From: Marinomonas sp. SBI8L
Lineage (GTDB): Bacteria; Pseudomonadota; Gammaproteobacteria; Pseudomonadales; Marinomonadaceae
Direction of reading: 5' to 3'
Assembly (NCBI RefSeq): GCF_001624705.1
Contig: NZ_JSEO01000006.1
Location: 1 to 64,000, forward strand
Length of the DNA stretch: 64,000 nt
Shown here: positions 1 to 64,000 of the stretch, in pieces
How positions within the stretch are numbered: the first letter of the stretch is position 1
Layout of the letters: each line of letters starts with the position of its first letter
Notes under the pieces: model-generated
Databases searched by the model: none
Seen by the model: only the letters and a program-made list of their open reading frames with translations
What the model was told of the DNA's origin: nothing
Position numbers and translations under genes: made by a program

Positions 1-260
1 TTCGTTTTAACGTAAGGCTTTACATATTGTGGTGGCATCAACTTAACTTCATGACCTAATTTTTGAAGTTCTCTAGCCCAATAATGCGCACTACCGCAAG
101 CTTCCATACCAATTAAACAGGGCGTTAGGTTACTAAAAAATTTAAGTAACTGATTACGCCTAAATGATCGATTCAAAATTGGTTTGCCAGCGCTATTAAT
201 GGCGCACACTTGAAATATCGATTTAGCAAGATCAATACCTGCTACTTGAATACATTCCAT
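1..260 (-). CDS. IS110-family transposase, N-terminal part (runs off left edge)
   Basis: Reading leftwards from an ATG at 258-260 gives about 86 residues beginning MECIQVAGIDLAKSIFQVC, followed by LIGMEACGSAHYWARELQ and MPPQYVKPYV. This is the start of the DEDD (RuvC-like) catalytic domain of IS110-family transposases. The first acidic residue is the D of GIDLAK and the next is the E of GMEAC. A strong ribosome binding site, GGAGG, lies just upstream (264-270). The rest of the gene is outside the window, so whether the element is intact cannot be judged. These enzymes act on DNA in the cytoplasm, and many are now known to be guided by an RNA from the element end. Confidence 0.93.
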   Translation of the reverse strand, partial: MECIQVAGIDLAKSIFQVCAINSAGKPILNRSFRRNQLLKFFSNLTPCLIGMEACGSAHYWARELQKLGHEVKLMPPQYVKPYVKT

Positions 261-316
261 ATTAACCTCCTAAACTGAAGAACTAACTCAGTATAGAAGG
301 GGTGTCCATTTCATTA
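1..316 (-). mobile_element. IS110-type insertion sequence, 5' end only
   Basis: The transposase fragment is preceded by a leader that reaches the AATGGACACCCC stretch at about 301-313. I infer the element boundary lies near there, because leaders of this kind precede IS110 transposase genes. IS110 elements usually lack long terminal inverted repeats, so the exact end cannot be fixed from one side. The non-coding end could hold a bridge-RNA-like guide, but nothing in the visible part proves it. Confidence 0.5.
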
Positions 317-782
317 TTTTAATAATGCCCACGCTCGATTTGTCCGACTTATCTACCGCACTCAAAACGTCACATCTTATTAATTATTTTGAAGAAAGGC
401 TACTTATTAACTGAAAACCTTCCTGGCTAAACGCGCATACACGTTATCTAGATTCCTAAAATTATTTTTCGGGTATGGTTATTTTGACTCATCTCGTAAC
501 TCATTGATTTTACATTTTTGTAAATCAGACACAATGATAAAGCGTGCCATATTATTGATAGCAATAACGCTAAAGCAAATTGTTAAGAGTTACCTATTTG
601 CTAGTCTGAAATCCTTTCCATTATTGGTAAAAGCAACTGATAAGTAAGATGTTGCGTGGTCTAGCGAAAGTTTATTTCACACGTATTTTGAGCCTAAACT
701 CTTTATTTGGCCAGTAAGAGAACCAAAACAGGCAAGCTAACGTATTAATGGAACAAGATTAATTCACATGAAGGCTATTGAT
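317..782. other. Intergenic stretch between IS110 end and DUF6435 gene
   Basis: About 470 bases of AT-rich sequence with no convincing open frame, RNA gene or strong hairpin. It probably contains the old insertion target flank and the promoter of the downstream small gene, but I could not pick out a clear -35/-10 pair. Confidence 0.4.
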
Positions 783-962
783 ATGTTCTCACTCTTTAAA
801 CGTGACACGCTGAAAAAGCTAAATAAAGACTATGACCTAAAACTAGAGGAAGCCTTTTTAGCCCAAAGGAATGGGGATATAAGGGCTTATGCTGAGTTAA
901 CGAATGACGCTGAGATGATAAAAAAAGAAATGGAAGTAATAGAAACTTCAACCCCAAAATAA
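783..962 (+). CDS. DUF6435 family small protein
   Basis: 59 residues starting MFSLFKRDTLKKLNKDYDLK. The MFSLFKRD opening and the later AQRNGDIRAYAELT segment are what I recognise of the DUF6435 family, small cytosolic proteins of unknown function in gammaproteobacteria. An in-frame ATG lies 15 bases upstream (768), but GAAGG sits 8 bases before the ATG at 783 and family members begin MFSLFKRD, so I chose 783. Highly charged and probably helical. It stands alone, convergent with the DUF1761 gene across a shared hairpin. Confidence 0.8.
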   Translation: MFSLFKRDTLKKLNKDYDLKLEEAFLAQRNGDIRAYAELTNDAEMIKKEMEVIETSTPK

Positions 963-1002
963 TAGGTGGCTTGCTCTAGCTAGACCTACTTCTATAATTT
1001 TT

Positions 1003-1046
1003 AACAACAACCAGCTGCCTAGGTTAATAAGCAACTGGTTGTTGTT
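1003..1046. terminator. Hairpin between convergent genes
   Basis: Arms 1003-1018 and 1031-1046 pair over 16 positions with one mismatch (AACAACAACCAG core), around a 12-base loop. There is no good U-tract on either side, so it may work as a bidirectional but weak terminator for the DUF6435 gene and the DUF1761 cluster. Confidence 0.6.
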
Positions 1047-1074
1047 AGACTCGTTTAATCAAAAAAGTGGTTAC

Positions 1075-1461
1075 TCAGAAAACACCTTGGCACACTATCA
1101 TGATAAGGGTCATAGTGAAGATATAGCCTGCTTCTACCAAGATGGCATATTTGCTTTTTTGGCAGAACAAACCGTTAGCTGCTTGCAAGCAAATAAAGGC
1201 GAACATGATGAGTAAAATAGTCAATAAGGCATTAGACACAGCGGTTATACCAACTAACCATGCCAGCATAAAGGTTCCACTGGCTTGAAGCGCCATACTT
1301 AAAGGCGCTGGTTTGGTGTCTTCATTCATTTCGACACCCACTCCAAGCGCCCATTTTTTGCCGAATAACTTAGGGCTAAACCAAAGCCAACCCAACAAAA
1401 AAGATAAAAAGAAACCTAGGATAACGGCTAACCAATTTACACCATCGATCAATTCACCCAT
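1075..1461 (-). CDS. DUF1761 domain membrane protein
   Basis: 128 residues with four predicted membrane spans. The N-terminal region GVNWLAVILGFFLSFLLGWL followed by WFSPKLFGKKWALG is typical of DUF1761, a small inner-membrane family of unknown function. It is the last gene of a leftward cluster after an ArsR regulator and an AHSA1-type protein; that three-gene association suggests co-regulation. The gap to the AHSA1 gene is 42 bases. No odd features. Confidence 0.85.
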   Translation of the reverse strand: MGELIDGVNWLAVILGFFLSFLLGWLWFSPKLFGKKWALGVGVEMNEDTKPAPLSMALQASGTFMLAWLVGITAVSNALLTILLIMFAFICLQAANGLFCQKSKYAILVEAGYIFTMTLIMIVCQGVF

Positions 1462-1503
1462 GACATCACTCCTTTAAATGATTGCAAAGCATAAAAGCCA
1501 ATT

Positions 1504-1923
1504 TTAGACCAAAGCGCGGGGTAAATTGGCTAAGCAACCCAACCAACCTTCATTGTGCTTATCGCAAGCATCTTGCTCTTGGAATTCGCTGTGAATCAAT
1601 TCAAGCTTGGATTTGTTCTCTGAAACCGACGTAAATAACACAGTAACCATAGTGGCATGCGGGCTTGATTCCCACTGCCAGCTGAATACTAGCTTGTCAG
1701 GCTGCGCTATTTCCGTGTATTCACCACCCACAACAAATTGCTCACCCTCTTGGTTTTGCATGACAAAACGGTAACTACCACCCACTTTGAAATCCACTTT
1801 TGCTTCCGGCACTGTCATAGCGCCTGGCGCAAACCATTGGCTAATCACTTCAGGTTTAGTCCAAGCATTAAACAAGGCGTCAATTGGCGCATTAAATTCC
1901 TGTGAAATTGTTAAGCTATACAT
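1504..1923 (-). CDS. SRPBCC / AHSA1-type ligand-binding protein
   Basis: 139 residues. The opening SLTISQEFNAPIDALFNAWT, then PEVISQWFAPG and the GGSYRF strand, match the START-like SRPBCC fold of the AHSA1 (activator of Hsp90 ATPase homologue 1-like) family. Bacterial members are cytosolic and bind hydrophobic ligands or have unknown roles. It starts three bases after the stop of the ArsR-type regulator gene, so the two are almost certainly one transcript; this pairing is very common in bacteria. The specific ligand is unknown. Confidence 0.88.
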   Translation of the reverse strand: MYSLTISQEFNAPIDALFNAWTKPEVISQWFAPGAMTVPEAKVDFKVGGSYRFVMQNQEGEQFVVGGEYTEIAQPDKLVFSWQWESSPHATMVTVLFTSVSENKSKLELIHSEFQEQDACDKHNEGWLGCLANLPRALV

Positions 1924-1926
1924 TGT

Positions 1927-2259
1927 TTACTCCTCTGGGGTTTCAATTAAGTTGGCTAAGGTATTCATCCTATTCTGCCAAAAGTTTCGATAGATACTGA
2001 TCCAATCCAAGGCTCCGGCTAGCTGCTCAGGCACTAAAGACAGGTAGTGGGTTCGTCCTTCCACTTTCCTTTGAACTATCTTGGCCTTCTCTAGCATTTT
2101 GATGTGTTTAGAAACGGCCTGAAGAGAGACATCAAATTCTGCTGCTATGTCTGAAACCGGCATTTCACCTGATGTCAGTAAATGCACTATCTTGCGTCGA
2201 CTTGCATCGGCGAGTGCCATAAAAACTAAATCTAACGGGTCACTTTTCAAATTTGGCAA
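1927..2259 (-). CDS. ArsR-family winged-helix regulator
   Basis: About 110 residues with the ArsR fold: LDLVFMALADASRRKIVHLL, then the recognition helix region DVSLQAVSKHIKMLEKAKIV and the wing RKVEGRTHYLSL. No metal-binding CxC motif is seen, so it is the AHSA1-linked type rather than a metal sensor. The frame stays open upstream to a TTG at 2391, but those extra residues are hydrophobic and unlike the family. I place the start at a TTG at 2259 (reading MPNLKSDPLDLVF), with GAG nine bases before it; this start is uncertain. It probably represses its own operon with the AHSA1 gene and perhaps the DUF1761 gene. Confidence 0.8.
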   Translation of the reverse strand: MPNLKSDPLDLVFMALADASRRKIVHLLTSGEMPVSDIAAEFDVSLQAVSKHIKMLEKAKIVQRKVEGRTHYLSLVPEQLAGALDWISIYRNFWQNRMNTLANLIETPEE

Positions 2260-2473
2260 AGGGTCTATCTCATTTAATATTTTGTTGCTGTGTTTTGCAT
2301 TTGATTGCTCAAGAATAGAAGCAAGCGTTAAAAGAAGTATAAGCTTAAATATTTTATATTCAACCAAAAGGTTTAATATAAAATCTATCAATTAGAAATG
2401 TGTATAAACATCATTAAGTTAGCTTGAAAAATAATGCTTAGATAAGGCTGGATGTAATAGAAAAAAGAAAGAT

Positions 2474-2511
2474 AAAGTCGTAGGTTAGCGCTTAAATTAA
2501 CCTACGACTTT
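2474..2511 (-). terminator. Rho-independent terminator of the flavoprotein gene
   Basis: Perfect 14-bp stem (arms 2474-2487 and 2498-2511, AAAGTCGTAGGTTA) with a 10-base loop. On the minus strand it is followed by a T-rich run (2461-2472). It lies 13 bases after the stop of the leftward gene ending at 2524. Confidence 0.85.
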
Positions 2512-2523
2512 AAAGAAATGAGT

Positions 2524-3108
2524 TTAGATAAGTTTCTTTCCTAGATGGCTTACTTGCGCCAACCATTGCGCTTTCTGAGAATCATCAGACATGATAACAG
2601 AACCAAATAAACTCGTTTTCACCGGCGATACACCACAAAACTCCAGTGTATATTTGTTTAATTGTCCTAAAACAGGCGCGGCTTGATCTTCTACAAATTC
2701 ATCAGGCATATCCATGGTTAATAGAATACGGGCCGTTTTACCCTTCATGAGTTGCACAGGATTTGGGTCATCCCCTTCAAATTTAAAGGTCACACCTGGG
2801 ATAAATGCTCTATCGATAAGGCCTTTCATTTTCGCCGGAAGTCCACCCCACCAAGTGGAAGACACAATGACAATATGGTCAGCCCACATAAGTGACTCTT
2901 GAAACTCAACTAAACAAGGCTCTAATGGCTGAATTTCATCATATCCTTGCTCTAGACTTGGATTAAACACCATGTCCGCTAAGTTGAAACGACGTACCTG
3001 AGCAATTTCCCTTGCTTCAATTTCATAGGTATCGGCAAGCGAGTGACTTAAACTTTTTTGCTTTTGTGAGGGTTTTGGATTGCCATTTAAAATCAGAACA
3101 TTTGACAT
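2524..3108 (-). CDS. NAD(P)H-dependent flavin oxidoreductase (quinone-reductase-like)
   Basis: 194 residues with a flavodoxin-like fold. MSNVLILNGNPKPSQKQKS is the FMN/FAD phosphate-binding start, and STWWGGLPAKMKGLIDRAF is the second cofactor loop of the NAD(P)H:quinone oxidoreductase / Flavodoxin_2 family. Members reduce quinones or other electrophiles in the cytoplasm by two-electron transfer. It is a single gene with its own terminator. Substrate cannot be told from sequence. Start ATG supported by the canonical N-terminal strand beginning at residue 2. Confidence 0.87.
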   Translation of the reverse strand: MSNVLILNGNPKPSQKQKSLSHSLADTYEIEAREIAQVRRFNLADMVFNPSLEQGYDEIQPLEPCLVEFQESLMWADHIVIVSSTWWGGLPAKMKGLIDRAFIPGVTFKFEGDDPNPVQLMKGKTARILLTMDMPDEFVEDQAAPVLGQLNKYTLEFCGVSPVKTSLFGSVIMSDDSQKAQWLAQVSHLGKKLI

Positions 3109-3230
3109 AGTTAGCGTCTCTTATTGAATGAAAAATAAGAGTGTAAAGTCTTCCCCTAGGGGGAGAGTCAAGGGTTACAAGTGAGTCTTTGAAAATCTAA
3201 AAAAGAGCTCGATGCCTAAATGCTTTTTTA

Positions 3231-3278
3231 AGTGTTATTTAAAGTTCTATTTAAAGTACTAGTCAAACTGCTATTAAG
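3231..3278. repeat. Four imperfect 12-bp tandem copies
   Basis: Successive 12-base blocks at 3231, 3243, 3255 and 3267 follow the pattern AGTNNTATTTAA with growing divergence. They lie just downstream of the pseudouridine synthase stop codon. One of several short tandem arrays in this window. Confidence 0.7.
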
Positions 3279-3283
3279 AAGCG

Positions 3284-4153
3284 CTATGCGAGTTTAGCCG
3301 CCACTGCCTTGAGGTTAGGTCTTAGTGTTTCATCAAGTTTAAAAGAGCGTGTCTCGCCCGTTAATGGACAGGTAAAATCTAGCGTCACTGCACACAGTTG
3401 AAGATTTAGGTCATCAGCATATTGTTGGTTTTTATCGCCATGAAGCCTATCAGCCACAACAGGTAAACCTATGCCTGCAGCATGTAATCTAATCTGATGT
3501 TTTCTACCCGAATCAATTTTCACATCGATAAGAGAAAGGTTTGCATCTCTATCATGTTCTAAACAATTAAAGGCACTTTTAGCACTTTTTCCATCAATTT
3601 CTTGTGTAATAACTTCTGGTTGATCATGCTCAGTGTGATTGCCATGAACAATAATTTGATAGTGCTTTTCTAATGCGTGCTGCTCAAACATGCCTGATAA
3701 TGCGCGAGCTGCCGCTTTCGTATGGGCGATAATAATTAAACCTGTCGCCGCTCTATCAAGCCTGTGTACGATAAAAACAGGTCTTTCGGGCGTTAAGTGC
3801 GTTTGAGCCCAGCGACTAATGGTGGTGTGATCACTCCACTTTGAACCTTGAGATAACATGCCATAGGGCTTGTACCAAACACTATAGCTTTCTAAATCAG
3901 CCACCAGCTTAGCTTCAGGCACGATTTGATCTAACACTTTAGGGTTATAATAAAAGTGTAATTCTTCGCTGGCTTTTAATGGTTTTTTAACTCGCCTTAA
4001 TCGCTGAACCTGCTTACCACGCCCTATCCATAAAGCCCCTTTAGCAATAGCGCTTTTAATTTCAGCAGCAGATAAATCGCAACTATCACTGAGCAAAGAA
4101 AGAATGCTCGATTCTGAATTATCGACTTTAATATGACGTTCGAAAGCTTCCAA
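3284..4153 (-). CDS. RluA-family pseudouridine synthase
   Basis: 289 residues. The RluA catalytic motif is VHRLDRAATGLIII, with the conserved catalytic Asp in HRLD; SGRKHQIRLHAAGIGLPVVAD is the family's C-terminal RNA-binding motif. An N-terminal extension with SDSCDLSAAEIKSAIAKGALW resembles a divergent S4-like segment. It isomerises uridine to pseudouridine in rRNA or tRNA; which target cannot be told. It differs from RluA, RluC and RluD in its shortened N-terminus and looks like the tRNA/unknown-specificity branch. Single gene on the minus strand. Confidence 0.9.
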   Translation of the reverse strand: MEAFERHIKVDNSESSILSLLSDSCDLSAAEIKSAIAKGALWIGRGKQVQRLRRVKKPLKASEELHFYYNPKVLDQIVPEAKLVADLESYSVWYKPYGMLSQGSKWSDHTTISRWAQTHLTPERPVFIVHRLDRAATGLIIIAHTKAAARALSGMFEQHALEKHYQIIVHGNHTEHDQPEVITQEIDGKSAKSAFNCLEHDRDANLSLIDVKIDSGRKHQIRLHAAGIGLPVVADRLHGDKNQQYADDLNLQLCAVTLDFTCPLTGETRSFKLDETLRPNLKAVAAKLA

Positions 4154-4419
4154 CTTATCTAATTCCTAATAGAGATGTATAAGTAAACAGGGGAAAAATG
4201 CGGGCGCATCTTAACATCAAAGACAATGAAAAACATGATTTATAACATTGTGGCTCCTTCTACTACTTGTCAGTCGCTCACACGGCTTATTTATAAAATC
4301 AATGCGTCTGTTATTAGGTGTAATAACGCTTAATAGTATGAGAATCTATCTTGGTTTGACTGGCTTAAATCTATATATCACTCAAACCTCAAATAAACTC
4401 AAGATAAAAGGAATTCATC

Positions 4420-5622
4420 ATGTGTACTGACTTTTCAATCAAGGCTAATAACGGCGATATTATCATTGGACGCTCAATGGAATTAGGTATTGAACTTAAT
4501 TCAGAGTTGTTTTTCCGCTCACCTCATTATGAATATGATCAATGCTTAAGCGAAAATGAGCTAACGGCATTGAAAGCTCAAGAAGGTTTAAAACTAAAAA
4601 GCCTTAATGAAATTCCAGCGCCTGAAAACATGCATGCTTGGCAAGGTAAATACGGTTTTATGGCAATGAATGCTTTTCATAGTGACATAGTGGCAGCAAA
4701 CGGTATGAATACCGAAGGTCTTACGACAGGCACCATGGTACTTGCCCTTAGCCAATACCAAGCTGTACCCAAATTTGATGGTAAACCAGATGGAAAAAAT
4801 GCGATTTATTACCCGTTTCTTTCCACTTGGATTCTCTCTAACTGCCAAGACTGTCAAGATGTCATTGATGGCTTAACGGTTGATGAGCTCACCCTAGCGC
4901 CCAGTTCGACTCTGACACTGGCTTCTCAAAACGCGGCAAAAGATAAATTAATCGTCATTGACCCTTTTGACGAGATAAACCCCGCTTTTAAATTCCATTT
5001 TCCTGTTCAAGATGCCAAAGGAAATAGCATAGTGCTTGAATTTGTTGATGGGAAATTACACATTTCTGATATGAAACCGATTGGTGTTTTAACGAATGAC
5101 CCTGTCATCGCATGGCAACAAGAAAATGTGCTTAAAAACTACGCCTTTATTAACCCTGTTAATTTAGGCCTTCAAGGCAATAATTTTTCTAATCAGTTGA
5201 TAGGTCAGGGATCAGGGTTTAATGGATTACCTGGAAGTTCAACACCGATTGACCGCTTTGTGCGAGCCTCAATGATGACAAACTATGCTTATCCAGTTGC
5301 TGACGGCATTGAAGCGACAAATCTCGCTTTTCATATACTCAACACGGTTGATATTCCCAAAGGTACTAGCCGTGAGTCTCTAGAACCTGAAACAGGAAAA
5401 AGTGAGCCGATTAGTGATTACCCGCAATGGATTACCGCATGCGATTTGACCAATCGAATTTTTAACATTCGTATGTATCAATCACCCAGTGTCTATAGCA
5501 TAGATTTAAACGAATTAGCCAAGAACGAAGGACTATATGCCCTTGATAAAACCCATTATCCACTTCCAGTGGATAAAAAAGTAATTCCTATTACTGATTT
5601 AGTTAAAGCAACAATAAAATAA
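4420..5622 (+). CDS. Linear amide C-N hydrolase (choloylglycine hydrolase family)
   Basis: 400 residues. It starts MCTDFSIKANNGDIIIGRSMELG; Cys2 is the N-terminal nucleophile once Met is removed, and the R and D of GRSME / similar strands fit the Ntn-hydrolase fold of penicillin V acylases and bile salt hydrolases. Marine homologues cleave N-acyl amides, including some acyl-homoserine lactones; the substrate here is unknown. No signal peptide. It is somewhat longer than the usual 325-360 residues. AAAGGA lies 8 bases before the ATG. A strong terminator follows at 5648. Confidence 0.88.
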   Translation: MCTDFSIKANNGDIIIGRSMELGIELNSELFFRSPHYEYDQCLSENELTALKAQEGLKLKSLNEIPAPENMHAWQGKYGFMAMNAFHSDIVAANGMNTEGLTTGTMVLALSQYQAVPKFDGKPDGKNAIYYPFLSTWILSNCQDCQDVIDGLTVDELTLAPSSTLTLASQNAAKDKLIVIDPFDEINPAFKFHFPVQDAKGNSIVLEFVDGKLHISDMKPIGVLTNDPVIAWQQENVLKNYAFINPVNLGLQGNNFSNQLIGQGSGFNGLPGSSTPIDRFVRASMMTNYAYPVADGIEATNLAFHILNTVDIPKGTSRESLEPETGKSEPISDYPQWITACDLTNRIFNIRMYQSPSVYSIDLNELAKNEGLYALDKTHYPLPVDKKVIPITDLVKATIK

Positions 5623-5647
5623 TCGTTACAAGCAGCTAATAGATAGC

Positions 5648-5676
5648 AAATCGATCTAGTTCAACTGGATCGATTT
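5648..5676 (+). terminator. Terminator of the amide hydrolase gene
   Basis: Perfect 9-bp stem AAATCGATC / GATCGATTT (5648-5656, 5668-5676), followed by CACATTTTT. It is 26 bases after the stop codon. Confidence 0.8.
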
Positions 5677-5781
5677 CACATTTTTAACAATTCTATTCAA
5701 AAGCTAAAAGCCTCTTACTCGCACTCCTCATTCATTTGCTAATACAGATGGATTGCTGACAAAGTGAGGAAAGTAGTCTTC

Positions 5782-6726
5782 TTAGTTCTCCAATTTTTTT
5801 AATCGTCTATAAGCTGCTGGAGCAATCGAAAAATGTTTTTTAAATACCCGTCCAAATGCCGCTTCAGATTGATATCCCACGCTTTCAGCAACATCAATCA
5901 TGCTGGTGTTTGCTTCCAATAAACGCTGTTGTGCTAGCTGCATACGCCACTGTGTAATATAGGCGTTTGGGCTAACACCAAGGTAGTTAATAAAACGGTT
6001 TAGTAACGCTGTTCTAGAAAGCCCCGCAATACTCGATAATTCAACTAATGCCCATGAATGTTGTGGTGTTTGATGAATGGCTTGCAGCACTTTTCTAATA
6101 GCTGGATCTGAAAAGCCAGCAAGAGCAGTCCCTGCATGGCTGTTCGATTCGAGGTAATTCCGTATCAATTGGGTATATATGATCTCAGACATTTTCAAAG
6201 CAATCAGATCACTTCCCATATTATCCTGCCCTGCTTCAGCACCAATCACCTTAAGGGTACTTTCCATCCAGTTACCGGCTGCTTCACCATAGTTTTTAAC
6301 ATGAATATAAGATGGTAAAGCGTCGATCAAAGGATGTTTGGCATCTTTGTCGAAAGCAAAGTGACCACATATTAATTGTGTTTCGTGATTTGTACCTTGC
6401 TCACCGTAAACGAGTGCCCCTTTTCCAGTAAATCCAGAATCAGCAATGACTTTATCTAACTGTACTGCTTGGTTTTCAGTCGATGGATCACAAAACAAGG
6501 TATGAGAAGCCCCTCTTGTGATCAAAATCAAATCACCTTGATCGAGTAACACAGGGTCCTCATCGTGATTAATTCTTACCAAGCAGCGCCCTCTGTGTGC
6601 AAAATGGAAACGCGACACATCATCGAATGAGGGTACTTTTACACTCCACGGCGAAGTAAAAGAGGTGCGGAAATATAACGTTCCGCTTAATTTCAACTGA
6701 GATAAGATATCGCTCAAAATGTCCAT
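5782..6726 (-). CDS. AraC-family regulator with cupin sensor domain
   Basis: 314 residues. N-terminal cupin (AraC-binding-like, Cupin_6 type) around residues 1-150, including FHFAHRGRCLVRI and DLILITRGASHTL. C-terminal AraC DNA-binding domain around 215-310: LSSIAGLSRTALLNRF and SVGYQSEAAFGRVFKKHF are its two helix-turn-helix units. I chose the ATG at 6726 because AAGGAGA lies 6 bases upstream, although the frame stays open to 6801. It is divergent from the DUF4142-cupredoxin pair; an inverted repeat at 6792-6824 in the shared gap is a candidate operator. The ligand is unknown. Confidence 0.9.
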   Translation of the reverse strand: MDILSDILSQLKLSGTLYFRTSFTSPWSVKVPSFDDVSRFHFAHRGRCLVRINHDEDPVLLDQGDLILITRGASHTLFCDPSTENQAVQLDKVIADSGFTGKGALVYGEQGTNHETQLICGHFAFDKDAKHPLIDALPSYIHVKNYGEAAGNWMESTLKVIGAEAGQDNMGSDLIALKMSEIIYTQLIRNYLESNSHAGTALAGFSDPAIRKVLQAIHQTPQHSWALVELSSIAGLSRTALLNRFINYLGVSPNAYITQWRMQLAQQRLLEANTSMIDVAESVGYQSEAAFGRVFKKHFSIAPAAYRRLKKLEN

Positions 6727-6791
6727 GCAAGTCTCCTTAGTAACTAGCTTTACGATAACAGCATAGAGCCTAAAAAAACTTATTAATGTAC

Positions 6792-6824
6792 TAATGATCA
6801 ATTTTTAAGCTTTTTTGATCATTA
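6792..6824. promoter_or_regulatory. Inverted repeat in divergent AraC / DUF4142 promoter region
   Basis: Perfect 10-bp arms TAATGATCAA (6792-6801) and TTGATCATTA (6815-6824), separated by 13 bases. It sits 65 bases upstream of the AraC-type gene and about 80 upstream of the DUF4142 gene. Its placement suggests an operator for one or both, though AraC proteins more often use direct repeats. Confidence 0.5.
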
Positions 6825-6906
6825 ATAATTTTCATAATTCCACTTAAATTAAGTTATTGGTTTTTCTCTATAAACCATAAATTAAATAATATTTGAGGAA
6901 TTGAAG

Positions 6907-7434
6907 ATGAAAATTAAATATACACCTTTCTTTTTTGCGATGATTTTTGCTTTAAATACGAGTCAAGCAATAGCTAACGACCCAGCAGATTTAAATGATT
7001 TAGAAATTGCACACGTTGCATACATCGCTGACAATATTGATATTCGTTATGCACACCTTGCACTGGCAATATCAACGAACCCTGAGATTCATGCTTTTGC
7101 AAAAACTATGATTCGAGACCATACCGCAGTCAATGAACAAGCATTAGCCTTGCTCAAAAAACTAAAAGCACAGCCTCAAGATAACTTTTTAAGTAGAGCA
7201 TTAAACAAAAACGCTGAAAAGCTCATTAATGAGATGAGCCAACTTCGTGGCATTGAGTTTGATAAACGCTATGCTGCAAATGAGCTGGCCTACCATAAAG
7301 CAGTTAATGACTTAGTCGAGAATGCTTTTATACCTAATATTGAAAATGCAGAGGTGAAAGCATTATTTGAAGCAGGTTTACAAATTTTTAAAGCACATGA
7401 GGGGCATGCAGAGCATATGGTTGGAGCACTTTGA
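6907..7434 (+). CDS. DUF4142 exported helical protein
   Basis: 175 residues. A signal peptide ending near residue 20 (ALNTSQAIAN) is followed by an all-helical, ferritin-like DUF4142 domain: LEIAHVAYIADNIDIRYAHL, then FAKTMIRDHTAVNEQ and the late HEGHAEHM. Family members are periplasmic or surface proteins of unknown function, sometimes linked to stress or metal response; the C-terminal HEGHAEH could bind metal. I use the ATG at 6907, 8 bases after GAGG, not the TTG at 6901. Its stop overlaps the start of the cupredoxin gene (TGATG), so the two are translationally coupled. Confidence 0.88.
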   Translation: MKIKYTPFFFAMIFALNTSQAIANDPADLNDLEIAHVAYIADNIDIRYAHLALAISTNPEIHAFAKTMIRDHTAVNEQALALLKKLKAQPQDNFLSRALNKNAEKLINEMSQLRGIEFDKRYAANELAYHKAVNDLVENAFIPNIENAEVKALFEAGLQIFKAHEGHAEHMVGAL

Positions 7435-7781
7435 TGTTAAGTCGTTTAACAAGACAAGTCACCATGCTATCAACATGCGTATGGATTATGTTCGCTTCAC
7501 TTACCACTTCCATCTCACATGCAGGAACAGTCCATCAGGTTGAAATTTATCAGTTCAAGTTTGTACCTGATGTAGTTGATATAGAAGTTGGTGATTCAAT
7601 TGTTTGGACAAATAAAGATATCGTTCCTCACACTGCCACAGCGTTAGATAAGAGCTGGGATACGGGGGAAATTTTAGCAGGAGAAAGTAAATCAGTTTCT
7701 TTTCATACTGAAGCAGACCTAGCCTACTATTGCCTCTATCATCCAACAATGAAAGCCAGTGTTCGACTCCTTACCAATTAA
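7434..7781 (+). CDS. Periplasmic cupredoxin (plastocyanin/amicyanin-like)
   Basis: 115 residues with a signal peptide of about 30. The mature part is one cupredoxin domain with a full type 1 copper site: His66 (in VPHTA), Cys100, His103 and Met106 (in YYCLYHPTM). Such proteins carry electrons in the periplasm or act in copper handling. The start overlaps the DUF4142 stop by one base (TGATG), implying a shared job, perhaps metal or oxidative stress. A 12-bp perfect hairpin brackets the stop codon. Confidence 0.9.
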   Translation: MLSRLTRQVTMLSTCVWIMFASLTTSISHAGTVHQVEIYQFKFVPDVVDIEVGDSIVWTNKDIVPHTATALDKSWDTGEILAGESKSVSFHTEADLAYYCLYHPTMKASVRLLTN

Positions 7782-7795
7782 GTTTGGTAAGGAGT
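7766..7795. terminator. Hairpin spanning the cupredoxin stop codon
   Basis: Perfect 12-bp stem ACTCCTTACCAA (7766-7777) with its complement at 7784-7795; the stop codon lies in and next to the small loop. It lacks a U-tract, so it may be a transcript-end or processing structure rather than a classic intrinsic terminator. Confidence 0.6.
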
Positions 7796-7818
7796 TCTCA
7801 ATGCAAAGCTTAAGTTAG

Positions 7819-8229
7819 CTATCTCTCATTACGTTTATAATTTTGTATACGACCACGTTTTTTCTTAGCCTCATAATTAGCCGCTGCGGTCTCTCGCATT
7901 TCTTCGACTAATTCGACTGTAAGAGGTAAAGGCTCTTTTGGTAGTACACCGTCAGCAAAGCCACGTTCTCTGGGCTTTAGCTCATATTGATAAGCACTTG
8001 CTTTTGGCATTCGCTTAAATTTATAGAGGTAAAAGTTTTCTACTTTTTCGCTGGCCCATTCTGTCTTTTTTAAGAATTTATGACAGGATTCAATGCTCGG
8101 ATTGTGGTAAAAACAATCTAGACGCAAAGCCGCATCTAAAACATCCCAGCCATAAAAGTCCACCAGCTCGGTTATCATGGTTTTCAATTTGAGGCCATGT
8201 AATGGGTTGTTTTGTTGTTCTTCAATCAT
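7819..8229 (-). CDS. VF530 (DUF2132) family DNA-binding protein
   Basis: 136 residues. NNPLHGLKLKTMITELVDFY, then GWDVLDAALRLDCF and SIESCHKFLKKTEWAS, is the VF530/DUF2132 domain, a small fold described structurally from Vibrio fischeri and thought to bind DNA. The usual domain is about 70-80 residues; here a C-terminal extension ends in a very basic tail (KKKRGRIQNYKRNER). I choose the ATG at 8229, with GGA 6 bases upstream, rather than a TTG at 8247. Function unknown. Confidence 0.88.
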   Translation of the reverse strand: MIEEQQNNPLHGLKLKTMITELVDFYGWDVLDAALRLDCFYHNPSIESCHKFLKKTEWASEKVENFYLYKFKRMPKASAYQYELKPRERGFADGVLPKEPLPLTVELVEEMRETAAANYEAKKKRGRIQNYKRNER

Positions 8230-8539
8230 GTGTGTTCCAATTACCAAAAAAGTTATTAAGACGCTTGAGCCTTACTTAAGTAAAACCTGACTTAAATAGA
8301 GGCATTCACCTTATGTATTTGGCTATTGTAACAAGTATCTTTTCCTTAATCTGACATTAACTCAATTATTTATAAATATCTGAAAAACAGCTATTTTATA
8401 AGGTTTTTATGCTTATCTGTCACCATCTTAATTTTGTCAGTATTCACCCAACTTTTTGTCAATTATCAACTTTCTAATTCACCCCTAATTCACCCTTGAG
8501 CCATCAAACTCTGGTTTAAAACTAACCTAAAGGTGAAAA
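8230..8539. other. Promoter region of the DUF2860 gene
   Basis: 310 bases without a gene. It contains two AATTCAC heptamers 11 bases apart (8476, 8487) and a related TATTCAC at 8441. AAAGGTG precedes the ATG at 8540. No other structure seen. Confidence 0.55.
8476..8493 (+). promoter_or_regulatory. Candidate response-regulator site: AATTCAC direct repeat
   Basis: AATTCAC at 8476-8482 is repeated at 8487-8493, an 11-base period that fits one helical turn and the head-to-tail binding used by OmpR/PhoB-type regulators. The same arrangement occurs on the minus strand at 11917-11934, before the ORF preceding the two-component system. I infer that the adjacent response regulator binds both. Confidence 0.5.
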
Positions 8540-9514
8540 ATGAAAAACTATCTTATCCCCCTAGTCTGTCTCCCCCTTACTAGCCTCGCTTATGCAGGCC
8601 CAGGTGATGACCCGTTTGAGCAGCAAGGCTTCAGTGGCTCTGTTAGCCTTTTTGCTGGATTTAGCAGTGGCAAAAGCAATCTTGATACCGAAACTAAAAC
8701 CAAGACAGGCAGCTTAAATACCGAAGGCAGCTCTGAGTCTGATGCGTTAGTTTTGCCATTAGGCGAAGTGAGCTACACCTTTGGAACACAAAAAGTATTC
8801 TTAGGCATGGGTGAATCTGATGCGGTTGATGCAGCGCTAGAGCTTGGTTACGGCTTTCAATTGGCTGACCAGTCTGCATTGATGTTTTCTTATTTATTAC
8901 CCGTTCTTGATGGTGAAGCCTGGGCAGACCCTTACCTAGTAAATACAGCAAGAACTGAAACAGATGTCACAACCAATGGTTATCGTCTGCAATACCTAAA
9001 CATGCTTAACATTGGCATAGATGCAGACCTTGTCTACTACGAGACAGATGTTGATAACGAACTCTCTGGCTCTACTTACTCAACAAGCGCACAATCACTA
9101 TTAAAGCGTGATGGTGATGGTATTTATGCCAGCCTTTCAACTGGCCTACCTATTAGCCAAACCACTTTTCTTATGCCATCTATCCATCTTGATCAGTTTT
9201 CGGCAGATGGTGATGCCATGTCTTACACAGCCTATGGATTTGGCTTAATGTTATTAAACAAGTTTGGCGAACATGCTGTGTCTTTAGGGTATGACTACTC
9301 TAGTGCTGAGTATGACAAAACTAACCCTATTTTTAATCAAACCCAAGAAGATACCAGTTCTAGCATTAGCCTTGGCTATAGCAAAGAAAACCTAATGGGT
9401 AACCAGAATTTAGAACTAAGAGTGATGGTTAGCTATGATGAAGTCGATTCGAATATCGATTTCTATAATGAAAGTGGTTACATGATTGGCGTTGGCACAA
9501 GCTACGCATTTTAA
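8540..9514 (+). CDS. DUF2860 outer-membrane beta-barrel protein
   Basis: 324 residues with a clear signal peptide (cleavage after SLAYA, about residue 19). The mature protein alternates amphipathic strands and ends in phenylalanine (GVGTSYAF), as outer-membrane barrels do. GFSGSVSLFAGFSSGKSN and the central pattern match DUF2860, a family known mostly from Vibrio and relatives with no defined role. It is convergent with the HK/RR pair, and its upstream AATTCAC repeats match those before that system, so it may be its output. Confidence 0.82.
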   Translation: MKNYLIPLVCLPLTSLAYAGPGDDPFEQQGFSGSVSLFAGFSSGKSNLDTETKTKTGSLNTEGSSESDALVLPLGEVSYTFGTQKVFLGMGESDAVDAALELGYGFQLADQSALMFSYLLPVLDGEAWADPYLVNTARTETDVTTNGYRLQYLNMLNIGIDADLVYYETDVDNELSGSTYSTSAQSLLKRDGDGIYASLSTGLPISQTTFLMPSIHLDQFSADGDAMSYTAYGFGLMLLNKFGEHAVSLGYDYSSAEYDKTNPIFNQTQEDTSSSISLGYSKENLMGNQNLELRVMVSYDEVDSNIDFYNESGYMIGVGTSYAF

Positions 9515-9555
9515 TCCGGTCACTTATCAAACAAGTTACTGAGATTGAAATTAGT

Positions 9556-9581
9556 AGAGGGTGACCTTCCCCACACCCTCT
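9556..9581. terminator. Bidirectional terminator
   Basis: Perfect 8-bp stem AGAGGGTG / CACCCTCT (9556-9563, 9574-9581) followed on the plus strand by TACTATTTTTAT. It serves the DUF2860 gene and probably also the leftward sensor kinase gene ending at 9607. Confidence 0.8.
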
Positions 9582-9606
9582 TACTATTTTTATATTGATA
9601 AAGAGT

Positions 9607-10887
9607 CTAAGGAAGATAAAGTGTTGCTAACACGCCCTTCTCTTGGAAATGAATACCAAGTTTCCAATCAAGTTTTTTACAAATTCGCTGGGTAAGCTCT
9701 AAACCCAAGCCAAAACCATCTACCGATGGCTCATCAACTTTATCCGTATCATAGTTTTCAATGAGGATACGATTATCTTTAAAGCTAATTTTTATCCAGC
9801 CATTGTGAGTATATTGGAAGGCATTTCTAATCAAGTTATTGAGCACTATCATCAAGGGAGATAAAGGCACAAGCTGGCTATCTACTTCGTCAAACTCGGT
9901 AATTACCTGTACATCTTCGCCTTGAATCAAATATTTCTGCTCATCAATAAGCTGAGTAAGCAAGTGAGGGAAATCGACCCATGATTCTGTTGGCTTACAC
10001 TCACTTTGCCTTGCTAACCAAAGCAAGGTTTCTGTAATCAGCTGCATGTTCGCACTCGCCCTTTCTAAACGCATTAAGGGTCTTTTGGCAGGGTCACTGA
10101 CTTCAATTTTTTCAAAAATTTCTAAGTTGGCTTTAATGATAGCAATTGGTGTTCTTAACTCATGGCTAGCGTGAGCCAAAAAACGCTTCTCTTGATCTAT
10201 CAATCTAGCGTTATTTTTAAGTGAGCTCACCAAACAATCTGCCACACGATTGAATTCATTAAACTTAAAATTAGGTATGTCTTTTTCGACAAAGTTATTG
10301 GATGTCTCTTCCGCCCATGACACAAGATGAGAGGTTTTTTTACCAATAATATTGCTGTAGTACCAAAGGGCTAAAATCGTCAGAATTAAATAGGAGAAAA
10401 CGACACTTAATACAAAGCTTATCTGACTCACTTGCAGTGCATCAAAATCATCCCCAACTAAAGCAAAGTCATAAAGAGCCACCACGTAAAGCTGTCGTCC
10501 ATCATGCAATTTATTGGTATAAACCACATAAATTGGCTCAAAATTTTCGCTTTCTAATAAAAGTTCGTTGACAAATACCGCCTCAAATTCACCATCATTT
10601 AATTTAAAGCCATCAAATACTTGAATGTTTTCCACCCAAATATCAGGCAGTTCATCAAAGTAAAAACTAATGACATAACTATTTTTGAAAGGTGTACTTG
10701 TGTCTTTCTCATATTCTCTGGCGTATCCGTTATATTCTGAGATAAGCCTCAATTTGGCTGATTTCTCAAGGCCCGAGCCGAACGATTCATCCATAAACCA
10801 AGCGAAAGCGATAACACTGATAAAAATAATACTGAGGAAAAAATAGCTAATTCTATTTTTTAAAGGAGAGCTTTTGCTGAATTTCAT
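9607..10887 (-). CDS. Sensor histidine kinase
   Basis: 426 residues. Membrane span near 13-32, periplasmic sensor of about 120 residues (33-152), second span 153-177, linker to about 230, dimerisation/phosphoacceptor domain with SHELRTP (His242), and ATPase domain with N-box NNLIRNAFQYT (about 350-360) and G-box GFGLGLELT (391-399). It should autophosphorylate on His242 and pass phosphate to the response regulator upstream, whose gene it overlaps by four bases. The sensor domain is not one I recognise. The signal is unknown; an outer-membrane protein is the likely convergent target. Confidence 0.92.
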   Translation of the reverse strand: MKFSKSSPLKNRISYFFLSIIFISVIAFAWFMDESFGSGLEKSAKLRLISEYNGYAREYEKDTSTPFKNSYVISFYFDELPDIWVENIQVFDGFKLNDGEFEAVFVNELLLESENFEPIYVVYTNKLHDGRQLYVVALYDFALVGDDFDALQVSQISFVLSVVFSYLILTILALWYYSNIIGKKTSHLVSWAEETSNNFVEKDIPNFKFNEFNRVADCLVSSLKNNARLIDQEKRFLAHASHELRTPIAIIKANLEIFEKIEVSDPAKRPLMRLERASANMQLITETLLWLARQSECKPTESWVDFPHLLTQLIDEQKYLIQGEDVQVITEFDEVDSQLVPLSPLMIVLNNLIRNAFQYTHNGWIKISFKDNRILIENYDTDKVDEPSVDGFGLGLELTQRICKKLDWKLGIHFQEKGVLATLYLP

Positions 10888-11555
10888 TTACCACCTTTAA
10901 TACGAAAGCCATGGCCAGCCACAGTTTCAATAATTTTTACCGCATGACCCTTATCAATTTTTTGCCTTAGTTGATAAAACTGCACTTTAAGGTTGTTACT
11001 CTCTGGTGTCTCATCTGGCCATAGGGTCTCTTCAATTTCTTTACGGCTGACTATCTCTGGTCTTTTCCTTAATAGGAGTTCAAGCAGTTTTAAATTGATT
11101 CGAGTAAGATTAATCGCTTCACCGGCACGCGTAACCTGACTTGCTTCTAAGTCATATTCTAAATCTTCAACAAAGAGTTTTCGCGACTGGCTACTTTTGC
11201 GTTTCGCTAAGGCTTTAATCCGCATGGCAAGCTCTTTCATTGCAAAAGGCTTAACCAAATAATCATCTGTACCCGCTTCAAAACCTGCTTCTTTATCATC
11301 TAGGGTATCTTTGGCAGTTAACATGAGAATAGGTGTATCTTTACCTTCACTACGTAAATTATGACAAACGGTTAAGCCATTAATTCGAGGCAAATTAATA
11401 TCTAAAAGGATCACATCATAATTTTTTTGTTTGGCAAGGTTTAAACCCGTTTCGCCATTATAGGCATGGTCACAATGGATTTTTTCAAAACTAAGATAAT
11501 CGGCAACAGATAAAGCAAGATCTTTGTCATCTTCTACCAAAAGAACATCTATCAT
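10884..11555 (-). CDS. OmpR-family response regulator
   Basis: 223 residues. Receiver domain with phosphoacceptor Asp52 (VILLDINLP) and Lys102 (LVKPFAM), then a winged-helix DNA-binding domain ending VAGHGFRIKGGK. Its stop overlaps the kinase start by four bases. OmpR-type regulators bind direct repeats about 10-11 bases apart; such repeats (AATTCAC) occur upstream of the small ORF at 11714-11875 and of the DUF2860 gene. I infer self-regulation and control of DUF2860. Confidence 0.93.
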   Translation of the reverse strand: MIDVLLVEDDKDLALSVADYLSFEKIHCDHAYNGETGLNLAKQKNYDVILLDINLPRINGLTVCHNLRSEGKDTPILMLTAKDTLDDKEAGFEAGTDDYLVKPFAMKELAMRIKALAKRKSSQSRKLFVEDLEYDLEASQVTRAGEAINLTRINLKLLELLLRKRPEIVSRKEIEETLWPDETPESNNLKVQFYQLRQKIDKGHAVKIIETVAGHGFRIKGGK

Positions 11556-11713
11556 AAAGTTTAAACTAGCCTCCTAGACTGGCTTTTGATGGTGCACTCT
11601 TCCTTTAATTTAAGGCAAAGAATGCAATGTTTTCTAATTAACCTAGCCTTGGATACGCGCCATTCATCCTAGATATCGCTCAGGACTGCTCCAAACATTA
11701 GCATCTTATAATA

Positions 11714-11875
11714 TTAAAAGCAGAGCAAAAACCATAATACTGGGCTATCTAGGTAATAAAACTGGGAGCTACACGCAAACCAAAAAAATTCTGAAAATGC
11801 CATAAAACCGACTGAAACCAGCATAAACAGGCAAAATATCACCGTCTCTTTTGCGCTTATCAAACGTTTTAACAT
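11714..11875 (-). CDS. Small hydrophobic membrane protein (53 aa), upstream of the two-component genes
   Basis: Starts MLKRLISAKETVIFCLFMLV and ends WFLLCF. Basic N-terminus, one long hydrophobic segment (about 11-35) and a second hydrophobic C-terminal stretch; three cysteines. GAGGTG lies 5 bases before the ATG at 11875. It lies on the same strand as the response regulator, 158 bases upstream, and the AATTCAC repeat lies 41-59 bases before its start. Small membrane proteins next to sensor kinases often tune them; that role here is inference. Not recognised as any family, and it may not be expressed. Confidence 0.5.
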   Translation of the reverse strand: MLKRLISAKETVIFCLFMLVSVGFMAFSEFFWFACSSQFYYLDSPVLWFLLCF

Positions 11876-11916
11876 ACACACCTCAATGCAATTTCTTTAT
11901 TTATAACGGGCGCTGA

Positions 11917-11934
11917 GTGAATTGATGGTGAATT
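11917..11934 (-). promoter_or_regulatory. Candidate response-regulator site before small ORF / two-component genes
   Basis: On the minus strand AATTCAC occurs twice with an 11-base period (plus-strand GTGAATT at 11917-11923 and 11928-11934). It is the same motif and period as at 8476-8493, oriented towards the small ORF and the regulator genes. Suggests autoregulation. Confidence 0.5.
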
Positions 11935-12082
11935 GAAAGCAAAAATATAATGAAACTATCAATATAAAGAACAAGATATTTACCTTAAAGCCTGTATAAT
12001 TCGCGGCTCATTTTCTTATTAGTAAGCCTAATTGCCTTAATGCAGCCATGGCTTTAACCGCTTTTTCAGCTGGAATATTCCC

Positions 12083-13693
12083 TTGATATCTACCGCAAAC
12101 ATCACAATGCAATTTGGCCCTGAGCCTCTTTTTGAAAACATCTCTGCCAAGTTTGGCAACGGCAATCGTTATGGGTTAATTGGCGCAAATGGCTGCGGTA
12201 AATCTACCTTTATGAAGATATTAAGTGGCGAACTAACGCCAACGTCGGGGAATGTGTCAATCACACCGGGTCAGAAACTGGGTACTTTGAGCCAGGATCA
12301 ATTTGCATTTGAACAGTACAGCGTAATCGATACTGTTATCATGGGTGACGCTCAGCTCTGGCAAATCAAACAAGAAAGGGAACGCATCTATTCACTACCA
12401 GAAATGAGTGAAGAAGATGGTATGAAAGTAGGTGAATTAGAAAGTGAGTTTGCTGAATTAGATGGTTATACCGCTGAAAGCCGCGCAGGTGAAATACTCA
12501 TCGAGGCAGGTATTGAAGAAGAGTTTCACTTCGGCTCTATGCAACAAGTTGCTCCGGGTAGAAAACTAAGGGTGTTACTTGCCCAGGCCCTTTTCTCAAA
12601 CCCTGATATTTTATTGTTGGATGAACCGACTAACAACTTAGACATCCATACTATTAACTGGTTAGGCAAAGAGCTTAATAAACGTAAATGCACCATGATT
12701 ATCATTTCCCATGATAGACATTTCTTAAACACTGTCTGCACCCATATGGCCGATATAGATTATGGTGAGCTGCGTATTTACCCTGGCAATTACGAATATT
12801 ACCTTGAAGCCTCTGCATTAATACAAGAGCAATTACTAGCAGGTAATGCAAAGAAAAGCGCTGAAATTGAAGAGCTACAAGGCTTTGTTAACCGTTTTGG
12901 AGCCAATGCTTCTAAAGCAAAACAAGCGAGCTCTCGTGCCAAAAAGCTAGATAAAATAAAGCTAGACGAGGTGAAATCATCTAGTCGTATGACGCCGTCA
13001 TTAAGCTTTGAGGAAGGTAAGAAAATGCATCGCCAAGCGCTTATTCTAGAAGAGTTAGGCCATGGCTTTGATGGAGAAACCTTATTTAAAGGCGGAGACC
13101 TCATTCTTGAAGCTGGGGCTAAACTTGCTGTCATTGGTGAAAACGGTGTAGGTAAATCAACACTACTTCGCTGCTTAGTTAATGAACTTGAGCATAATGA
13201 AGGGGCTATCAAGTGGTCAGAAAATGCCTCTATTGGCTATTGCCCGCAAGATAGTAGCGCAGATTTTGATAACGACTTAAATCTCTTTGATTGGATGTCA
13301 CAGTGGCGTACCATCAAGCACAATGACCTTATGGTTCGTGGCTTATTAGGTCGTTTACTCTTTACAGATGATGATATCAACAAAAAAGCGCGTAATTGCT
13401 CAGGTGGGGAAAAGAACCGTCTTTTGTTTGGTAAATTAATGATGATGGACATCAATGTCATGATTATGGATGAGCCAACAAACCATATGGATATAGAAGC
13501 TATTGATGCTCTAAACAATGCCCTTAAGGACTACCAAGGCACATTAATATTCGTAAGCCATGATAGAGAATTTGTCTCTTCTCTTGCGACTCGAATTATT
13601 GATGTACAAGATCAAAAACTCATAAACTTCCACGGAACATTTGATGAGTATATGGCGAATAAAGAATTAGAAGAAGCAAAAAAAACCGCATAA
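12083..13693 (+). CDS. ybiT: ABC-F family ATPase YbiT
   Basis: 536 residues, two ABC domains and no membrane spans, as in ABC-F translation factors. First Walker [10 protein letters not shown] (34-42) and LLLDEPTNN; the first signature is degenerate (VAPGRKLR), as in E. coli YbiT. The inter-domain linker reads [20 protein letters not shown]. Second Walker [10 protein letters not shown], signature CSGGEKNR and [10 protein letters not shown]. Long stretches match YbiT closely ([30 protein letters not shown]). These proteins act at the ribosomal E site. The start is TTG ([12 protein letters not shown]), at the position where YbiT homologues begin; its ribosome site is weak. Confidence 0.95.
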
Positions 13694-13696
13694 CAG

Positions 13697-13753
13697 AATA
13701 GGAAACCTTCCTATTATTTATAAGAAAGCTTATTTATTAAAGTAAGCTTTCTT
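13697..13753 (+). terminator. Double hairpin after ybiT
   Basis: First stem AATAGGAA / TTCCTATT (13697-13704, 13708-13715); second 11-bp stem AAGAAAGCTTA / TAAGCTTTCTT (13722-13732, 13743-13753), followed by a T-containing stretch. The two structures begin two bases after the ybiT stop. Confidence 0.75.
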
Positions 13754-14228
13754 TAAACATTGCTTTTTCTAAAAGCACGATTCATATACGCACAAAGAAT
13801 ATTATACATAATCAATTTAAATATCTAAAAAGAGTTTCTAAAAGAAAAAAGTAATTCAATTCCATGCTTTTCTTAAATAACCATCCCCTTTCAACTCATA
13901 ATTTATTTTAACGGCTTTCTTTTCTGGTTCAGAGAATGTGGAGTTTTCATCTATGCAAACAAACTTTACACTGACAAAAGCCTTATAATAAGCAGAATTT
14001 ATACATAAATTTAATTCATATATTTCAATAACTTGCATAGTTATAAATTTATTTTTATGACGTTACTTTGATTATTAGGCATTAATATAAGTTAACGAAG
14101 GTTACATATTTCATCTTGAATCAAGGCCCTTAGATTTTATTATTCCTCCAATATTAGAAGAATCTTATCAAGATACATCTAAAGTTAAAGATGATTAAAA
14201 CCTATCCAGAAGACCCCTAGGAAAGAGT
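13754..14228. other. AT-rich gap between ybiT and chemoreceptor
   Basis: About 475 bases, very AT-rich. It holds one doubtful minus-strand ORF (13856-14038) and presumably the promoter of the chemoreceptor gene. No strong structure found. Confidence 0.4.
13856..14038 (-). CDS. Possible 60-residue hypothetical protein
   Basis: Open frame of 60 residues ending YELKGDGYLRKAWN. Its composition is protein-like rather than random, and ELKGDGYLRKAWN reads like a real C-terminus. However, there is no ribosome binding site before the ATG at 14038 and no recognised family. It could be a fragment of an older gene or chance. Confidence 0.3.
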   Translation of the reverse strand: MQVIEIYELNLCINSAYYKAFVSVKFVCIDENSTFSEPEKKAVKINYELKGDGYLRKAWN

Positions 14229-15875
14229 ATGAATTTCAACAGCCTTCGATTAATTTCGATTAAAGCACGTCTTATTGGACTGCTTACCTGCGTGTTTCTA
14301 AGCATTCTATTAATTCTATTTTTAGCCCTGAAATCCAACAAAGAAGGCATGCAGCATGAAAGGTTTTTAAAGACTCAAAATGTTGTTGAAGTTGCCCATG
14401 ATGTGATTAAATATTTTCACGGCTTAGCTGAATCAGGAGAGTTATCAAAAGAAGAGGCCCAAAAATTAGCAAAAAGTACCATCCACGATATGCGCTATAG
14501 TGGTGTTGAGTACTTCTTCATGCAAGATTATTCAGTATCCATCATAATGCACCCTATTGTGCCTGACTTAATTGGCAAGAATTTATCAGAAACCACAGAT
14601 GCCAATGGCAAGCGTATCTTCTTCGATATTGGCCAAATCGTCAAAACACAAGGTGAAGGCTTTATTGAATATGTTTGGCCTAAACCAGGAAGTGATGAGG
14701 CCGTCCCTAAAGTTGCCTATGTTAAAGGTTTTGACAGCTGGGGATGGATTGTAGGCTCTGGCGTATATTTAGATGACCTAGATGCTCAATTTTATGATGC
14801 CGCTAAATTCTTTGTTTTGGTTTGTCTGATACTCGTTATTGCAACGCTAATCCTGTCTTACTTCATCTTAAAATCTATTGTGTCTCCGTTAACTCAGATC
14901 GAAAACACCATGATAGGTATCGCAGATGGAGATGGTGATTTAACCATAAGCTTACCAGAGGATGGCAATGATCAAATCACCTCTATCGCAAGGGCTTACA
15001 ACCGTTTCACCAAACGCCTATCAGAAACACTCACCCATGCAACTAGCCTATTTGTGAAAGTAGATGATAAAAGCTGTGATCTTAAACAGAGTGCTCAAAA
15101 CGCATTAAGCGTTGCTGAAGAAAGAGCAAAGGTTTTCCAAGATATTAGTGACATGATAGGACAAATTAAAGAAACGGAAACCGATGTTAAACAGCACACT
15201 TCTGCCTCTTTATCGCTTGCTAATGACGCAAAAGGTAAAGCTCAGGAAAGTCGTAGCTCAATCGAAAGTACCATGAAAACCACTCAGCAGTTATCTGATG
15301 AATTGGAAATAAGCGTAAAGTCTGTTGTGCAACTTGAAAGCGAATCGCAAAACATTGGCGCGGTACTTGATGTTATTAGCGGTATTGCCGAACAAACAAA
15401 CTTGCTCGCCCTAAACGCCGCTATCGAGGCTGCACGTGCAGGTGAGCATGGTCGAGGGTTTGCTGTGGTCGCTGATGAAGTACGTGGACTAGCAAGTAGA
15501 ACGCAGTCTTCAACTGAAGAAATCCAAGCCATGATAAATAAACTGCAACAAGGCGCAAGTGAAGCAGAATCTCGTATAACTTCAGGCCATGAAAAATTTA
15601 AGCTGGCAGCAGATGAGATCTCGTCAACGGCTGAAGCTTTGTACAGCATTATTACCTCTGTCGATGATATTTCAAAAGCTGGTGATTTGATTTCTACCTC
15701 GGTCGCATCTCAAAGCCATTCTATCGAGCAATTAAGTGATATGAATGAAAGAGTTGCCTCTCTATCGCAAACTGCCACGTCTCAGAATCAGTCTAACATG
15801 CACCATTGTGAAGATTTAGTGAGTTTTGCGGACAAGGCGAAAGAAGTTATTTCAACATTCAAATTGAATAAATAG
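14229..15875 (+). CDS. Methyl-accepting chemotaxis protein, single-Cache sensor
   Basis: 548 residues. TM1 13-33; periplasmic single Cache domain (about 40-190) with [25 protein letters not shown] and the [12 protein letters not shown] end typical of sCache_2; TM2 about 193-213; HAMP to about 267; signalling domain with the kinase-contact tip [20 protein letters not shown]. No C-terminal pentapeptide for CheR tethering. sCache_2 receptors often bind small carboxylates, but the ligand is not readable. One of three chemoreceptors in the window; each has a different sensor domain. Confidence 0.93.
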
Positions 15876-15917
15876 TGATTCTCACACTTTGAATGAGAGC
15901 CCAGAGCCATAAAAAAC

Positions 15918-15954
15918 AAAGGAGATAAAGCCAAGCTTTACCTCCTTTATTTTT
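15918..15954 (+). terminator. Terminator of the chemoreceptor gene
   Basis: Stem arms 15918-15930 (AAAGGAG and TAAAG segments) and 15936-15948 pair with one internal mismatch, followed by TTTATTTTT. It is 42 bases after the stop. Confidence 0.8.
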
Positions 15955-16012
15955 GCCTTAAAGATTACGATAGAGCGAACACTTTTAACTTTTGACTTTC
16001 TCTTCTGACCTT

Positions 16013-16738
16013 TTACTTTGAAAGTACTGTGCTCTTAATAAATGCCTTTAGGGCTTTCTTATTCCCATGAAATTTATCTTGATCAACACCCCCTTCAATA
16101 CCTGAAATACTTCCAGAATCCGTGTATTGCCATATTTGCCAGCCTGAAGCTTGCCAAGGTTTAGGCAACTCCCCCACTTCATTGCTATAGTCAGCAATCC
16201 AAAGGGGATAAGCACTTAAGCTTTCATCAGTGAGATAAGTTTGTGCAAAATTCAAATCAGAGTAAATCATAGGACGACGTTGAGTTGCTTTTTCAACCTC
16301 CTCTAACCAAGTCAGCAAACCTTGAACAATTGTTTTTGCATCAAGTCCATTCGAAACTTCGATGTCAATAATTGGCGGTAAGTCACGTTCTTGTAACCCC
16401 TTAACTGTATTTAAATAGTTTTGAGCTTGTTGCTGTGCACTCTCATTCGGATAAAAATAATGATAAGCCCCTCTAATCATCTCCCGTTCTTTCATGCCAT
16501 TCCAATTCGCACTAAAGTCTGGATCAATAAATCCTGTGCCTCCGGTTGCTTTTGCTATCGAGAAATCATACTCAGATCGATTAATATTATTCCATTGAAT
16601 TGTTCCTTGATAATGGGACACATCAAAACCTCTAGTAACATCAGAACCTGGCAACGACGGTCTCAAATTTAGCCAAGAAACAACAATTAGAGCGACTAAG
16701 GCGAATACATTTAAAGCAACTAAGTGATGCGTTTTCAT
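16013..16738 (-). CDS. GH25 lysozyme (1,4-beta-N-acetylmuramidase)
   Basis: 241 residues. One membrane span or uncleaved signal near residues 5-22, then a GH25 domain: GFDVSHYQGTIQW (first catalytic-face Asp), FSIAKATGG, GAYHYFYPN, PPIIDIEVSN (the conserved DxE pair) and IWQYTDSG near the end. These hydrolases cut the beta-1,4 bond of peptidoglycan. The anchor suggests action in the periplasm. I prefer the ATG at 16738 over 16753 because GAGA is close upstream and the upstream residues add nothing. No holin or phage genes are adjacent, so it is a chromosomal enzyme, not obviously an endolysin. Confidence 0.9.
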   Translation of the reverse strand: MKTHHLVALNVFALVALIVVSWLNLRPSLPGSDVTRGFDVSHYQGTIQWNNINRSEYDFSIAKATGGTGFIDPDFSANWNGMKEREMIRGAYHYFYPNESAQQQAQNYLNTVKGLQERDLPPIIDIEVSNGLDAKTIVQGLLTWLEEVEKATQRRPMIYSDLNFAQTYLTDESLSAYPLWIADYSNEVGELPKPWQASGWQIWQYTDSGSISGIEGGVDQDKFHGNKKALKAFIKSTVLSK

Positions 16739-16963
16739 ACCATTCTCATTCAAAAATTAAAGACTTAATGTATGAATAATGAGATGACAACACTTGTAAA
16801 AATATGGGGAAAATACGGAATTAAAAACTTTAGGGGTCTGTTATTTAGTTGAGTGCATCATAAATCTAGATGTTTTTGTATTGAATTAGCATAATTAGAA
16901 ATAGGGATAATAGAGCAAGTTGATTCACCCGCTTGATGAGAATAAATCAGAGTTATCTTTGCA

Positions 16964-17296
16964 TTAGATTTCTCTGATACAGTTTTCAACTAAATGTATA
17001 CGATCATCAATCAACTTTCGTTCGGCGATAAGTTTTGCCTTAACCTCTTGCAAAAAAAGTTTAATACGATGCCAATCGACGCCATTTTCGTTATAGACGA
17101 TTACATTTTTCAAGCTCGCAAGTGTGACACCTAAACGTTTTGATTCAGCAATCAAGTTTAGGATTTCAATATCAGCTTTAGAGTAAATACGATAACTGCC
17201 TGAGCGAGCAGGTACTCTAATCAAGCCTTTTTCTTCGTATAAACGAATTGCTTTAACACTTAACCCCGTTAATTTTGATGCTTCACCGATATACAT
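16964..17296 (-). CDS. MerR-family regulator
   Basis: 110 residues. IGEASKLTGLSVKAIRLYEEKGLI is the MerR helix-turn-helix and RSGSYRIYSKADIEIL the wing; a dimerisation helix follows. No cysteine pattern of metal sensors is present, so it may sense an organic molecule or redox state. It starts 20 bases after the stop of the DUF1330-like gene and is probably the last gene of a three-gene operon. Confidence 0.9.
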   Translation of the reverse strand: MYIGEASKLTGLSVKAIRLYEEKGLIRVPARSGSYRIYSKADIEILNLIAESKRLGVTLASLKNVIVYNENGVDWHRIKLFLQEVKAKLIAERKLIDDRIHLVENCIREI

Positions 17297-17316
17297 TGAG
17301 CGCAGACCCTTTTACA

Positions 17317-17619
17317 TCATGCTTGATCATAAGCGGCTAAAATATGCACACTCGCTACAGACTTATCAAAATAGTCATTTTTAACCAATAAATACGCTGG
17401 ATCATTAAAGAAACCCTCTTTATTTTCTGCCGAAGGAAAATTTAAGGTAAAAACACGATTAACCTCTTCATTTTGCTCTGCTTTTAATACATCTGAGACC
17501 TTAAAGTCATAACAGAATCGACCACCATATTGGTTTAATATTGGCGCCATTGCATCCCGATAAGACTGATAAACCTCGTCATTAGAGACATTTAAAGCAA
17601 CTAATATTTCGTGTGACAT
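17317..17619 (-). CDS. DUF1330-like small protein
   Basis: 100 residues with a ferredoxin-like (dimeric alpha-beta barrel) pattern: strand-rich start EILVALNVSNDEVYQSYRDA, NQYGGRFCYDFKV, and RVFTLNFPSAENKEGFFNDP. This fits DUF1330, cytosolic proteins of unknown function related to EthD/NIPSNAP folds. It sits between a zinc-ribbon protein and a MerR regulator on the same strand with short gaps. Confidence 0.75.
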   Translation of the reverse strand: MSHEILVALNVSNDEVYQSYRDAMAPILNQYGGRFCYDFKVSDVLKAEQNEEVNRVFTLNFPSAENKEGFFNDPAYLLVKNDYFDKSVASVHILAAYDQA

Positions 17620-17651
17620 CTAACTACTCCAAGTTCATTTTTTAATCAGGG

Positions 17652-17864
17652 CTAATTTTCGACTTCAAGCTCAATATGCGTACATGCTTTCTTACATTGG
17701 ATATAAGCCTGTCCCTCTTTGTTTTTAGGGACTAAAAAAAGAGGTTGTTTGCATACTTCACAGGCAACACTTTTGCCAGCCAATACTTTTTTTATCAGGT
17801 TTTTCTGTTTATGGAAGGAATTACTGGTTTCTTTATTTACAGGGGAAAAATCTATTTTATTCAT
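17652..17864 (-). CDS. Small zinc-ribbon-like hypothetical protein
   Basis: 70 residues. A basic N-terminal half (FHKQKNLIKKVLAGK) is followed by CEVCKQPL and CKKACTHIELE, a likely zinc ribbon with CxxC and CxxxC knuckles. I do not recognise a named family. It is the first gene of the cluster leading to the DUF1330-like and MerR genes. Confidence 0.7.
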   Translation of the reverse strand: MNKIDFSPVNKETSNSFHKQKNLIKKVLAGKSVACEVCKQPLFLVPKNKEGQAYIQCKKACTHIELEVEN

Positions 17865-18190
17865 AAGGCTGTTTTCTTCATGTCAGCTAATAATGACTAG
17901 CTTGTCTCACGGCTAAAAAAAGAACGATTAGCACTCGCTAGTGTGACTAGGGAACCTGCGATTAAGTCACCTCTTCTTAGTCTGCTCTTCTAAGGTATAT
18001 AGGAAAAAGTATCACACAAGGCGTTACTTTGACGTAATGTAGGTACCTTTCGAGAAGTGACAACACAGGGTGTTACTTTTTCTGAAATGCCGTTTAGGTA
18101 TTCTTCAAAGACCCGAAGGGCGTGGTCTAAAAGACCTATCTCTATGTTGAGGACCTTATCAATAGAATAACTATTAAGTTACGCACCTCG

Positions 18191-18261
18191 CCATAAATCT
18201 AGCGGCTTTTATCCACACGCTGAGGCGGGTGGACTTATTCGCAGGCTCTCTAGATTTATGG
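18191..18261. repeat. 71-bp palindromic element (REP-like or structured RNA)
   Basis: Perfect 12-bp outer arms CCATAAATCTAG (18191-18202) and CTAGATTTATGG (18250-18261) enclose a second stem (TCCAC / GTGGA with CGC / GCG). The single strand would fold as a long two-tier hairpin. The outer sequence, followed by GGGACATTATT, resembles palindromes spread by REP-associated Y1 transposases, but no such transposase is in the window. It could also be a MITE or RNA element. Confidence 0.6.
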
Positions 18262-18362
18262 GGACATTATTAAAAGAATCAATACTTAAGAAAGGACTTA
18301 CATAGATAAATAGTATTGAAATAAAAAATGAGCATTTCCAACCATAGAAGAGACTATGTAGC

Positions 18363-18422
18363 TATCAGATAAACAAAGGGACTATCAAAAAAACAAAGGA
18401 GTTATCATAAAAACAAAGAAAG
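18363..18422. repeat. Three imperfect 20-bp tandem repeats
   Basis: Units beginning at 18363, 18383 and 18403 share TATCA, AAACAAAG and a variable end. They lie 60 bases downstream of the cupin gene's stop. No coding role. Confidence 0.7.
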
Positions 18423-18481
18423 CATACAAGTCAGTAGCTGCATTAAAATTTGTCAGACTAGACAGTTTTTTGAATAAAGCA

Positions 18482-18913
18482 TCAGTGAGTTAAGGTAATA
18501 GCCTTATCTTTATTACCAGCATAAAACACAATAATTTCTGCTGCCTCTTTACCTTCATTTTTACCGTAATGCCATTTGTTTACTAGCTCGACAATAGAGT
18601 CACCCGCTTTCATATAGAGTTTATCTTTGCCCTCTGTAATGACGGTTAGTTCACCTTTTAGCAAAACCCCTGCATTAATTACTGGGTGTTTATGTAAAGG
18701 TAATTGCATTCCTGCAGGAATAATAATACGTAGAATTGTCACTTCAGGTTGTCCTTCTCCGTAGGCTGGAAGAGTATCTTGGTTCCAGCTTTGTGTTGTT
18801 TTAGCTAGCACTTCAACTTTTAATTCGTCAATATCTTGAGCAACCAAGGTATTGAAAGTCAGCAGCGCGAGCACCATGCCAAACCCTAATTTTTGCAGAT
18901 GGCTATAACCCAT
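18482..18913 (-). CDS. Exported cupin-domain protein
   Basis: 143 residues. Signal peptide ending near residue 25 (TFNTLVAQD). Single cupin: LRIIIPAGMQLPLHKHPVIN gives two metal-ligand histidines, GVLLKGELTVITEG the next strands, and WHYGKNEG the later His. Periplasmic cupins of this kind bind a metal or small molecule; the role is unknown. It lies 35 bases downstream of the frameshifted secreted-protein gene on the same strand. Confidence 0.82.
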   Translation of the reverse strand: MGYSHLQKLGFGMVLALLTFNTLVAQDIDELKVEVLAKTTQSWNQDTLPAYGEGQPEVTILRIIIPAGMQLPLHKHPVINAGVLLKGELTVITEGKDKLYMKAGDSIVELVNKWHYGKNEGKEAAEIIVFYAGNKDKAITLTH

Positions 18914-18948
18914 TTTTACTTAATTCCGTATAAAACATTCTGTCAGTA

Positions 18949-19451
18949 CTAAATACGCTTTGCCTGTATCGCATATCCCTTATAACTTAAAAGGATAGTA
19001 TTATTGTCTAAAAAAGTAATCCAAGTCCCAAACTTATCCCACCTTTCATTTCGCACTCCGCAATGCAGGGTCACAGTTGGAATATGTTTTTCAGCGAGTT
19101 TGATGATTTCGCCACTGGCAATGTCTTCATTTTCCAAGCGTCTCTGTCTATATAGCGAACCAAATAGTTTACATCTGTACAATTATCTTCGCCGTTGTCT
19201 GCATAACTTGAGTTAAAGCTTAAAATGCAACCAATACCGGGGTCGTAGTCAGGGTGAGAGGCGCCACAATCATAAACACAGTATTTTGTACCTGATACTT
19301 GCCACAAACCATGAACCTTTTCACTCGGATCAAATGTGAGCTGATTGGCATAAACAGGCACAAATGAAACACTCAAAATCAACAGCAGGAATTTTACACA
19401 AGTCGTTGTTATATAAATTATCTTCCTGATAAGTGTCATTTGAATATTCAT
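18949..19451 (-). pseudogene. Frameshifted gene for a secreted cysteine-containing protein
   Basis: Two overlapping minus-strand frames look like halves of one gene. The first (start 19451) has a signal peptide ending VPVYA, then KYCVYDCGASHPDYDPGIGC and NCTDVNYLVRYIDR. The second supplies LENEDIASGEIIKLAEKHI, TLHCGVRNERWDKFGTW and ends KGYAIQAKRI. Restoring the frame near 19125-19160 needs a -1 shift, as expected if one base was lost. No obvious slippery heptamer is present. The rejoined product would be about 165 residues, exported, with several cysteines. Family not recognised. It could also be a sequencing error. Confidence 0.65.
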
Positions 19452-19624
19452 ACACCCTCACATTTTGAACTTTCATTAACTTAAGTAACTATATGTAACA
19501 AAAAACAAGTTTAATGTAATTTTTTGATTTTAGCCATAATCTCTTAAAAATTCACAAGATCTGTCATTTTTGATTTTGGAAGGAGTAAAAGGTATCGAAT
19601 TAGCATTCAATATTTGGAAAAGAG

Positions 19625-19654
19625 TAAGCCAAGTTTGCTATCAAACTCGGCTTA
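19625..19654 (-). terminator. Hairpin downstream of the dienelactone-hydrolase-like gene
   Basis: Arms 19625-19637 (TAAGCCAAGTTTG) and 19642-19654 pair with one mismatch around a CTAT loop. Minus-strand sequence beyond it is T-rich (CTCTTTTCC). About 75 bases after the stop at 19730. Confidence 0.5.
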
Positions 19655-19729
19655 AAAGTGGAGCAAAGAAAACGCAACTAATAATTAGATATCTAAGAGT
19701 GAAAGTGATAACACATGAAAAATAATTTC

Positions 19730-20290
19730 TCATTGGTGTGAAGCTATAGAAAGCAGCTGCCTCAAAACTAACTTCTCCGCTTTTTCATTATAGTGAACGG
19801 ATAATGGGTTCATAAAGCCATGTCCATACTGACTCATCTCTATCTCAAGATTGGTTCTACCCTGTAAATACTCTCCCATTGCGGCCACATCAAAGCTTCC
19901 TTCATAGTTAGGCAGGATAAGCTGACAAGGGTATTTAGGGCTTAAATCATGGTAATAACGAATTTGTGACGGGTAAAAGCAATGTATGCTCTTGAAGTTT
20001 AACCCCTTGTTGCTGGCAATACGCCAAGCTGCACTTGCACCGGCACTAAAGCCAATTAAAGTATCGGGTAAATGTGTTTTGGCTAAGGTCAAAGCGCTTT
20101 GATAATAGCCATCATGGCTTGAGGCTTCACAGAATGCAGCATAAGCAGCGGTTTCATCTGCAAGATTGAGGTACTCACCTTGGAATGGATCTAGCACTAG
20201 AACTTGATGTCCTAGGTCTTCAAGTTTGTTTTTTAGTGAATCTGTCCAAGGCGTTAATCCAAAAATATCCGTTAAAATTAAGTATTTCAT
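19730..20290 (-). CDS. Alpha/beta hydrolase, dienelactone-hydrolase-like
   Basis: 186 residues. LIGFSAGASAAWRIAS carries the nucleophile elbow GFSAG, QLILPNYEGSFD a likely Asp region, and QYGHGFMNP the catalytic His, giving an alpha/beta hydrolase of the dienelactone hydrolase group. N-terminal ILTDIFGLTPWTDSL matches the DLH start. No signal peptide, so cytosolic. Substrate unknown. Single gene. Confidence 0.82.
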   Translation of the reverse strand: MKYLILTDIFGLTPWTDSLKNKLEDLGHQVLVLDPFQGEYLNLADETAAYAAFCEASSHDGYYQSALTLAKTHLPDTLIGFSAGASAAWRIASNKGLNFKSIHCFYPSQIRYYHDLSPKYPCQLILPNYEGSFDVAAMGEYLQGRTNLEIEMSQYGHGFMNPLSVHYNEKAEKLVLRQLLSIASHQ

Positions 20291-20318
20291 CTTGCCTCCT
20301 GCTATTGCTTATTACCAA

Positions 20319-20353
20319 CAAAAAAGCTCGATAACCAAGGGTTACCGAGCTTA
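20319..20353 (-). terminator. Terminator of the four-helix-bundle chemoreceptor gene
   Basis: 13-bp stem with one mismatch (AAGCTCG-TAACC; arms 20325-20337 and 20341-20353) and a three-base loop, followed on the minus strand by TTTTTT. It is 22 bases after the stop at 20375. Confidence 0.88.
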
Positions 20354-20374
20354 AGAAAGTTCTACTCAATAAAC

Positions 20375-22033
20375 CTAATCTGACTCTTCTTCATTCACCT
20401 TAACAGGTCGTTTAAAGAAAGCCATCACATCGCCAAGTTGGTTATTGTTTTTATCCAAGTTGTGGGAGCTATGATCCATCGCATGCGCGTTATCAGAGAT
20501 TTCTTTAGACGCACCTTTGATCCCAGTAAATGAATTAAACAAATTTTCTATGGCTAGGTTTTGCTGCTGAGTTGCACCTAAGATTGTGCCATTCATATCT
20601 GAGATTTCAGCACATGCTTGCATGATGTCATTAATAGATTCAGCAACAGTGTTAATCTTATCGACACCTCGACTTACCTGATCACGACTGAGTGTCATGG
20701 TATTTACCGCCTCTAAAGAACGGCCCTGCAAGGAAGAAATCGTTGTGTTGATCTCATCAATTGAAGACTGGGTCTTTTGCGCTAATTGTCTTACTTCATC
20801 AGCTACTACCGCAAAACCACGCCCTGCTTCACCCGCTCTAGCGGCTTCGATTGCAGCATTTAAAGCTAACAAGTTAGTTTGGTCCGCAATAGACATAATC
20901 ACTTCTGATATTTTCGTGATATTTTCTGTATCCAGTCTTAAAGCTTCAATAACATCAGCGGCTTTAGCAATCGAAGTGGCCATACTATTGGACTCTTCAA
21001 CACTTTCTAGCACTATGCTTTGGCTATTTGTAGCAACTTCATAAGACTCTTTTGCCTTATTGGCAGCATGAGAAATATTATCTTCAACTTCGACGACACT
21101 ATTGCGAATCTGCTCTACAGAAACAACAACGGTAGAAATTTCATTGTCCTGTTGTTTTACACCAGACAAGGTGGTTTGCACCTGACCCGTTAGCTCGATA
21201 GAAGTTTGCTTTGATTGGTCAACACTAATGCAAAGACTTTCAACCAAATTGATCAAGCCATTCTGCATGGCAACAAAAGCTTGAGCTGCGTGGCCTAACT
21301 CATCCGCTTTAAAGATTGAAAGATCAAGTTGCTGGCTTAAATCACCTTTTTCAACTTGCTCCATTTGTTTGTTTAACACATTCAAAGGCTGAGTCACTTT
21401 ACGGATGATGCTTCTCGCTAGCACTAAGACTAAAATAAGCACGACACCAGAAATGATTAATATAACATTCGTGGCATCATCTAGGTTCTGCGTTTCTTGT
21501 TGCTGAATTTCAAAGGCATCGTCAGCAATATAAAGTTGCATATCACTTAGAAGATCTACTATTTCATTAAATGGCGCTAGCATAGGTCCTAACATGGACT
21601 CTCTTGCTTCCATTACCATACCTTCATCCATTAAACGTATGTAATTCTCTTGCTGCTTCTTATAGCTATTTATTAAATCTCTATATTCTTCGACATATTC
21701 ATGCACATAAGGGTCTACTGCTAGTCCCATCATGTCTTTTAATGCATTGTCTACCGCAGCTTCATTTTCAGCTATGGTTTGGAGAATTTTCATATGCTCG
21801 GCTTTTTCTTCAGTCAAGCCGTAGTCCAGTGCAAAACGTCTATAAGTTACTGTGTAATAACGCAAATCAGAAACAGTTGAAAGCAAGGTAATGTTTCTTT
21901 CAACGACATTCGTAAATTGGTTTTTGACTTGATTGATTGCACCCGAGGTATAAGCCCCCAAAGCAACAATAGACAAAAATAAAACCAAAAACGTAATTTG
22001 CAATGAGCGTGAAATAGAAATTGAATTAAACAT
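20375..22033 (-). CDS. Methyl-accepting chemotaxis protein, four-helix-bundle sensor
   Basis: 552 residues. TM1 about 10-30; helical periplasmic domain of about 155 residues (4HB_MCP type, [20 protein letters not shown]); TM2 about 190-208; HAMP ([20 protein letters not shown]); signalling domain with tip [20 protein letters not shown]. No CheR-binding pentapeptide at the end. It senses an unknown ligand in the periplasm and controls CheA. It stands alone with its own terminator. Confidence 0.93.
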
Positions 22034-22438
22034 AATCGACCTTAGTTATCCGTAGACTATTGATCTTATATAAACTAATAATTTTAGCTAATAAATATTA
22101 GCTATTCTGTCAGTTAAGAGTATTAAAAAGCCATTTAGTTGCCAGTAACATGTCAATTTACTAATTTTTTGTCACTTTCCTTTATCACTAAAGTCTCAAT
22201 GAAGAATTTTCACAACATCATCTAAATGCATAATGTGATGACACTCACATTACAAAATAGTAATAACAGGTAATATCTAAGCCTATTCATGTCCCGTATT
22301 TTCCAAAAGCCAGCATTTATTTGATCGGTTAATTTTTAGCTAAAAATCATATCGAGAAAATGGCGTCAACACTGGAAGTGCTATCACGCTCTCTCCAAAT
22401 TCTAATAACAATAAATGGCGAATGCCTTTGGATAATTT
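22034..22438. other. Divergent promoter region, chemoreceptor / ceramidase
   Basis: 405 bases between two divergent starts. AT-rich, no ORF or strong hairpin; it must carry both promoters. TTGGA lies about 6 bases before the ceramidase ATG. Confidence 0.4.
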
Positions 22439-24538
22439 ATGAATCGAATACCCTCTCTCATTAAACCTATCGCAATGAGCAGCTTACTGCTAACCACCAG
22501 TCTTATACCAAATCTCGCCCACGCAGGTGACTGGATGGTAGGTACTGGTATATATGACATTACGGGGCCAGCAGCTGATCGTGGCATGGTAGGCTATGGT
22601 GATACAGGCCAAACTACACAAGGGATTTTTACTCGGCTTTGGTCACGTGCATTTACGATTGGCAATGCTTCAGGTGATAATTTTGTTATCTTTGTGAGCG
22701 CCGATCTACAAAGCATTACTCAAAGTATCCATCAAGGGGTCATGGCAAAAGTTGCTGCTGACGATAGCCTCTCACCCTATCTAAACGAGCAAAATATTAT
22801 GCTGACAGCCACTCATACCCATGTAGGGCCTGGGGGCTATGACCATAACATCATGCTTAACCTGAGCGCCTTAGGATACGACGAAGACAATTACGCAGTG
22901 GCTGTTGAGGGAATTTATCAGTCCATAGTCAAAGCCTTTAATACTAGAACACAAGGTAATATCGAGTTTGCACAAGGCAAGCTGACGGATGCTAGCATTA
23001 ACCGTAACCCTAGCATTTATGATGCTAACCCGGATGCAAAAAATTATGCCTCTAATGTAAATGACACTATGACTGTCCTCAAGCTAGTACAGGATGACGG
23101 CACAGAAATAGGCATGATAGATTGGTTTGCTGTCCATAATGTATCTGCACCACAAAGCTACCGCTACATCAGTGGCGATAACAAAGGGATGGCAAGCCAG
23201 TTATTTGAGAGCTTAAAGGGCTCTCAACCTCCTTTTAATACTGGTTTTGTTGCGGCTTTTGCGAATAGTGAAGAAGGCGATGTGTCTCCTAATGTATGTG
23301 GGGCACAAGATGGTTGTATGCAAACCACTAAAGAAAACGTCTTACTATCCGCGACAAAACAGTTCGATAAAGCTTTAAGTCTATATGAAAATACGACTGA
23401 CTCTCTTTCTGGCATCCTAGATTACCGCTTTCAATATGTAAAAATGCCGGGTTATCAAGTGTCATCACAATATACAGGTGAAGGTGATAAAACAGTATGT
23501 GAAGGAACGGTTGGCTGGTCATTTGTCGCAGGTGCGGCTTGGGATGGCCCAACTAACATGGATGGTGTGTTAGAAGGCATGACACAGGATAACGAAGGTA
23601 CCTATTGGAACGAGAATGATACTTTGTTTGGTAATGTGATGGCTGGTTACCCGCTTTTAGGTTTATTAGATGCCTTTTCAAACATTACGACAGGCTCAGA
23701 TGAGCATCATGAATGCCAGTACCCTAAACCAACTTTTGTGAACGCTGACTTAAATGAGTCCTTCCATTTATATTCTGACACGCTTCCCTTCCAGATCTTC
23801 CAAATTGGCAAGTTAGCCTTGGTAGGTATACCTGGTGAAATGACGACCATGTCTGGACGCAGATTAAGAGCAGACCTTGAGACGATACTTGCCGCGAAAG
23901 GTGTTGAACATGTTGTTATGGCAGGTTTGGCAAATGCTTATACTGGCTATATCACCACAAATGAAGAATTTGATAAGCAATACTATGAAGGTGGCCACAC
24001 CATTTATGGCCCCGATACCTTAGCCGCTTACCGACAGATTTATGCTGGTTTAGCTACAGCTATGGTAAACGATAGCCCAGTGACTGCTGGCCCAACACCC
24101 GTGAATCGAGAAAACGAACAAGTCATTTATGCGCTTGGTGTCGTATATGATGATAAACGACTGTGGGAGTCCTTTGGGGAAACGGAAAAAGACGCTAACT
24201 CAAGTTATAAACAAGGTGATACCGTTACTGTAAAATTTAGATCGGGACACCCACAAAATAACTTCAAAACCATGGATGCTTTTTTCAAAGTTCAAAAAGA
24301 AGTCAATGGTAGCTGGGAAACAGTACTTACCGAGAATGACAAAGATACTCTATTCGTTTGGATAAGAGATACAGATGCTGATTGTCTTGCTTGCTCTTAT
24401 GCTCAATTAGACTGGAATATAGCGAGTAATATGGAAAAAGGTAAATACCGTATTCGCCACGAAGGTCACTGGAAAAGTGGTTGGACAGGCTCAATTAACA
24501 GCTATTCAGGCAAAAGCCGTACTTTTGAAATTCAATAG
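22439..24538 (+). CDS. Neutral/alkaline ceramidase, secreted
   Basis: 699 residues. Signal peptide to about residue 29 (PNLAHAG). The N-terminal catalytic domain has GDWMVGTGIYDITGPAADRG, LTATHTHVGPGG (zinc histidines), the NRNPSIYDANP motif and GDVSPN with the nucleophile Ser283. The C-terminal part has an immunoglobulin-like domain. Neutral ceramidases cleave the N-acyl bond of ceramide to sphingosine and fatty acid, as in Pseudomonas and Dermatocarpus-type marine enzymes. Full length for the family. It stands alone with a terminator. Sphingolipids from algae or animals are the likely natural substrate. Confidence 0.95.
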   Translation: MNRIPSLIKPIAMSSLLLTTSLIPNLAHAGDWMVGTGIYDITGPAADRGMVGYGDTGQTTQGIFTRLWSRAFTIGNASGDNFVIFVSADLQSITQSIHQGVMAKVAADDSLSPYLNEQNIMLTATHTHVGPGGYDHNIMLNLSALGYDEDNYAVAVEGIYQSIVKAFNTRTQGNIEFAQGKLTDASINRNPSIYDANPDAKNYASNVNDTMTVLKLVQDDGTEIGMIDWFAVHNVSAPQSYRYISGDNKGMASQLFESLKGSQPPFNTGFVAAFANSEEGDVSPNVCGAQDGCMQTTKENVLLSATKQFDKALSLYENTTDSLSGILDYRFQYVKMPGYQVSSQYTGEGDKTVCEGTVGWSFVAGAAWDGPTNMDGVLEGMTQDNEGTYWNENDTLFGNVMAGYPLLGLLDAFSNITTGSDEHHECQYPKPTFVNADLNESFHLYSDTLPFQIFQIGKLALVGIPGEMTTMSGRRLRADLETILAAKGVEHVVMAGLANAYTGYITTNEEFDKQYYEGGHTIYGPDTLAAYRQIYAGLATAMVNDSPVTAGPTPVNRENEQVIYALGVVYDDKRLWESFGETEKDANSSYKQGDTVTVKFRSGHPQNNFKTMDAFFKVQKEVNGSWETVLTENDKDTLFVWIRDTDADCLACSYAQLDWNIASNMEKGKYRIRHEGHWKSGWTGSINSYSGKSRTFEIQ

Positions 24539-24558
24539 AGGCTCAGAAATCATCAGAT

Positions 24559-24593
24559 AAATACAGTTTGGACAAGGTGTCCAAGCTGTATTT
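24559..24593 (+). terminator. Terminator of the ceramidase gene
   Basis: Arms AAATACAG-TTGGACA (24559-24574) and TGTCCAA-CTGTATTT (24578-24593) pair with one mismatch, tight loop, then ACTTCTAATC. It is 20 bases after the stop. Confidence 0.82.
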
Positions 24594-24653
24594 ACTTCTA
24601 ATCATGTTTTGAATGCCCCTTTTCAAGCAGCATTTAAAGAATATGAAAGTTGA

Positions 24654-25652
24654 CTAAGGCAATAAGTGAGCTAATAAATGCCGCTTTATCTCATTGCTTG
24701 CAAAGCTTTTATTGACACTTATCTGGTAAATACCCTGGTAATCTTCTGCCGTTAAATTAAATGTCTCCATTACCTTCTGCACCTCTTTAGTCATACTGGT
24801 ATTAGAGACTGTACGGTTATCCGTATTGATAGTCACCGCAAGCTTATCTAGATAGAAATCGCGAACCGGATGCTCTTCTAGACTCTTTACAGCTTTAGTT
24901 TGAATATTACTGCTAGGGCAAGTTTCTAAGGCAATATCACCCTGTTTAACACTTTTATAAGCAACTTCATGATCTTTTATATCTATGCCATGACCAATAC
25001 GTTCTGCGCCTAATAAATGTATGGCGTCTTCAACGTTTTGGCCAACGCCCTGCTCACCCGCATGAATGGTAATGTGATAACCAAGCGATTTAGCATAATC
25101 GGCATGCTCAACAAACTCCTGGCAAAAACCTTCTAGCTCAGCACCGGCTAAATCAAAGGCTACTATGCCACTATTTAAATAAGTTGCCCCTGCATCTAAA
25201 ACCGCTTTGATATTATCTTTAGGGAAGGTTCTGAGTATGGATAGAATATAATTACCTTTGATATTGTAATCTGATTCAGCACGCTTCATACCAGCAACAA
25301 CACTGGCCATTATGTCATCAAAGCTCAAACCCGCTTCTTGGTGTAGCTGAGGGCCAAATCGCACTTCCATATAAGTAACATTTTCTTTTGCGGCATCTTC
25401 AAATAGCTCATACGAAATACGCTCTAACGCATCACTTGTTTGCATAACAGAAAGTGGCAACTCAAATCGTTTAAGATATTCAGGCAAATTAGGGCAAGTT
25501 TCTGGCGCTATCATGAGCTGATTGATTTGCTCGATATCTTGGCTAGGTAAGCTAATGCCTTGCTTATTAGCAAGATCAATTATAGTACTGGGACGAACGC
25601 TTCCGTCTAGATGACAGTGAAGATCAATTTTTGGCAGGTCTAAATAATTCAT
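24654..25652 (-). CDS. add: Adenosine deaminase
   Basis: 332 residues. Metal and catalytic motifs of the adenosine deaminase family: [11 protein letters not shown] near the start, HAGE (about residue 198), [18 protein letters not shown] and [11 protein letters not shown] near the end. It deaminates adenosine and deoxyadenosine to inosine in the cytoplasm for purine salvage. The INTDNRTVS version and overall length fit bacterial Add rather than the adenine deaminase at 55083, which has a different set of motifs. An adenine riboswitch lies in its leader (25726-25792), so expression should follow free adenine. Start ATG preceded by AGAGACTC. Confidence 0.95.
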
Positions 25653-25725
25653 ATGAGTCTCTATCTTTAATACAAACGCACAAGCCCTTGAGTAATAAGC
25701 AAGGTATTGGCCATAAAGTTACAGA

Positions 25726-25792
25726 CTTCATAATCAAGAATTTAAGGCTCTTGGTAGAAACTCCCAAACCATATCATTGGGATTATACGAAG
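25726..25792 (-). promoter_or_regulatory. Adenine riboswitch in the add leader
   Basis: The minus strand carries the full purine aptamer: P1 CTTCGTA / TATGAAG, P2 with loop TGATATGG, J2/3 GTTTCTACC, P3 with loop GCCTTAAA, and J3/1 GATTATG. The ligand-reading base (position 74 in xpt/add numbering) is U, at 25733, the adenine-type base. It is nearly identical to the Vibrio vulnificus add riboswitch. AGTCT at its 3' end can pair with AGACT next to the start codon region, which supports a translational on-switch. It ends 73 bases before the ATG. Confidence 0.95.
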
Positions 25793-25847
25793 CAATTTCG
25801 CGGCTAAATTAACATGTTGAACCAAAGCTGGCAATCATAAATCAAGC

Positions 25848-26342
25848 TTATGGTTCGCTTTCTTGCTCTTCTACTTCGGCTTCTGTTAATTCTGAAGATG
25901 TTTCTGCAGTAGCGTTTGTTTCATCGACTAAAGGTGGATCGAAAGAAACGTCATCTAACAGTATCAGAGGCTTTTCTTCGGTTTGAGTTTTAGCGTCTGT
26001 TTTAATTTCATCTTCTGGAATAAATTTATTTATCCCCGACTGCACTAATCCTTCATCACAACTGCCTTGGTATTCAAGCCAATGAACTGTATTGCCTACC
26101 AGTACGATACTGCCAGAAACTAAAAATGTCGTAACAGGGATGAGGCCTGCAACGGCAACACAACTGGTATTTCCACCACAATCCAATCCACCTAAAGAAA
26201 TAGCATCTAAGGTCAACTCTTTAGTATACATCTCACAGCTCTTTGCATAGGTTTGGCTATGCTCAACTTTAGGTACAAAAGCACATGCAGCTAAGTTTAA
26301 TGCCACCACAGCAACAAGAGTGACCTTTATAACAGACCTCAA
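25848..26342 (-). CDS. Lipoprotein of unknown function
   Basis: 164 residues. The lipobox LAAC gives Cys20 as the lipidated residue, with Ala+1 and Phe+2. A central hydrophobic stretch (VAVAGLIPVTTFLVSGSIVLVG) may be a membrane-touching segment. The C-terminal third is Glu- and Asp-rich (ETSSELTEAEVEEQESEP). Conserved cysteines before the hydrophobic part could form a disulphide. No family recognised. It precedes no obvious operon partner; the LysR gene ending at 26379 lies just upstream on the same strand. Confidence 0.75.
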   Translation of the reverse strand: MRSVIKVTLVAVVALNLAACAFVPKVEHSQTYAKSCEMYTKELTLDAISLGGLDCGGNTSCVAVAGLIPVTTFLVSGSIVLVGNTVHWLEYQGSCDEGLVQSGINKFIPEDEIKTDAKTQTEEKPLILLDDVSFDPPLVDETNATAETSSELTEAEVEEQESEP

Positions 26343-26378
26343 ACTTTCTCCTTCAGTTTTATAAATGAGTAATCAAGG

Positions 26379-27263
26379 TTAAATTAAGCGTTTTTCTTTT
26401 TCAAAACAATCGGTTAAATGCTTAATTAGTAATTTTATCCGCGTCTGATTCCTTAAGTCTGGATGTGTTAACAACCAAAGTTTGCTTGTAACTTGAGGTT
26501 GAACCTCAAACAACTTAATTAAGCCTTGTCGCTCCTGATCATTAGGTAGAATCGCTAATCCATGCCCTGCTTCTGCCAAATAAGACATGCTATTTAAGTC
26601 ATTTGCACGTACAAAAATTTGCTCTGAAAAGCTTTTATCCAACAATGGAAAAGGCGCTACTTTTTTTAGGAACTCACTAGCACCTATAATCGAATGATTT
26701 TTCATCTCTTGCATTGTTCTAGGAGAGACTTTATTTCCCCCTTTACTATCAAGATAGTTAACGCCACAAAAAACACTCCAGGGAATATTCGCAACCACCT
26801 TACCGACTAGGTTTTCAGGAGGTTGCGCATTAGCTCTAATCGCAACATCGGCTTCTCGCCTATTCAAGTCAAAGTCAAGGTTCCCAACTAATACCTCGAC
26901 GTCAATATCAGGGTAAACCTGATTAAAACTCGCTAAATAACTAGGTAAATAGTGATAAGCAATATTATTAGGTGCGGTAATACTTACCTTTCCCTTAGGC
27001 TGATAGTCCTTACCTGCTATATGACGTTCAATATCATCAAAAGCGCTTTCTATTGTTTTCGCTAAGACAAGAACCTCTTCCCCCAAACCAGTTAGTTGGT
27101 AACTATGTTGAAAACGCTCAAACAAGCGACCGCCCATTTCTTTCTCTAATGCATTTAAGCGTCTAAACACAGTTGAGTGATTCACAGATAAACGTCTTGC
27201 TGCTGCAGATAAAGACCCTGTATTGGCAATCGCTAAAAATACCTTAAATGCATTCCAATCCAT
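26379..27263 (-). CDS. LysR-family regulator
   Basis: 294 residues. N-terminal winged helix-turn-helix MDWNAFKVFLAIANTGSLSA and AARRLSVNHSTVFRRLNALE, then a LysR substrate-binding domain. It is the member of the pair with the glutathione transferase gene that starts divergently 300 bases away, and probably regulates it. A dyad AAGTTA-GG-TAACTT at 27348-27361 fits a LysR-type operator. The inducer is unknown. The shared gap also holds a tandem repeat. Confidence 0.9.
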   Translation of the reverse strand: MDWNAFKVFLAIANTGSLSAAARRLSVNHSTVFRRLNALEKEMGGRLFERFQHSYQLTGLGEEVLVLAKTIESAFDDIERHIAGKDYQPKGKVSITAPNNIAYHYLPSYLASFNQVYPDIDVEVLVGNLDFDLNRREADVAIRANAQPPENLVGKVVANIPWSVFCGVNYLDSKGGNKVSPRTMQEMKNHSIIGASEFLKKVAPFPLLDKSFSEQIFVRANDLNSMSYLAEAGHGLAILPNDQERQGLIKLFEVQPQVTSKLWLLTHPDLRNQTRIKLLIKHLTDCFEKEKRLI

Positions 27264-27562
27264 TAATACTACTCCATCTTGGTTCGGGGCTTGAGTGAAA
27301 GACTTACTAACACTTTCAAGTTAAGACATGTGCCTTACACCTGCCTAAAGTTAGGTAACTTAAGAGTATTCGATCTCACCACTCAAAGTCTCTGTGCAAA
27401 TGCGCAAATTGGTTTTGCATATTTTGCTAGTTTTCATGCAATGGTGCATTAAACATAATATCACTCAAGAATATCACTCAAGAATATCACTCAAGAATAT
27501 CACTCAAGAATATCACTCAAAAATAGTATCCAGAATAAAACGCATTAGTTGGAGAGAAAAAT
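27264..27562. promoter_or_regulatory. Divergent LysR / GST promoter region
   Basis: 299 bases. Contains the dyad AAGTTA-GG-TAACTT (27348-27361), a plausible LysR operator, and five 13-bp tandem units (27458-27522) on the GST side. Confidence 0.5.
27458..27522. repeat. 13-bp tandem repeat, five copies
   Basis: ATATCACTCAAGA occurs four times exactly and once with changes at the end (27510-27522). The array ends 40 bases before the GST start codon, so copy number changes would move upstream promoter or operator elements. Confidence 0.92.
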
Positions 27563-28273
27563 ATGACTCAGCATTTAGCAGAATTAAATAAGCAAAACTT
27601 AGATGTAAGCGATGCCGAAATCACCTTGATAAGCCATGTCTTATGCCCTTACGTACAACGCTCAGTCATTTTATTAAAGGAGCAAGGTACCTCTTACCAG
27701 AGGTTAGATATTGACCTTGCCAACAAACCTGACTGGTTCGCCAAAGTATCCCCTTTAGGTAAGGTGCCAGTACTAATGCTTGAGGGTAAAAACAGCCTTT
27801 TCGAGTCTCAGGTGATTTGTGAATACCTAAATGAAGTCAACACATCCAGTATGCATCCAGACAATGCCTACGAAAAAGCACATCACAGATCTTGGATAGA
27901 GTTTGGTTCAGGTATTTTAGGCGATATTGTTGGTGTGTATAACGCTATAGACAAAGCAGGGCTTGAGCAAAGCTTACAGAGTATTCAAACCAAATTGTCC
28001 CAGGTAGAGAAGCAATTAAGCCAAGGGCCATTCTTTTCGGGTGATAAATTTCAGGTTATAGATGCGGTTTACAGCCCTATCTTTAGGTATTTCAATACCT
28101 TAGAGAAATATGTTGATTGCCGCTTTTTTGAAGCTCTTCCAAAAATAAGTGCATGGCGACATGCCTTATCACAAAGAACGTCCGTGCAAACCGCTGTAGC
28201 TAAGGATTATCCAGAAAGATTAGAGGCCTTCTTTAAAGCGAGAAATGGCTATCTTTCCAGCTTAATCTCTTAA
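27563..28273 (+). CDS. Glutathione S-transferase family protein (omega-like)
   Basis: 236 residues. Thioredoxin-like N-terminal domain with LCPYVQR (Cys28 at the glutathione site, typical of omega/beta-like or dehydroascorbate-reductase GSTs), then GKVPVLMLEG and FESQVICEYL (the gamma-Glu binding region), then a helical C-terminal domain. It may carry out thiol transfer or reduction rather than classic conjugation. Cytosolic. Divergent from a LysR regulator. Its stop overlaps the stop of the convergent YwbE-type gene by four bases. Start preceded by GGAGAG. Confidence 0.9.
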   Translation: MTQHLAELNKQNLDVSDAEITLISHVLCPYVQRSVILLKEQGTSYQRLDIDLANKPDWFAKVSPLGKVPVLMLEGKNSLFESQVICEYLNEVNTSSMHPDNAYEKAHHRSWIEFGSGILGDIVGVYNAIDKAGLEQSLQSIQTKLSQVEKQLSQGPFFSGDKFQVIDAVYSPIFRYFNTLEKYVDCRFFEALPKISAWRHALSQRTSVQTAVAKDYPERLEAFFKARNGYLSSLIS

Positions 28274-28461
28274 ACAAGAGATTGAACTCTACCTACCTCA
28301 CCAGTCTCTAAACGCACCTTGATGCCATGTGGGTGACTAGGAGATTTGGTGAGTAAGTTTTGCACCTTTCCTTGGGTTAGTTGTCCACTACCCTGATCTT
28401 GCTTTTGAACAATATTAACTTGAGCACCAATTTGGATATCTCGTCTTGCTGGGGTTGCCAT
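28270..28461 (-). CDS. YwbE family (DUF2196) small protein
   Basis: 63 residues, MATPARRDIQIGAQVNIVQK then GQLTQGKVQNLLTKS and HPHGIKVRLETGEVGRVQ. This is the YwbE/DUF2196 family: small, strand-rich, cytosolic, probably nucleic-acid binding, no proven function. I choose the ATG at 28461 (GGAG 6 bases upstream) over 28503. Its stop codon overlaps the GST stop by four bases in the opposite direction, an unusually tight convergent arrangement. Confidence 0.9.
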   Translation of the reverse strand: MATPARRDIQIGAQVNIVQKQDQGSGQLTQGKVQNLLTKSPSHPHGIKVRLETGEVGRVQSLV

Positions 28462-28582
28462 AATTTGCTCCGCTAAATAAGCAAGAAGCCTATATAAATG
28501 CACTTAGTAATACAAGAATTCATATTTAAATCTAATTCTTCAACATTTTCTGGCGTTAGAATATTGGCCATTCAATGGCTAT

Positions 28583-28603
28583 AAGCAAAAAGCAAAAAGC
28601 AAA
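28583..28603. repeat. 7-bp tandem repeat, three copies
   Basis: AAGCAAA three times exactly, ending 17 bases before the FrnE-type gene start and just before the GGAG ribosome site. Confidence 0.75.
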
Positions 28604-28620
28604 TTTTTGGAGCAAAGAAA

Positions 28621-29274
28621 ATGACTCAACTGAAAATTGAAATAGTATCAGATGTAATGTGCCCTTGGTGTGTTGTGGGCTATAAAAATTTAGAAAAAGC
28701 ATTATCAGAGCTATCGCCTAAATTAACTGCCGACATTAGCTGGCAAGCGTTTGAGCTTAACCCAGACATGCCAACTGAAGGTCAAAACTTATCAGAACAT
28801 CTAATGCAAAAGTATGGTCAAACTAAGGAGCAAAGCGTAGAAAACAGAGCTCATCTTACTCAGCTTGGTAAAGATGCTGGTTTTGATTTTAACTTTGATG
28901 AAAACAGCATAATGATTAATAGCTTTGATTGTCACAGACTCCTAACTTGGGCAAAAGGCTTTAACAAGCAAACAGAGCTGAAACTAGCACTCTTTAAAGC
29001 ACATTTTAGTGACAAGGTTTACCTAAATGATGAGACTGAGCTCTTACGAATTGTTGAATCGGTAGGCTTACCTCTAAACGAAGCTAAACAACTTCTTGCT
29101 AATAGTGACTTCTCGGACATTGTACGAAGTGAGCAACAAAAATATAGAGAGTTAGGTGTTTCTTCAGTCCCAACCTTTATCATTAATGACAAGTATGCCA
29201 TTAGTGGTGGTCAAGCGGCTGCAACCTTTAAACAAGCACTAGAGCAAATCAGTGCTGAAACTGAAAGCACTTAG
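28621..29274 (+). CDS. DsbA-like oxidoreductase, FrnE type
   Basis: 217 residues. IEIVSDVMCPWCVVG gives a CPWC active site (Cys14, Cys17) at the end of the first strand, as in FrnE and related cytosolic DsbA-fold proteins. GVSSVPTFIINDKYAISGGQ is the cis-Pro loop. No signal peptide, so it acts in the cytoplasm as a disulphide isomerase or thiol transferase, often linked to oxidative stress. GGAG precedes the ATG by about 8 bases. Confidence 0.92.
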   Translation: MTQLKIEIVSDVMCPWCVVGYKNLEKALSELSPKLTADISWQAFELNPDMPTEGQNLSEHLMQKYGQTKEQSVENRAHLTQLGKDAGFDFNFDENSIMINSFDCHRLLTWAKGFNKQTELKLALFKAHFSDKVYLNDETELLRIVESVGLPLNEAKQLLANSDFSDIVRSEQQKYRELGVSSVPTFIINDKYAISGGQAAATFKQALEQISAETEST

Positions 29275-29288
29275 TAGCTTATTTAGCC

Positions 29289-29327
29289 ATGGATGTAGGA
29301 GCATTTGAAATGTATTTCTACATCCAT
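29289..29327 (+). terminator. Terminator of the FrnE-type gene
   Basis: Perfect 10-bp stem ATGGATGTAG (29289-29298) / CTACATCCAT (29318-29327). No long U-tract; 15 bases after the stop. Confidence 0.65.
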
Positions 29328-29363
29328 AAACGTCCAAGTTTAAGATAAGCGCTCTCTGTGAAG

Positions 29364-29738
29364 TCAAAGATCGACAGGAATAAAGGAGAAAACTCTTTGC
29401 CCTTGTTCTAATTGGACTTCACCGCTTGATAATGTTTTAAAGCGAAATGTCATAGTTTTAGACTTCTCTTGTAAAAAAGAACGCTGTGTTATAACGCGTT
29501 CTCTAAACTCAACACTGTCTTTTGATAAGGCTATCAGCCCCTTCTCTAACAGAAAGTCGTAAGCTTCTTTTCCGTAACATTCATTTTTGATTTGATAAGT
29601 ATTGCCTTGAATATGAATTTGATCAGGGCAACTAAGTTCAGTGTTACCAAGACCGATTTGAAACCATATTTGTGCAGATAAAGAAGCGCTAAATAAAAGT
29701 CCAAAGTATAGAAGTTTTTTATATAAACTAGTTATCAC
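29364..29738 (-). CDS. Small exported hypothetical protein
   Basis: 124 residues. Signal peptide to about residue 22 (LLFSASLSAQ). The rest is strand-rich with two cysteines (ELSCPDQ, NECYGK), likely disulphide-bonded. No family recognised. It overlaps the end of the solute-binding-protein gene by four bases (ATGA), so the two are coupled and may work together in the periplasm. Confidence 0.72.
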   Translation of the reverse strand: MITSLYKKLLYFGLLFSASLSAQIWFQIGLGNTELSCPDQIHIQGNTYQIKNECYGKEAYDFLLEKGLIALSKDSVEFRERVITQRSFLQEKSKTMTFRFKTLSSGEVQLEQGQRVFSFIPVDL

Positions 29739-30514
29739 TGTAAGCCACTAATCTGACCGAAATATGACTGGTAAATAGCTTGATAGCGACCATCCTGCTT
29801 CATCGCTTTAAGCTCTTGATTGTAACCCTTCATCACCCTTTCTAAGCCTTTGTAATCTGATGCTTTAACAAAGGTGTTGTAGTAGGGCTTTTGTTTTAAA
29901 GGTTTTTCTAAATAGACAATATCATCTGAATAACCTTCTAATTTTGCTTTATACAAGGTTTCAACGGTATTGCTGGCATAGGTGTCAAAGCGCCCATGTA
30001 CCAGTTTCTTAAGATTAAGATTATTATTTACTACGGTATCTAGTGTAAATACTCCCTCTTCGGCAGCTTTCCAAAAGCCAGGAGTATAAGCAAACCCACT
30101 TGTAGCCCCCACTCTCAAACCAGCTAAATCAGTGTAAGAGTTATAATGTATTTTCCCAATACTTTCCTTACGGATAAAGAAGTTCCAATTGAGATTAATA
30201 TGAGGCTCTTCAGCATAGGTTAATAGGTTAAATCGCTGAGGCTTTTTCGATAAGGTGAATACCATATCAACATCTGAATCTTGCCACATTTTGGTCAAAC
30301 GGGTTGAAGAACTAACAAGTTCAACTTGGTAATCTAGATTCAGTTTACCCATAATTTCATCGAGAATTTCAATGTCAAAACCGGTTAGCTTATTGTCTTC
30401 ATCGTAAAAACGATAAGGTGCACCTGGAATGCCAATAATTTTAAGCGTATCTGCTAACAAAGTATTCGCTGATAGAGCAAACATAAGAAATAGCAATATT
30501 CCCTTTCTATGCAT
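29735..30514 (-). CDS. Periplasmic solute-binding protein (SBP_bac_3)
   Basis: 259 residues. Signal peptide to about residue 21. GIPGAPYRFYDEDNKLTGFD and IEILDEIMGKLNLDYQ are the amino-acid-binding-protein start of family 3; DLAGLRVGATSGFAY is the second-lobe motif. No ABC permease or ATPase gene is adjacent, so it may sense rather than transport, or work with a distant transporter. Its partner is the small exported protein overlapping its stop. Confidence 0.87.
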   Translation of the reverse strand: MHRKGILLFLMFALSANTLLADTLKIIGIPGAPYRFYDEDNKLTGFDIEILDEIMGKLNLDYQVELVSSSTRLTKMWQDSDVDMVFTLSKKPQRFNLLTYAEEPHINLNWNFFIRKESIGKIHYNSYTDLAGLRVGATSGFAYTPGFWKAAEEGVFTLDTVVNNNLNLKKLVHGRFDTYASNTVETLYKAKLEGYSDDIVYLEKPLKQKPYYNTFVKASDYKGLERVMKGYNQELKAMKQDGRYQAIYQSYFGQISGLQ

Positions 30515-30841
30515 CTTGCTTACCTTTTGTAATTCAAAAACAAGAATAGTGTAGCGAGCTTATATGACGAATTAAGTCATGGTCTTCCTTAGACTAACGA
30601 AATGATCAAACACCATTAACTCTATTAAAAAAGTGAACTATTAACCAGTTTTAATAAGGGGATTTCAGAAAATTTACGCTTAGTTTCATTCTTGGAATTA
30701 GCTTTAGAACTGGGTCAAATCGCCTTTTCCCTTGAATAAAATTAAACCTAGATGTCAGATGGAATATCAATAATGGAGAGCTAGGGCTGCTCTCCATTGG
30801 CCTGGGGCGGGTTTATCTTATTTACTGTCAGTAAAAACTGG
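30515..30841. other. Intergenic, mostly plain
   Basis: 327 bases. The only structure is a hairpin at 30772-30798. The left part carries the end region of the isochorismatase transcript and the right part the promoter of the solute-binding-protein gene. Confidence 0.45.
30772..30798 (-). terminator. Hairpin downstream of the isochorismatase gene
   Basis: Perfect 10-bp stem AATGGAGAGC / GCTCTCCATT (30772-30781, 30789-30798) with a 7-base loop. Poor U-tract. 44 bases after the stop at 30842. Confidence 0.55.
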
Positions 30842-31378
30842 TTATTTGACTAACTTAATTAGTTCTTTAAAGACGCTACCTTCAGCCTTTTGCTGCAGTT
30901 CAAACAGAGCCATTTCAGAGCCAGTTAATCTTGCTCCTGCCGCTTGCATTGCATTAATCCCAAGTTGTTTGTTTTCCATGGTTCTTGAGCTGACCGAGTC
31001 GGTTGCTAGATGCACCTTTAAATCCATTGCTAACAGGTCTCGAACAGTTTGATACACACAAATATGACACTCAATTCCAGCAACTATCCAATCCGTCTTA
31101 TTTGTTTCTAAAACTGCCTCTTTTATCTCTTCAGAACCCAATGCACTAAAGCTTGATTTAGCATAAGCAACGCCTGTTAAGTGTTTTGCAATATCAGGAT
31201 GAGAAGCTCCTAGTTTCTCTGGTATTTGCTCAACCCAAATAATAGGAAGATCAAGCAGTTTTGCTCCCTGAATTAGAATGCTTGTCTGCTTAAACAAGGA
31301 TTCCTTTTCATACATCTGCTCAGCAAGGTTACCCTGAATATCGACAATAATTAGACCGGTATTTTCTATATTAATCAT
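30842..31378 (-). CDS. Isochorismatase-family hydrolase (YcaC-like)
   Basis: 178 residues. Catalytic triad of the cysteine-hydrolase fold: Asp13 (LIIVDIQGNL), Lys74 (AYAKSSFSALG) and Cys107 (GIECHICVYQT). It resembles nicotinamidase/YcaC-type hydrolases that cleave amides; substrate unknown. No signal peptide. Single gene with a plausible hairpin after it. Confidence 0.9.
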   Translation of the reverse strand: MINIENTGLIIVDIQGNLAEQMYEKESLFKQTSILIQGAKLLDLPIIWVEQIPEKLGASHPDIAKHLTGVAYAKSSFSALGSEEIKEAVLETNKTDWIVAGIECHICVYQTVRDLLAMDLKVHLATDSVSSRTMENKQLGINAMQAAGARLTGSEMALFELQQKAEGSVFKELIKLVK

Positions 31379-31664
31379 AGCTACTCGCTTAGGTTGATTG
31401 AGATGTTTTTGTCATATCAAATAGGAAAAAAATTCGTATGGGATTGGTGGGAGTTTACTTAAAATAAACGAGCAACCCATGAGCTTAAATGCGTTCACAA
31501 TTCTATCGATTCGATAACATAATACAAGACTTAGCCTTTTCACATGGGGAACCTAAAATCAAAGTGCATATCTCGTCATAAGTTCAAGCACTTTACCTCA
31601 CGCACTAAGGTGTAAGAATTTAGTCGTAAGCCCTTGATACTCAGGATAAACAGAAAGGCTTCTT

Positions 31665-32420
31665 CTATAATTGCCTTGCGAAATAATCATCAATGATTTT
31701 TTGATACTCGCCACTTTGCTTTAAGCGGGCCAATGTTTTATCAAACTCATCTCTTAATTGAGTAAGTTTACGCTCCTTAGAGAAAGCGATATAACTTGGC
31801 AAGTTTTGAACACTAATAGTGAGCTCTTTAACATCACTTTCCCTATCGAGTTTTTTTAGGATGTGATAGCCACCGTACTTGGTGCTAGCTACCATATCAA
31901 CTCGCTTCTTCAATAAGAGCCCTAAGTTTTGAGTACCTTCATTCGCTTCTTCAACCCGCCTAAAGGTGTCAGTTTTTATGGCATTATCAAGTTTTAAGCC
32001 ATAACTTATCTTGCGTACTACGCCTAAGCTATAGGTATCTAATTCCCTAAGGTCTCCATCAAATGCTATCTTAGAGTCTCTTCTCACAAATAAGGACACG
32101 GCCTGTTGCATCAAAACCTGATTTGAGAAATCTGCAAAGCGCTCTCTTTCAGGGGTTTTAAAGGCAGTAAAGACGGCATCACGACTCCCCTCTTTGATAT
32201 AACGCATTGCCCTAGCCCAAGGTAACACCTCAATGGTTATTGGCTGATTCATCTCTTTAAAAGTACGTCGAATAACATCAACAGCCAGCCCTTTAAGCTG
32301 GCCATCTTGTGTATATTCATAAGGAGGATATTCGAGAGTAACAAGGCGTATTGTTTTAGCTTGAACAAGTGAGTTCATCACTAAAGTCGCAGTGATAGCA
32401 ATGAAAATACGGTAATACAA
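31665..32420 (-). CDS. Periplasmic solute-binding protein (SBP_bac_3)
   Basis: 251 residues. Signal peptide to about residue 21 (NSLVQA). LEYPPYEYTQDGQLKGLAVD and VIRRTFKEM are the family-3 binding-protein start; AVFTAFKTPERERFADFS is the hinge region. As with the one at 29735, no permease or ATPase genes are next to it. The two are related but not close copies. Ligand unknown. Confidence 0.88.
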   Translation of the reverse strand: MYYRIFIAITATLVMNSLVQAKTIRLVTLEYPPYEYTQDGQLKGLAVDVIRRTFKEMNQPITIEVLPWARAMRYIKEGSRDAVFTAFKTPERERFADFSNQVLMQQAVSLFVRRDSKIAFDGDLRELDTYSLGVVRKISYGLKLDNAIKTDTFRRVEEANEGTQNLGLLLKKRVDMVASTKYGGYHILKKLDRESDVKELTISVQNLPSYIAFSKERKLTQLRDEFDKTLARLKQSGEYQKIIDDYFARQL

Positions 32421-32545
32421 AATATTTACTCCCTTAAATATCGTGTCATATTCAGCTCAATAATGATAAAGATAACATTAACTTAGCTAAGGTGCGAACC
32501 TTGAAAGCATCTCAACTTGACTAAACTGAACCGTATTTCAGAATA

Positions 32546-32587
32546 TAAAAAAGCCCCTTGTTACGGTTTAACTCGCAACAAGGGGCT
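32546..32587 (-). terminator. Terminator of the unrecognised 427-residue protein gene
   Basis: 11-bp stem AGCCCCTTGTT (32552-32562) / AACAAGGGGCT (32577-32587) followed on the minus strand by TTTTTTAT. Strong intrinsic terminator, 37 bases after the stop at 32624. Confidence 0.92.
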
Positions 32588-32623
32588 AAAAAGAGATGAA
32601 ACTCAAATAGCTTTGATAAAGGC

Positions 32624-33907
32624 CTATTCAGGTACTAACAAATCACCCACGCCCTCAGCAACAGCACCAGCTAATTTGCCTGGAATCCCTTTGATTTGAT
32701 CACCCATAAAGTTTTTAATGGTTGTCCCATTTTTTAAATTCTCACGATTAATTTTCTTAACCGCTGCTTCAAATGCTTCTTGGTCTGTGCCTGGGATAAA
32801 GTTGGTTTCCCCTCTCGCCGCATTTAAAGCCTGCATAGCACCTGGTTTTTTACTAGTAATTTGAATGCCTTCAGCAATAAATGCTTTCGCTTCTGATTGT
32901 AAATCACGATAAGCACTGTAAGTTGATTTCTGACAGTACTCATTAAAATTACCGACCTTCTTGCGTCTTACCCAAGCTTTCGCTTTTTTAATCGAATACC
33001 CCATTTTCATGGCTCTTGTGGGTTTAGCTTTTTTCGCTTCAATTAAATTAATAAAATTATATGGTGAGCCGAAAGACGGCATACAAACAACATAAGAAGC
33101 AAGAACTGGCATATCAGTAATTGCCTTTCTAAACCACAATCTAAACTCTTTGTCTGTGAGTTTTTTATTTTTCATTTTATTGCAATCAAGTACGTATAAT
33201 CTGAATTTCTCACGCATTTTCTCTTTGTCGATGATGCCTTTAAAAAATAAAAACAGCTCAACGACCGCTGTAACTACAGCTGAAATAGCAGCAGAGCCAC
33301 CTGCAGTAGCAATAGCAGCAGCACCTTTTACAGTACTAAATAATGCTCTGCCACCAGATTCAATGGCTACGCTTGCAATTTCTGAGCGAATTCTTTCAAT
33401 AACGTCACTGGCAACTGGGTATTTAGCTAGATCAGATAAACGTTCAGTTTTAATTCTAATAAAAACTTTATCTAGTGCTTTTATTACTTCTGTTGTTGCT
33501 GATTTAAGATCTCCTATCCCTGGTGCAATTTCGCCTATTACTTTTTTAACAGCTTCGGGAATCAAGTTGAAGATTTCTTTACATACTCTATCGAGAAAAG
33601 CGCCACATGCTTCACCGATTTTTAGAACATCTATATAAGCAACGATTTTTTCTTTGATTTTGGAAATAATTGCAGTAACTAAGTCAACACCTTGTGTTAT
33701 ATAACCATCTTTTCCGGTTGCAAGGTTGCTAATGCCATCGTACAAGTCGTTAACTTTACCACCAAAATCACACGCCAAAGGTAATAGCTCTTCCTGAACT
33801 TTTTCTCTTGGCGTTCTTTCATCACACACCAACTTGCTGCTTGAAAACACTTCTAACAAAGCGCCATACAAGGGTGTTAATGTCATGCTTGTTCCTGTGG
33901 TCGGCAT
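32624..33907 (-). CDS. Unrecognised 427-residue protein with hydrophobic Gly/Ala-rich core
   Basis: No family recognised and no signal peptide. The N-terminal half is helical (LGDL-type and KVIGEIAPGIGDLKSATTEV segments). Residues about 195-230 (FSTVKGAAAIATAGGSAAIS, AVVTAVVELFLFFKGI) form a Gly/Ala-rich hydrophobic hairpin like those of pore-forming proteins. The C-terminal half is very basic (KKAKAWVRRKKVG) and ends with a helix-breaking GIPGKLAGAVAEGVGDLLVPE. GGGGA precedes the ATG by 8 bases, and a strong terminator follows, so it is a single expressed unit. A secreted effector or toxin without signal peptide is one idea, but no immunity or secretion gene is adjacent. Confidence 0.8.
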   Translation of the reverse strand: MPTTGTSMTLTPLYGALLEVFSSSKLVCDERTPREKVQEELLPLACDFGGKVNDLYDGISNLATGKDGYITQGVDLVTAIISKIKEKIVAYIDVLKIGEACGAFLDRVCKEIFNLIPEAVKKVIGEIAPGIGDLKSATTEVIKALDKVFIRIKTERLSDLAKYPVASDVIERIRSEIASVAIESGGRALFSTVKGAAAIATAGGSAAISAVVTAVVELFLFFKGIIDKEKMREKFRLYVLDCNKMKNKKLTDKEFRLWFRKAITDMPVLASYVVCMPSFGSPYNFINLIEAKKAKPTRAMKMGYSIKKAKAWVRRKKVGNFNEYCQKSTYSAYRDLQSEAKAFIAEGIQITSKKPGAMQALNAARGETNFIPGTDQEAFEAAVKKINRENLKNGTTIKNFMGDQIKGIPGKLAGAVAEGVGDLLVPE

Positions 33908-34198
33908 AATTGGGTTCCCCAGATTTATGAATTTATCAGTGGCTAAAAAAATAAGATTTTTAAAACCAAAAACCTTATTTTGATTATTTTCGAAGCATAT
34001 ATCAATAATGTGCAGTTACCATGAATCAGTTTTATCTAATTTATGCTGCAAAAGAGACAAAACTGTCATCAATATATGTAATAGCACTGAATTTATCCAA
34101 TCTAGTTTCATTTAGAAAACTTACTATAACTCTAAGCTAATCTTTCTTCATATTTTGCTCAAATTGAGACTTATACAAATTAAGTAGCATTATGAGAG

Positions 34199-35263
34199 TC
34201 ATATTGAAAAACGAGATTTACACTTAACACCTAGCTTTTTTAACCTAAGTCGAGCTGAAATAAATAGACTAATGAAAAACATAATGACAGTAGAGCCGGA
34301 GCCAATTGCGCTTGCTGGAGCACCTTTTAACCCGCCACCTCCTCGTGAACCTTTAAGTGTATCAATCTCATAAATACTATCTGGGATATTCATTATCTCA
34401 TAAGGCGACCCTGCTTCTATCTCACTATACTCATCATTTAAAAACACATTCAGAGGATCCGTATCACCTGCATTTGCTTCAAATAAGAGGTTCCTAAATA
34501 CGCTTTTATCGATATTCAAATTACCGTAATCAATTGCTAACTGAATCGAGTTATCTACTAAGCGAGCGCTAATATCTGATGTTCCACCCAGACTTGTCAT
34601 CTCAGCATAGCCAAACGTGCCCTCGTCTGTGACAGATAGACCAGTACCAGTCACCCCTCCATCAAGTGGGTCGTCGTACCAAGCTTGTGTATTATCAAAA
34701 GCATTTTCACTTAAAAATGAATCAGTTAGGCTATCTCCAGCGCCACTTACTGCAAACATATAACCCGTTACTGATTCATTATTAGACGCGGCAAAATTAT
34801 CCCGAGAAGAAACCCTCACCCTATAAGTTTCATTGAAACCTTCTAGGGTAGAAACACCCGAATTAATAGAAGAATCACCCACCAAATCGATAGAAAAATA
34901 AGCATGCTTATTCTCTTTATCAAGGGCCACACTTGCCGTTGAAATATCTAAAAACTCATAATAAGTTTCAGCGGCTGGCAAACCGCCTAATTCGCTATTC
35001 ATCGATGAGGTTGGCCGCTCGTAGAGCTCTTTTCTGTATTTATCCGCGCCTAAATCTATATTCCATAAACTCGCATCTTCGTTTGCATTATCGTCCGTTC
35101 TAGCATCAGTATAAGTTCGCACGTTAAGTTGATCTTGCCAGTCATCTAAAAAATCACTAGCAAAAACAGGTGTCGAAATAGTGACACTCACCAAGCCAAA
35201 AACAAATGAGTTGGATACCATTTGCTTATAATTAGTCTCTGACAGCACATTATAAATTGTCAT
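34199..35263 (-). CDS. Exported protein with C-terminal Gly-rich membrane anchor
   Basis: 354 residues. Long signal peptide (cleavage after TPVFA, about residue 35), then a large strand-rich, Asp/Ser/Thr-rich domain. The C-terminus reads SRGGGGLKG, then hydrophobic STVIMFFISLFISA, then RLRLKK. That order (Gly-rich, membrane span, basic) is like proteobacterial sorting tails such as GlyGly-CTERM. The strong ribosome site AGGAGA 7 bases before 35263 fixes the start. Family of the main domain not recognised. LysR gene 35328 is upstream on the same strand. Confidence 0.78.
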   Translation of the reverse strand: MTIYNVLSETNYKQMVSNSFVFGLVSVTISTPVFASDFLDDWQDQLNVRTYTDARTDDNANEDASLWNIDLGADKYRKELYERPTSSMNSELGGLPAAETYYEFLDISTASVALDKENKHAYFSIDLVGDSSINSGVSTLEGFNETYRVRVSSRDNFAASNNESVTGYMFAVSGAGDSLTDSFLSENAFDNTQAWYDDPLDGGVTGTGLSVTDEGTFGYAEMTSLGGTSDISARLVDNSIQLAIDYGNLNIDKSVFRNLLFEANAGDTDPLNVFLNDEYSEIEAGSPYEIMNIPDSIYEIDTLKGSRGGGGLKGAPASAIGSGSTVIMFFISLFISARLRLKKLGVKCKSRFSI

Positions 35264-35327
35264 TATACTTCTCCTAAAAACTACACGTTATAGGACTCAG
35301 CAAATAACAAGCCAAGGTAGTTGTTTA

Positions 35328-36230
35328 TTAGCTGTAATTAACCAAGGTGTTTTGTTTGCTAGCAAAAACTTCCAAGATAAACTGCTTAAAACGTCTTAAT
35401 CTTGCTACTTCTCGATAATCTGGATGAGACAATAGCCAAATTTCATAATTAAGTTGTGGTTTAGCATCAGGAATACGTATTAATTCATCACATTTATCAG
35501 CTAAAAAACAAGGGAACATCCCCATTCCCATCCCAGCTTTAACGGCTTCAAGGTGAAGTAAACCTTGGTTAAATGTATGAATACAAGGAACATCAGGGTA
35601 AGGTGACTTCAACACCCAATCAGGCTGCTTTTCTGCGGTCCAACCTAGCCAACGCGCAGTAATAGTTTCACCTTGAAAAGTATGCTCAGCTAAATAGGCA
35701 GGCGTTGCATATAAACAGGTTGCAACATCTGATAACTTACGTCCTATTAAGTTTTCTGGAGGTACAGCACCTCTTTCAATAAAACGGATAGCAATATCGG
35801 CTTCATAACGAGATAAATCAAAGCGGTTGCTAGAAACAGTGATATTCAAGTTGATTTGGGGAAACTCTTTGCTAAAACGTGCAAGCTCCGGCATAAGAAG
35901 TTTATTAGCAATTACATCAGGCGTGGTTAAATGCAGATTCCCAACCAGTTTGGCATCCTTGCCCATTAGAACTTGTTCTGCACCTCTCATCGCCTCTTCA
36001 GCTTCTTTGGCATAGTGAGATAAGGCTAAACCATCTTCTGTCATCTGATAGCCAGAAACATTACGATTAAAAAGCTTACTACCTAAACTTTTTTCTAACT
36101 GATCAATACGACGAGAAATCGTTGAATGACTCATGCCAAATTCTTCTGCTACCGCCCTCGCACTACCAGAACGACTTAAAGCTAAAAAGAATTTAACATC
36201 ATCCCAATTAATGGTTTCTTTATGTACCAA
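35328..36230 (-). CDS. LysR-family regulator
   Basis: 300 residues. INWDDVKFFLALSRSGSARA and EEFGMSHSTISRRIDQLEKS is the helix-turn-helix; the rest is a substrate-binding domain. It closely resembles the LysR at 26379 in layout. The downstream gene on the same strand (34199) is 64 bases away and might be co-transcribed. Target and inducer unknown. Confidence 0.9.
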   Translation of the reverse strand: MVHKETINWDDVKFFLALSRSGSARAVAEEFGMSHSTISRRIDQLEKSLGSKLFNRNVSGYQMTEDGLALSHYAKEAEEAMRGAEQVLMGKDAKLVGNLHLTTPDVIANKLLMPELARFSKEFPQINLNITVSSNRFDLSRYEADIAIRFIERGAVPPENLIGRKLSDVATCLYATPAYLAEHTFQGETITARWLGWTAEKQPDWVLKSPYPDVPCIHTFNQGLLHLEAVKAGMGMGMFPCFLADKCDELIRIPDAKPQLNYEIWLLSHPDYREVARLRRFKQFILEVFASKQNTLVNYS

Positions 36231-36388
36231 ACAAGCTCCTATTTTGCATTTTCATTGCAGAAAGTCTCCATGCAATTGTAACTTCGGTCAAGCTAATTCA
36301 ATTATCCTGTTTAAGTTAAACATAATTCAATTCACAGTTCTGCCAAACTAACCATCAGAACTTGCTAAGTGTCTTTAACCTGAACAAA

Positions 36389-36417
36389 AAGAGCACCTTA
36401 CAAAATAAGGTGCTCTT
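36389..36417 (-). terminator. Terminator of the M28 aminopeptidase gene
   Basis: 12-bp perfect stem AAGAGCACCTTA / TAAGGTGCTCTT (36389-36400, 36406-36417) with minus-strand T-run (TTTTTGTTC). It is 72 bases after the stop at 36489. Confidence 0.85.
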
Positions 36418-36488
36418 CAGGTTTTACTTTCGCTTATAAGAGTCTTTTATTGCTTTAAAAAGCGAGATCTCAATGCGAATAAGTTAAA

Positions 36489-38033
36489 CTATTTTGGTGT
36501 ATATGTTGCGCTGATATTGTAGCTTGAGGAACGACTGCTATAACCTCTCACCATGATATATGGCTCATCACCATTTGCAGGCACTGTCACAGTACAGCTT
36601 TCTGAGCTGCCACTTGCATAAGGGCGACATTCCCAGTTGCTAGTTGACGCTTCACTACCTAAGGCCACATACAAATCAGCATCATTGGTACCTGTCATTT
36701 CAACAATCACATCTGTGCCCGCTTTAGCTGGAACTGAACCTAGCTGAGTTTCTTCATTACGACTCACAGAACCTGAGAAGTTAACGACTTCAACCTCTGG
36801 CTCTTCAGGGTTTGGATTATTACCAATGCTCCCTTTTGCAAGCTCCCCCATATAGGACAAGGCTAATTTAGTAAATGGCACAGAGGTCGTCGCGTTCGCA
36901 TCACTATTCGCCAAGGTATCCCGTGAAGTATGAATATTAGGGTTAATATCACTCATACTACTTTCAAATGGCATGGAAGCAGCAAAACCTTGCTGATACC
37001 AAGACGCGTGATCAGAACAACCATAACCACAGCTAGAATAACCGACTTCAATGTTTTGGTAAGTTTCAATTAGATCAACAACAAAGCTATTTTGCGAACT
37101 GTTAGTGTAATCTGTAAAAATGGTAATATCTTCAAACGAACCATGGAAATTGGTCATATCAAACTGTATGACACCAATCACATTTACGCCGCGATCCTTA
37201 TAATCTTTGGCAATGGCATCAGAACCTAAAAGACCTACCTCCTCAGCTGCATAACCCATAATTTTTATAGTTTTTTGCGGATGATAATCTTGATCGACAA
37301 GAACCGTTAAGGCCTCTGTTAAAACAGCAACACCAGAAGCATCATCATCGGCACCTGGCGCATAGGTACCTTCACCGGTTGAACTACCTACAGTCGAATC
37401 AATGTGAGCACCTAGTACAACCACTTCATCCGTGTCGTCAGTACCATTAATTGTCAAAATGATGGATGGTTGATCCCAACTGGCATGCTCGAAATATTCA
37501 ACAGAAATATCGCTACGACTTGATGCTATAGAAGCCCAATTATCATGAATCCATTGTGCTGACTCTAACCCTGAACTTGTTGTATAAAAACGGTTAGTAT
37601 ATGAAGTAGATAGATGTTCAATTGTCATTGCAATATTAGAAGCATTAACAGCCTCAAGCATAGGCCTAACATTTGTTGCGTTATTAATACTGTAACTTGT
37701 TGCGATCAAGGTATCTGCTTGTGATGCTTGTACTTCGACTAGGGCTAGCTGAGCTTCTTCTAGACTGTTGTGGCTAGTATAACCCCCACATTTGTGGTTA
37801 TTTACATGTAGCATTTCAGAAAATGTAGCCACTTCTGAACTTGCCATCTTATAAATATTTATACCCTTATTACTTGAAATACTTTGAATACTAGGCGCTG
37901 AACCCATTATCATCATTTGCTTAACGGTGTTTTCATTACTTCCATCAGTCACAATCCAAGACTGCTTTTCTTCAGCATAAAGATTACATGCCAGTAAAGT
38001 ACATATCGCAGCTGTTATTTTATTAAGTGTCAT
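36489..38033 (-). CDS. Secreted M28 aminopeptidase with C-terminal PPC domain
   Basis: 514 residues. Signal peptide to about residue 20. Catalytic M28 domain: VVLGAHIDSTVG (zinc His and Asp), APGADDDASGVAVL (bridging Asp), GYAAEEVGLLGS (base Glu and zinc Glu), IQFDMTN (Asp) and HTSRDT (last zinc His). This matches Vibrio leucine aminopeptidase. The C-terminal ~100 residues form a PPC (pre-peptidase) domain (FSGSVSRNEETQLGSVPAKAG, then DLYVALGSEAS) usually removed on secretion. N-terminal propeptide present. It should release N-terminal amino acids outside the cell, likely as part of protein scavenging. Confidence 0.95.
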   Translation of the reverse strand: MTLNKITAAICTLLACNLYAEEKQSWIVTDGSNENTVKQMMIMGSAPSIQSISSNKGINIYKMASSEVATFSEMLHVNNHKCGGYTSHNSLEEAQLALVEVQASQADTLIATSYSINNATNVRPMLEAVNASNIAMTIEHLSTSYTNRFYTTSSGLESAQWIHDNWASIASSRSDISVEYFEHASWDQPSIILTINGTDDTDEVVVLGAHIDSTVGSSTGEGTYAPGADDDASGVAVLTEALTVLVDQDYHPQKTIKIMGYAAEEVGLLGSDAIAKDYKDRGVNVIGVIQFDMTNFHGSFEDITIFTDYTNSSQNSFVVDLIETYQNIEVGYSSCGYGCSDHASWYQQGFAASMPFESSMSDINPNIHTSRDTLANSDANATTSVPFTKLALSYMGELAKGSIGNNPNPEEPEVEVVNFSGSVSRNEETQLGSVPAKAGTDVIVEMTGTNDADLYVALGSEASTSNWECRPYASGSSESCTVTVPANGDEPYIMVRGYSSRSSSYNISATYTPK

Positions 38034-38790
38034 TTGATACTACCTATCCATCTGGTTTGAATATTTAAACCCAAAATTCCATTTACTTTTTGAGTAAAGA
38101 ATATCTAGATTTATTCGCTTAATTGCTTGTTCTGATGGCCTAATACTTTCTTCACTTAAAGAAGAATAAGATCTAACAGATCTAAAAAAGGTCGCCATAA
38201 AAAGCTGCTAATTACTCTAAAAGACGGTTTTTTGAATTACTACTGAACAGGACTCACTATCAAACAAGCTCAAAATTTAGACAGTTTTGATGGCAAAAAG
38301 CTCACATTTTGGTTTTCATTTTGTATGACAAAAAGCATGTTTTACGAAAACCTTTACTTTTTAAAAGTCACTATTTGAATAAACCTATCAATCAAATCGA
38401 GTCAAAGCTGCCTTACACTCCTTCGATTTAACTCTTAGCTGATTACAGATAAAAATTATATTGCTAACTCCAAACACGAAAAGCCTTCCAAATAGTGAGT
38501 TTACTTACTAAGCAAAATACTATGCGTTTTGACATCTATTCGGATGAGTTACATTTTCTTACGTTTTGCCTTCAGATTAGACATAAGCAATTGATATTTA
38601 TGTATTACTTAAGATTTAATTGGCTTCGTTTTCTCTTTCTTTTGAAGTTGGACCAATCGGTCAGATTGTTTTAATTTATTATTATCGCTATGCTTTAAAA
38701 CCTCATCAGCCATAATTTTCAATGACCTAAATCAGATTTTGTGATTATTAGAATTTTTATGGTCAGCCTCTTTATTCCTCGGAGCACATT
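38034..38790. other. Long divergent intergenic region, M28 / chemoreceptor
   Basis: 757 bases, AT-rich. No ORF, RNA signature or strong palindrome stands out. It must carry promoters for both divergent genes; its length suggests several regulatory inputs or decayed sequence. Confidence 0.4.
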
Positions 38791-40683
38791 ATGACCCTAA
38801 AACTCAGACTAATTTTAGCTTTTGTCCTTGCCGTTATTATCACCACAATGACAATGGGGCTTCTTAGTTTTTATCAAGCAAGAAGCGTTCTATTAGAGCG
38901 AGTTATGGTGTCAGAACTACCTGCTCAAATCGCTCAGATAAAAAGCGAAATAGACAGCGAAATTGAACTGCTAACCGCAACGGCTGAAACCTTAGCCAAT
39001 AACCGGTTCATTCTTAACTGGGTTGAAAGAGGGTTTCCAGAAAGTGAGGAGCAAAATTTAGTTCATTTACTTGAAGACATTAAAAAGCAATTTAATCTTG
39101 AGGTAGCCTCTTGGGCAGATAGAGAAACTGGTAAGTACTGGGATCAGAATGGCTTTCTCAGAAAAATGAGACAAGATAAAGATCAATGGTTTTTCAATTT
39201 CACTGAATCAGGTCTTGATTCAAATATGAATGTGGATAGAAGTGAGAGTGGTGATAGCGTTATTTTATTTGCTAACTACCAAAATTTAAATGGACGTGGC
39301 TTAGCTGGATTTGGAATGAAGCTAGACCATATGACAGATTATTTGGAAAACTTCAAAATTGGCGATTCAGGCTTTGTTTACCTCGTTGATGAAAACGGCA
39401 AAGTAAAAGTTCATAAAGACAGTCAACTACTAGAAAAAGCAGATTTAACCAGCCTATATGATACGAGCATCAGCACCAAGTTATTAAGCAAGAATGAGCT
39501 TAATATCTTGGACAATGGCCATAGCGTTATTGCGAGTAACTACCTTCCTTCTATGGGGTGGTACCTTATTGCCGAGATCCCCAATGATTCAATTTATGGC
39601 CCTGTAACCAGTATGGGGCAAATTTTACTTATACTTGGTATTGCCTTAAGTGCTATCAGTGCCCTAGCCGCGTCAATCATTGCTGCTAAGTTAGTTTTCC
39701 AACTTGGTGCCGTTGCAGACAACTTAAAAGAAATTGGCGAAGGTGATGGGGATCTTAGCCATAGATTAAATACAGATGGTGCGCTAGAAATTGCCAATAT
39801 AGGTAAAGGCTTTAATAACTTTGTGCAAATGATTCAACACCTTGTAAAACAAGTGATGCAAGATAGTGATAAGTTAAACCAAGCATCACAAGGTATTTCT
39901 GCCACTTCTGACAGAATTCGTGAAGATGCTAAATTACAAAGTGATAGAACCTTATTGGTCGTCTCAGCCATTACTGAGATGGAAGCAACAGTACGTGAAG
40001 TCTCAAATAATGCATCTCACGCCGCGGAGGCAGCGAGTCAAGTTAATACCGAAGTAAACGAAGGGTTAAAACTTGCGTCAGAAGCTAAGAACATCATAGA
40101 GAACTTAGCTGATGAAAGTGATCAAATTAACCAGACGGTTTCAGAGCTTGCTAAAAAGACAGATCAGATTGGTAGCATTTTAGAGGTAATCCGAAACATA
40201 TCAGAGCAAACTAACCTACTTGCTTTAAATGCTGCGATTGAATCCGCTCGTGCCGGCGAACAAGGACGAGGCTTTGCAGTTGTCGCAGACGAAGTAAGGG
40301 CCTTAGCTCAAAGGACGGCACAGTCAACAGATGAAATCCAAGAGATGATCAATCAATTACAAGCTGAGGCAAGCAAGGCGCTTAAAGCGTCTCAGAATGG
40401 TCGCTCTAAAGCGGTTGAAGGAGCCGAGTCAGTTCAGCAGTCAACCGCCTCTCTTAATAAGATTGCGGAACAGATTGTATCAATGAACGAGACTAATCAT
40501 CAGGTCGCAGTGGCAACGGAGCAGCAACTTATTGCAGTGAATGAAATCAGTCGCAATGCAACTGAAATACAAAGCTCTGTAGACGCTAGCCTAGATATGG
40601 CTAATGGGCTTTCAGACAGTAGTCAGGATTTAACGGGGTTATCGCATGCGTTAAACCAGCTTGTTATGCGCTTTAAAGTATAA
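38791..40683 (+). CDS. Methyl-accepting chemotaxis protein, double-Cache sensor
   Basis: 630 residues. TM1 about 8-28; periplasmic dCache_1-type domain (about 35-270) with [30 protein letters not shown] and [15 protein letters not shown]2 about 277-300; HAMP; signalling domain with tip [20 protein letters not shown]. dCache receptors often bind amino acids or other small metabolites; the ligand is not readable here. No C-terminal pentapeptide. It lies divergent from a secreted aminopeptidase, which could supply amino acids to sense. Confidence 0.93.
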
Positions 40684-40697
40684 AAGCCACTTAAACT

Positions 40698-40733
40698 AAT
40701 GGATAAAGTTCAGCGAACTGGGCTTTATCCATT
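40698..40733. terminator. Bidirectional terminator overlapping the nhaD stop
   Basis: 11-bp stem AATGGATAAAG (40698-40708) / CTTTATCCATT (40723-40733). The nhaD stop codon (40725-40727) lies inside the right arm, so the structure serves both convergent genes. Confidence 0.8.
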
Positions 40734-42113
40734 TATGAGTAAATGACAATAAATACTCGCTCCGTAACCTAGTGCTATTACAGGTGTCCATTTTAAATGG
40801 GAATAGAAGGTATATTGGCCTCTAGCCTGACCCATTAAAGCCACCCCTGCAGCTGAACCTATCGATAATAAACTCCCGCCAACACCCGCGGTCAAAGTAA
40901 CTAACTGCCATTGGCTGTATGCCATATCTGGCGCCATAGTCAGAACAGCAAACATGACAGGAATGTTATCAACAATAGCAGACAAAATACCAACAAGAAT
41001 ATTGGCCTGTGTTGCTCCCAGCTCACCATACAAAAAAGTCGAAGTAAGGCCTAAATAGCCGATTAAGCCTAAACCGCCTACCGCGAGAATAATGCCATAA
41101 AAGAAAAACAGGGTGTCCCATTCTGATTGCGCAATTTTATCAAACACATCAAAGTTATATGGATCATCGGCTGAGCCTGGTGGCGTTGCTGTTTGCAGTG
41201 TCCATTGATTCGATTTACGCATTAAGTAAAAGCTATAAATTTTTAAATAGCCAAGACCTAACATCATGCCAAAAACAGGTGGAATATGAAGGTAACTATG
41301 TAAACAGATAGCGGTCAATATGGTGAGAAGAAAGAGCAATACCGTTGTGCTTCCGCCAAATTTCATTACCTTTTCGCTGGTAACTGAAGACATAGGGCAG
41401 CCTTTGGCGATTGCAAACTGCATAATAAAAGCAGGCACAAGATAGTTAACAAGTGATGGTATAAACAAGTCAAAGAAGCCCGTAAAAGCAATCACGCCTT
41501 TTTGCCAAACCATGAGAGTCGTTATATCACCAAATGGACTAAAGGCCCCACCCGCATTTGCCGCAACAACAATGTTGACACAGGCAACACCGATAAACTT
41601 ACTATGCCCCTCACCAACAGCCATCACCACTGCACACATAATCAAGGCGGTGGTCAAATTATCAGCAATAGGTGAGATGAAGAAAGAAAGTATGCCAGTA
41701 ACCCAAAATAAAGACCGATATGAAAAGCCTTTATTAATAAGCCAGTTACGCAGTTGGGCAAATACCCCTCTTTCTAACATGGCATTTATATAAGTCATTG
41801 CGACCAATAAAAAGAAGAATAGCTCAGTGTATTCTAAAAAATTATGACGGATGGCATCTTCAATATGTTCTGATTTATCCGCATTCTTGTATACATAAGC
41901 CAATAGAATCCAAATTAAACCCGCCGCAATCAAAACGGGTTTGGATTTTCGTAAGCCTAGTTTCTCCTCTAAGATGACGAACACATAGGCGCAAGTAAAT
42001 ATTCCAAGAGCGGTATAACCTACCCAGGATTGAGTTAAATCTAATGTTTCATGAGTTTGAGCAAAAAGTGGCCAAGAAAAAAATAGCATTAAAACTAAAG
42101 ATAGGTACTTCAT
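40725..42113 (-). CDS. nhaD: Na+/H+ antiporter NhaD
   Basis: 462 residues, about 12 membrane spans, starting MKYLSLVLMLFFSW (a signal-like first span). Motifs of the NhaD/ion-transporter (IT) superfamily include SPIADNLTTALIMCAVVMAVG, NAGGAFSPFGDITTLMVWQKG and SAIVDNIPVMFAVLTM. NhaD exports Na+ or Li+ in exchange for protons in marine and soda-lake bacteria. The start at 42113 has GGGGG 6 bases upstream; a longer frame to 42152 would add a non-family N-terminus. Stop codon lies inside a terminator hairpin shared with the chemoreceptor gene. Confidence 0.93.
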   Translation of the reverse strand: MKYLSLVLMLFFSWPLFAQTHETLDLTQSWVGYTALGIFTCAYVFVILEEKLGLRKSKPVLIAAGLIWILLAYVYKNADKSEHIEDAIRHNFLEYTELFFFLLVAMTYINAMLERGVFAQLRNWLINKGFSYRSLFWVTGILSFFISPIADNLTTALIMCAVVMAVGEGHSKFIGVACVNIVVAANAGGAFSPFGDITTLMVWQKGVIAFTGFFDLFIPSLVNYLVPAFIMQFAIAKGCPMSSVTSEKVMKFGGSTTVLLFLLTILTAICLHSYLHIPPVFGMMLGLGYLKIYSFYLMRKSNQWTLQTATPPGSADDPYNFDVFDKIAQSEWDTLFFFYGIILAVGGLGLIGYLGLTSTFLYGELGATQANILVGILSAIVDNIPVMFAVLTMAPDMAYSQWQLVTLTAGVGGSLLSIGSAAGVALMGQARGQYTFYSHLKWTPVIALGYGASIYCHLLING

Positions 42114-42216
42114 CAACATCCCCCTAGCAATCGATTCACCTAAGGCTAGCACAATGCTGGCAAGTTAATGTTTTAATTTACTAATTTTGTTTCTAAATCA
42201 ATTAAAGCCTAAAAAA

Positions 42217-42795
42217 TCACTTTGTTAATAGCCAATCATCGGATGATATTCTGTAAAGGCAATGACGCCTTAGTCTATGCCCTTCTTCTAACATCCCATG
42301 ATCAAAATCTTGATTCGTATTTTGCATACCAATCTTTTGCATCACTCTTTGAGAAGGTTCATTTAATAAGCTGGTAAAGGAATATACCTCATCAAGTTTT
42401 AGTTCTCTAAAAGCGTAATCTAATGCTAACTTCGCAGCTTCCGGTGCATACCCTTTGCCCCAATGACTTGCATCTAAACGCCAGCCTATCTCAACCATAG
42501 GAGCATCTGGAATTCCTGTTCCTACCTCCACTTTATTTAATCCAACAAAGCCGATAAAGGTATTGCTTTCTAATAGCTCCAAAGCCCAAAGACCATAAGC
42601 ATTTTCACTAATATTCGCCTTTAATCGCTCTGCCAGTTTATCACTTTGCTCTCTGCCTAATGGGTTTGGAAAGAACTCCATGACTTTAGGGTCGCTATTG
42701 AGTTTGGCAAAAGCGACTAAATCACTTTCTTGCCATTGCCTTAGTTTCAGTCTTTTAGACTCTAAAAACGCCTTACCTTCTTTCACTTCCTTCAT
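42217..42795 (-). CDS. GNAT acetyltransferase (RimJ/RimL-like)
   Basis: About 192 residues. LRQWQESDLVAFAKLNSDPK opens the GNAT domain of the RimJ/RimL group, with EIGWRLDASHWGKGYAPEAA as the acetyl-CoA pyrophosphate loop and SLLNEPSQRVMQKIGMQ near the end. It probably acetylates N-termini or another amine. The start is uncertain: an ATG at 42795 lacks a good site, a GTG at 42786 has AAGGA at 8 bases, and a TTG at 42813 is open. No operon partner is certain. Confidence 0.85.
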   Translation of the reverse strand: MKEVKEGKAFLESKRLKLRQWQESDLVAFAKLNSDPKVMEFFPNPLGREQSDKLAERLKANISENAYGLWALELLESNTFIGFVGLNKVEVGTGIPDAPMVEIGWRLDASHWGKGYAPEAAKLALDYAFRELKLDEVYSFTSLLNEPSQRVMQKIGMQNTNQDFDHGMLEEGHRLRRHCLYRISSDDWLLTK

Positions 42796-42823
42796 CCTTA
42801 AATTTGTTTTCAACTGCTTTTAT

Positions 42824-43759
42824 TCAATCAAGAGTTTGATTAAGCCAAGCTTGTATATCAGCAACAACACGATGGGCTTCTGACACACCGCTTGCTCGTT
42901 TAAAACCATGATCTAAATTTGGATAGGCTTTATATAAGATATTATCCTTGGTTGCCATTAAAATTTGAGCTTGTTGCAAGGCAAGTTTCGGAGACACATT
43001 TTTGTCATCTTCAGTTTGAATAATTAATATAGGATTATCTATCTGCCTAATCGCCTCAGTTTGATCTATTTCAAGCATTTCACGCCACCAGCGATAGCCA
43101 TGACCACTCATTGTTAGATCAAATTTAGGGCTATTTAAAATATGTTGAGTAAAACCTATAAAGCCCTGTTTCTGTGACTCATCACTTCCACCCATCGAAG
43201 TGTGTTCAATATTATAAAGAACATCATCTAGAAACCATCTTCCTCCACCATTAATGGCAATGGTATGAGTAACCTTCTCAAATTGAGCTGATAAGATATT
43301 TGCTACCAAGGCTCCTTCACTGCCGCCTAAAACAACCAAGTTTTTATACTGCTTAGCGGCCATAACATGCTCTAAAACGTGTTTAATATCCTTTACTCTT
43401 TGAGATGGAGAATCTTGATCTATGTAGTCTTGTGGACAGTCTTGTCTCTCATTATCAACTCGCCACTTAAGACTCTTATCAATGCCATATTTTTCTATGG
43501 TTAATACATCTTTATCCTTCAAACTCACAGAGAAAACGTTATTAATAGTGTTGTTGTGATAAACACTATTACAGTCGGACCCTTGAATGAGTAAGAGTAA
43601 GTTTTCAGCTGGGTTAGTTTGTTTTTTTAGATAAAAAGTGATGCTAGATTCGTCATCACGATCAAGTGTATAAGCGGTATTTTCAAGCTTACCTGCAAAG
43701 GTTAATTGGCTTAAAAACACACTTTTTATTAAGCATAGAAATATCAGTCTTTTTTGCAT
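42824..43759 (-). CDS. Exported alpha/beta hydrolase
   Basis: 311 residues. Signal peptide MQKRLIFLCLIKSVFLSQLT to FAG. The nucleophile elbow is VVLGGSEGALVA (GGSEG), followed by IIQTEDDKNVSP (Asp) and NLDHGFKRAS (His). A periplasmic or secreted esterase/peptidase-like alpha/beta hydrolase. The ATG at 43759 has AGGA 11 bases upstream; an earlier ATG at 43783 would add eight charged residues before the signal. Substrate unknown. Confidence 0.82.
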   Translation of the reverse strand: MQKRLIFLCLIKSVFLSQLTFAGKLENTAYTLDRDDESSITFYLKKQTNPAENLLLLIQGSDCNSVYHNNTINNVFSVSLKDKDVLTIEKYGIDKSLKWRVDNERQDCPQDYIDQDSPSQRVKDIKHVLEHVMAAKQYKNLVVLGGSEGALVANILSAQFEKVTHTIAINGGGRWFLDDVLYNIEHTSMGGSDESQKQGFIGFTQHILNSPKFDLTMSGHGYRWWREMLEIDQTEAIRQIDNPILIIQTEDDKNVSPKLALQQAQILMATKDNILYKAYPNLDHGFKRASGVSEAHRVVADIQAWLNQTLD

Positions 43760-44037
43760 TGGATATTCTTTCCTGCGTTTCATAAATTACTCTGTTCTAG
43801 AGGTTGATTGAAAATGGAGCCTTATAAAGACAGGCAAATTAAGTTTTAATTCAATTCTCATAGGTAACTGATTTCAACAAGGAAGATGAATGTCAGGCAA
43901 GGTAAAACGAGTGTCATTTAGAATGACCATGACTTTTTGAAAAACGCTGTGGTAAGCAAATTGAAACTATTTATTAGATAACTTTAATACTAAAAGCATA
44001 AATCTCGTTAGCCCTTGGTTAAGCTAGTTTTGGGCTA

Positions 44038-44074
44038 TGGCTAGCCTTTAAACCCTTACCATAAAGGCTAGCCA
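44038..44074 (-). terminator. Hairpin after the glutarate operon
   Basis: Perfect 13-bp stem TGGCTAGCCTTTA (44038-44050) / TAAAGGCTAGCCA (44062-44074). No U-tract on either side. It is 12 bases after the CoA-transferase stop. Confidence 0.65.
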
Positions 44075-44085
44075 GATGTTTTGAA

Positions 44086-45300
44086 TTAACCCACTGCGCC
44101 AGACTCAAACAGGGCTTGAATCTCATCCTGCTCTAACCCCAAGGTTTGTTGCAAAATTTTCTGGCTATCTTGCCCTAAATCTGGCGGTGCACTTTTATAG
44201 CAAAGGGGCGTTGATGACAAATTAATAGGCGATACGATACTGGCAAACTTTACCCCTTTTTTATCAGGAAGTTCTCTTACCATTTTTCTATGTTTTAACT
44301 GTGGATGATTAAAAACCTTATCAAGTGTATTAACCGCACCACAGGGCACAGCAACCTGCTCTAAGGACTCAATCCAGAAAGACATGGTTTCTTCAGCTAA
44401 TCTGGAAGCAATAATAGGAATGAGTTTATCCCTATGTATGACTCTTTGTTCGTTGGTTTTAAACCTATCATTATCGAGTAGTGAGCCTAGCTTAGCTTGG
44501 GTGCAAAATTTGGCAAATTGTTCATCATTCCCTATGGCTAAAATCACATTACCATCTTGTGTTGCAAAGGTTTGATAAGGAACAATATTCGGGTGACCAT
44601 TACCCTGCCGTTTGGGGTTCTCTCCACTAGCAAGATAGTTCATTCCTTGATTGGCCAATGTCGCCATTTGTACATCTAACAAAGCTATATCCAAGTGCTG
44701 GCCCAATTGCGTAGTATGACGGGCCATTAGCGCTGCAAGTATTCCATTTGAGGCGTAGAGGCCAGTCATCACATCCACAAGGGCAACGCCTACTTTCATT
44801 GGTTCACCATCAGGCTCACCTGTCAGACTCATTAAGCCGCCCTCGCCTTGTATCATGGCATCATACCCAGCTTTATGTGCACTGGGGCCGCTTTGGCCAA
44901 ACCCGGTAATAGAGCAATAAACAAGTCTAGGATTGAGTTTATGAACAGTCTCATAATCTAACCCATACTTAGCCAGTCCGCCGACTTTATAGTTTTCAAT
45001 CAGAACATCAGAACAGGCAATCAAAGACTTAATAACGGCTTGACCTTGCTGGGTACGAATGTCGATTGCTATCGACTCTTTATTACGATTAGCACAATGA
45101 AAGTATGCGGCTTGTGGCGGCTGATCAGCACTTGCCTCTTTTATAAATGGAGGCCCCCAAAAACGAGTATCGTCACCTTTTTTAGGGCGCTCAACTTTAA
45201 TAACATGAGCCCCCATATCAGCTAGCATTTGCGATGCCCAAGGACCAGCCAAGACTCGGCTCAAATCCAATACACGAATATTCTCTAATGGCGTTTTCAT
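44086..45300 (-). CDS. gcdG: CaiB/BaiF CoA-transferase, probably succinyl-CoA:glutarate type
   Basis: 404 residues. Class III CoA-transferase: RVLDLSRVLAGPWASQMLAD, HVIKVERPKKGDDTR, CANRNKESIAIDIR, VLIENYKVGGLAKYG and GYDAMIQGEGGLMSLTG. The next gene upstream is glutaryl-CoA dehydrogenase, which its start overlaps by one base (TAATG), so this is the glutarate-activating partner (GcdG/SugCT-like): glutarate + succinyl-CoA to glutaryl-CoA. An in-frame TTG at 45306 is less likely than the ATG. The symbol rests on gene context. Confidence 0.9.
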   Translation of the reverse strand: MKTPLENIRVLDLSRVLAGPWASQMLADMGAHVIKVERPKKGDDTRFWGPPFIKEASADQPPQAAYFHCANRNKESIAIDIRTQQGQAVIKSLIACSDVLIENYKVGGLAKYGLDYETVHKLNPRLVYCSITGFGQSGPSAHKAGYDAMIQGEGGLMSLTGEPDGEPMKVGVALVDVMTGLYASNGILAALMARHTTQLGQHLDIALLDVQMATLANQGMNYLASGENPKRQGNGHPNIVPYQTFATQDGNVILAIGNDEQFAKFCTQAKLGSLLDNDRFKTNEQRVIHRDKLIPIIASRLAEETMSFWIESLEQVAVPCGAVNTLDKVFNHPQLKHRKMVRELPDKKGVKFASIVSPINLSSTPLCYKSAPPDLGQDSQKILQQTLGLEQDEIQALFESGAVG

Positions 45301-46481
45301 TAGCAAAATGCCTGTAAGCCTGTTATCGCACGCCCTAGAATTAATGCGTGCACATCATGTGTACCTTCATAGGTATTGACCGCTTCTAAGTTCATCACAT
45401 GACGGATAACACCAAACTCATCGCTGATACCGTTACCCCCATGCATATCACGGGACACACGTGCGATATCTAGAGCTTTACCGCAATTATTTCGCTTCAT
45501 GAGGGAGATGAGCTCTACAGGGCATTGTTCCTGATCCATTAATCTGCCCATCTGTAAACAGCCTTGTAGCCCCAAACTAATATCAGTTTGCATATCTGCG
45601 AGCTTTTTCTGTATTAATTGGTTGGCCGCAAGTGGTCTGTTAAATTGTTTACGATCGAGGGTATAAGTACGCGCTGCTTCAAAGCAAAATTCAGCCGCGC
45701 CCATCGCCCCCCAAGCAATGCCATATCTTGCTTTATTCAAACATCCAAAAGGTCCTGCCAAACCTTTAATGTCAGGGAAGATATTTTCTTCCGGTACAAA
45801 AACATCGTCCATGACAATTTCACCAGTAATAGAAGCTCGCAGAGAAAATTTACCCTCTATCTTTGGAGCAGATAAACCAGACATACCTTTATCAAGAATA
45901 AATCCACGAATCACACCCTCAAGTTTGGCCCAAACGACGAAGACATCTGCAATGGGCGAGTTAGTAATCCACATTTTATTACCTGTTAGACGATAACCAC
46001 CTTCCACTTGAACAGCCCGTGTATTCATAGAAGCAGGATCACTACCAGAGTCTGGCTCAGTTAGGCCAAAGCAACCAACCCATTCTCCGCTTGCTAACTT
46101 AGGTAAATACTTTTGTCGCTGCGCTTCGCTACCATAGGTATGAATAGGATGCATAACTAAAGAAGATTGCACGCTCATCGCACTACGGTAGCCACTATCG
46201 ACTCGCTCAACTTCTCTTGCGATCAAACCATAACTCACATAGTTAATGCCGCTTCCACCATACTCTTCAGGCAATGTAGCGCCTAATAAACCTAGCTCAC
46301 CTAGTTCATTCATGATTTCACGATCAAAGCGTTCGTTCCGATTTGCCTCTAGCACTCTTGGTAAGAGTTTTTCTTGGCAATAATCATGAGCGCTATCTCG
46401 AATCATTCTCTCTTCTTCTGTCAGTTGTGCATCCAGCATCATTGGGTCTTGCCAGTTAAAAGGTGTTAGTGATTTGCTCAT
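45300..46481 (-). CDS. gcdH: Glutaryl-CoA dehydrogenase
   Basis: 393 residues, acyl-CoA dehydrogenase fold. [20 protein letters not shown] at the start, [20 protein letters not shown] (FAD and substrate loop), [16 protein letters not shown], and [19 protein letters not shown] with [20 protein letters not shown] at the end. The catalytic Glu lies in VNTYEGTHD. It oxidises and decarboxylates glutaryl-CoA to crotonyl-CoA in lysine and glutarate breakdown. Operon with the CoA-transferase downstream; divergent LysR gene upstream (134-base gap). Confidence 0.95.
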
Positions 46482-46616
46482 AATTAATTCCTGAATTAGA
46501 CATGTTATCTTTATTTAGTTTGAGTCTACCGACTTACAAAAAATAAATATAATATATAGTTTTTATATTTTTAATAAATTTATTATATTTAAATTCGATC
46601 TACTTAGGCCCTATTC

Positions 46617-47498
46617 ATGAACTTAAAACGTCTTGATTATTTCTGCCAACTTGCTCAATTAGGTAACTTTACCCGTACAGCCAGAAAAATAGGCATAGCC
46701 CAGCCAGCTTTAACCATTGCTATGCAGAAGCTAGAGCAAGAAGTTGGTTTAAAACTCATAAATAGGGCTGAAAAAAATGCGCTCCTTACTGCAGATGGTA
46801 AAGTTTTTTATCAATATGCAAGTGCCCTGTTAGAGCAATCTCAGCAAATGAGCTTAGCCCTAGAGGAACTTAAAGGTGGCATGAAAGGCGAGGTATCTCT
46901 TGGCGTATCCGCCATGATGGGTTCTTACTTCTTTCCTGAACTACTAACAAAGTTTAAGAAAAAATATCCAGATATTAAGATACGCCTTATCGATCAGGGC
47001 ACTGATGCTCTTGAAACCATGTTAATTAATGGTGAGTTAGATTTAGCCCTTGTCAGATGTGATCATGAAAATGATCAATTGCGTTATACAGCAAGAATGG
47101 AAGAAGAAGTCGTAGCAGCAATGGCAATCACTCATGAGCTTGCCCTAAACACTCATACGAATTTAGCTGAATTTTGTCGTTACCCTCTTGTCTTATTCCA
47201 CGAAGGTTATTTCCTCAGAGAATCTGTCAGCCACTTTTCTAAGCAGAATCAAATTAAGTTAGATATTCGTATGGAGACGAACTTAATCGAATTACAAAAA
47301 AGCTTAGTTAAAAATGATGTCGGCATCACAACTTGCTTAGCAAGAACGCTAGTTGGTGAACATGAGATAAAAGCAATTCCTTTCATCCCAAAAATGAGTT
47401 TCAAACTCGGGTTAGCTTGGAAAAAGAGCCATTATCTTTCTAAAGCAAGTCAGGTATTTATTCAGTTTTTTGAAGATACAATACGAGATGGAGAGTAA
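46617..47498 (+). CDS. LysR-family regulator of glutarate genes (GcdR-like)
   Basis: 293 residues. MNLKRLDYFCQLAQLGNFTR and IGIAQPALTIAMQKLEQEVG make up the helix-turn-helix; the rest is the effector domain. It starts 135 bases from gcdH on the opposite strand, the same place as GcdR in Pseudomonas. Probably an activator responding to glutarate or a related acid; this is inferred from location. The shared gap is very AT-rich. Confidence 0.88.
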   Translation: MNLKRLDYFCQLAQLGNFTRTARKIGIAQPALTIAMQKLEQEVGLKLINRAEKNALLTADGKVFYQYASALLEQSQQMSLALEELKGGMKGEVSLGVSAMMGSYFFPELLTKFKKKYPDIKIRLIDQGTDALETMLINGELDLALVRCDHENDQLRYTARMEEEVVAAMAITHELALNTHTNLAEFCRYPLVLFHEGYFLRESVSHFSKQNQIKLDIRMETNLIELQKSLVKNDVGITTCLARTLVGEHEIKAIPFIPKMSFKLGLAWKKSHYLSKASQVFIQFFEDTIRDGE

Positions 47499-47510
47499 TG
47501 ACTCTCAAAT

Positions 47511-47540
47511 AAAGAGCAGTCTTATTACAAACTGCTCTTT
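47511..47540. terminator. Hairpin between gcdR-like gene and efpL
   Basis: Perfect 10-bp stem AAAGAGCAGT / ACTGCTCTTT (47511-47520, 47531-47540). It lies 12 bases after the LysR stop and 18 before the efpL stop, so it can serve both convergent genes. Confidence 0.75.
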
Positions 47541-47558
47541 AAGATGCGAATAATAAAT

Positions 47559-48134
47559 TTATTTGGCGTCTACGCGACCAACAAATTTACGCTCTTCCAC
47601 ATTAATTTTAATTCTATCACCTGTCGAAATATGCTCAGGCACTTGAACAATAAGACCTGTCGTTAATTCAGCAGGTTTTGTTCTCGCTGTTGCTGAACCA
47701 CCTTTTATGGATGGATCAGTCTGCTCAATCGTTAGCTCAACATTAATAGGTAACTCAAGGCCAACAGGCGAATCATTTACCATAATTACTTGAATGCCAG
47801 CTGTCTCTTCTGTGATAAACAATAATTCATCTTCGATTGCATCTTTATCTAAGCTGTATGAAGAGTAATCTTCGTTATCCATGAAGACATACTCATTACC
47901 ATCAGAGTATGAGAAAGCAGAGGCACGTCTTACTAAATCGGCTAAATTGATCATATCTGAATCTTTAAAAGATTCATCGATTTTGTGGTTGTTAACCACA
48001 TTGTACATACGCATACGATAAATGCTTCCACCGGCACGCCCCTGAGGTACAGAACGTTCTATGTCCCTTACGATATATACTTCACCATTATATTCAACAG
48101 CTGTATTTTTTTTAATCTCACTGGCTTTTGGCAT
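47559..48134 (-). CDS. efpL: Elongation factor P-like protein EfpL (YeiP)
   Basis: 191 residues, three beta-barrel domains. The tip loop is [14 protein letters not shown], with arginine in place of the modified lysine of EF-P, which is the YeiP/EfpL signature. [19 protein letters not shown] is the last-domain motif. It helps ribosomes pass polyproline and other stalling stretches. Cytosolic. It ends convergent with the LysR gene across a shared hairpin. Confidence 0.94.
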
Positions 48135-48257
48135 AATATTTTCTCTAAAATCAAATATTTAAAATTATCACTTCACGCTTTTTATATTCTAAAATAAGCA
48201 AGAATCAGAAGCTACTGACTTAGCAAAATTCAACAGAAACAACATTTAATAGACAGC

Positions 48258-48698
48258 TTAACTAAGCAGTTTTTTCTTTTTAAGATTCAGACAGTAGACA
48301 AAAATGATACAGACTCCTGTCCAGAAAATAGAAATTGCAACAAGCTCTTTAAAACCGACAATATCAAACCAATTATGAGTAAACACCCAATAACTAGTAG
48401 AAACCAAGTCGAATAAAAATAGACCAAGAGCCCAGTAAATGGCATCTTTTTTCAGTTGACATAGAGAGCAAGCTAACCCTAAGCAAATTAGCATGTTTGA
48501 AAGGAAATTAACAAACAAACCAGTTTGTTGAAAATAGTAACCTTCAGCTGCATAAGCAGGAAATAGATCAAACTGAGTTGCTATGATAACAACTGCAAAG
48601 AAAGCGATAAAAACAATACAAAAACCAATTGAAATCAAAATACCGATTGGCTTACTCACGTCTTCAGTCTCATTACTATGAGTACCCTGATCCGACAA
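48258..48698 (-). CDS. Small integral membrane protein, unknown
   Basis: 146 residues, four predicted membrane spans (GILISIGFCIVFIAFFAVVI; LFVNFLSNMLICLGLACSLC; ALGLFLFDLVSTSYWVF; AISIFWTGVCIIFVYCL), acidic N-terminus and basic C-terminus (KKKKLLS). No family recognised. It stands alone between efpL and the peptidase pair. Confidence 0.75.
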   Translation of the reverse strand: MSDQGTHSNETEDVSKPIGILISIGFCIVFIAFFAVVIIATQFDLFPAYAAEGYYFQQTGLFVNFLSNMLICLGLACSLCQLKKDAIYWALGLFLFDLVSTSYWVFTHNWFDIVGFKELVAISIFWTGVCIIFVYCLNLKKKKLLS

Positions 48699-48834
48699 AA
48701 CGTCCCCTTTACACTAACAGGTTTAAATAAAGCTAATTTGTAAGCTCTATTAAGCTTTAATGGTGGAGAGTTTTAACATGATTTTTTACTTTCATTCAAG
48801 GTACGGAAACTAAATCACGTTGAGTAATCCTGCA

Positions 48835-50592
48835 TCATTCAGTACTGATTGTTAAACTTCTTTCAAAGTTATCTTGATCCCCTGTACTGTCACTCACTGT
48901 CAAAGTCACTTTATAATCACCAGCGACAGCATAAGTATGAACAGGGTTAACTAGGTTTGAATTTGTTCCATCACCAAAGTCCCACAACCAAGTATCTACT
49001 GTTCCTGTACTTTGGCTATTATCTGTAAAGGTAACAGTAAGCTTATCTTTATTGGTATTAAAATGGCTAAGTACACCTTCCTCAAAAAGCTTAATTTTTA
49101 CCGCTTTAAAAGCGTCTTCAACATCTGATTCAGAAAAGCCATTATTGACGGCTGATTGCTCAATACAAGTTGCAGCCTGAGTTAAAGTCGATAGATTCGT
49201 CCAACAATTTCTTGCAGCATGAATAATGATTTTATAGCTATCTTCTATCCCCCATTTACTTGTTAATAAATAAAAAGGATAAGAAATCATGCCTATTCGT
49301 TTATAATAATCAGCACCTGCATCGTCATAATCGAAAAAACTATCAATAGCGCCAACTTCTGTTTTTATCTTATCTAAACTACGACTGCTAGAGCGACTCT
49401 CTTCTCCATGAATCCAATTTAATTGCCCTGTATATTCATATTTAGCTAACACGCCAGATATATCAGAAAAAGCTTCATGCAAAGTGAATGCATCAGTACT
49501 TAATTCTGATTCAAATGCTTTGAGTGAAGAGATATTACTTAACACTCCATGGGCAACCTCATGGGCAATGATATCAAGAGCCACCATCTTAGTTTTATCC
49601 ATTATTCCATTTAGGTTCGCATATACTCCATCCCAATAAACAACATCAATGAGATTATTTTCTTCACCATAATGCGCTCTTAACCTTATTTTATCTTCTA
49701 AAGGCGGCTCACCTAGATATTTTAAATAAGTATCGTACACTTCTGTTCCATAAAACATTGCATCGTTTAAAGCAGAGTATGACCATGCACCGTGTTCATC
49801 CCTCACTCTAGGGACTTCAAATGAAAAGTTTTCAGGAGCCATTTCATCACACAAAAACGAAAAAGCGGGATAATCGGCTTCGTTAACTATATTTGCTTTT
49901 CCATTCTTAGAGTTTGCTTCCCAGTTAGCATCTTTGCCATTCGCCATATCAGTAACAGCGACTAATCCATTGTCATAAACACATGTGCCTCCTCCTAAGT
50001 CAGAACGGAAGGCTTCAATTTTTGGTCTATCATTAGTACTCAGGCCTCCGTAGTACCATGCGCCATCACGTGTGACACCATCGCCAGCACTAGGGTGGTC
50101 ATCACCTGTATTTTTTAAAGCATCTGCAATTCCCCCAGGACCTGAAACGAGTGTATTACCGATAAAGTCATGAAATTTAATAACACTAGGCGTCCCTTCT
50201 TCTTCATCCTCATTTATTGGATACATTAAAAAGGCGCTGGTATTAGCTGGGATGGGCGTATTGTCAGGAATCGTGACTTTAAAATCATTTGAAGCAACTG
50301 AATTTAACCAAGCACCACCATTTTTATGGTTTGATGCATCCGCCCAATATAAGCGAACACTAGTCACTTGTTCATCAGCCACATTGGTTTGCTGCAAATG
50401 TAATGTGCCACCTATTTCATCTGTAGATGAATCTAAATCCCTAAAATAATGAGGAGATGCGATTAAATTAATCGGAGTGTTCGTTACTGGATCACTGTCT
50501 GATGAGCCTCCACCACAAGAGACAAGCGTAATACTAACGACTAAAATATATGATGCTTGATTGCAACGAAAAGAAGAAAAATCCATTTTCAC
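48835..50592 (-). CDS. M4-like (thermolysin clan) lipoprotein peptidase with PKD domain, copy 1
   Basis: 585 residues. Lipobox LVSC gives Cys26. A non-standard N-terminal region to about 300 replaces the usual FTP/PepSY propeptide. HEVAHG (344-349) is the HExxH zinc site; LHEAFSDISG provides the third ligand, Glu373. The stretch KRIGMISYPFYLL aligns with VHxSSGVxNxAFYLL of M4 enzymes, but the catalytic His there reads Tyr (429-430). PKD domain about 505-585 (WLWDFGDGTNSN). Either an altered peptidase or a non-proteolytic zinc protein on the cell surface. Adjacent paralogue at 50797. Confidence 0.85.
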   Translation of the reverse strand: MKMDFSSFRCNQASYILVVSITLVSCGGGSSDSDPVTNTPINLIASPHYFRDLDSSTDEIGGTLHLQQTNVADEQVTSVRLYWADASNHKNGGAWLNSVASNDFKVTIPDNTPIPANTSAFLMYPINEDEEEGTPSVIKFHDFIGNTLVSGPGGIADALKNTGDDHPSAGDGVTRDGAWYYGGLSTNDRPKIEAFRSDLGGGTCVYDNGLVAVTDMANGKDANWEANSKNGKANIVNEADYPAFSFLCDEMAPENFSFEVPRVRDEHGAWSYSALNDAMFYGTEVYDTYLKYLGEPPLEDKIRLRAHYGEENNLIDVVYWDGVYANLNGIMDKTKMVALDIIAHEVAHGVLSNISSLKAFESELSTDAFTLHEAFSDISGVLAKYEYTGQLNWIHGEESRSSSRSLDKIKTEVGAIDSFFDYDDAGADYYKRIGMISYPFYLLTSKWGIEDSYKIIIHAARNCWTNLSTLTQAATCIEQSAVNNGFSESDVEDAFKAVKIKLFEEGVLSHFNTNKDKLTVTFTDNSQSTGTVDTWLWDFGDGTNSNLVNPVHTYAVAGDYKVTLTVSDSTGDQDNFERSLTISTE

Positions 50593-50796
50593 AGAGTCCC
50601 TACGCTTTGTAATACTCTTTCATAAAGTTAAATGTTAGGTATTAAACAAAGAGATTATTCAGTAAAGATCAAAACTTACTTTAAGATCTCACGAATTAGG
50701 ACAAAGGACACATTCTAACTCTCTATGGATTCTATTGATTAAAAACATACATTAGGTTTGTCTGTTACTAACTGACCAAAAGGTACCTAACATCGA

Positions 50797-52575
50797 TTAT
50801 TCCCCCACTGTTATCTCTTTTTCAAAACTATCATTATCCCCTGTGCTGTCGCTCACAGTGAGTTTAATTTTATAGGTTCCTGCGTTAGTGTAAGTGTGAG
50901 TTGGGTTAATAAGGTGTGAATTCTGACCATCACCAAAGTCCCAAAACCAAGCGTTTACAATGCCTGTACTTTTACTATTATCACTAAAATTAATGGTGAG
51001 GTTATTCCTATTCGAAGTAAAATGGCTTAAGACACCCTCATCAAACAACTTAATTTTAACTGTTTTAAATGCTTCCTCTACATCAGATTCAGATAAGCCT
51101 TTGTTAATTGCAGCCTGCTCGATACAAGCTGCGGCATGAGGTAATGTTGAGCGGCTAGTCCAGCACCCTTTAGCGGCATCTAGTACAACTGCATAGCTAT
51201 TATCAATTCCCCACTTATTTGTAAGAAGGTAAAATGGATAAGTAATCATACCGATTCTTAAATAATAATTTTTATCAGCATCGTCATAATCTAAATAACT
51301 TTCTATTGCTGTCGCTTCAGTTTTAATTTGATTTAATCGCCTTACCCTAGCTCTCGATTCAGCACCATGTACCCAATCTAATTTGCCTGCAAACTCAAAC
51401 TTTGCAACAACGCCAGAGATGTCACCAAAAGCTTCATGCAATGTATAGGCATCATGGCTTAATTCATTATCAAATGCTTTTAACTGTGAAATACGACTTA
51501 AGACGCCATGCCCGACTTCATGTGCGATTATGTCTAATGTGGCCATTTTACTTACATCTATGATTCCATGAATATTGACATAAGCACCATCCCAATGGGC
51601 TGTCTCATAACCTGTTGGGCTTATTTCAGGACCATAGTGGGTTCGAATTCTTATTTTGTCATCGAGAGGAGGCTCTCCAAGGTATTTAAGGAAAAAATCG
51701 TAAACAAAAGTCCCATATGACATAGCGTCATTTATAGCTGAATAGCTCCAAGCCCCGTGCTCATCTTTAATTCTAGGCACTTCAAATGAAAGGTTCGTTG
51801 GTGTTACTTCATCGCATAAGAATGAAAAGGCGGGGAAATCCACTTCATTCACAATATTCGCTTTCCCGTTAGACGAGTTTGCTTCCCAATAGGCATCTCT
51901 GCCATTGGCCATATCAGTGATAGCAACCAAACCATTGTCATAGACACAAGTACCACCACCTAGGTTAGATCTGTAAGCGGGTATTTTTGGCCTATCTTTA
52001 GTGCTTAATCCACCATAATACCAAGCGCCGTTCCTAGTTAACCCGTCACCAGAGTCTGGATGGTCATCACCTGAGTTATTTAAAGAGTCTGCTATCCCAC
52101 CAGGGCCAGATACTAAAGAATTACCAATAAAGTCATGAAATTTTATCAGATTAGACCTACCTTCAACTCCCTCAGCATTGATAGGGTAAACAAGAAACGC
52201 ATTAATCTTATTGGGCAATGAGGTATTTGCAGGAATAGTAATTTCACCGCTATCTGGTACTGTTACAGTTAGCCATGAATCACCAGATCTGTTACCAGAA
52301 AAGTCTGCCCAATACAAAGAAACTGATTCAACTTTTTCTGAACTGTTTTCTGGAACTAACAGCTGTAAATTTCCTCCGATTTCAGCAACCTCACTATCTT
52401 GATCTCGAAAAAAAATATAGGACCCTGTGCTTTGAGATGAGCTTGAGGCATTGTTACTTGTGCCAGTATCTGAAGATCCTCCACAACCAGCCAATATACT
52501 AAACAAAGAGATAGTACTAAGTTGAATGGCTAACCTTCCTTGACCGGCCGCCTTAAAGTTAAATTCCATTTTCAT
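50797..52575 (-). CDS. M4-like lipoprotein peptidase with PKD domain, copy 2
   Basis: 592 residues, clear paralogue of the gene at 48835 along its whole length, on the same strand and 204 bases away. Lipobox LAGC gives Cys31. HEVGHG is the HExxH motif and LHEAFGDISG the third-ligand region, with Gly where M4 enzymes have Ser (EAxSD). The LRIGMITYPFYLL stretch again has Tyr at the catalytic His position. PKD domain near the C-terminus (FWDFGDGQNSH). A tandem duplication of surface zinc proteins; function unknown. Confidence 0.85.
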   Translation of the reverse strand: MKMEFNFKAAGQGRLAIQLSTISLFSILAGCGGSSDTGTSNNASSSSQSTGSYIFFRDQDSEVAEIGGNLQLLVPENSSEKVESVSLYWADFSGNRSGDSWLTVTVPDSGEITIPANTSLPNKINAFLVYPINAEGVEGRSNLIKFHDFIGNSLVSGPGGIADSLNNSGDDHPDSGDGLTRNGAWYYGGLSTKDRPKIPAYRSNLGGGTCVYDNGLVAITDMANGRDAYWEANSSNGKANIVNEVDFPAFSFLCDEVTPTNLSFEVPRIKDEHGAWSYSAINDAMSYGTFVYDFFLKYLGEPPLDDKIRIRTHYGPEISPTGYETAHWDGAYVNIHGIIDVSKMATLDIIAHEVGHGVLSRISQLKAFDNELSHDAYTLHEAFGDISGVVAKFEFAGKLDWVHGAESRARVRRLNQIKTEATAIESYLDYDDADKNYYLRIGMITYPFYLLTNKWGIDNSYAVVLDAAKGCWTSRSTLPHAAACIEQAAINKGLSESDVEEAFKTVKIKLFDEGVLSHFTSNRNNLTINFSDNSKSTGIVNAWFWDFGDGQNSHLINPTHTYTNAGTYKIKLTVSDSTGDNDSFEKEITVGE

Positions 52576-53465
52576 ATTTCAAGTTTTGCTCGCTAGCCAT
52601 TATCAAGCTCTACTCCCCATCAAACACGAATAAAAGAGCTTATTAGATATATTGAATATAGGAGCATCATTATAGAAACTTACTTAATCATCATCCTTGA
52701 TATTAAGTAACATTTTAGGAAGCGCACTTGTTACCAAGTATTTAGAGACTGATTAGACTTAGAGTGGTTAAATTGAATTTTTAAATAAAAAAACGAGATA
52801 TATCAAATTTTGAATAACAGAAATTACCAAATGTAATAAATTAATATACTAAACATTTAATACTGAATATTTTTGTGTGATATTTATACAAAAATTAAAG
52901 TGGTACCTATTCTCATCATGCCAAACCAAACGGTTCTTAAACGTATTTATCTGATTAATTAGCAGATATTGATTATTTTTTAGAGGCTTTTTCCTTAATT
53001 TTTACATAGTTCATTATTTCAACAAGCGAAAAGCGTTTTATAAATATCTTCATGTAACAATTGTTAAAGCCATGCGTTAAATCAAGGGGTAAAGAGGTAA
53101 TTAATATAAAAATTAAAAACGAAAATGACTCTAATCAAAGAAACATAAGTTTTTTAAAAAATATAAAAACCATTAAATTCAACAACTTAATTTAAATATT
53201 TTAAAAGTGAGTTCAAATTAACCTTGAGTAAAACTCAACTTATCAATTACATGATATTACGCTCATAAAAGTTACACAAAGATACAAAACTAACATTATT
53301 ACGAAATATTACAGCCCGATTTAAATTAGTTATGTAAAAATTTGCGAGTTTGATAGATAAAGCATAAAAAACAAACAACTTTTCATCTAATATATCTGTT
53401 ATTAATTAACAGCCAGTAGATGGTGCTTCAAAAGTACAACGCGTTTTAAAGAATGAGATCAAAGT
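52576..53465. other. AT-rich intergenic region
   Basis: 890 bases, extremely AT-rich, without a credible ORF, RNA signature or clear repeat. The high A+T could hold an H-NS-type silencing region or promoter of the peptidase pair (52575 end) and the small membrane protein gene (53466). Confidence 0.4.
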
Positions 53466-53672
53466 ATGTTCAGAAGTTATGCAATTTTTTCAAAAAATAA
53501 CCCAATGCTTCATAGTCTAGTTTTGGTGATTGTTTTCTCAGTTATGTTCTTTAGTATTTATCAGTTAATAGAGAATGAAGCGCTGGTTTATGGTTTTGGT
53601 ATACTTTTTTGCCTACTTTGCTCAATTCTGTTCGCTAAATCGTCTAAATATAGTCGTCAATACCTTAATTAA
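53466..53672 (+). CDS. Small membrane protein (68 aa)
   Basis: Two predicted membrane spans (LHSLVLVIVFSVMFFSIYQL; ALVYGFGILFCLLCSILFA) with basic ends (MFRSYAIFSKNN; KSSKYSRQYLN). A weak GAG ribosome site precedes the ATG. No family recognised. Directly after the stop the same frame continues for 28 codons with protein-like composition (see findings), so the gene may be truncated or the coincidence is chance. Confidence 0.55.
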   Translation: MFRSYAIFSKNNPMLHSLVLVIVFSVMFFSIYQLIENEALVYGFGILFCLLCSILFAKSSKYSRQYLN

Positions 53673-53802
53673 ATCAAAGCAGTCTTCGACGAATGGCGCA
53701 TCAAGGATGGTCGCCTATATTCCCCCCACTACAAAAGTAAAGCTAAATTAAACCCTTAAGAGCCTTCACCATACCCTAAAAATCACCTACTTTAATCCGT
53801 GA

Positions 53803-54363
53803 CTAATGCCACTTTTTTTGCGGAGCTTGATACGATTTTATTGAACTAACCAAGGATTCTGCATCAGAGCAGTGAATCAGCATATCGGCATAATGAGGCT
53901 TTACAAATCCTGAAGAACTCATCTTGTTAATCATCTCTTTCAATAAGTCATAAAAACCGTTCACGTTATAAAACGCACAAGGTTTAGTATGATGACCTAA
54001 TTGAGCCCAAGTCCAAGCCTCAAAAATTTCCTCTAAAGTTCCTGCACCTCCAGGAAGAGCAACAAATGCATCTGCCATATCCGCCATCATAGCTTTTCTC
54101 TCATGCATATCAGCAACAACCCTTAGCTCAGTTAACCCTCTATGAGCAATTTCCCTTTCTTTCAAATGTTCTGGGATAACCCCGAAAACCTTACCTCCAT
54201 GAGCTAAAACTGAATCAGCAATGGCTCCCATTAAGCCAACTTTTCCGCCACCATAAACAAGGTCAATGCCTTGTTCAGCAAAGTAACGTCCAAGAGCTTG
54301 TGCCGCTTTAACATATTCTGGATTGTTACCATTACTTGAACCACAAAAAACCGCTATTTTCAT
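53803..54363 (-). CDS. LOG-family phosphoribohydrolase (TIGR00730)
   Basis: 186 residues. MKIAVFCGSSNGNNPEYVKA is the Rossmann start, DLVYGGGKVGLMG the nucleotide loop and LPGGAGTLEEIFEAWTWAQL the PGGxGTxxE catalytic motif of the LOG family. These enzymes release ribose 5-phosphate from cytokinin nucleotides or, in bacteria, hydrolyse AMP and similar nucleotides. The ATG at 54363 has AGGG 7 bases upstream; an earlier ATG at 54387 gives a non-family extension. Confidence 0.93.
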   Translation of the reverse strand: MKIAVFCGSSNGNNPEYVKAAQALGRYFAEQGIDLVYGGGKVGLMGAIADSVLAHGGKVFGVIPEHLKEREIAHRGLTELRVVADMHERKAMMADMADAFVALPGGAGTLEEIFEAWTWAQLGHHTKPCAFYNVNGFYDLLKEMINKMSSSGFVKPHYADMLIHCSDAESLVSSIKSYQAPQKKWH

Positions 54364-54412
54364 TCTTATTCCCTTAGATATAAGCATTCAACTATAGAAA
54401 AAATATCAGATA

Positions 54413-54781
54413 CTATTTTGCAACTTGATTTAAACCTAACTCTTTCTGTTTTGCCTTAGTCAACTTTAAAGAGACTAGACGATAAGACTCTGACAAGTAG
54501 TAGTTTAAGTCGTCATCATTATCAGAGTGACTATTAATAATTTGTATCCACTTCATACCGCGATTAGCAAAATAAGGCGCTGGTTGGTAATCTGGGTGCT
54601 GACCTAAAAAGTCAAAATTAGTATCGGATACTTTAAAAGTAATTGCCATATTCCCTTCTTTAAGCCAGCCAACTGCAAACACTTTTCCTCCGACTTTCCA
54701 CACGTCAGCATTTCCCCATTGCACAACATGGCTAGTTCCAGTGAAGCCTTGGCAAAATAGGTTAAACATCTCATTAGTCAT
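54413..54781 (-). CDS. MmcQ/YjbR family protein
   Basis: 122 residues. VVQWGNADVWKVGGKVFAVG and TFKVSDTNFDFLGQHPDY, PAPYFANRGMKWIQ, match the YjbR/CyaY-like fold of MmcQ proteins, thought to bind DNA. Cytosolic, function unproven. It lies 50 bases upstream of the LOG gene on the same strand and may be its operon partner. Confidence 0.85.
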   Translation of the reverse strand: MTNEMFNLFCQGFTGTSHVVQWGNADVWKVGGKVFAVGWLKEGNMAITFKVSDTNFDFLGQHPDYQPAPYFANRGMKWIQIINSHSDNDDDLNYYLSESYRLVSLKLTKAKQKELGLNQVAK

Positions 54782-54919
54782 GGTAATTCCTTATCAATAC
54801 TTCTCTTTATCAGGATATCAATAAAGAGAAAAGCTTAGCTAGTGAAATGAATTTGGATTGAAAATATTGACTCATCAACAAAATCAGGTAATAGTAAATA
54901 AGCTTAAATGTTTTAAGCC

Positions 54920-54989
54920 CTCTCGTATAACCCCAATGATATGGTTTGGGGGTCTCTACCAGGAACCGATAATTCCTGATTACGAAGAG
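54920..54989 (+). promoter_or_regulatory. Adenine riboswitch upstream of adenine deaminase
   Basis: Full purine aptamer on the plus strand: P1 CTCTCGTA (54920-54927) with TACGAAGAG (54981-54989, one bulged A), P2 with loop TGATATGG, J2/3 GTCTCTACC, P3 with loop CCGATAA, J3/1 GATTACG. The ligand-reading base 74 is T (54980), the adenine type. It ends 93 bases before the adenine deaminase ATG. Part of the P1 arm, CGAAGAG, can pair with CTCTTTG further on, and an 8-bp hairpin TTAATAAA / TTTATTAA (55053-55072) overlaps the AAGGA ribosome site, giving two candidate expression platforms. Confidence 0.95.
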
Positions 54990-55082
54990 TCTTGCGTTAT
55001 GCGCTTTTCTCTTTGTAACCAAACAGCCTCAGTTTACTAAGAAGATAAGTGCTTAATAAATTAGTTTATTAAGGATTCTGTC

Positions 55083-56093
55083 ATGAAAAACTTTATTGAA
55101 AAGCTACCGAAGGTAGAACTTCATTTACATATTGAAGGCACTTTAGAGCCTGACCTCATGTTTCAGCTTGCAACACGTAACAAAGTTAGCATCCCATTTA
55201 AGAGTATTGAAGAGGTTAAAGACGCCTACCAGTTTCATAATCTACAATCATTCTTAGATATTTACTATCAAGGAGCGAACGTACTCATCCAAGAGGAAGA
55301 TTTTTTTGACCTCACTTGGGCATACTTACTGCGCTGTAAAGAAGATAATGTCATTCATACTGAAATTTTCTTTGATCCTCAAACACACACTCAAAGGGGA
55401 GTTAATTTTGATATCGTGGTTAATGGCATACATAGGGCATTAGAAAAAGGCAAAACTCATCTAGGGATAAGCAGTAAACTCATTATGTGCTTCTTACGTC
55501 ATCTTGATGAAGCCTCTGCATTTGAAACACTCGGCTCTGCACTTATTCATAAAGATAAAATTATCGGGGTCGGTCTAGATTCATCTGAGTTAGGTAACCC
55601 GCCTGAAAAGTTTGAAAGAGTATTTAATCAAGCAATTAATGAAGGCTTTTTTACAGTCGCCCATGCGGGTGAAGAAGGTCCAGCAAACTGGATTACAGAG
55701 GCCTTAGATTTACTTAAGATCACCCGCATAGATCATGGCGTTCGCTGTACCGATGATGAGGAACTGGTTAAAACCTTAGCAGAAACAAGAATTCCTCTTA
55801 CCGTCTGCCCTTTATCAAATACAAAACTTAAAGTGTTTGAGAAAATGCAAGACCACAACATCATAGAGCTTATGCGTAAAGGCTTATGTGTCACCATTAA
55901 CTCTGATGATCCAGCCTACTTCGGTGGTTATATGACAGATAATTTTCTTGCGGTGGCCAACGCCCACCCAATGAGTAAAGAAGAGGCCACGCAATTTACC
56001 CTTAATGCTATTGAAGCCAGCTTTATCAGTGAAGATGAAAAAGCGAGTTTATCTAAAAAGACAAGAGACTATTTACAGTCCTTTTTAACTTGA
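55083..56093 (+). CDS. Adenine deaminase (adenosine-deaminase-like, type 2)
   Basis: 336 residues. KVELHLHIEGTLEPDLMFQL is the start of the adenine deaminase type 2 (Aah1) branch, in contrast to the DLHCHLDGS of Add. Then FFDPQTHTQRG, FTVAHAGEEGP, RIDHGVRC, LTVCPLSNTKL and TINSDDPAYFGGY. It deaminates adenine to hypoxanthine with zinc. The adenine riboswitch in its leader agrees with this substrate. AAGGA precedes the ATG. Confidence 0.94.
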   Translation: MKNFIEKLPKVELHLHIEGTLEPDLMFQLATRNKVSIPFKSIEEVKDAYQFHNLQSFLDIYYQGANVLIQEEDFFDLTWAYLLRCKEDNVIHTEIFFDPQTHTQRGVNFDIVVNGIHRALEKGKTHLGISSKLIMCFLRHLDEASAFETLGSALIHKDKIIGVGLDSSELGNPPEKFERVFNQAINEGFFTVAHAGEEGPANWITEALDLLKITRIDHGVRCTDDEELVKTLAETRIPLTVCPLSNTKLKVFEKMQDHNIIELMRKGLCVTINSDDPAYFGGYMTDNFLAVANAHPMSKEEATQFTLNAIEASFISEDEKASLSKKTRDYLQSFLT

Positions 56094-56114
56094 TAATCAC
56101 TAGTTAATAAATGA

Positions 56115-56146
56115 ATAAGGCCAAATATTTTAATGTTTGGCCTTAT
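56115..56146. terminator. Bidirectional terminator, adenine deaminase / alpha-beta hydrolase
   Basis: Perfect 11-bp stem ATAAGGCCAAA / TTTGGCCTTAT (56115-56125, 56136-56146). The hydrolase stop codon (56130-56132) lies in the loop. 22 bases after the adenine deaminase stop. Confidence 0.8.
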
Positions 56147-57164
56147 GATTAACGTTTTGTTGATAAACTTCTAACCTATCCACCTCTAACCATTGAACTA
56201 ATTCTGGTAAAAATGAAGTTGCAAAAGAGTCTTCTTCATACCACATCATTTTCAACCACTGAGTTAACCCAAAGGTTTGAGTATTAAACATAGACGAATC
56301 TAGCATGCCATGACTTGCGTTTGGAATAAGCTTCGAGGTTAACCATTTATTATCAATCTCTTCTAAGTACCCAAATTCATACTTTCCATCAACATTTAAA
56401 TCATCCTCCCCCCACATGAATAAACTAGGTACAGAGACTTTGCTGTATTCCTTTGACGCATCAGCATCCATATTTTTTAAGACAAATTGATATCTGTCAG
56501 GAGACATTGCCTGCTTATCATCGTCTTTAACGTATTCATTGCTTTCAACATATTTATCGTAGCTAGGCTGAGTCTTTAAAAAGCTAAAATCTTGTTCATA
56601 GTTCGCTAATTCAAGTTCAATCTCTTTAGAGGTTTTATTCGCAAGTGTGTGTTTAACTTTTGAATAATACTGACCTTGCTGTTTCCAGTTAGTAGCAAAA
56701 CCTATCCCTATCATAAATCCAATGTCATTGGGCTGTGCAGCAATTGCAGGTAGAACCCATCCAGCCTGGCTAAAACCCAACAGCCCTGTAGTTTCCTTGG
56801 TATAACCATATTTACTTTGGATAAATTGAATTGCGGCATTCACTTCTGATTGCCTATCTAGCATAGATTGATTAAGCCAATTACCAGAAGAGCTGCCGAC
56901 TCCAGCTTTATCCCAACTAAATATTGCATACCCTAATTGTCTTAAGGGTTGCCAAACAAACTCATAGTAACCCTCAGCATCATATGCAAGAGGGCCATCA
57001 CCATGAACAAACAAAATCACTGCTTTTGCTTCATCATGATTTAATTGGGGTAAATAAACACCTGCCAATGTGGCTTCCTGATGCTCAAATACAATTCTTT
57101 CTTCGGCATTTAGACTTAATGACAGAAAAAGTAGAAAGTTGATTATCAAAAAGTGACGCACCAT
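56130..57164 (-). CDS. Exported alpha/beta hydrolase
   Basis: 344 residues. Signal peptide to about residue 20 (LSLNAEERI). The fold begins AVILFVHGDGPLAYDAEGYY (oxyanion loop), GLLGFSQAGWVLPAIAA is the nucleophile elbow (GFSQAG), LFMWGEDDLNVDG the Asp region and NASHGMLDS the His. A periplasmic or secreted esterase-like enzyme of the alpha/beta hydrolase family; substrate unknown. Stop codon lies within a shared terminator loop. Confidence 0.85.
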   Translation of the reverse strand: MVRHFLIINFLLFLSLSLNAEERIVFEHQEATLAGVYLPQLNHDEAKAVILFVHGDGPLAYDAEGYYEFVWQPLRQLGYAIFSWDKAGVGSSSGNWLNQSMLDRQSEVNAAIQFIQSKYGYTKETTGLLGFSQAGWVLPAIAAQPNDIGFMIGIGFATNWKQQGQYYSKVKHTLANKTSKEIELELANYEQDFSFLKTQPSYDKYVESNEYVKDDDKQAMSPDRYQFVLKNMDADASKEYSKVSVPSLFMWGEDDLNVDGKYEFGYLEEIDNKWLTSKLIPNASHGMLDSSMFNTQTFGLTQWLKMMWYEEDSFATSFLPELVQWLEVDRLEVYQQNVNHKAKH

Positions 57165-57272
57165 TTTTTATCCTTAGGCTAACGCTGCTGTTTCAGAAAA
57201 AATCAGCTTTTTATCAAAATAAACACTATCACCACTCACTTGCTTTGGACCTATTACACATTTCAAAATCAA

Positions 57273-57803
57273 TTACAAAAACTTCTCAATTAAGACTTCA
57301 TCAATGTACTCGCCACGTATTTTTGCGTGCTTTTTAGCAAGCCCTATTTGCTCAAAGCCTTGTTTTAAATAAGTCGCAAGTGCCCTTTTATTGTCTTGTC
57401 TGACATAGGCAAATAATTTTTCATAACCCATTGTTTTCGCTATTTCGAAGCTTGCTAGAAATAAACTTGATGCAATACCTTGTCGCATAAATCCAGAATC
57501 AACAAAACTACCAATGACTCCCACATGATCAAAGGCATGGGTGTAGGTTGCAAAGGGTTCTATCACTTGAAAACCCACTACTTGCTGAGTTTCTGGATGG
57601 ATCGCTAAATTAAAAATGCCATTTACAGGGAAGTTTTCGATAAAAGCCACCTCCTCTTCCAAAGAAAAAGGGATGTCTAAGATAGTATATTTAGCCTCTT
57701 TAATAATAGGGTTAAGTATATTAATCACCCCTTGAGCATCATCAGAGGTTGCAGGTCTAATGATCCAATTCACTTTTGTTTCTTCTTCAGTTTTTCTATT
57801 CAT
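57273..57803 (-). CDS. GNAT acetyltransferase (PAT-like)
   Basis: 176 residues. NWIIRPATSDDAQGVINILN begins the GNAT domain; GSFVDSGFMRQGIASSLFLA is the acetyl-CoA loop, and AYVRQDNKRALATYLKQGFE the later motif. The pattern fits the phosphinothricin-acetyltransferase-like group, often wide in substrate. Single gene, 29 bases after the SGNH hydrolase stop on the same strand (gene order on minus: SGNH, then this), so they may be co-transcribed. Confidence 0.87.
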   Translation of the reverse strand: MNRKTEEETKVNWIIRPATSDDAQGVINILNPIIKEAKYTILDIPFSLEEEVAFIENFPVNGIFNLAIHPETQQVVGFQVIEPFATYTHAFDHVGVIGSFVDSGFMRQGIASSLFLASFEIAKTMGYEKLFAYVRQDNKRALATYLKQGFEQIGLAKKHAKIRGEYIDEVLIEKFL

Positions 57804-57831
57804 TAAATACTTGTTCCTTAGCTCTAGAATT

Positions 57832-58464
57832 TCACAAAAGTGTTTTAGGTATTGATAACACTCGTTCAGCGATCACCTGTCCCAAAACAAAATGCTCTTC
57901 CACATCTAGATGAATACCATCAAATTGACTTAATGAAACATGGTCAGAAGCTAATAATGTATCTACTTTGAGCGCTTTAATTTGTTTCAAGTATTCAGCT
58001 TCCGACCCCTTCCCTTTTTTAAAACCTGAGAACTTAACCGACATTTGCCCCAAAGGTTGTTTTATTTCTGGGGGAATGATGACCAAAAGCGGAATCGGTT
58101 TCGCCATTGGTTCTGGCATTACACTCTGTACTGTACGAATAAGATTAGCGAGACCAGTAGCACTCTCTTTAGCGTTGGCACCTATGACATCCTGAAAGTC
58201 ATTAATTCCTAGCATAATGATCATTAGATCAATCGGTGAGTGAGACTCTAGAACCATTTTCACTGTCTCAAGCCCATTTCTTTGTGGCCGAGTAACATCA
58301 TTAAAAATAGTTGTTCTGCCATTTAGACATTCTTCTATTACTCGACACTCATCCCCTAATTTTTGCTGTAAAACACCAGTCCACCTCTTAGCAAAGACTA
58401 AACGGTCTCTGGAATTCGGAATAATCCCCCATGAAAGTGAATCTCCATATACCAATATATTCAT
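57832..58464 (-). CDS. SGNH/GDSL hydrolase (arylesterase-like)
   Basis: 210 residues. MNILVYGDSLSWGI gives the nucleophile block GDSLSWG; NGRTTIF, IIMLGINDFQD (Asn block) and DGIHLDVEEH (catalytic Asp and His) complete the SGNH set. It hydrolyses esters in the cytoplasm; substrate unknown. The ATG at 58464 is preferred over TTG at 58470. A long 8-bp repeat array ends 16 bases upstream of the start, a place where copy-number change could alter expression. Confidence 0.9.
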   Translation of the reverse strand: MNILVYGDSLSWGIIPNSRDRLVFAKRWTGVLQQKLGDECRVIEECLNGRTTIFNDVTRPQRNGLETVKMVLESHSPIDLMIIMLGINDFQDVIGANAKESATGLANLIRTVQSVMPEPMAKPIPLLVIIPPEIKQPLGQMSVKFSGFKKGKGSEAEYLKQIKALKVDTLLASDHVSLSQFDGIHLDVEEHFVLGQVIAERVLSIPKTLL

Positions 58465-58480
58465 ATCCAATCCAGTTTGG

Positions 58481-58599
58481 TTAATAGATTAATAGATTAA
58501 TAGATTAATAGATTAATAGATTAATAGATTAATAGATTAATAGATTAATAGATTAATAGATTAATAGATTAATAGATTAATAGATTAATAGATTAATAG
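58481..58599. repeat. 8-bp tandem repeat, about 15 copies
   Basis: TTAATAGA repeats exactly 14 times from 58481 and ends with a 7-base partial copy at 58599, 119 bases in all with no interruption. It fills the gap between the SGNH hydrolase start (58464) and the GNAT stop (58609). An exact long array suggests slipped-strand variation. On the hydrolase strand each unit contains TATTAAT, which resembles a -10 element. Confidence 0.97.
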
Positions 58600-58608
58600 C
58601 CTGCCAGA

Positions 58609-59079
58609 CTAATTCAAAAGTTTCACCAATTTCGTTGAGAAGTCACCATAACCCAAAGACAAATAAAAATTTATGACAGATTGATTAAATTGCATCACTT
58701 CTAACAGCACTTCAGACGCGCCGTTCTCATGAGCATGCTCCTCCACCGCACGAATCAGCTTTTTACCAAAACCCTGTCGCCTTGCAGAAGAAGCGACAAA
58801 AATGGTCGTTAAGTGACAAATTCTCTTATCTATAAAAAATGATGGCTTTGGTCCAGTTGGAATCGATACAGCGGCCATTCCAACTATTTCATCGCGCCTT
58901 TCGATGAGTAGAATATCGCTTTCTTCTCTTGCCATATGAGCGAGCCAAAAATCGGCATCACGATCTATTTCACCTTGCGCAGAAAAGGTATTAGGCATGG
59001 CATCATGGTGCTCGGCATTTATTTCATTTGATAAAAAACAAATGGCTTTTATATCATCTTTATTGGCCTTTCTAATCAT
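58609..59079 (-). CDS. GNAT acetyltransferase
   Basis: 156 residues. MIRKANKDDIKAICFLSNEI opens the fold; FVASSARRQGFGKKLIRAVE is the acetyl-CoA loop (RxxGxG/K) and QFNQSVINFYLSLGYG the C-terminal motif. Cytosolic, substrate unknown. I choose the ATG at 59079, with AGG 7 bases upstream, over the one at 59085. A TGTTACC repeat lies 44 bases upstream and the 8-bp array lies just downstream. Confidence 0.87.
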   Translation of the reverse strand: MIRKANKDDIKAICFLSNEINAEHHDAMPNTFSAQGEIDRDADFWLAHMAREESDILLIERRDEIVGMAAVSIPTGPKPSFFIDKRICHLTTIFVASSARRQGFGKKLIRAVEEHAHENGASEVLLEVMQFNQSVINFYLSLGYGDFSTKLVKLLN

Positions 59080-59470
59080 TTGCATCCCTGCTTGTAAATT
59101 AATAACTTAGATTAACATTCCATGTTACCTGTTACCTGTTACCTGTTACCTTTATATTTTCCACGAATTTAGGCCTTCATTGAGAAAACGAATCGAATCT
59201 AACGAGTATTAAACCACTTATCTAATTCAAAAAAGCTAATTTTAAATGTCTTTTCAATATCCTGACTAACAAATCATTAAAATGAGTGTTTTTCACCCAC
59301 CTTATTTTTCAAACAGCTTAATTTAAAGTTTTATCGGCTTTAGTTAACTTAAAGATAACAATAATTGATTGTTTGCTAACAAACTTAGTGAAGACTATTT
59401 CACATATAAGCCTTACTATTCAAACCAATTCACTAATCATTATTAATTCTAGGAATTGAGGTTTAAAAGT
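59080..59470. other. Divergent intergenic region GNAT / MscS
   Basis: 391 bases. Holds the four-copy TGTTACC array (59123-59150) and otherwise plain AT-rich sequence with the mscS promoter. GAGG precedes the mscS ATG by 9 bases. Confidence 0.45.
59123..59150. repeat. 7-bp tandem repeat, four copies
   Basis: TGTTACC four times exactly. It lies 44 bases upstream of the GNAT start at 59079. Confidence 0.85.
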
Positions 59471-60301
59471 ATGAAGGACATAGAGGACTTATTTGATCAA
59501 GGCGCTCAGTGGATGCCACTCATCACAGAAGGGGCAACTAATTTAGTCATTGGACTTGTCATCTTCTTTATAGGTAAATTTGTTGCAGCAAAATTAGCAA
59601 AATGGTGCGAGCACCTCATGCTAAAATCTTCCGTTGATAAAGCAGTAGTAGGCTTTTCTACCAGTATTATCTATGCACTTCTATTTGCGGCCGTTATTTT
59701 AATGGCGTTAGATCAAGTTGGTGTAGAAACGACCTCCTTTATCGCTATTTTAGGTGCGGCAGGTTTAGCCATTGGTTTGGCTTTACAAGGCTCCTTATCT
59801 AACTTTGCCTCTGGTGTACTTATTATCTTGTTACGACCATTTAAAAGCGGTGATTATATTGAAGGTGGTGGTGAGTCAGGCTCAGTGGATAAAATCGAGC
59901 TATTCCATACCTATCTTAAAACACCCGATAATCGCGTTGTGATCATACCTAATGCTTCCATGATGAATGGTTCTATTATCAACTACTCTCGTGAAAAGAC
60001 ACGCCGTCTAGATCTTGTTGTAGGAATCAGCTATGACGCAGATATTCGTCAAGCAAAACAGATTATGGAAGAAATTGTTGCTGCTGATGAGCGTATTTTA
60101 AAAGATCCTGAGTGCGTTATTGCTGTCGCTGAGCTTGCTGATAACTCAGTAAACTTTAACCTAAGACCTTGGGTTAACTCAGAAGATTATTGGAATGTCA
60201 GAGCAGATCTGCTTGAAACCGTTAAATACGCTTTTGATAAAAATAGCATTGGCATTCCTTACCCACAAATGGATGTTCATTTACACAAAGAAGGCTCTTA
60301 A
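59471..60301 (+). CDS. Small-conductance mechanosensitive channel (MscS family)
   Basis: 276 residues. Three membrane spans; the third is the pore helix with ILGAAGLAIGLALQGSLSN, followed by FASGVLIILLRPFKSGDYIE and NRVVIIPNASMM of the MscS beta domain. It should open under membrane tension and release osmolytes on hypo-osmotic shock, in the inner membrane as a heptamer. I use the ATG at 59471 rather than a TTG at 59456. Short version, close to E. coli MscS (286). Own terminator. Confidence 0.94.
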   Translation: MKDIEDLFDQGAQWMPLITEGATNLVIGLVIFFIGKFVAAKLAKWCEHLMLKSSVDKAVVGFSTSIIYALLFAAVILMALDQVGVETTSFIAILGAAGLAIGLALQGSLSNFASGVLIILLRPFKSGDYIEGGGESGSVDKIELFHTYLKTPDNRVVIIPNASMMNGSIINYSREKTRRLDLVVGISYDADIRQAKQIMEEIVAADERILKDPECVIAVAELADNSVNFNLRPWVNSEDYWNVRADLLETVKYAFDKNSIGIPYPQMDVHLHKEGS

Positions 60302-60322
60302 GACTTCTCTTTAAATTAGCTA

Positions 60323-60350
60323 GATACAGGCGACTTAAGCTGCCTGTATC
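60323..60350 (+). terminator. Terminator of the mscS gene
   Basis: Perfect 9-bp stem GATACAGGC / GCCTGTATC (60323-60331, 60342-60350) followed by TGGTTTTAAT. 21 bases after the stop. Confidence 0.82.
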
Positions 60351-60396
60351 TGGTTTTAATCTAGCTATATTTAGTTGAATATAAGGTAAAGGACTT

Positions 60397-60612
60397 CTAA
60401 CACCAGCCCTGCTGCCAAACCTGACTATCTCTTAAGTCTTGCCAATTAATGTCAAACAAACGCTTTGTCATAATCGCTTCAAGCTGGCATCTAATCACAT
60501 TGCCCTCTAAGTCAAACTCAACATCTGATACAAGAAAGTGTTTTTCTTTATTTTGTGGCTGAATCGCAGTCCATTTAGTATGACGTAGCTTTTTAGTATT
60601 CACTTTATTCAT
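60397..60612 (-). CDS. TIGR02450-type Trp-rich small protein
   Basis: 71 residues. KLRHTKWTAIQPQNKEKHFL, then DVEFDLEGNVIRCQLEAIMT and DINWQDLRDSQVWQQGWC, is the TIGR02450 (DUF2389-like) family, conserved small cytosolic proteins of unknown function with several tryptophans. The start ATG at 60610-60612 lies inside the first unit of a 16-bp repeat array. Confidence 0.88.
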   Translation of the reverse strand: MNKVNTKKLRHTKWTAIQPQNKEKHFLVSDVEFDLEGNVIRCQLEAIMTKRLFDINWQDLRDSQVWQQGWC

Positions 60613-60689
60613 TTCGTTCTCAGCTTATTTCGTTCAAGACCTATTTCATTCAAAGCCAATTTCGTTCAAGGCCTATTTAATAGAAGCTA
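60610..60689. repeat. 16-bp imperfect tandem array, four to five units
   Basis: Units of 16 bases begin at 60610, 60626, 60642, 60658 and (degenerate) 60674; the best-matching three share TTTCNTTCAAGNCC. It includes the start codon of the TIGR02450 gene and fills the gap to the DUF6500-like stop at 60687. Confidence 0.75.
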
Positions 60690-60905
60690 ATCACCTTTTT
60701 CGACCATGCTTTTGATTTTAGTCGCCTTCTCGAAATGATCTAGTTCGTGTGTTTGAATCCACCAAGTAGCCGCTTCCATTAGCAAATCAGGATCATCATT
60801 TTTATTCTTGAAAAAGGCATAAAACGATAAGCCAACATTGTCGCCTTTACTCTCTATTTTCTGATTACATACTTGGATAATTTTATCCCTAAATGTCTCT
60901 CGCAT
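60687..60905 (-). CDS. DUF6500-like small protein
   Basis: 72 residues. KGDNVGLSFYAFFKNKNDDP then DLLMEAATWWIQTHELDHFE resembles small conserved proteins I associate with DUF6500; name uncertain. No signal or membrane segment. It lies 37 bases after the YcaQ stop on the same strand and may share its SOS-controlled transcript. Confidence 0.7.
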   Translation of the reverse strand: MRETFRDKIIQVCNQKIESKGDNVGLSFYAFFKNKNDDPDLLMEAATWWIQTHELDHFEKATKIKSMVEKGD

Positions 60906-60942
60906 TTCAGCTATTCCTTTTGACTTATTTTAATGGAAACTG

Positions 60943-62208
60943 TTATTTACAGAGTTCATGATTCCCGTTAAGCATTTCAAGCGCCTTAACAAAATCATTA
61001 TGCAGGTGCACTGGCTGCATTTTAGTAAGTGAAGTACTATCACACTTTTGAATACGGCTAAATGCTTGAAGCGCTTCTGCAAAACTAGAGACCACGAATT
61101 CAGCTTCATAACCTTTTTTATGTTTTGACACTTTATCTATAAAAGAGTCTTCAAAGTGTAAAAACTTAATCTCAAAATGTTTATCTTTACGATGGGCTTT
61201 ACAGTCCATTCGACCGACAAATTCATCTTGGTACAAAAGAGGTAAACTAAAATAACCATATTGACGCTTTGCTTCTGGCACATAGCATTCGATTTGATAT
61301 TGAAAACCAAAAATACTTTTCAGTCTCTCTCTTTGTATAAGGCTATTATCGAAAGGCGATAATATTTGAAATCGTTTTAGTGATCTTGGAAGCTTACTTT
61401 CTAAAGCCCCCTTTTCCATCACATAAATCTCACCATCAACTAATTGAATTTGTTCTAAAAGCCCTTGACCTAGTCGGGCGGATAACAAAGCTTTCATTGC
61501 TTTACGCAAACCAGTATTACGTCTTAAATAAGTAAGCCCTTTAAGAGACACAAAACCATGACACCTTAATTGCTGTGACAATAAATGCTCAGCAAACTCT
61601 TCAAGACTAGGAAAGCTCGTATTTACATCGTCAGGTAAAACACGTTCAGTTAAGTCGTAGGTTTTTTGGAATCCTTCACGGCTACTCACCATCAAATCGC
61701 CTTGCATATAAAGCTGCTCTAAAGCCTTTTTTGCAGGCTTCCAATCCCACCAGCCTGCTTGTTTCTTAGTTTGTGTCTCAATATCACGAGAACGTAGCGG
61801 CCCATCAGAGCGAACACGTGCTAAGAGTTCTGCCATATAAGCGGTATCAGGGTCTTTATACCAGTGGGTCTGGCCTGATTTAATTGCTTCTTTATAAAGT
61901 AATGAATAACGAAAATCAGACATAGGTAAGAAAGCAGCAGCATGGGACCAATACTCAAAAATGTCACCATTAAGCATTAGTTCATTTGTCATTTCTGCTT
62001 TGAATTTGGGCACCCGAGAGTGCAAAACGTGGTGATGTGCTCTTTCCACCACATAAATCGTATCAATTTGCACATAACCAAGATGATTGATGGCATTACA
62101 AGCGCCTAACTTGCCACTTCCAAATGGTTGGGCTTGTAATAAACCTTGAGCAGTTAAAGCTAAACGACGAAGGCGCGTCATATCTTTGGAAGATTTAATT
62201 TCAATCAT
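60943..62208 (-). CDS. ycaQ: YcaQ-type DNA glycosylase (interstrand crosslink repair)
   Basis: 421 residues. HTH_42 / YcaQ family: RLRRLALTAQGLL, then LGYVQIDTIYVVERAHHHVL with the catalytic QxD motif (here QID) and EYWSHAAAFLPM. C-terminal LSPFDNSLIQRERLKSIFGF and QDEFVGRMDCKAHRK. In E. coli and Streptomyces (AlkZ) such enzymes unhook nitrogen-mustard or azinomycin crosslinks. A perfect LexA box lies in the promoter, so it should be induced by DNA damage. Confidence 0.93.
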   Translation of the reverse strand: MIEIKSSKDMTRLRRLALTAQGLLQAQPFGSGKLGACNAINHLGYVQIDTIYVVERAHHHVLHSRVPKFKAEMTNELMLNGDIFEYWSHAAAFLPMSDFRYSLLYKEAIKSGQTHWYKDPDTAYMAELLARVRSDGPLRSRDIETQTKKQAGWWDWKPAKKALEQLYMQGDLMVSSREGFQKTYDLTERVLPDDVNTSFPSLEEFAEHLLSQQLRCHGFVSLKGLTYLRRNTGLRKAMKALLSARLGQGLLEQIQLVDGEIYVMEKGALESKLPRSLKRFQILSPFDNSLIQRERLKSIFGFQYQIECYVPEAKRQYGYFSLPLLYQDEFVGRMDCKAHRKDKHFEIKFLHFEDSFIDKVSKHKKGYEAEFVVSSFAEALQAFSRIQKCDSTSLTKMQPVHLHNDFVKALEMLNGNHELCK

Positions 62209-62238
62209 CTTAGTTACTCATAAAATACAGATGAGTAA

Positions 62239-62267
62239 AAAATACTGTTTATATAAACAGTAGTCAA
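62239..62267 (-). promoter_or_regulatory. Promoter with LexA operator upstream of ycaQ
   Basis: On the minus strand -35 TTGACT (62262-62267) and -10 TATTTT (62239-62244) are 17 bases apart, and the spacer holds CTGTTTATATAAACAG (62245-62260), a perfect palindrome matching the gammaproteobacterial LexA consensus CTG-N10-CAG. The start codon at 62208 is about 30 bases beyond the -10. LexA bound here would block RNA polymerase directly. Confidence 0.9.
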
Positions 62268-62282
62268 GATAATCAAATTAGA

Positions 62283-62792
62283 TTAAACATTGAATGCTTG
62301 GTGATAACTTACTTCACCCATTGGTAAAGGTAATGAGGTTAACACCTTAACGAGAAAGTATTGCGCCGGTACACCAGCTAAAGTCAGCTCACTGTCTGCC
62401 TTGAAGCCAAAACGAGCGTAATATTCTGGCTCTCCTAATAAAACAACGCCTTGTGCACCCTGAGAGGCTAACTCATTTAAACCTTTTAAGATTAACTGAC
62501 TACCAACCCCTTTACCTTGATACTCAGGTTTAACAGATACGGGGCCTAATCCAAACCATGAACTAGCTTCACCTGCAATTTTTACAGGTGAGAATGCAAT
62601 ATGCCCTACTATGCCGGTTTCATTTTCAGCCACCAATGAAAGCGTCAATGCACCGCTATTCCTTAAACCATTAACAATAAGGTGTTCGCTCGGTTTGGCA
62701 CCAGGTTCGTGATGTGGGTGATTTTCAAACGCTTGATAAGTAATGGCTTCAATCGCTTTATAATCAGCTGCATTTTCAAAACGTATTTTCAT
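62283..62792 (-). CDS. GNAT acetyltransferase (YhbS-like)
   Basis: 169 residues. MKIRFENAADYKAIEAITYQ opens the domain; GLGPVSVKPEYQGKGVGSQL is the acetyl-CoA loop (Q/RxxGxG/A) and EYYARFGFKADSELTLAGVP the YhbS-like end. Likely N-acetyltransferase with unknown target. Single gene between the methyltransferase-like gene and ycaQ, same strand. Confidence 0.9.
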   Translation of the reverse strand: MKIRFENAADYKAIEAITYQAFENHPHHEPGAKPSEHLIVNGLRNSGALTLSLVAENETGIVGHIAFSPVKIAGEASSWFGLGPVSVKPEYQGKGVGSQLILKGLNELASQGAQGVVLLGEPEYYARFGFKADSELTLAGVPAQYFLVKVLTSLPLPMGEVSYHQAFNV

Positions 62793-62849
62793 CGTTTAAA
62801 TTTTTCTCTCAAATATTATAAAAATGAAGGTTTACACTAGCATGCTTAT

Positions 62850-63575
62850 TCATAAGCCCTTCACGCAAACATAAACAGAGTTTGTCGCTACGCCACCTTG
62901 GAACGGATTATCAAATTTCACAACATGTGATTCAACCTTATCAAACACCGTTTTTAACAAGGTTTCAAAGCTTTCTTCAGGCAGGTTTTGTGACCACATG
63001 GCAAACACACCTTGTGGTTTAAGCTGCTCTGCCATCAATGCTAGTTTCTCAGTACAATAAAATGAGGCATTAGTGGCGGCAAGGAACTCAGTTGGCGAGT
63101 GGTCGATATCTAACAAGATAGCATCAAACTTTTTACCTGGTGCTTCAGGGTCAAAGCCATTATCAGGGTCAATAGCTAAATCAAAGAAGCTGCCATGAAT
63201 ATAGCGATTGCGAGGATCTGCATTTAATATTTTACCAAGAGGGACTAATTCCTCTTTGTGCCAACCAATCACAGTATCAAGAAAATCAACAACGAGTTGC
63301 TCCTTAATACGTGAATCTTTAAGTGCTGTGACGGCGGTATAACCCAGCCCTAAACCACCCACAACGACACTTAAATCATCCCCTTGTACTGCTGCAAGTC
63401 CAAGCTCTGATAACGCCTCTTCAGCATCAACAAACATACTCGACATTAAAAACTCTTCACCAAGCTTTACCTCATAAATATCCCGATCGCCAAGTGCAGG
63501 AATACGTCGCCTACGCAATGAAATTTCACCGATAGGTGAAGCTTGGCTATCAATTTCTTTAAAAAGTAGAGACAT
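62850..63575 (-). CDS. Spermidine-synthase-like protein
   Basis: 241 residues. DLSVVVGGLGLGYTAVTALK is the nucleotide (SAM/dcSAM) loop and KFDAILLDIDHSPTEFLAA the following acidic strand, as in spermidine-synthase-fold proteins. Substrate-gating residues of true SpeE are not obvious, so the reaction is uncertain; related genomes annotate such genes as spermidine synthase. Cytosolic. Confidence 0.8.
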   Translation of the reverse strand: MSLLFKEIDSQASPIGEISLRRRRIPALGDRDIYEVKLGEEFLMSSMFVDAEEALSELGLAAVQGDDLSVVVGGLGLGYTAVTALKDSRIKEQLVVDFLDTVIGWHKEELVPLGKILNADPRNRYIHGSFFDLAIDPDNGFDPEAPGKKFDAILLDIDHSPTEFLAATNASFYCTEKLALMAEQLKPQGVFAMWSQNLPEESFETLLKTVFDKVESHVVKFDNPFQGGVATNSVYVCVKGL

Positions 63576-63712
63576 ATTGGCTGTTTTCCTGAAGGTTCAT
63601 CTAAAAATTTTAATTGGAGCTGAGATTAAGGCCCCATTTAGCCATCATACAGGCTATAAGCAGAGTAACCTTTAATTAGAAAGTAAGGCCTTAATGAGAA
63701 GCTAATCTCTAA

Positions 63713-64000
63713 TTAGAAGCCAAGCATAAAGGAATGCACTCGATACTGATATTTTAACGAAATATTGTTTTCTAAGTATTGATACTCAGAGTTTGAAGGC
63801 GATGTTGCGATAAGATCACCATTAAACATAATATGATGACGTTTATAACTGGCTTCTAAATAGATACCTGTGGATAAACTGACGCCAGAATAGTTCACCT
63901 TTTCCGTCTGTCTAAAATTAGCATGATCAGAATTAGAGACAACAAAACTGCCTTCATGGTCCTGGTAACCTATCCCCATGCCTACCCCCGCTCTATATTG
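63713..64000 (-). CDS. Outer-membrane beta-barrel protein, C-terminal part (runs off right edge)
   Basis: The frame is open to the window edge and reads QYRAGVGMGIGYQDHEGSFV leading to alternating strands, SLSTGIYLEASYKRHHIMFN and NNISLKYQYRVHSFMLGF. The final Phe is the outer-membrane-barrel signature. It is the end of a longer protein whose start lies beyond base 64000. The internal ATG at 63979 is unlikely to be the start. Confidence 0.75.
   Translation of the reverse strand, partial: QYRAGVGMGIGYQDHEGSFVVSNSDHANFRQTEKVNYSGVSLSTGIYLEASYKRHHIMFNGDLIATSPSNSEYQYLENNISLKYQYRVHSFMLGF

Follow-up and report, generated by a model that had tools for sequence, protein, structure and literature searches.

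The DNA analysed here, which we call the window, is a stretch of 64,000 nucleotides from Marinomonas sp. SBI8L (contig NZ_JSEO01000006.1), and it carries two purine riboswitch aptamers, one standing before the deaminase gene ade and the other before the deaminase gene add (Table 1). Both were found when the whole window was searched against Rfam with cmscan at gathering thresholds, with E-values of 1.1e-10 for the aptamer before ade and 7.3e-12 for the one before add, and no other RNA family reached its gathering score there. The initial annotation, made from the letters and their open reading frames, had placed a purine aptamer at 54920-54989, and the covariance search agrees, the match scoring far above the RF00167 cut-off of 37 bits. 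It had also proposed that two deaminase genes of one genome each stand behind an adenine-type aptamer. This holds, as the whole genome, 99.98% complete in 69 contigs, contains exactly two RF00167 sites and no third.

Table 1. Features of the two switched deaminase loci in the window
Feature	Position	Strand	Basis or remark
Purine riboswitch aptamer RF00167, adenine type	54903..55002	+	cmscan 71.6 bits
U, ligand-specificity position	54980	+	RF00167 consensus GACUAC, GAUUAC here
Segment A, P1 3' strand and tail UUACGAAGAGUCUUGCG	54980..54996	+	Common to P1 and the predicted anti-P1 hairpin
Segment B, GCGCUUUUCUCUUUGUAA	55001..55018	+	Predicted partner of A (no ligand) or C (P1 formed)
Segment C, AGAAGAUAAGUGCUUAAUAAA	55040..55060	+	Predicted to pair with B or D; ensemble folding and duplex tests
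Segment D, ribosome-site region UUUAUUAAGGAUUCUGUCAUG	55065..55085	+	AAGGA 55071-55075, start codon 55083
ade, PA0148-type adenine deaminase (predicted activity), 336 aa	55083..56093	+	NF006850, PF00962, best solved relative 3ou8
First purine riboswitch aptamer, adenine type	25711..25810	-	cmscan 76.5 bits, one-step platform (predicted)
add, adenosine-deaminase-type, 332 aa	24654..25652	-	TIGR01430 316 bits, PF00962

The aptamer before ade matches the family model over its full length (1-102 of 102) and forms a three-way junction of P1, P2 and P3, with the conserved junction letters present and the core at 54920-54989. Its P1 is best read with a single bulged A, CUC.UCGUA/UACGA[A]GAG, where Infernal places two mismatched pairs, and 80 nt separate the aptamer from the gene. 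The base expected to set ligand specificity, which we take to be position 74 in the usual numbering, is a U, as the initial annotation had stated; it is also a U in the first aptamer and in 50 of 50 related ade leaders. The aptamer itself is thus an ordinary adenine-type purine riboswitch with predicted adenine binding, and the RNA switch before ade most likely senses adenine. Its P1 and P3 are unlike those of the first aptamer, and for each of the two switches a separate set of orthologous leaders exists in other genera, so that the earlier view of the ade switch as no recent copy of the add switch stands. As a separate observation, in three ade leaders of a Vibrio subgroup (L040, L070 and L077) the P2 loop of the aptamer is longer by about 13-14 bases, which may alter the usual loop-loop contact.

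The gene behind this aptamer is of the adenine deaminase type, as had been proposed. Its product scores 550.6 bits against NF006850 (cut-off 419), a family whose name at NCBI is adenosine deaminase, and contains a PF00962 domain; its best solved relative is 3ou8 (414 bits), presumably PA0148 of Pseudomonas aeruginosa. Adenine deamination by PA0148 is the subject of the title of Goble 2011, as cited by both PMC6281700 and PMC13316717, and a passage of the latter employs the PA0148 enzyme as an adenine deaminase. Scoring over a curated cut-off and having a solved member among its relatives, the ade protein is a full-length PA0148-type adenine deaminase, its activity being predicted. The add protein is a different deaminase, 24% identical to it, and from the arrangement of the two switches we infer that the two genes may form an adenine regulon.

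The genome and the surroundings of ade hold some further features. The same genome encodes a 54% identical adenine deaminase relative without a purine aptamer (G000:C56:101427-102368, minus strand). Two genes from ade, both here and in the sister genome Marinomonas sp. MED121 (NZ_CH672434.1), lies a gene with a PF03641 domain (53803-54387, minus strand), which we take to be of the LOG type. Relatives of this type release adenine from AMP, and therefore an adenine source and an adenine sink may be neighbours at this locus. In addition, two adjacent genes on the minus strand (48835-50592 and 50797-52575) encode clearly similar predicted proteins of 585 and 592 aa, apparently a tandem duplication; by eye, these proteins look like secreted peptidases.

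The new-looking part of the ade leader is its expression platform. The initial annotation had described a hairpin, TTAATAAA/TTTATTAA (55053-55060 and 55065-55072), that touches the ribosome site. The overlap is present, the AAGGA lying 7 nt ahead of the ATG; the description is nevertheless incomplete, as this hairpin is only the last part of an arrangement of four segments, A to D. Compared side by side, the leaders show complementarity of A with B, of B with C and of C with D, so arranged that A:B competes with P1 and B:C competes with C:D. Across leaders, segment A reads UUACGAAGAG...AGYGC, segment B GCRCUUUUCUCUUUGUA and segment C AGAGAAAAGYGCUU followed by a variable part. The UUACGAAGAG of segment A is invariant in all 36 aligned leaders, out of the 49 that have B, and CUCUU[UG]G, which forms the core of segment B, occurs in 49 of 51 leaders, L027 and L060 being the two without it.

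We examined this arrangement by folding 51 leaders, with the ribosome site taken as 8 nt and the pairing among A to D averaged over the 49 leaders that have B. In the free ensembles, the mean expected pairs were 11.9 for A:B, 2.1 for B:C and 8.5 for C:D, at a P1 probability of 0.09; with P1 forced, they became 0.9, 11.2 and 6.0, respectively. The mean unpaired fraction at the ribosome site rose from 0.24 to 0.37 over the 51 leaders, opening by more than 0.05 in 30 of them and falling in none. In the window's ade leader it rose from 0.15 to 0.36, and C:D went from 13.5 to 2.2 pairs. We also shuffled the platforms in 30 rounds for 49 of the 51 leaders, omitting the two longest (L006 and L048): 29 leaders had a rising site as observed, against 3-13 per shuffled round, the mean P1 probability was 0.094 against 0.533 in the shuffles, and none of 30 shuffles of the window's leader matched the shift predicted for it. 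In this leader the free state is the more stable one by 4.0 kcal/mol (median 4.2), and the affinities of adenine aptamers are plausibly enough to offset a gap of about 4 kcal/mol.

Of the predicted steps, release of the ribosome site varies most between leaders, being predicted in 27-30 of the 51 at 37 C and in fewer at 15 C. When the site is narrowed to a 5-nt core, 27 leaders rise and 2 fall at 37 C, and 21 rise and 4 fall at 15 C. In the Moritella leaders and in MED121 much C:D persists at equilibrium with P1 forced. In transcripts that stop before D, forcing P1 brings three or more additional D-pairing bases of C into pairs with B for 29 of 49 leaders, and no leader shows the opposite, so the order of synthesis may matter; when the window's ade transcript is cut after C, however, its free state is already a mixture (A:B 4.6 pairs, B:C 9.1). 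As a yardstick, the same procedure was applied to nine add leaders. Forcing P1 freed the P1 strand from the ribosome-site region in these, and the site opened by more than 0.05 in four of the nine and closed in two, namely the window's add leader (from 0.25 to 0.16), where the model then pairs the site with other bases, and that of MED121. Since opening is seen in only four of nine add leaders, equilibrium folding is an unreliable guide to the last step for both kinds of switch.

Covariation was assessed for each of the three helices. For A:B (36 rows, 34 distinct), 91.1% of cells are paired and the covariation score of 0.117, against 0.084 after shuffling, was equalled or exceeded by 0 of 500 shuffles; the four pairs with double changes, equalled in 37 of 500, do not go beyond the shuffles. 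In the outer A:B stem there is next to no variation, which makes covariation uninformative there. For C:D (26 of 44 C-D stretches, with 5 further leaders left out as too long), 82.4% of cells are paired (equalled by 12 of 500) and the score is 0.244 against 0.189 (equalled by 1 of 500), the three pairs with double changes again lying within the shuffles (301 of 500). For B:C, counted over the 26 leaders common to both alignment sets, both the 87.4% of paired cells and the 10 double-change cells were equalled by 0 of 500 shuffles, and the two pairs with double changes, equalled in 297, are not beyond them. A third C-D alignment (11 Vibrio, A3) entered the B:C count only and was excluded from the C:D pair counts.

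One column of B, either C or U, varies with its partner in segment C (C-G in 15 leaders, U-A in 8) and partly tracks its partner in A (G-C in 17, G-U in 11, A-U in 4). A leader's own partner paired better than the mean partner from other genera in 43 of 49 leaders for A:B, 38 of 49 for B:C and 41 of 49 for C:D; in the Colwellia leaders, the own partners had no advantage over foreign ones. Because relatives repeated within a genus were treated as independent, these covariation and partner counts lend support and are not proof.

Taken together, these patterns suggest that the ade leader is a cis-acting adenine riboswitch that would switch on the translation of ade, the adenine deaminase gene, in the presence of ample adenine. 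In the proposed mechanism, without ligand, the P1 3' strand in segment A would pair with B in an anti-P1 hairpin and C would pair with the ribosome-site region D, keeping translation off. Adenine would bind and hold P1 formed, shifting the balance in the cell; B would then be freed to capture C. With B:C formed, C could not cover D, and the ribosome site would open. The enzyme would then presumably turn adenine into hypoxanthine.

Other mechanisms could be imagined for the same leader. One is a one-step translational switch in which the ribosome site is covered directly by the P1 3' strand, with no relay. The add mRNA of Vibrio vulnificus is of this type, its P1 3' strand taking a direct part, and the window's first switch is predicted to pair in this way, with 9.7 expected pairs in the free state and 0.0 with P1 forced; a short complementarity between A and D (AGAGUCUU/AAGGAUUCU) is visible even in the window's ade leader. 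However, A:D accounts for a mean of only 0.05 expected pairs over the free ensembles of the ade leaders and a negligible 0.006 in the window, these ensembles being dominated by A:B and C:D, and such a switch would leave the conservation of B and C unexplained. We thus regard direct pairing as quite unlikely for ade, and the earlier proposal that its platform differs from that of the first switch is borne out. Somewhat different is the possibility that control is transcriptional, with the A:B hairpin, or a short hairpin inside it, and a U-rich run acting as a terminator or pause site relieved by adenine. Such a run, UUUUCUCUUU, does follow directly on a short GC-rich stem in B, yet it belongs to the A:B stem itself, and segments C and D would be left unexplained. 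Moreover, a consensus scan covering 54700-55150 showed nothing like a terminator on the plus strand between 54990 and 55083, its sole plus-strand match being a 5-pair stem at 55104, within the coding region. We consider this explanation unlikely. A promoter-like site at 54867-54895 did not exceed chance (1 found, 1.5 expected).

It could also be that the aptamer is real and the platform is a fixed sequestering hairpin under little ligand control in this genome, for example after transfer. The persistence of C:D in several relatives with P1 forced (8.7 pairs in MED121) would fit this, as would degraded copies found elsewhere (L008, L032, L039 and L060). Against it, the core aptamer and segments A, B, C and D are all retained in the window and in its sister MED121, and none of the 30 shuffles equalled the window's predicted shift; this is to us the least probable of the three alternatives. 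The four leaders just named have an apparently degraded aptamer with platform parts that can still be read, apparently a case of switch decay in single lineages.

The adenine riboswitch is a main model for RNA allostery, and the pbuE riboswitch of this class follows ON logic. In the available passages of the literature, translational work on adenine riboswitches centres on one example, the add switch of V. vulnificus, where a single P4 domain holds both the ribosome site and the AUG in the free state (eLife 2018, PMC5847336; cartoon legend in PMC10907184). As these passages describe it, that switch and the proposed ade switch have in common an adenine-sensing purine aptamer, a translational ON response and a free state that hides the ribosome site and the start codon. 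The ade leader differs in having an extra segment, B, between the P1 strand and the sequestering strand, and thereby two predicted exchanges rather than one; its gene, a PA0148-type adenine deaminase, is also unlike that of V. vulnificus. Closer to home, the first switch of the window shares with the ade switch the aptamer family and the U at the specificity position, whereas its P1 strand is predicted to pair directly with the ribosome-site region. In Bacillus subtilis, pbuE has an adenine-type aptamer that acts through a terminator helix, according to the passage in PMC10907184; unlike it, the ade leader has no terminator by the consensus scan.

For marine gammaproteobacteria, a passage of PMC3223726 places Shewanella purine riboswitches before adenosine deaminase and a purine transporter. 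The ade leaders resemble these in being purine aptamers before deaminase or permease genes of such bacteria; in that passage, the two types of deaminase are not separated and no platform is described. According to a passage of PMC3766115, one or two lineages of proteobacteria have purine switches. We found no published account of the ade switch or of the relay in titles, abstract openings or passages, most subscription journals lying outside the reach of this search; on this evidence, the platform is a predicted, conserved two-exchange relay that looks new. Should the relay prove real, one kind of aptamer would work through both a direct and a relayed platform in the same cell, and nature would have set up a test of how gain, leak and speed depend on the design of the platform; adenine-controlled deaminase genes would also have spread with their sensors among marine bacteria.

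How widely the ade switch occurs depends on the search. With stricter filters, RF00167 is found in 2 of 49 Marinomonas genomes, including the window's own, and in 1 of 390 sampled genomes of the order, again the window's own. The impression of rarity given by these searches is overturned by a scan of the GTDB species collection that started from the protein and gave 140 ade relatives. Among the best 80 of these, 52 source genomes have an RF00167 match (31 of 40 and 21 of 40), and 50 have an aptamer upstream of ade itself. These 50, in which leader L014 was counted once, come from nine marine groups: 22 are from Vibrio, 10 from Colwellia, 6 from Photobacterium, 4 from Moritella, 3 from Psychromonas and 2 from Shewanella, with one each from Marinobacterium, an Oceanospirillaceae genome and MED121. 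An ade switch peculiar to the window is thereby ruled out, and its switch is a member of a widespread set. The rarity implied by the initial annotation was therefore too strong, and paired switched deaminases occur in Moritella and Psychromonas as well.

Within Marinomonas, the distribution is uneven. MED121 has both switches, and the add protein is found in the same 2 of 49 genomes, whereas a relative of ade is present in 48 of 49 (both at E 1e-40). The switched ade is 100% identical in the window and 96% identical in MED121, against 46-55% for all other Marinomonas relatives, and two copies of ade occur in the window's genome, in MED121 and in one other Marinomonas (G010). In a tree of 85 ade proteins, those of the window and MED121 pair with each other (100/99) inside 81 switched-type relatives, and four native Marinomonas proteins form a separate clade (100/100). 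Since the switches are present in only 2 of 49 Marinomonas genomes and stand beside a native, unswitched ade, the pair looks acquired, and it is most likely, judging from these sequences, that add and ade entered this Marinomonas lineage together with their switches, loss elsewhere in the genus being the less likely alternative. On the whole, we lean moderately towards the full reading, in which adenine-bound P1 would open the ade ribosome site through B:C and the gene would have been acquired with its switch. The broader claim, that an ON-type platform with two exchanges (P1 against A:B, B:C against C:D) occurs in at least eight marine gammaproteobacterial genera and moves with ade, with add under a one-step switch in some of the same genomes, seems to us evenly poised.

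Some of these genomes have more than two purine switches. Three are present in each of the four Moritella genomes and in two of the three from Psychromonas, where, judging by the stretches read, they stand before ade, add and a permease gene; the third Psychromonas genome has two. More generally, a further purine switch stands before a permease-like gene in Moritella, Psychromonas, Shewanella, Photobacterium and Vibrio (L136-L144 and L159-L165), the gene being called permease-like where the downstream frame was read and PF00860 being confirmed for L136 and L137 only. Leaders L137 and L139-L144 have a C at the specificity position, the junction being shifted in the rest and its reading unsure; a guanine sensor may therefore share genomes with the adenine sensors.
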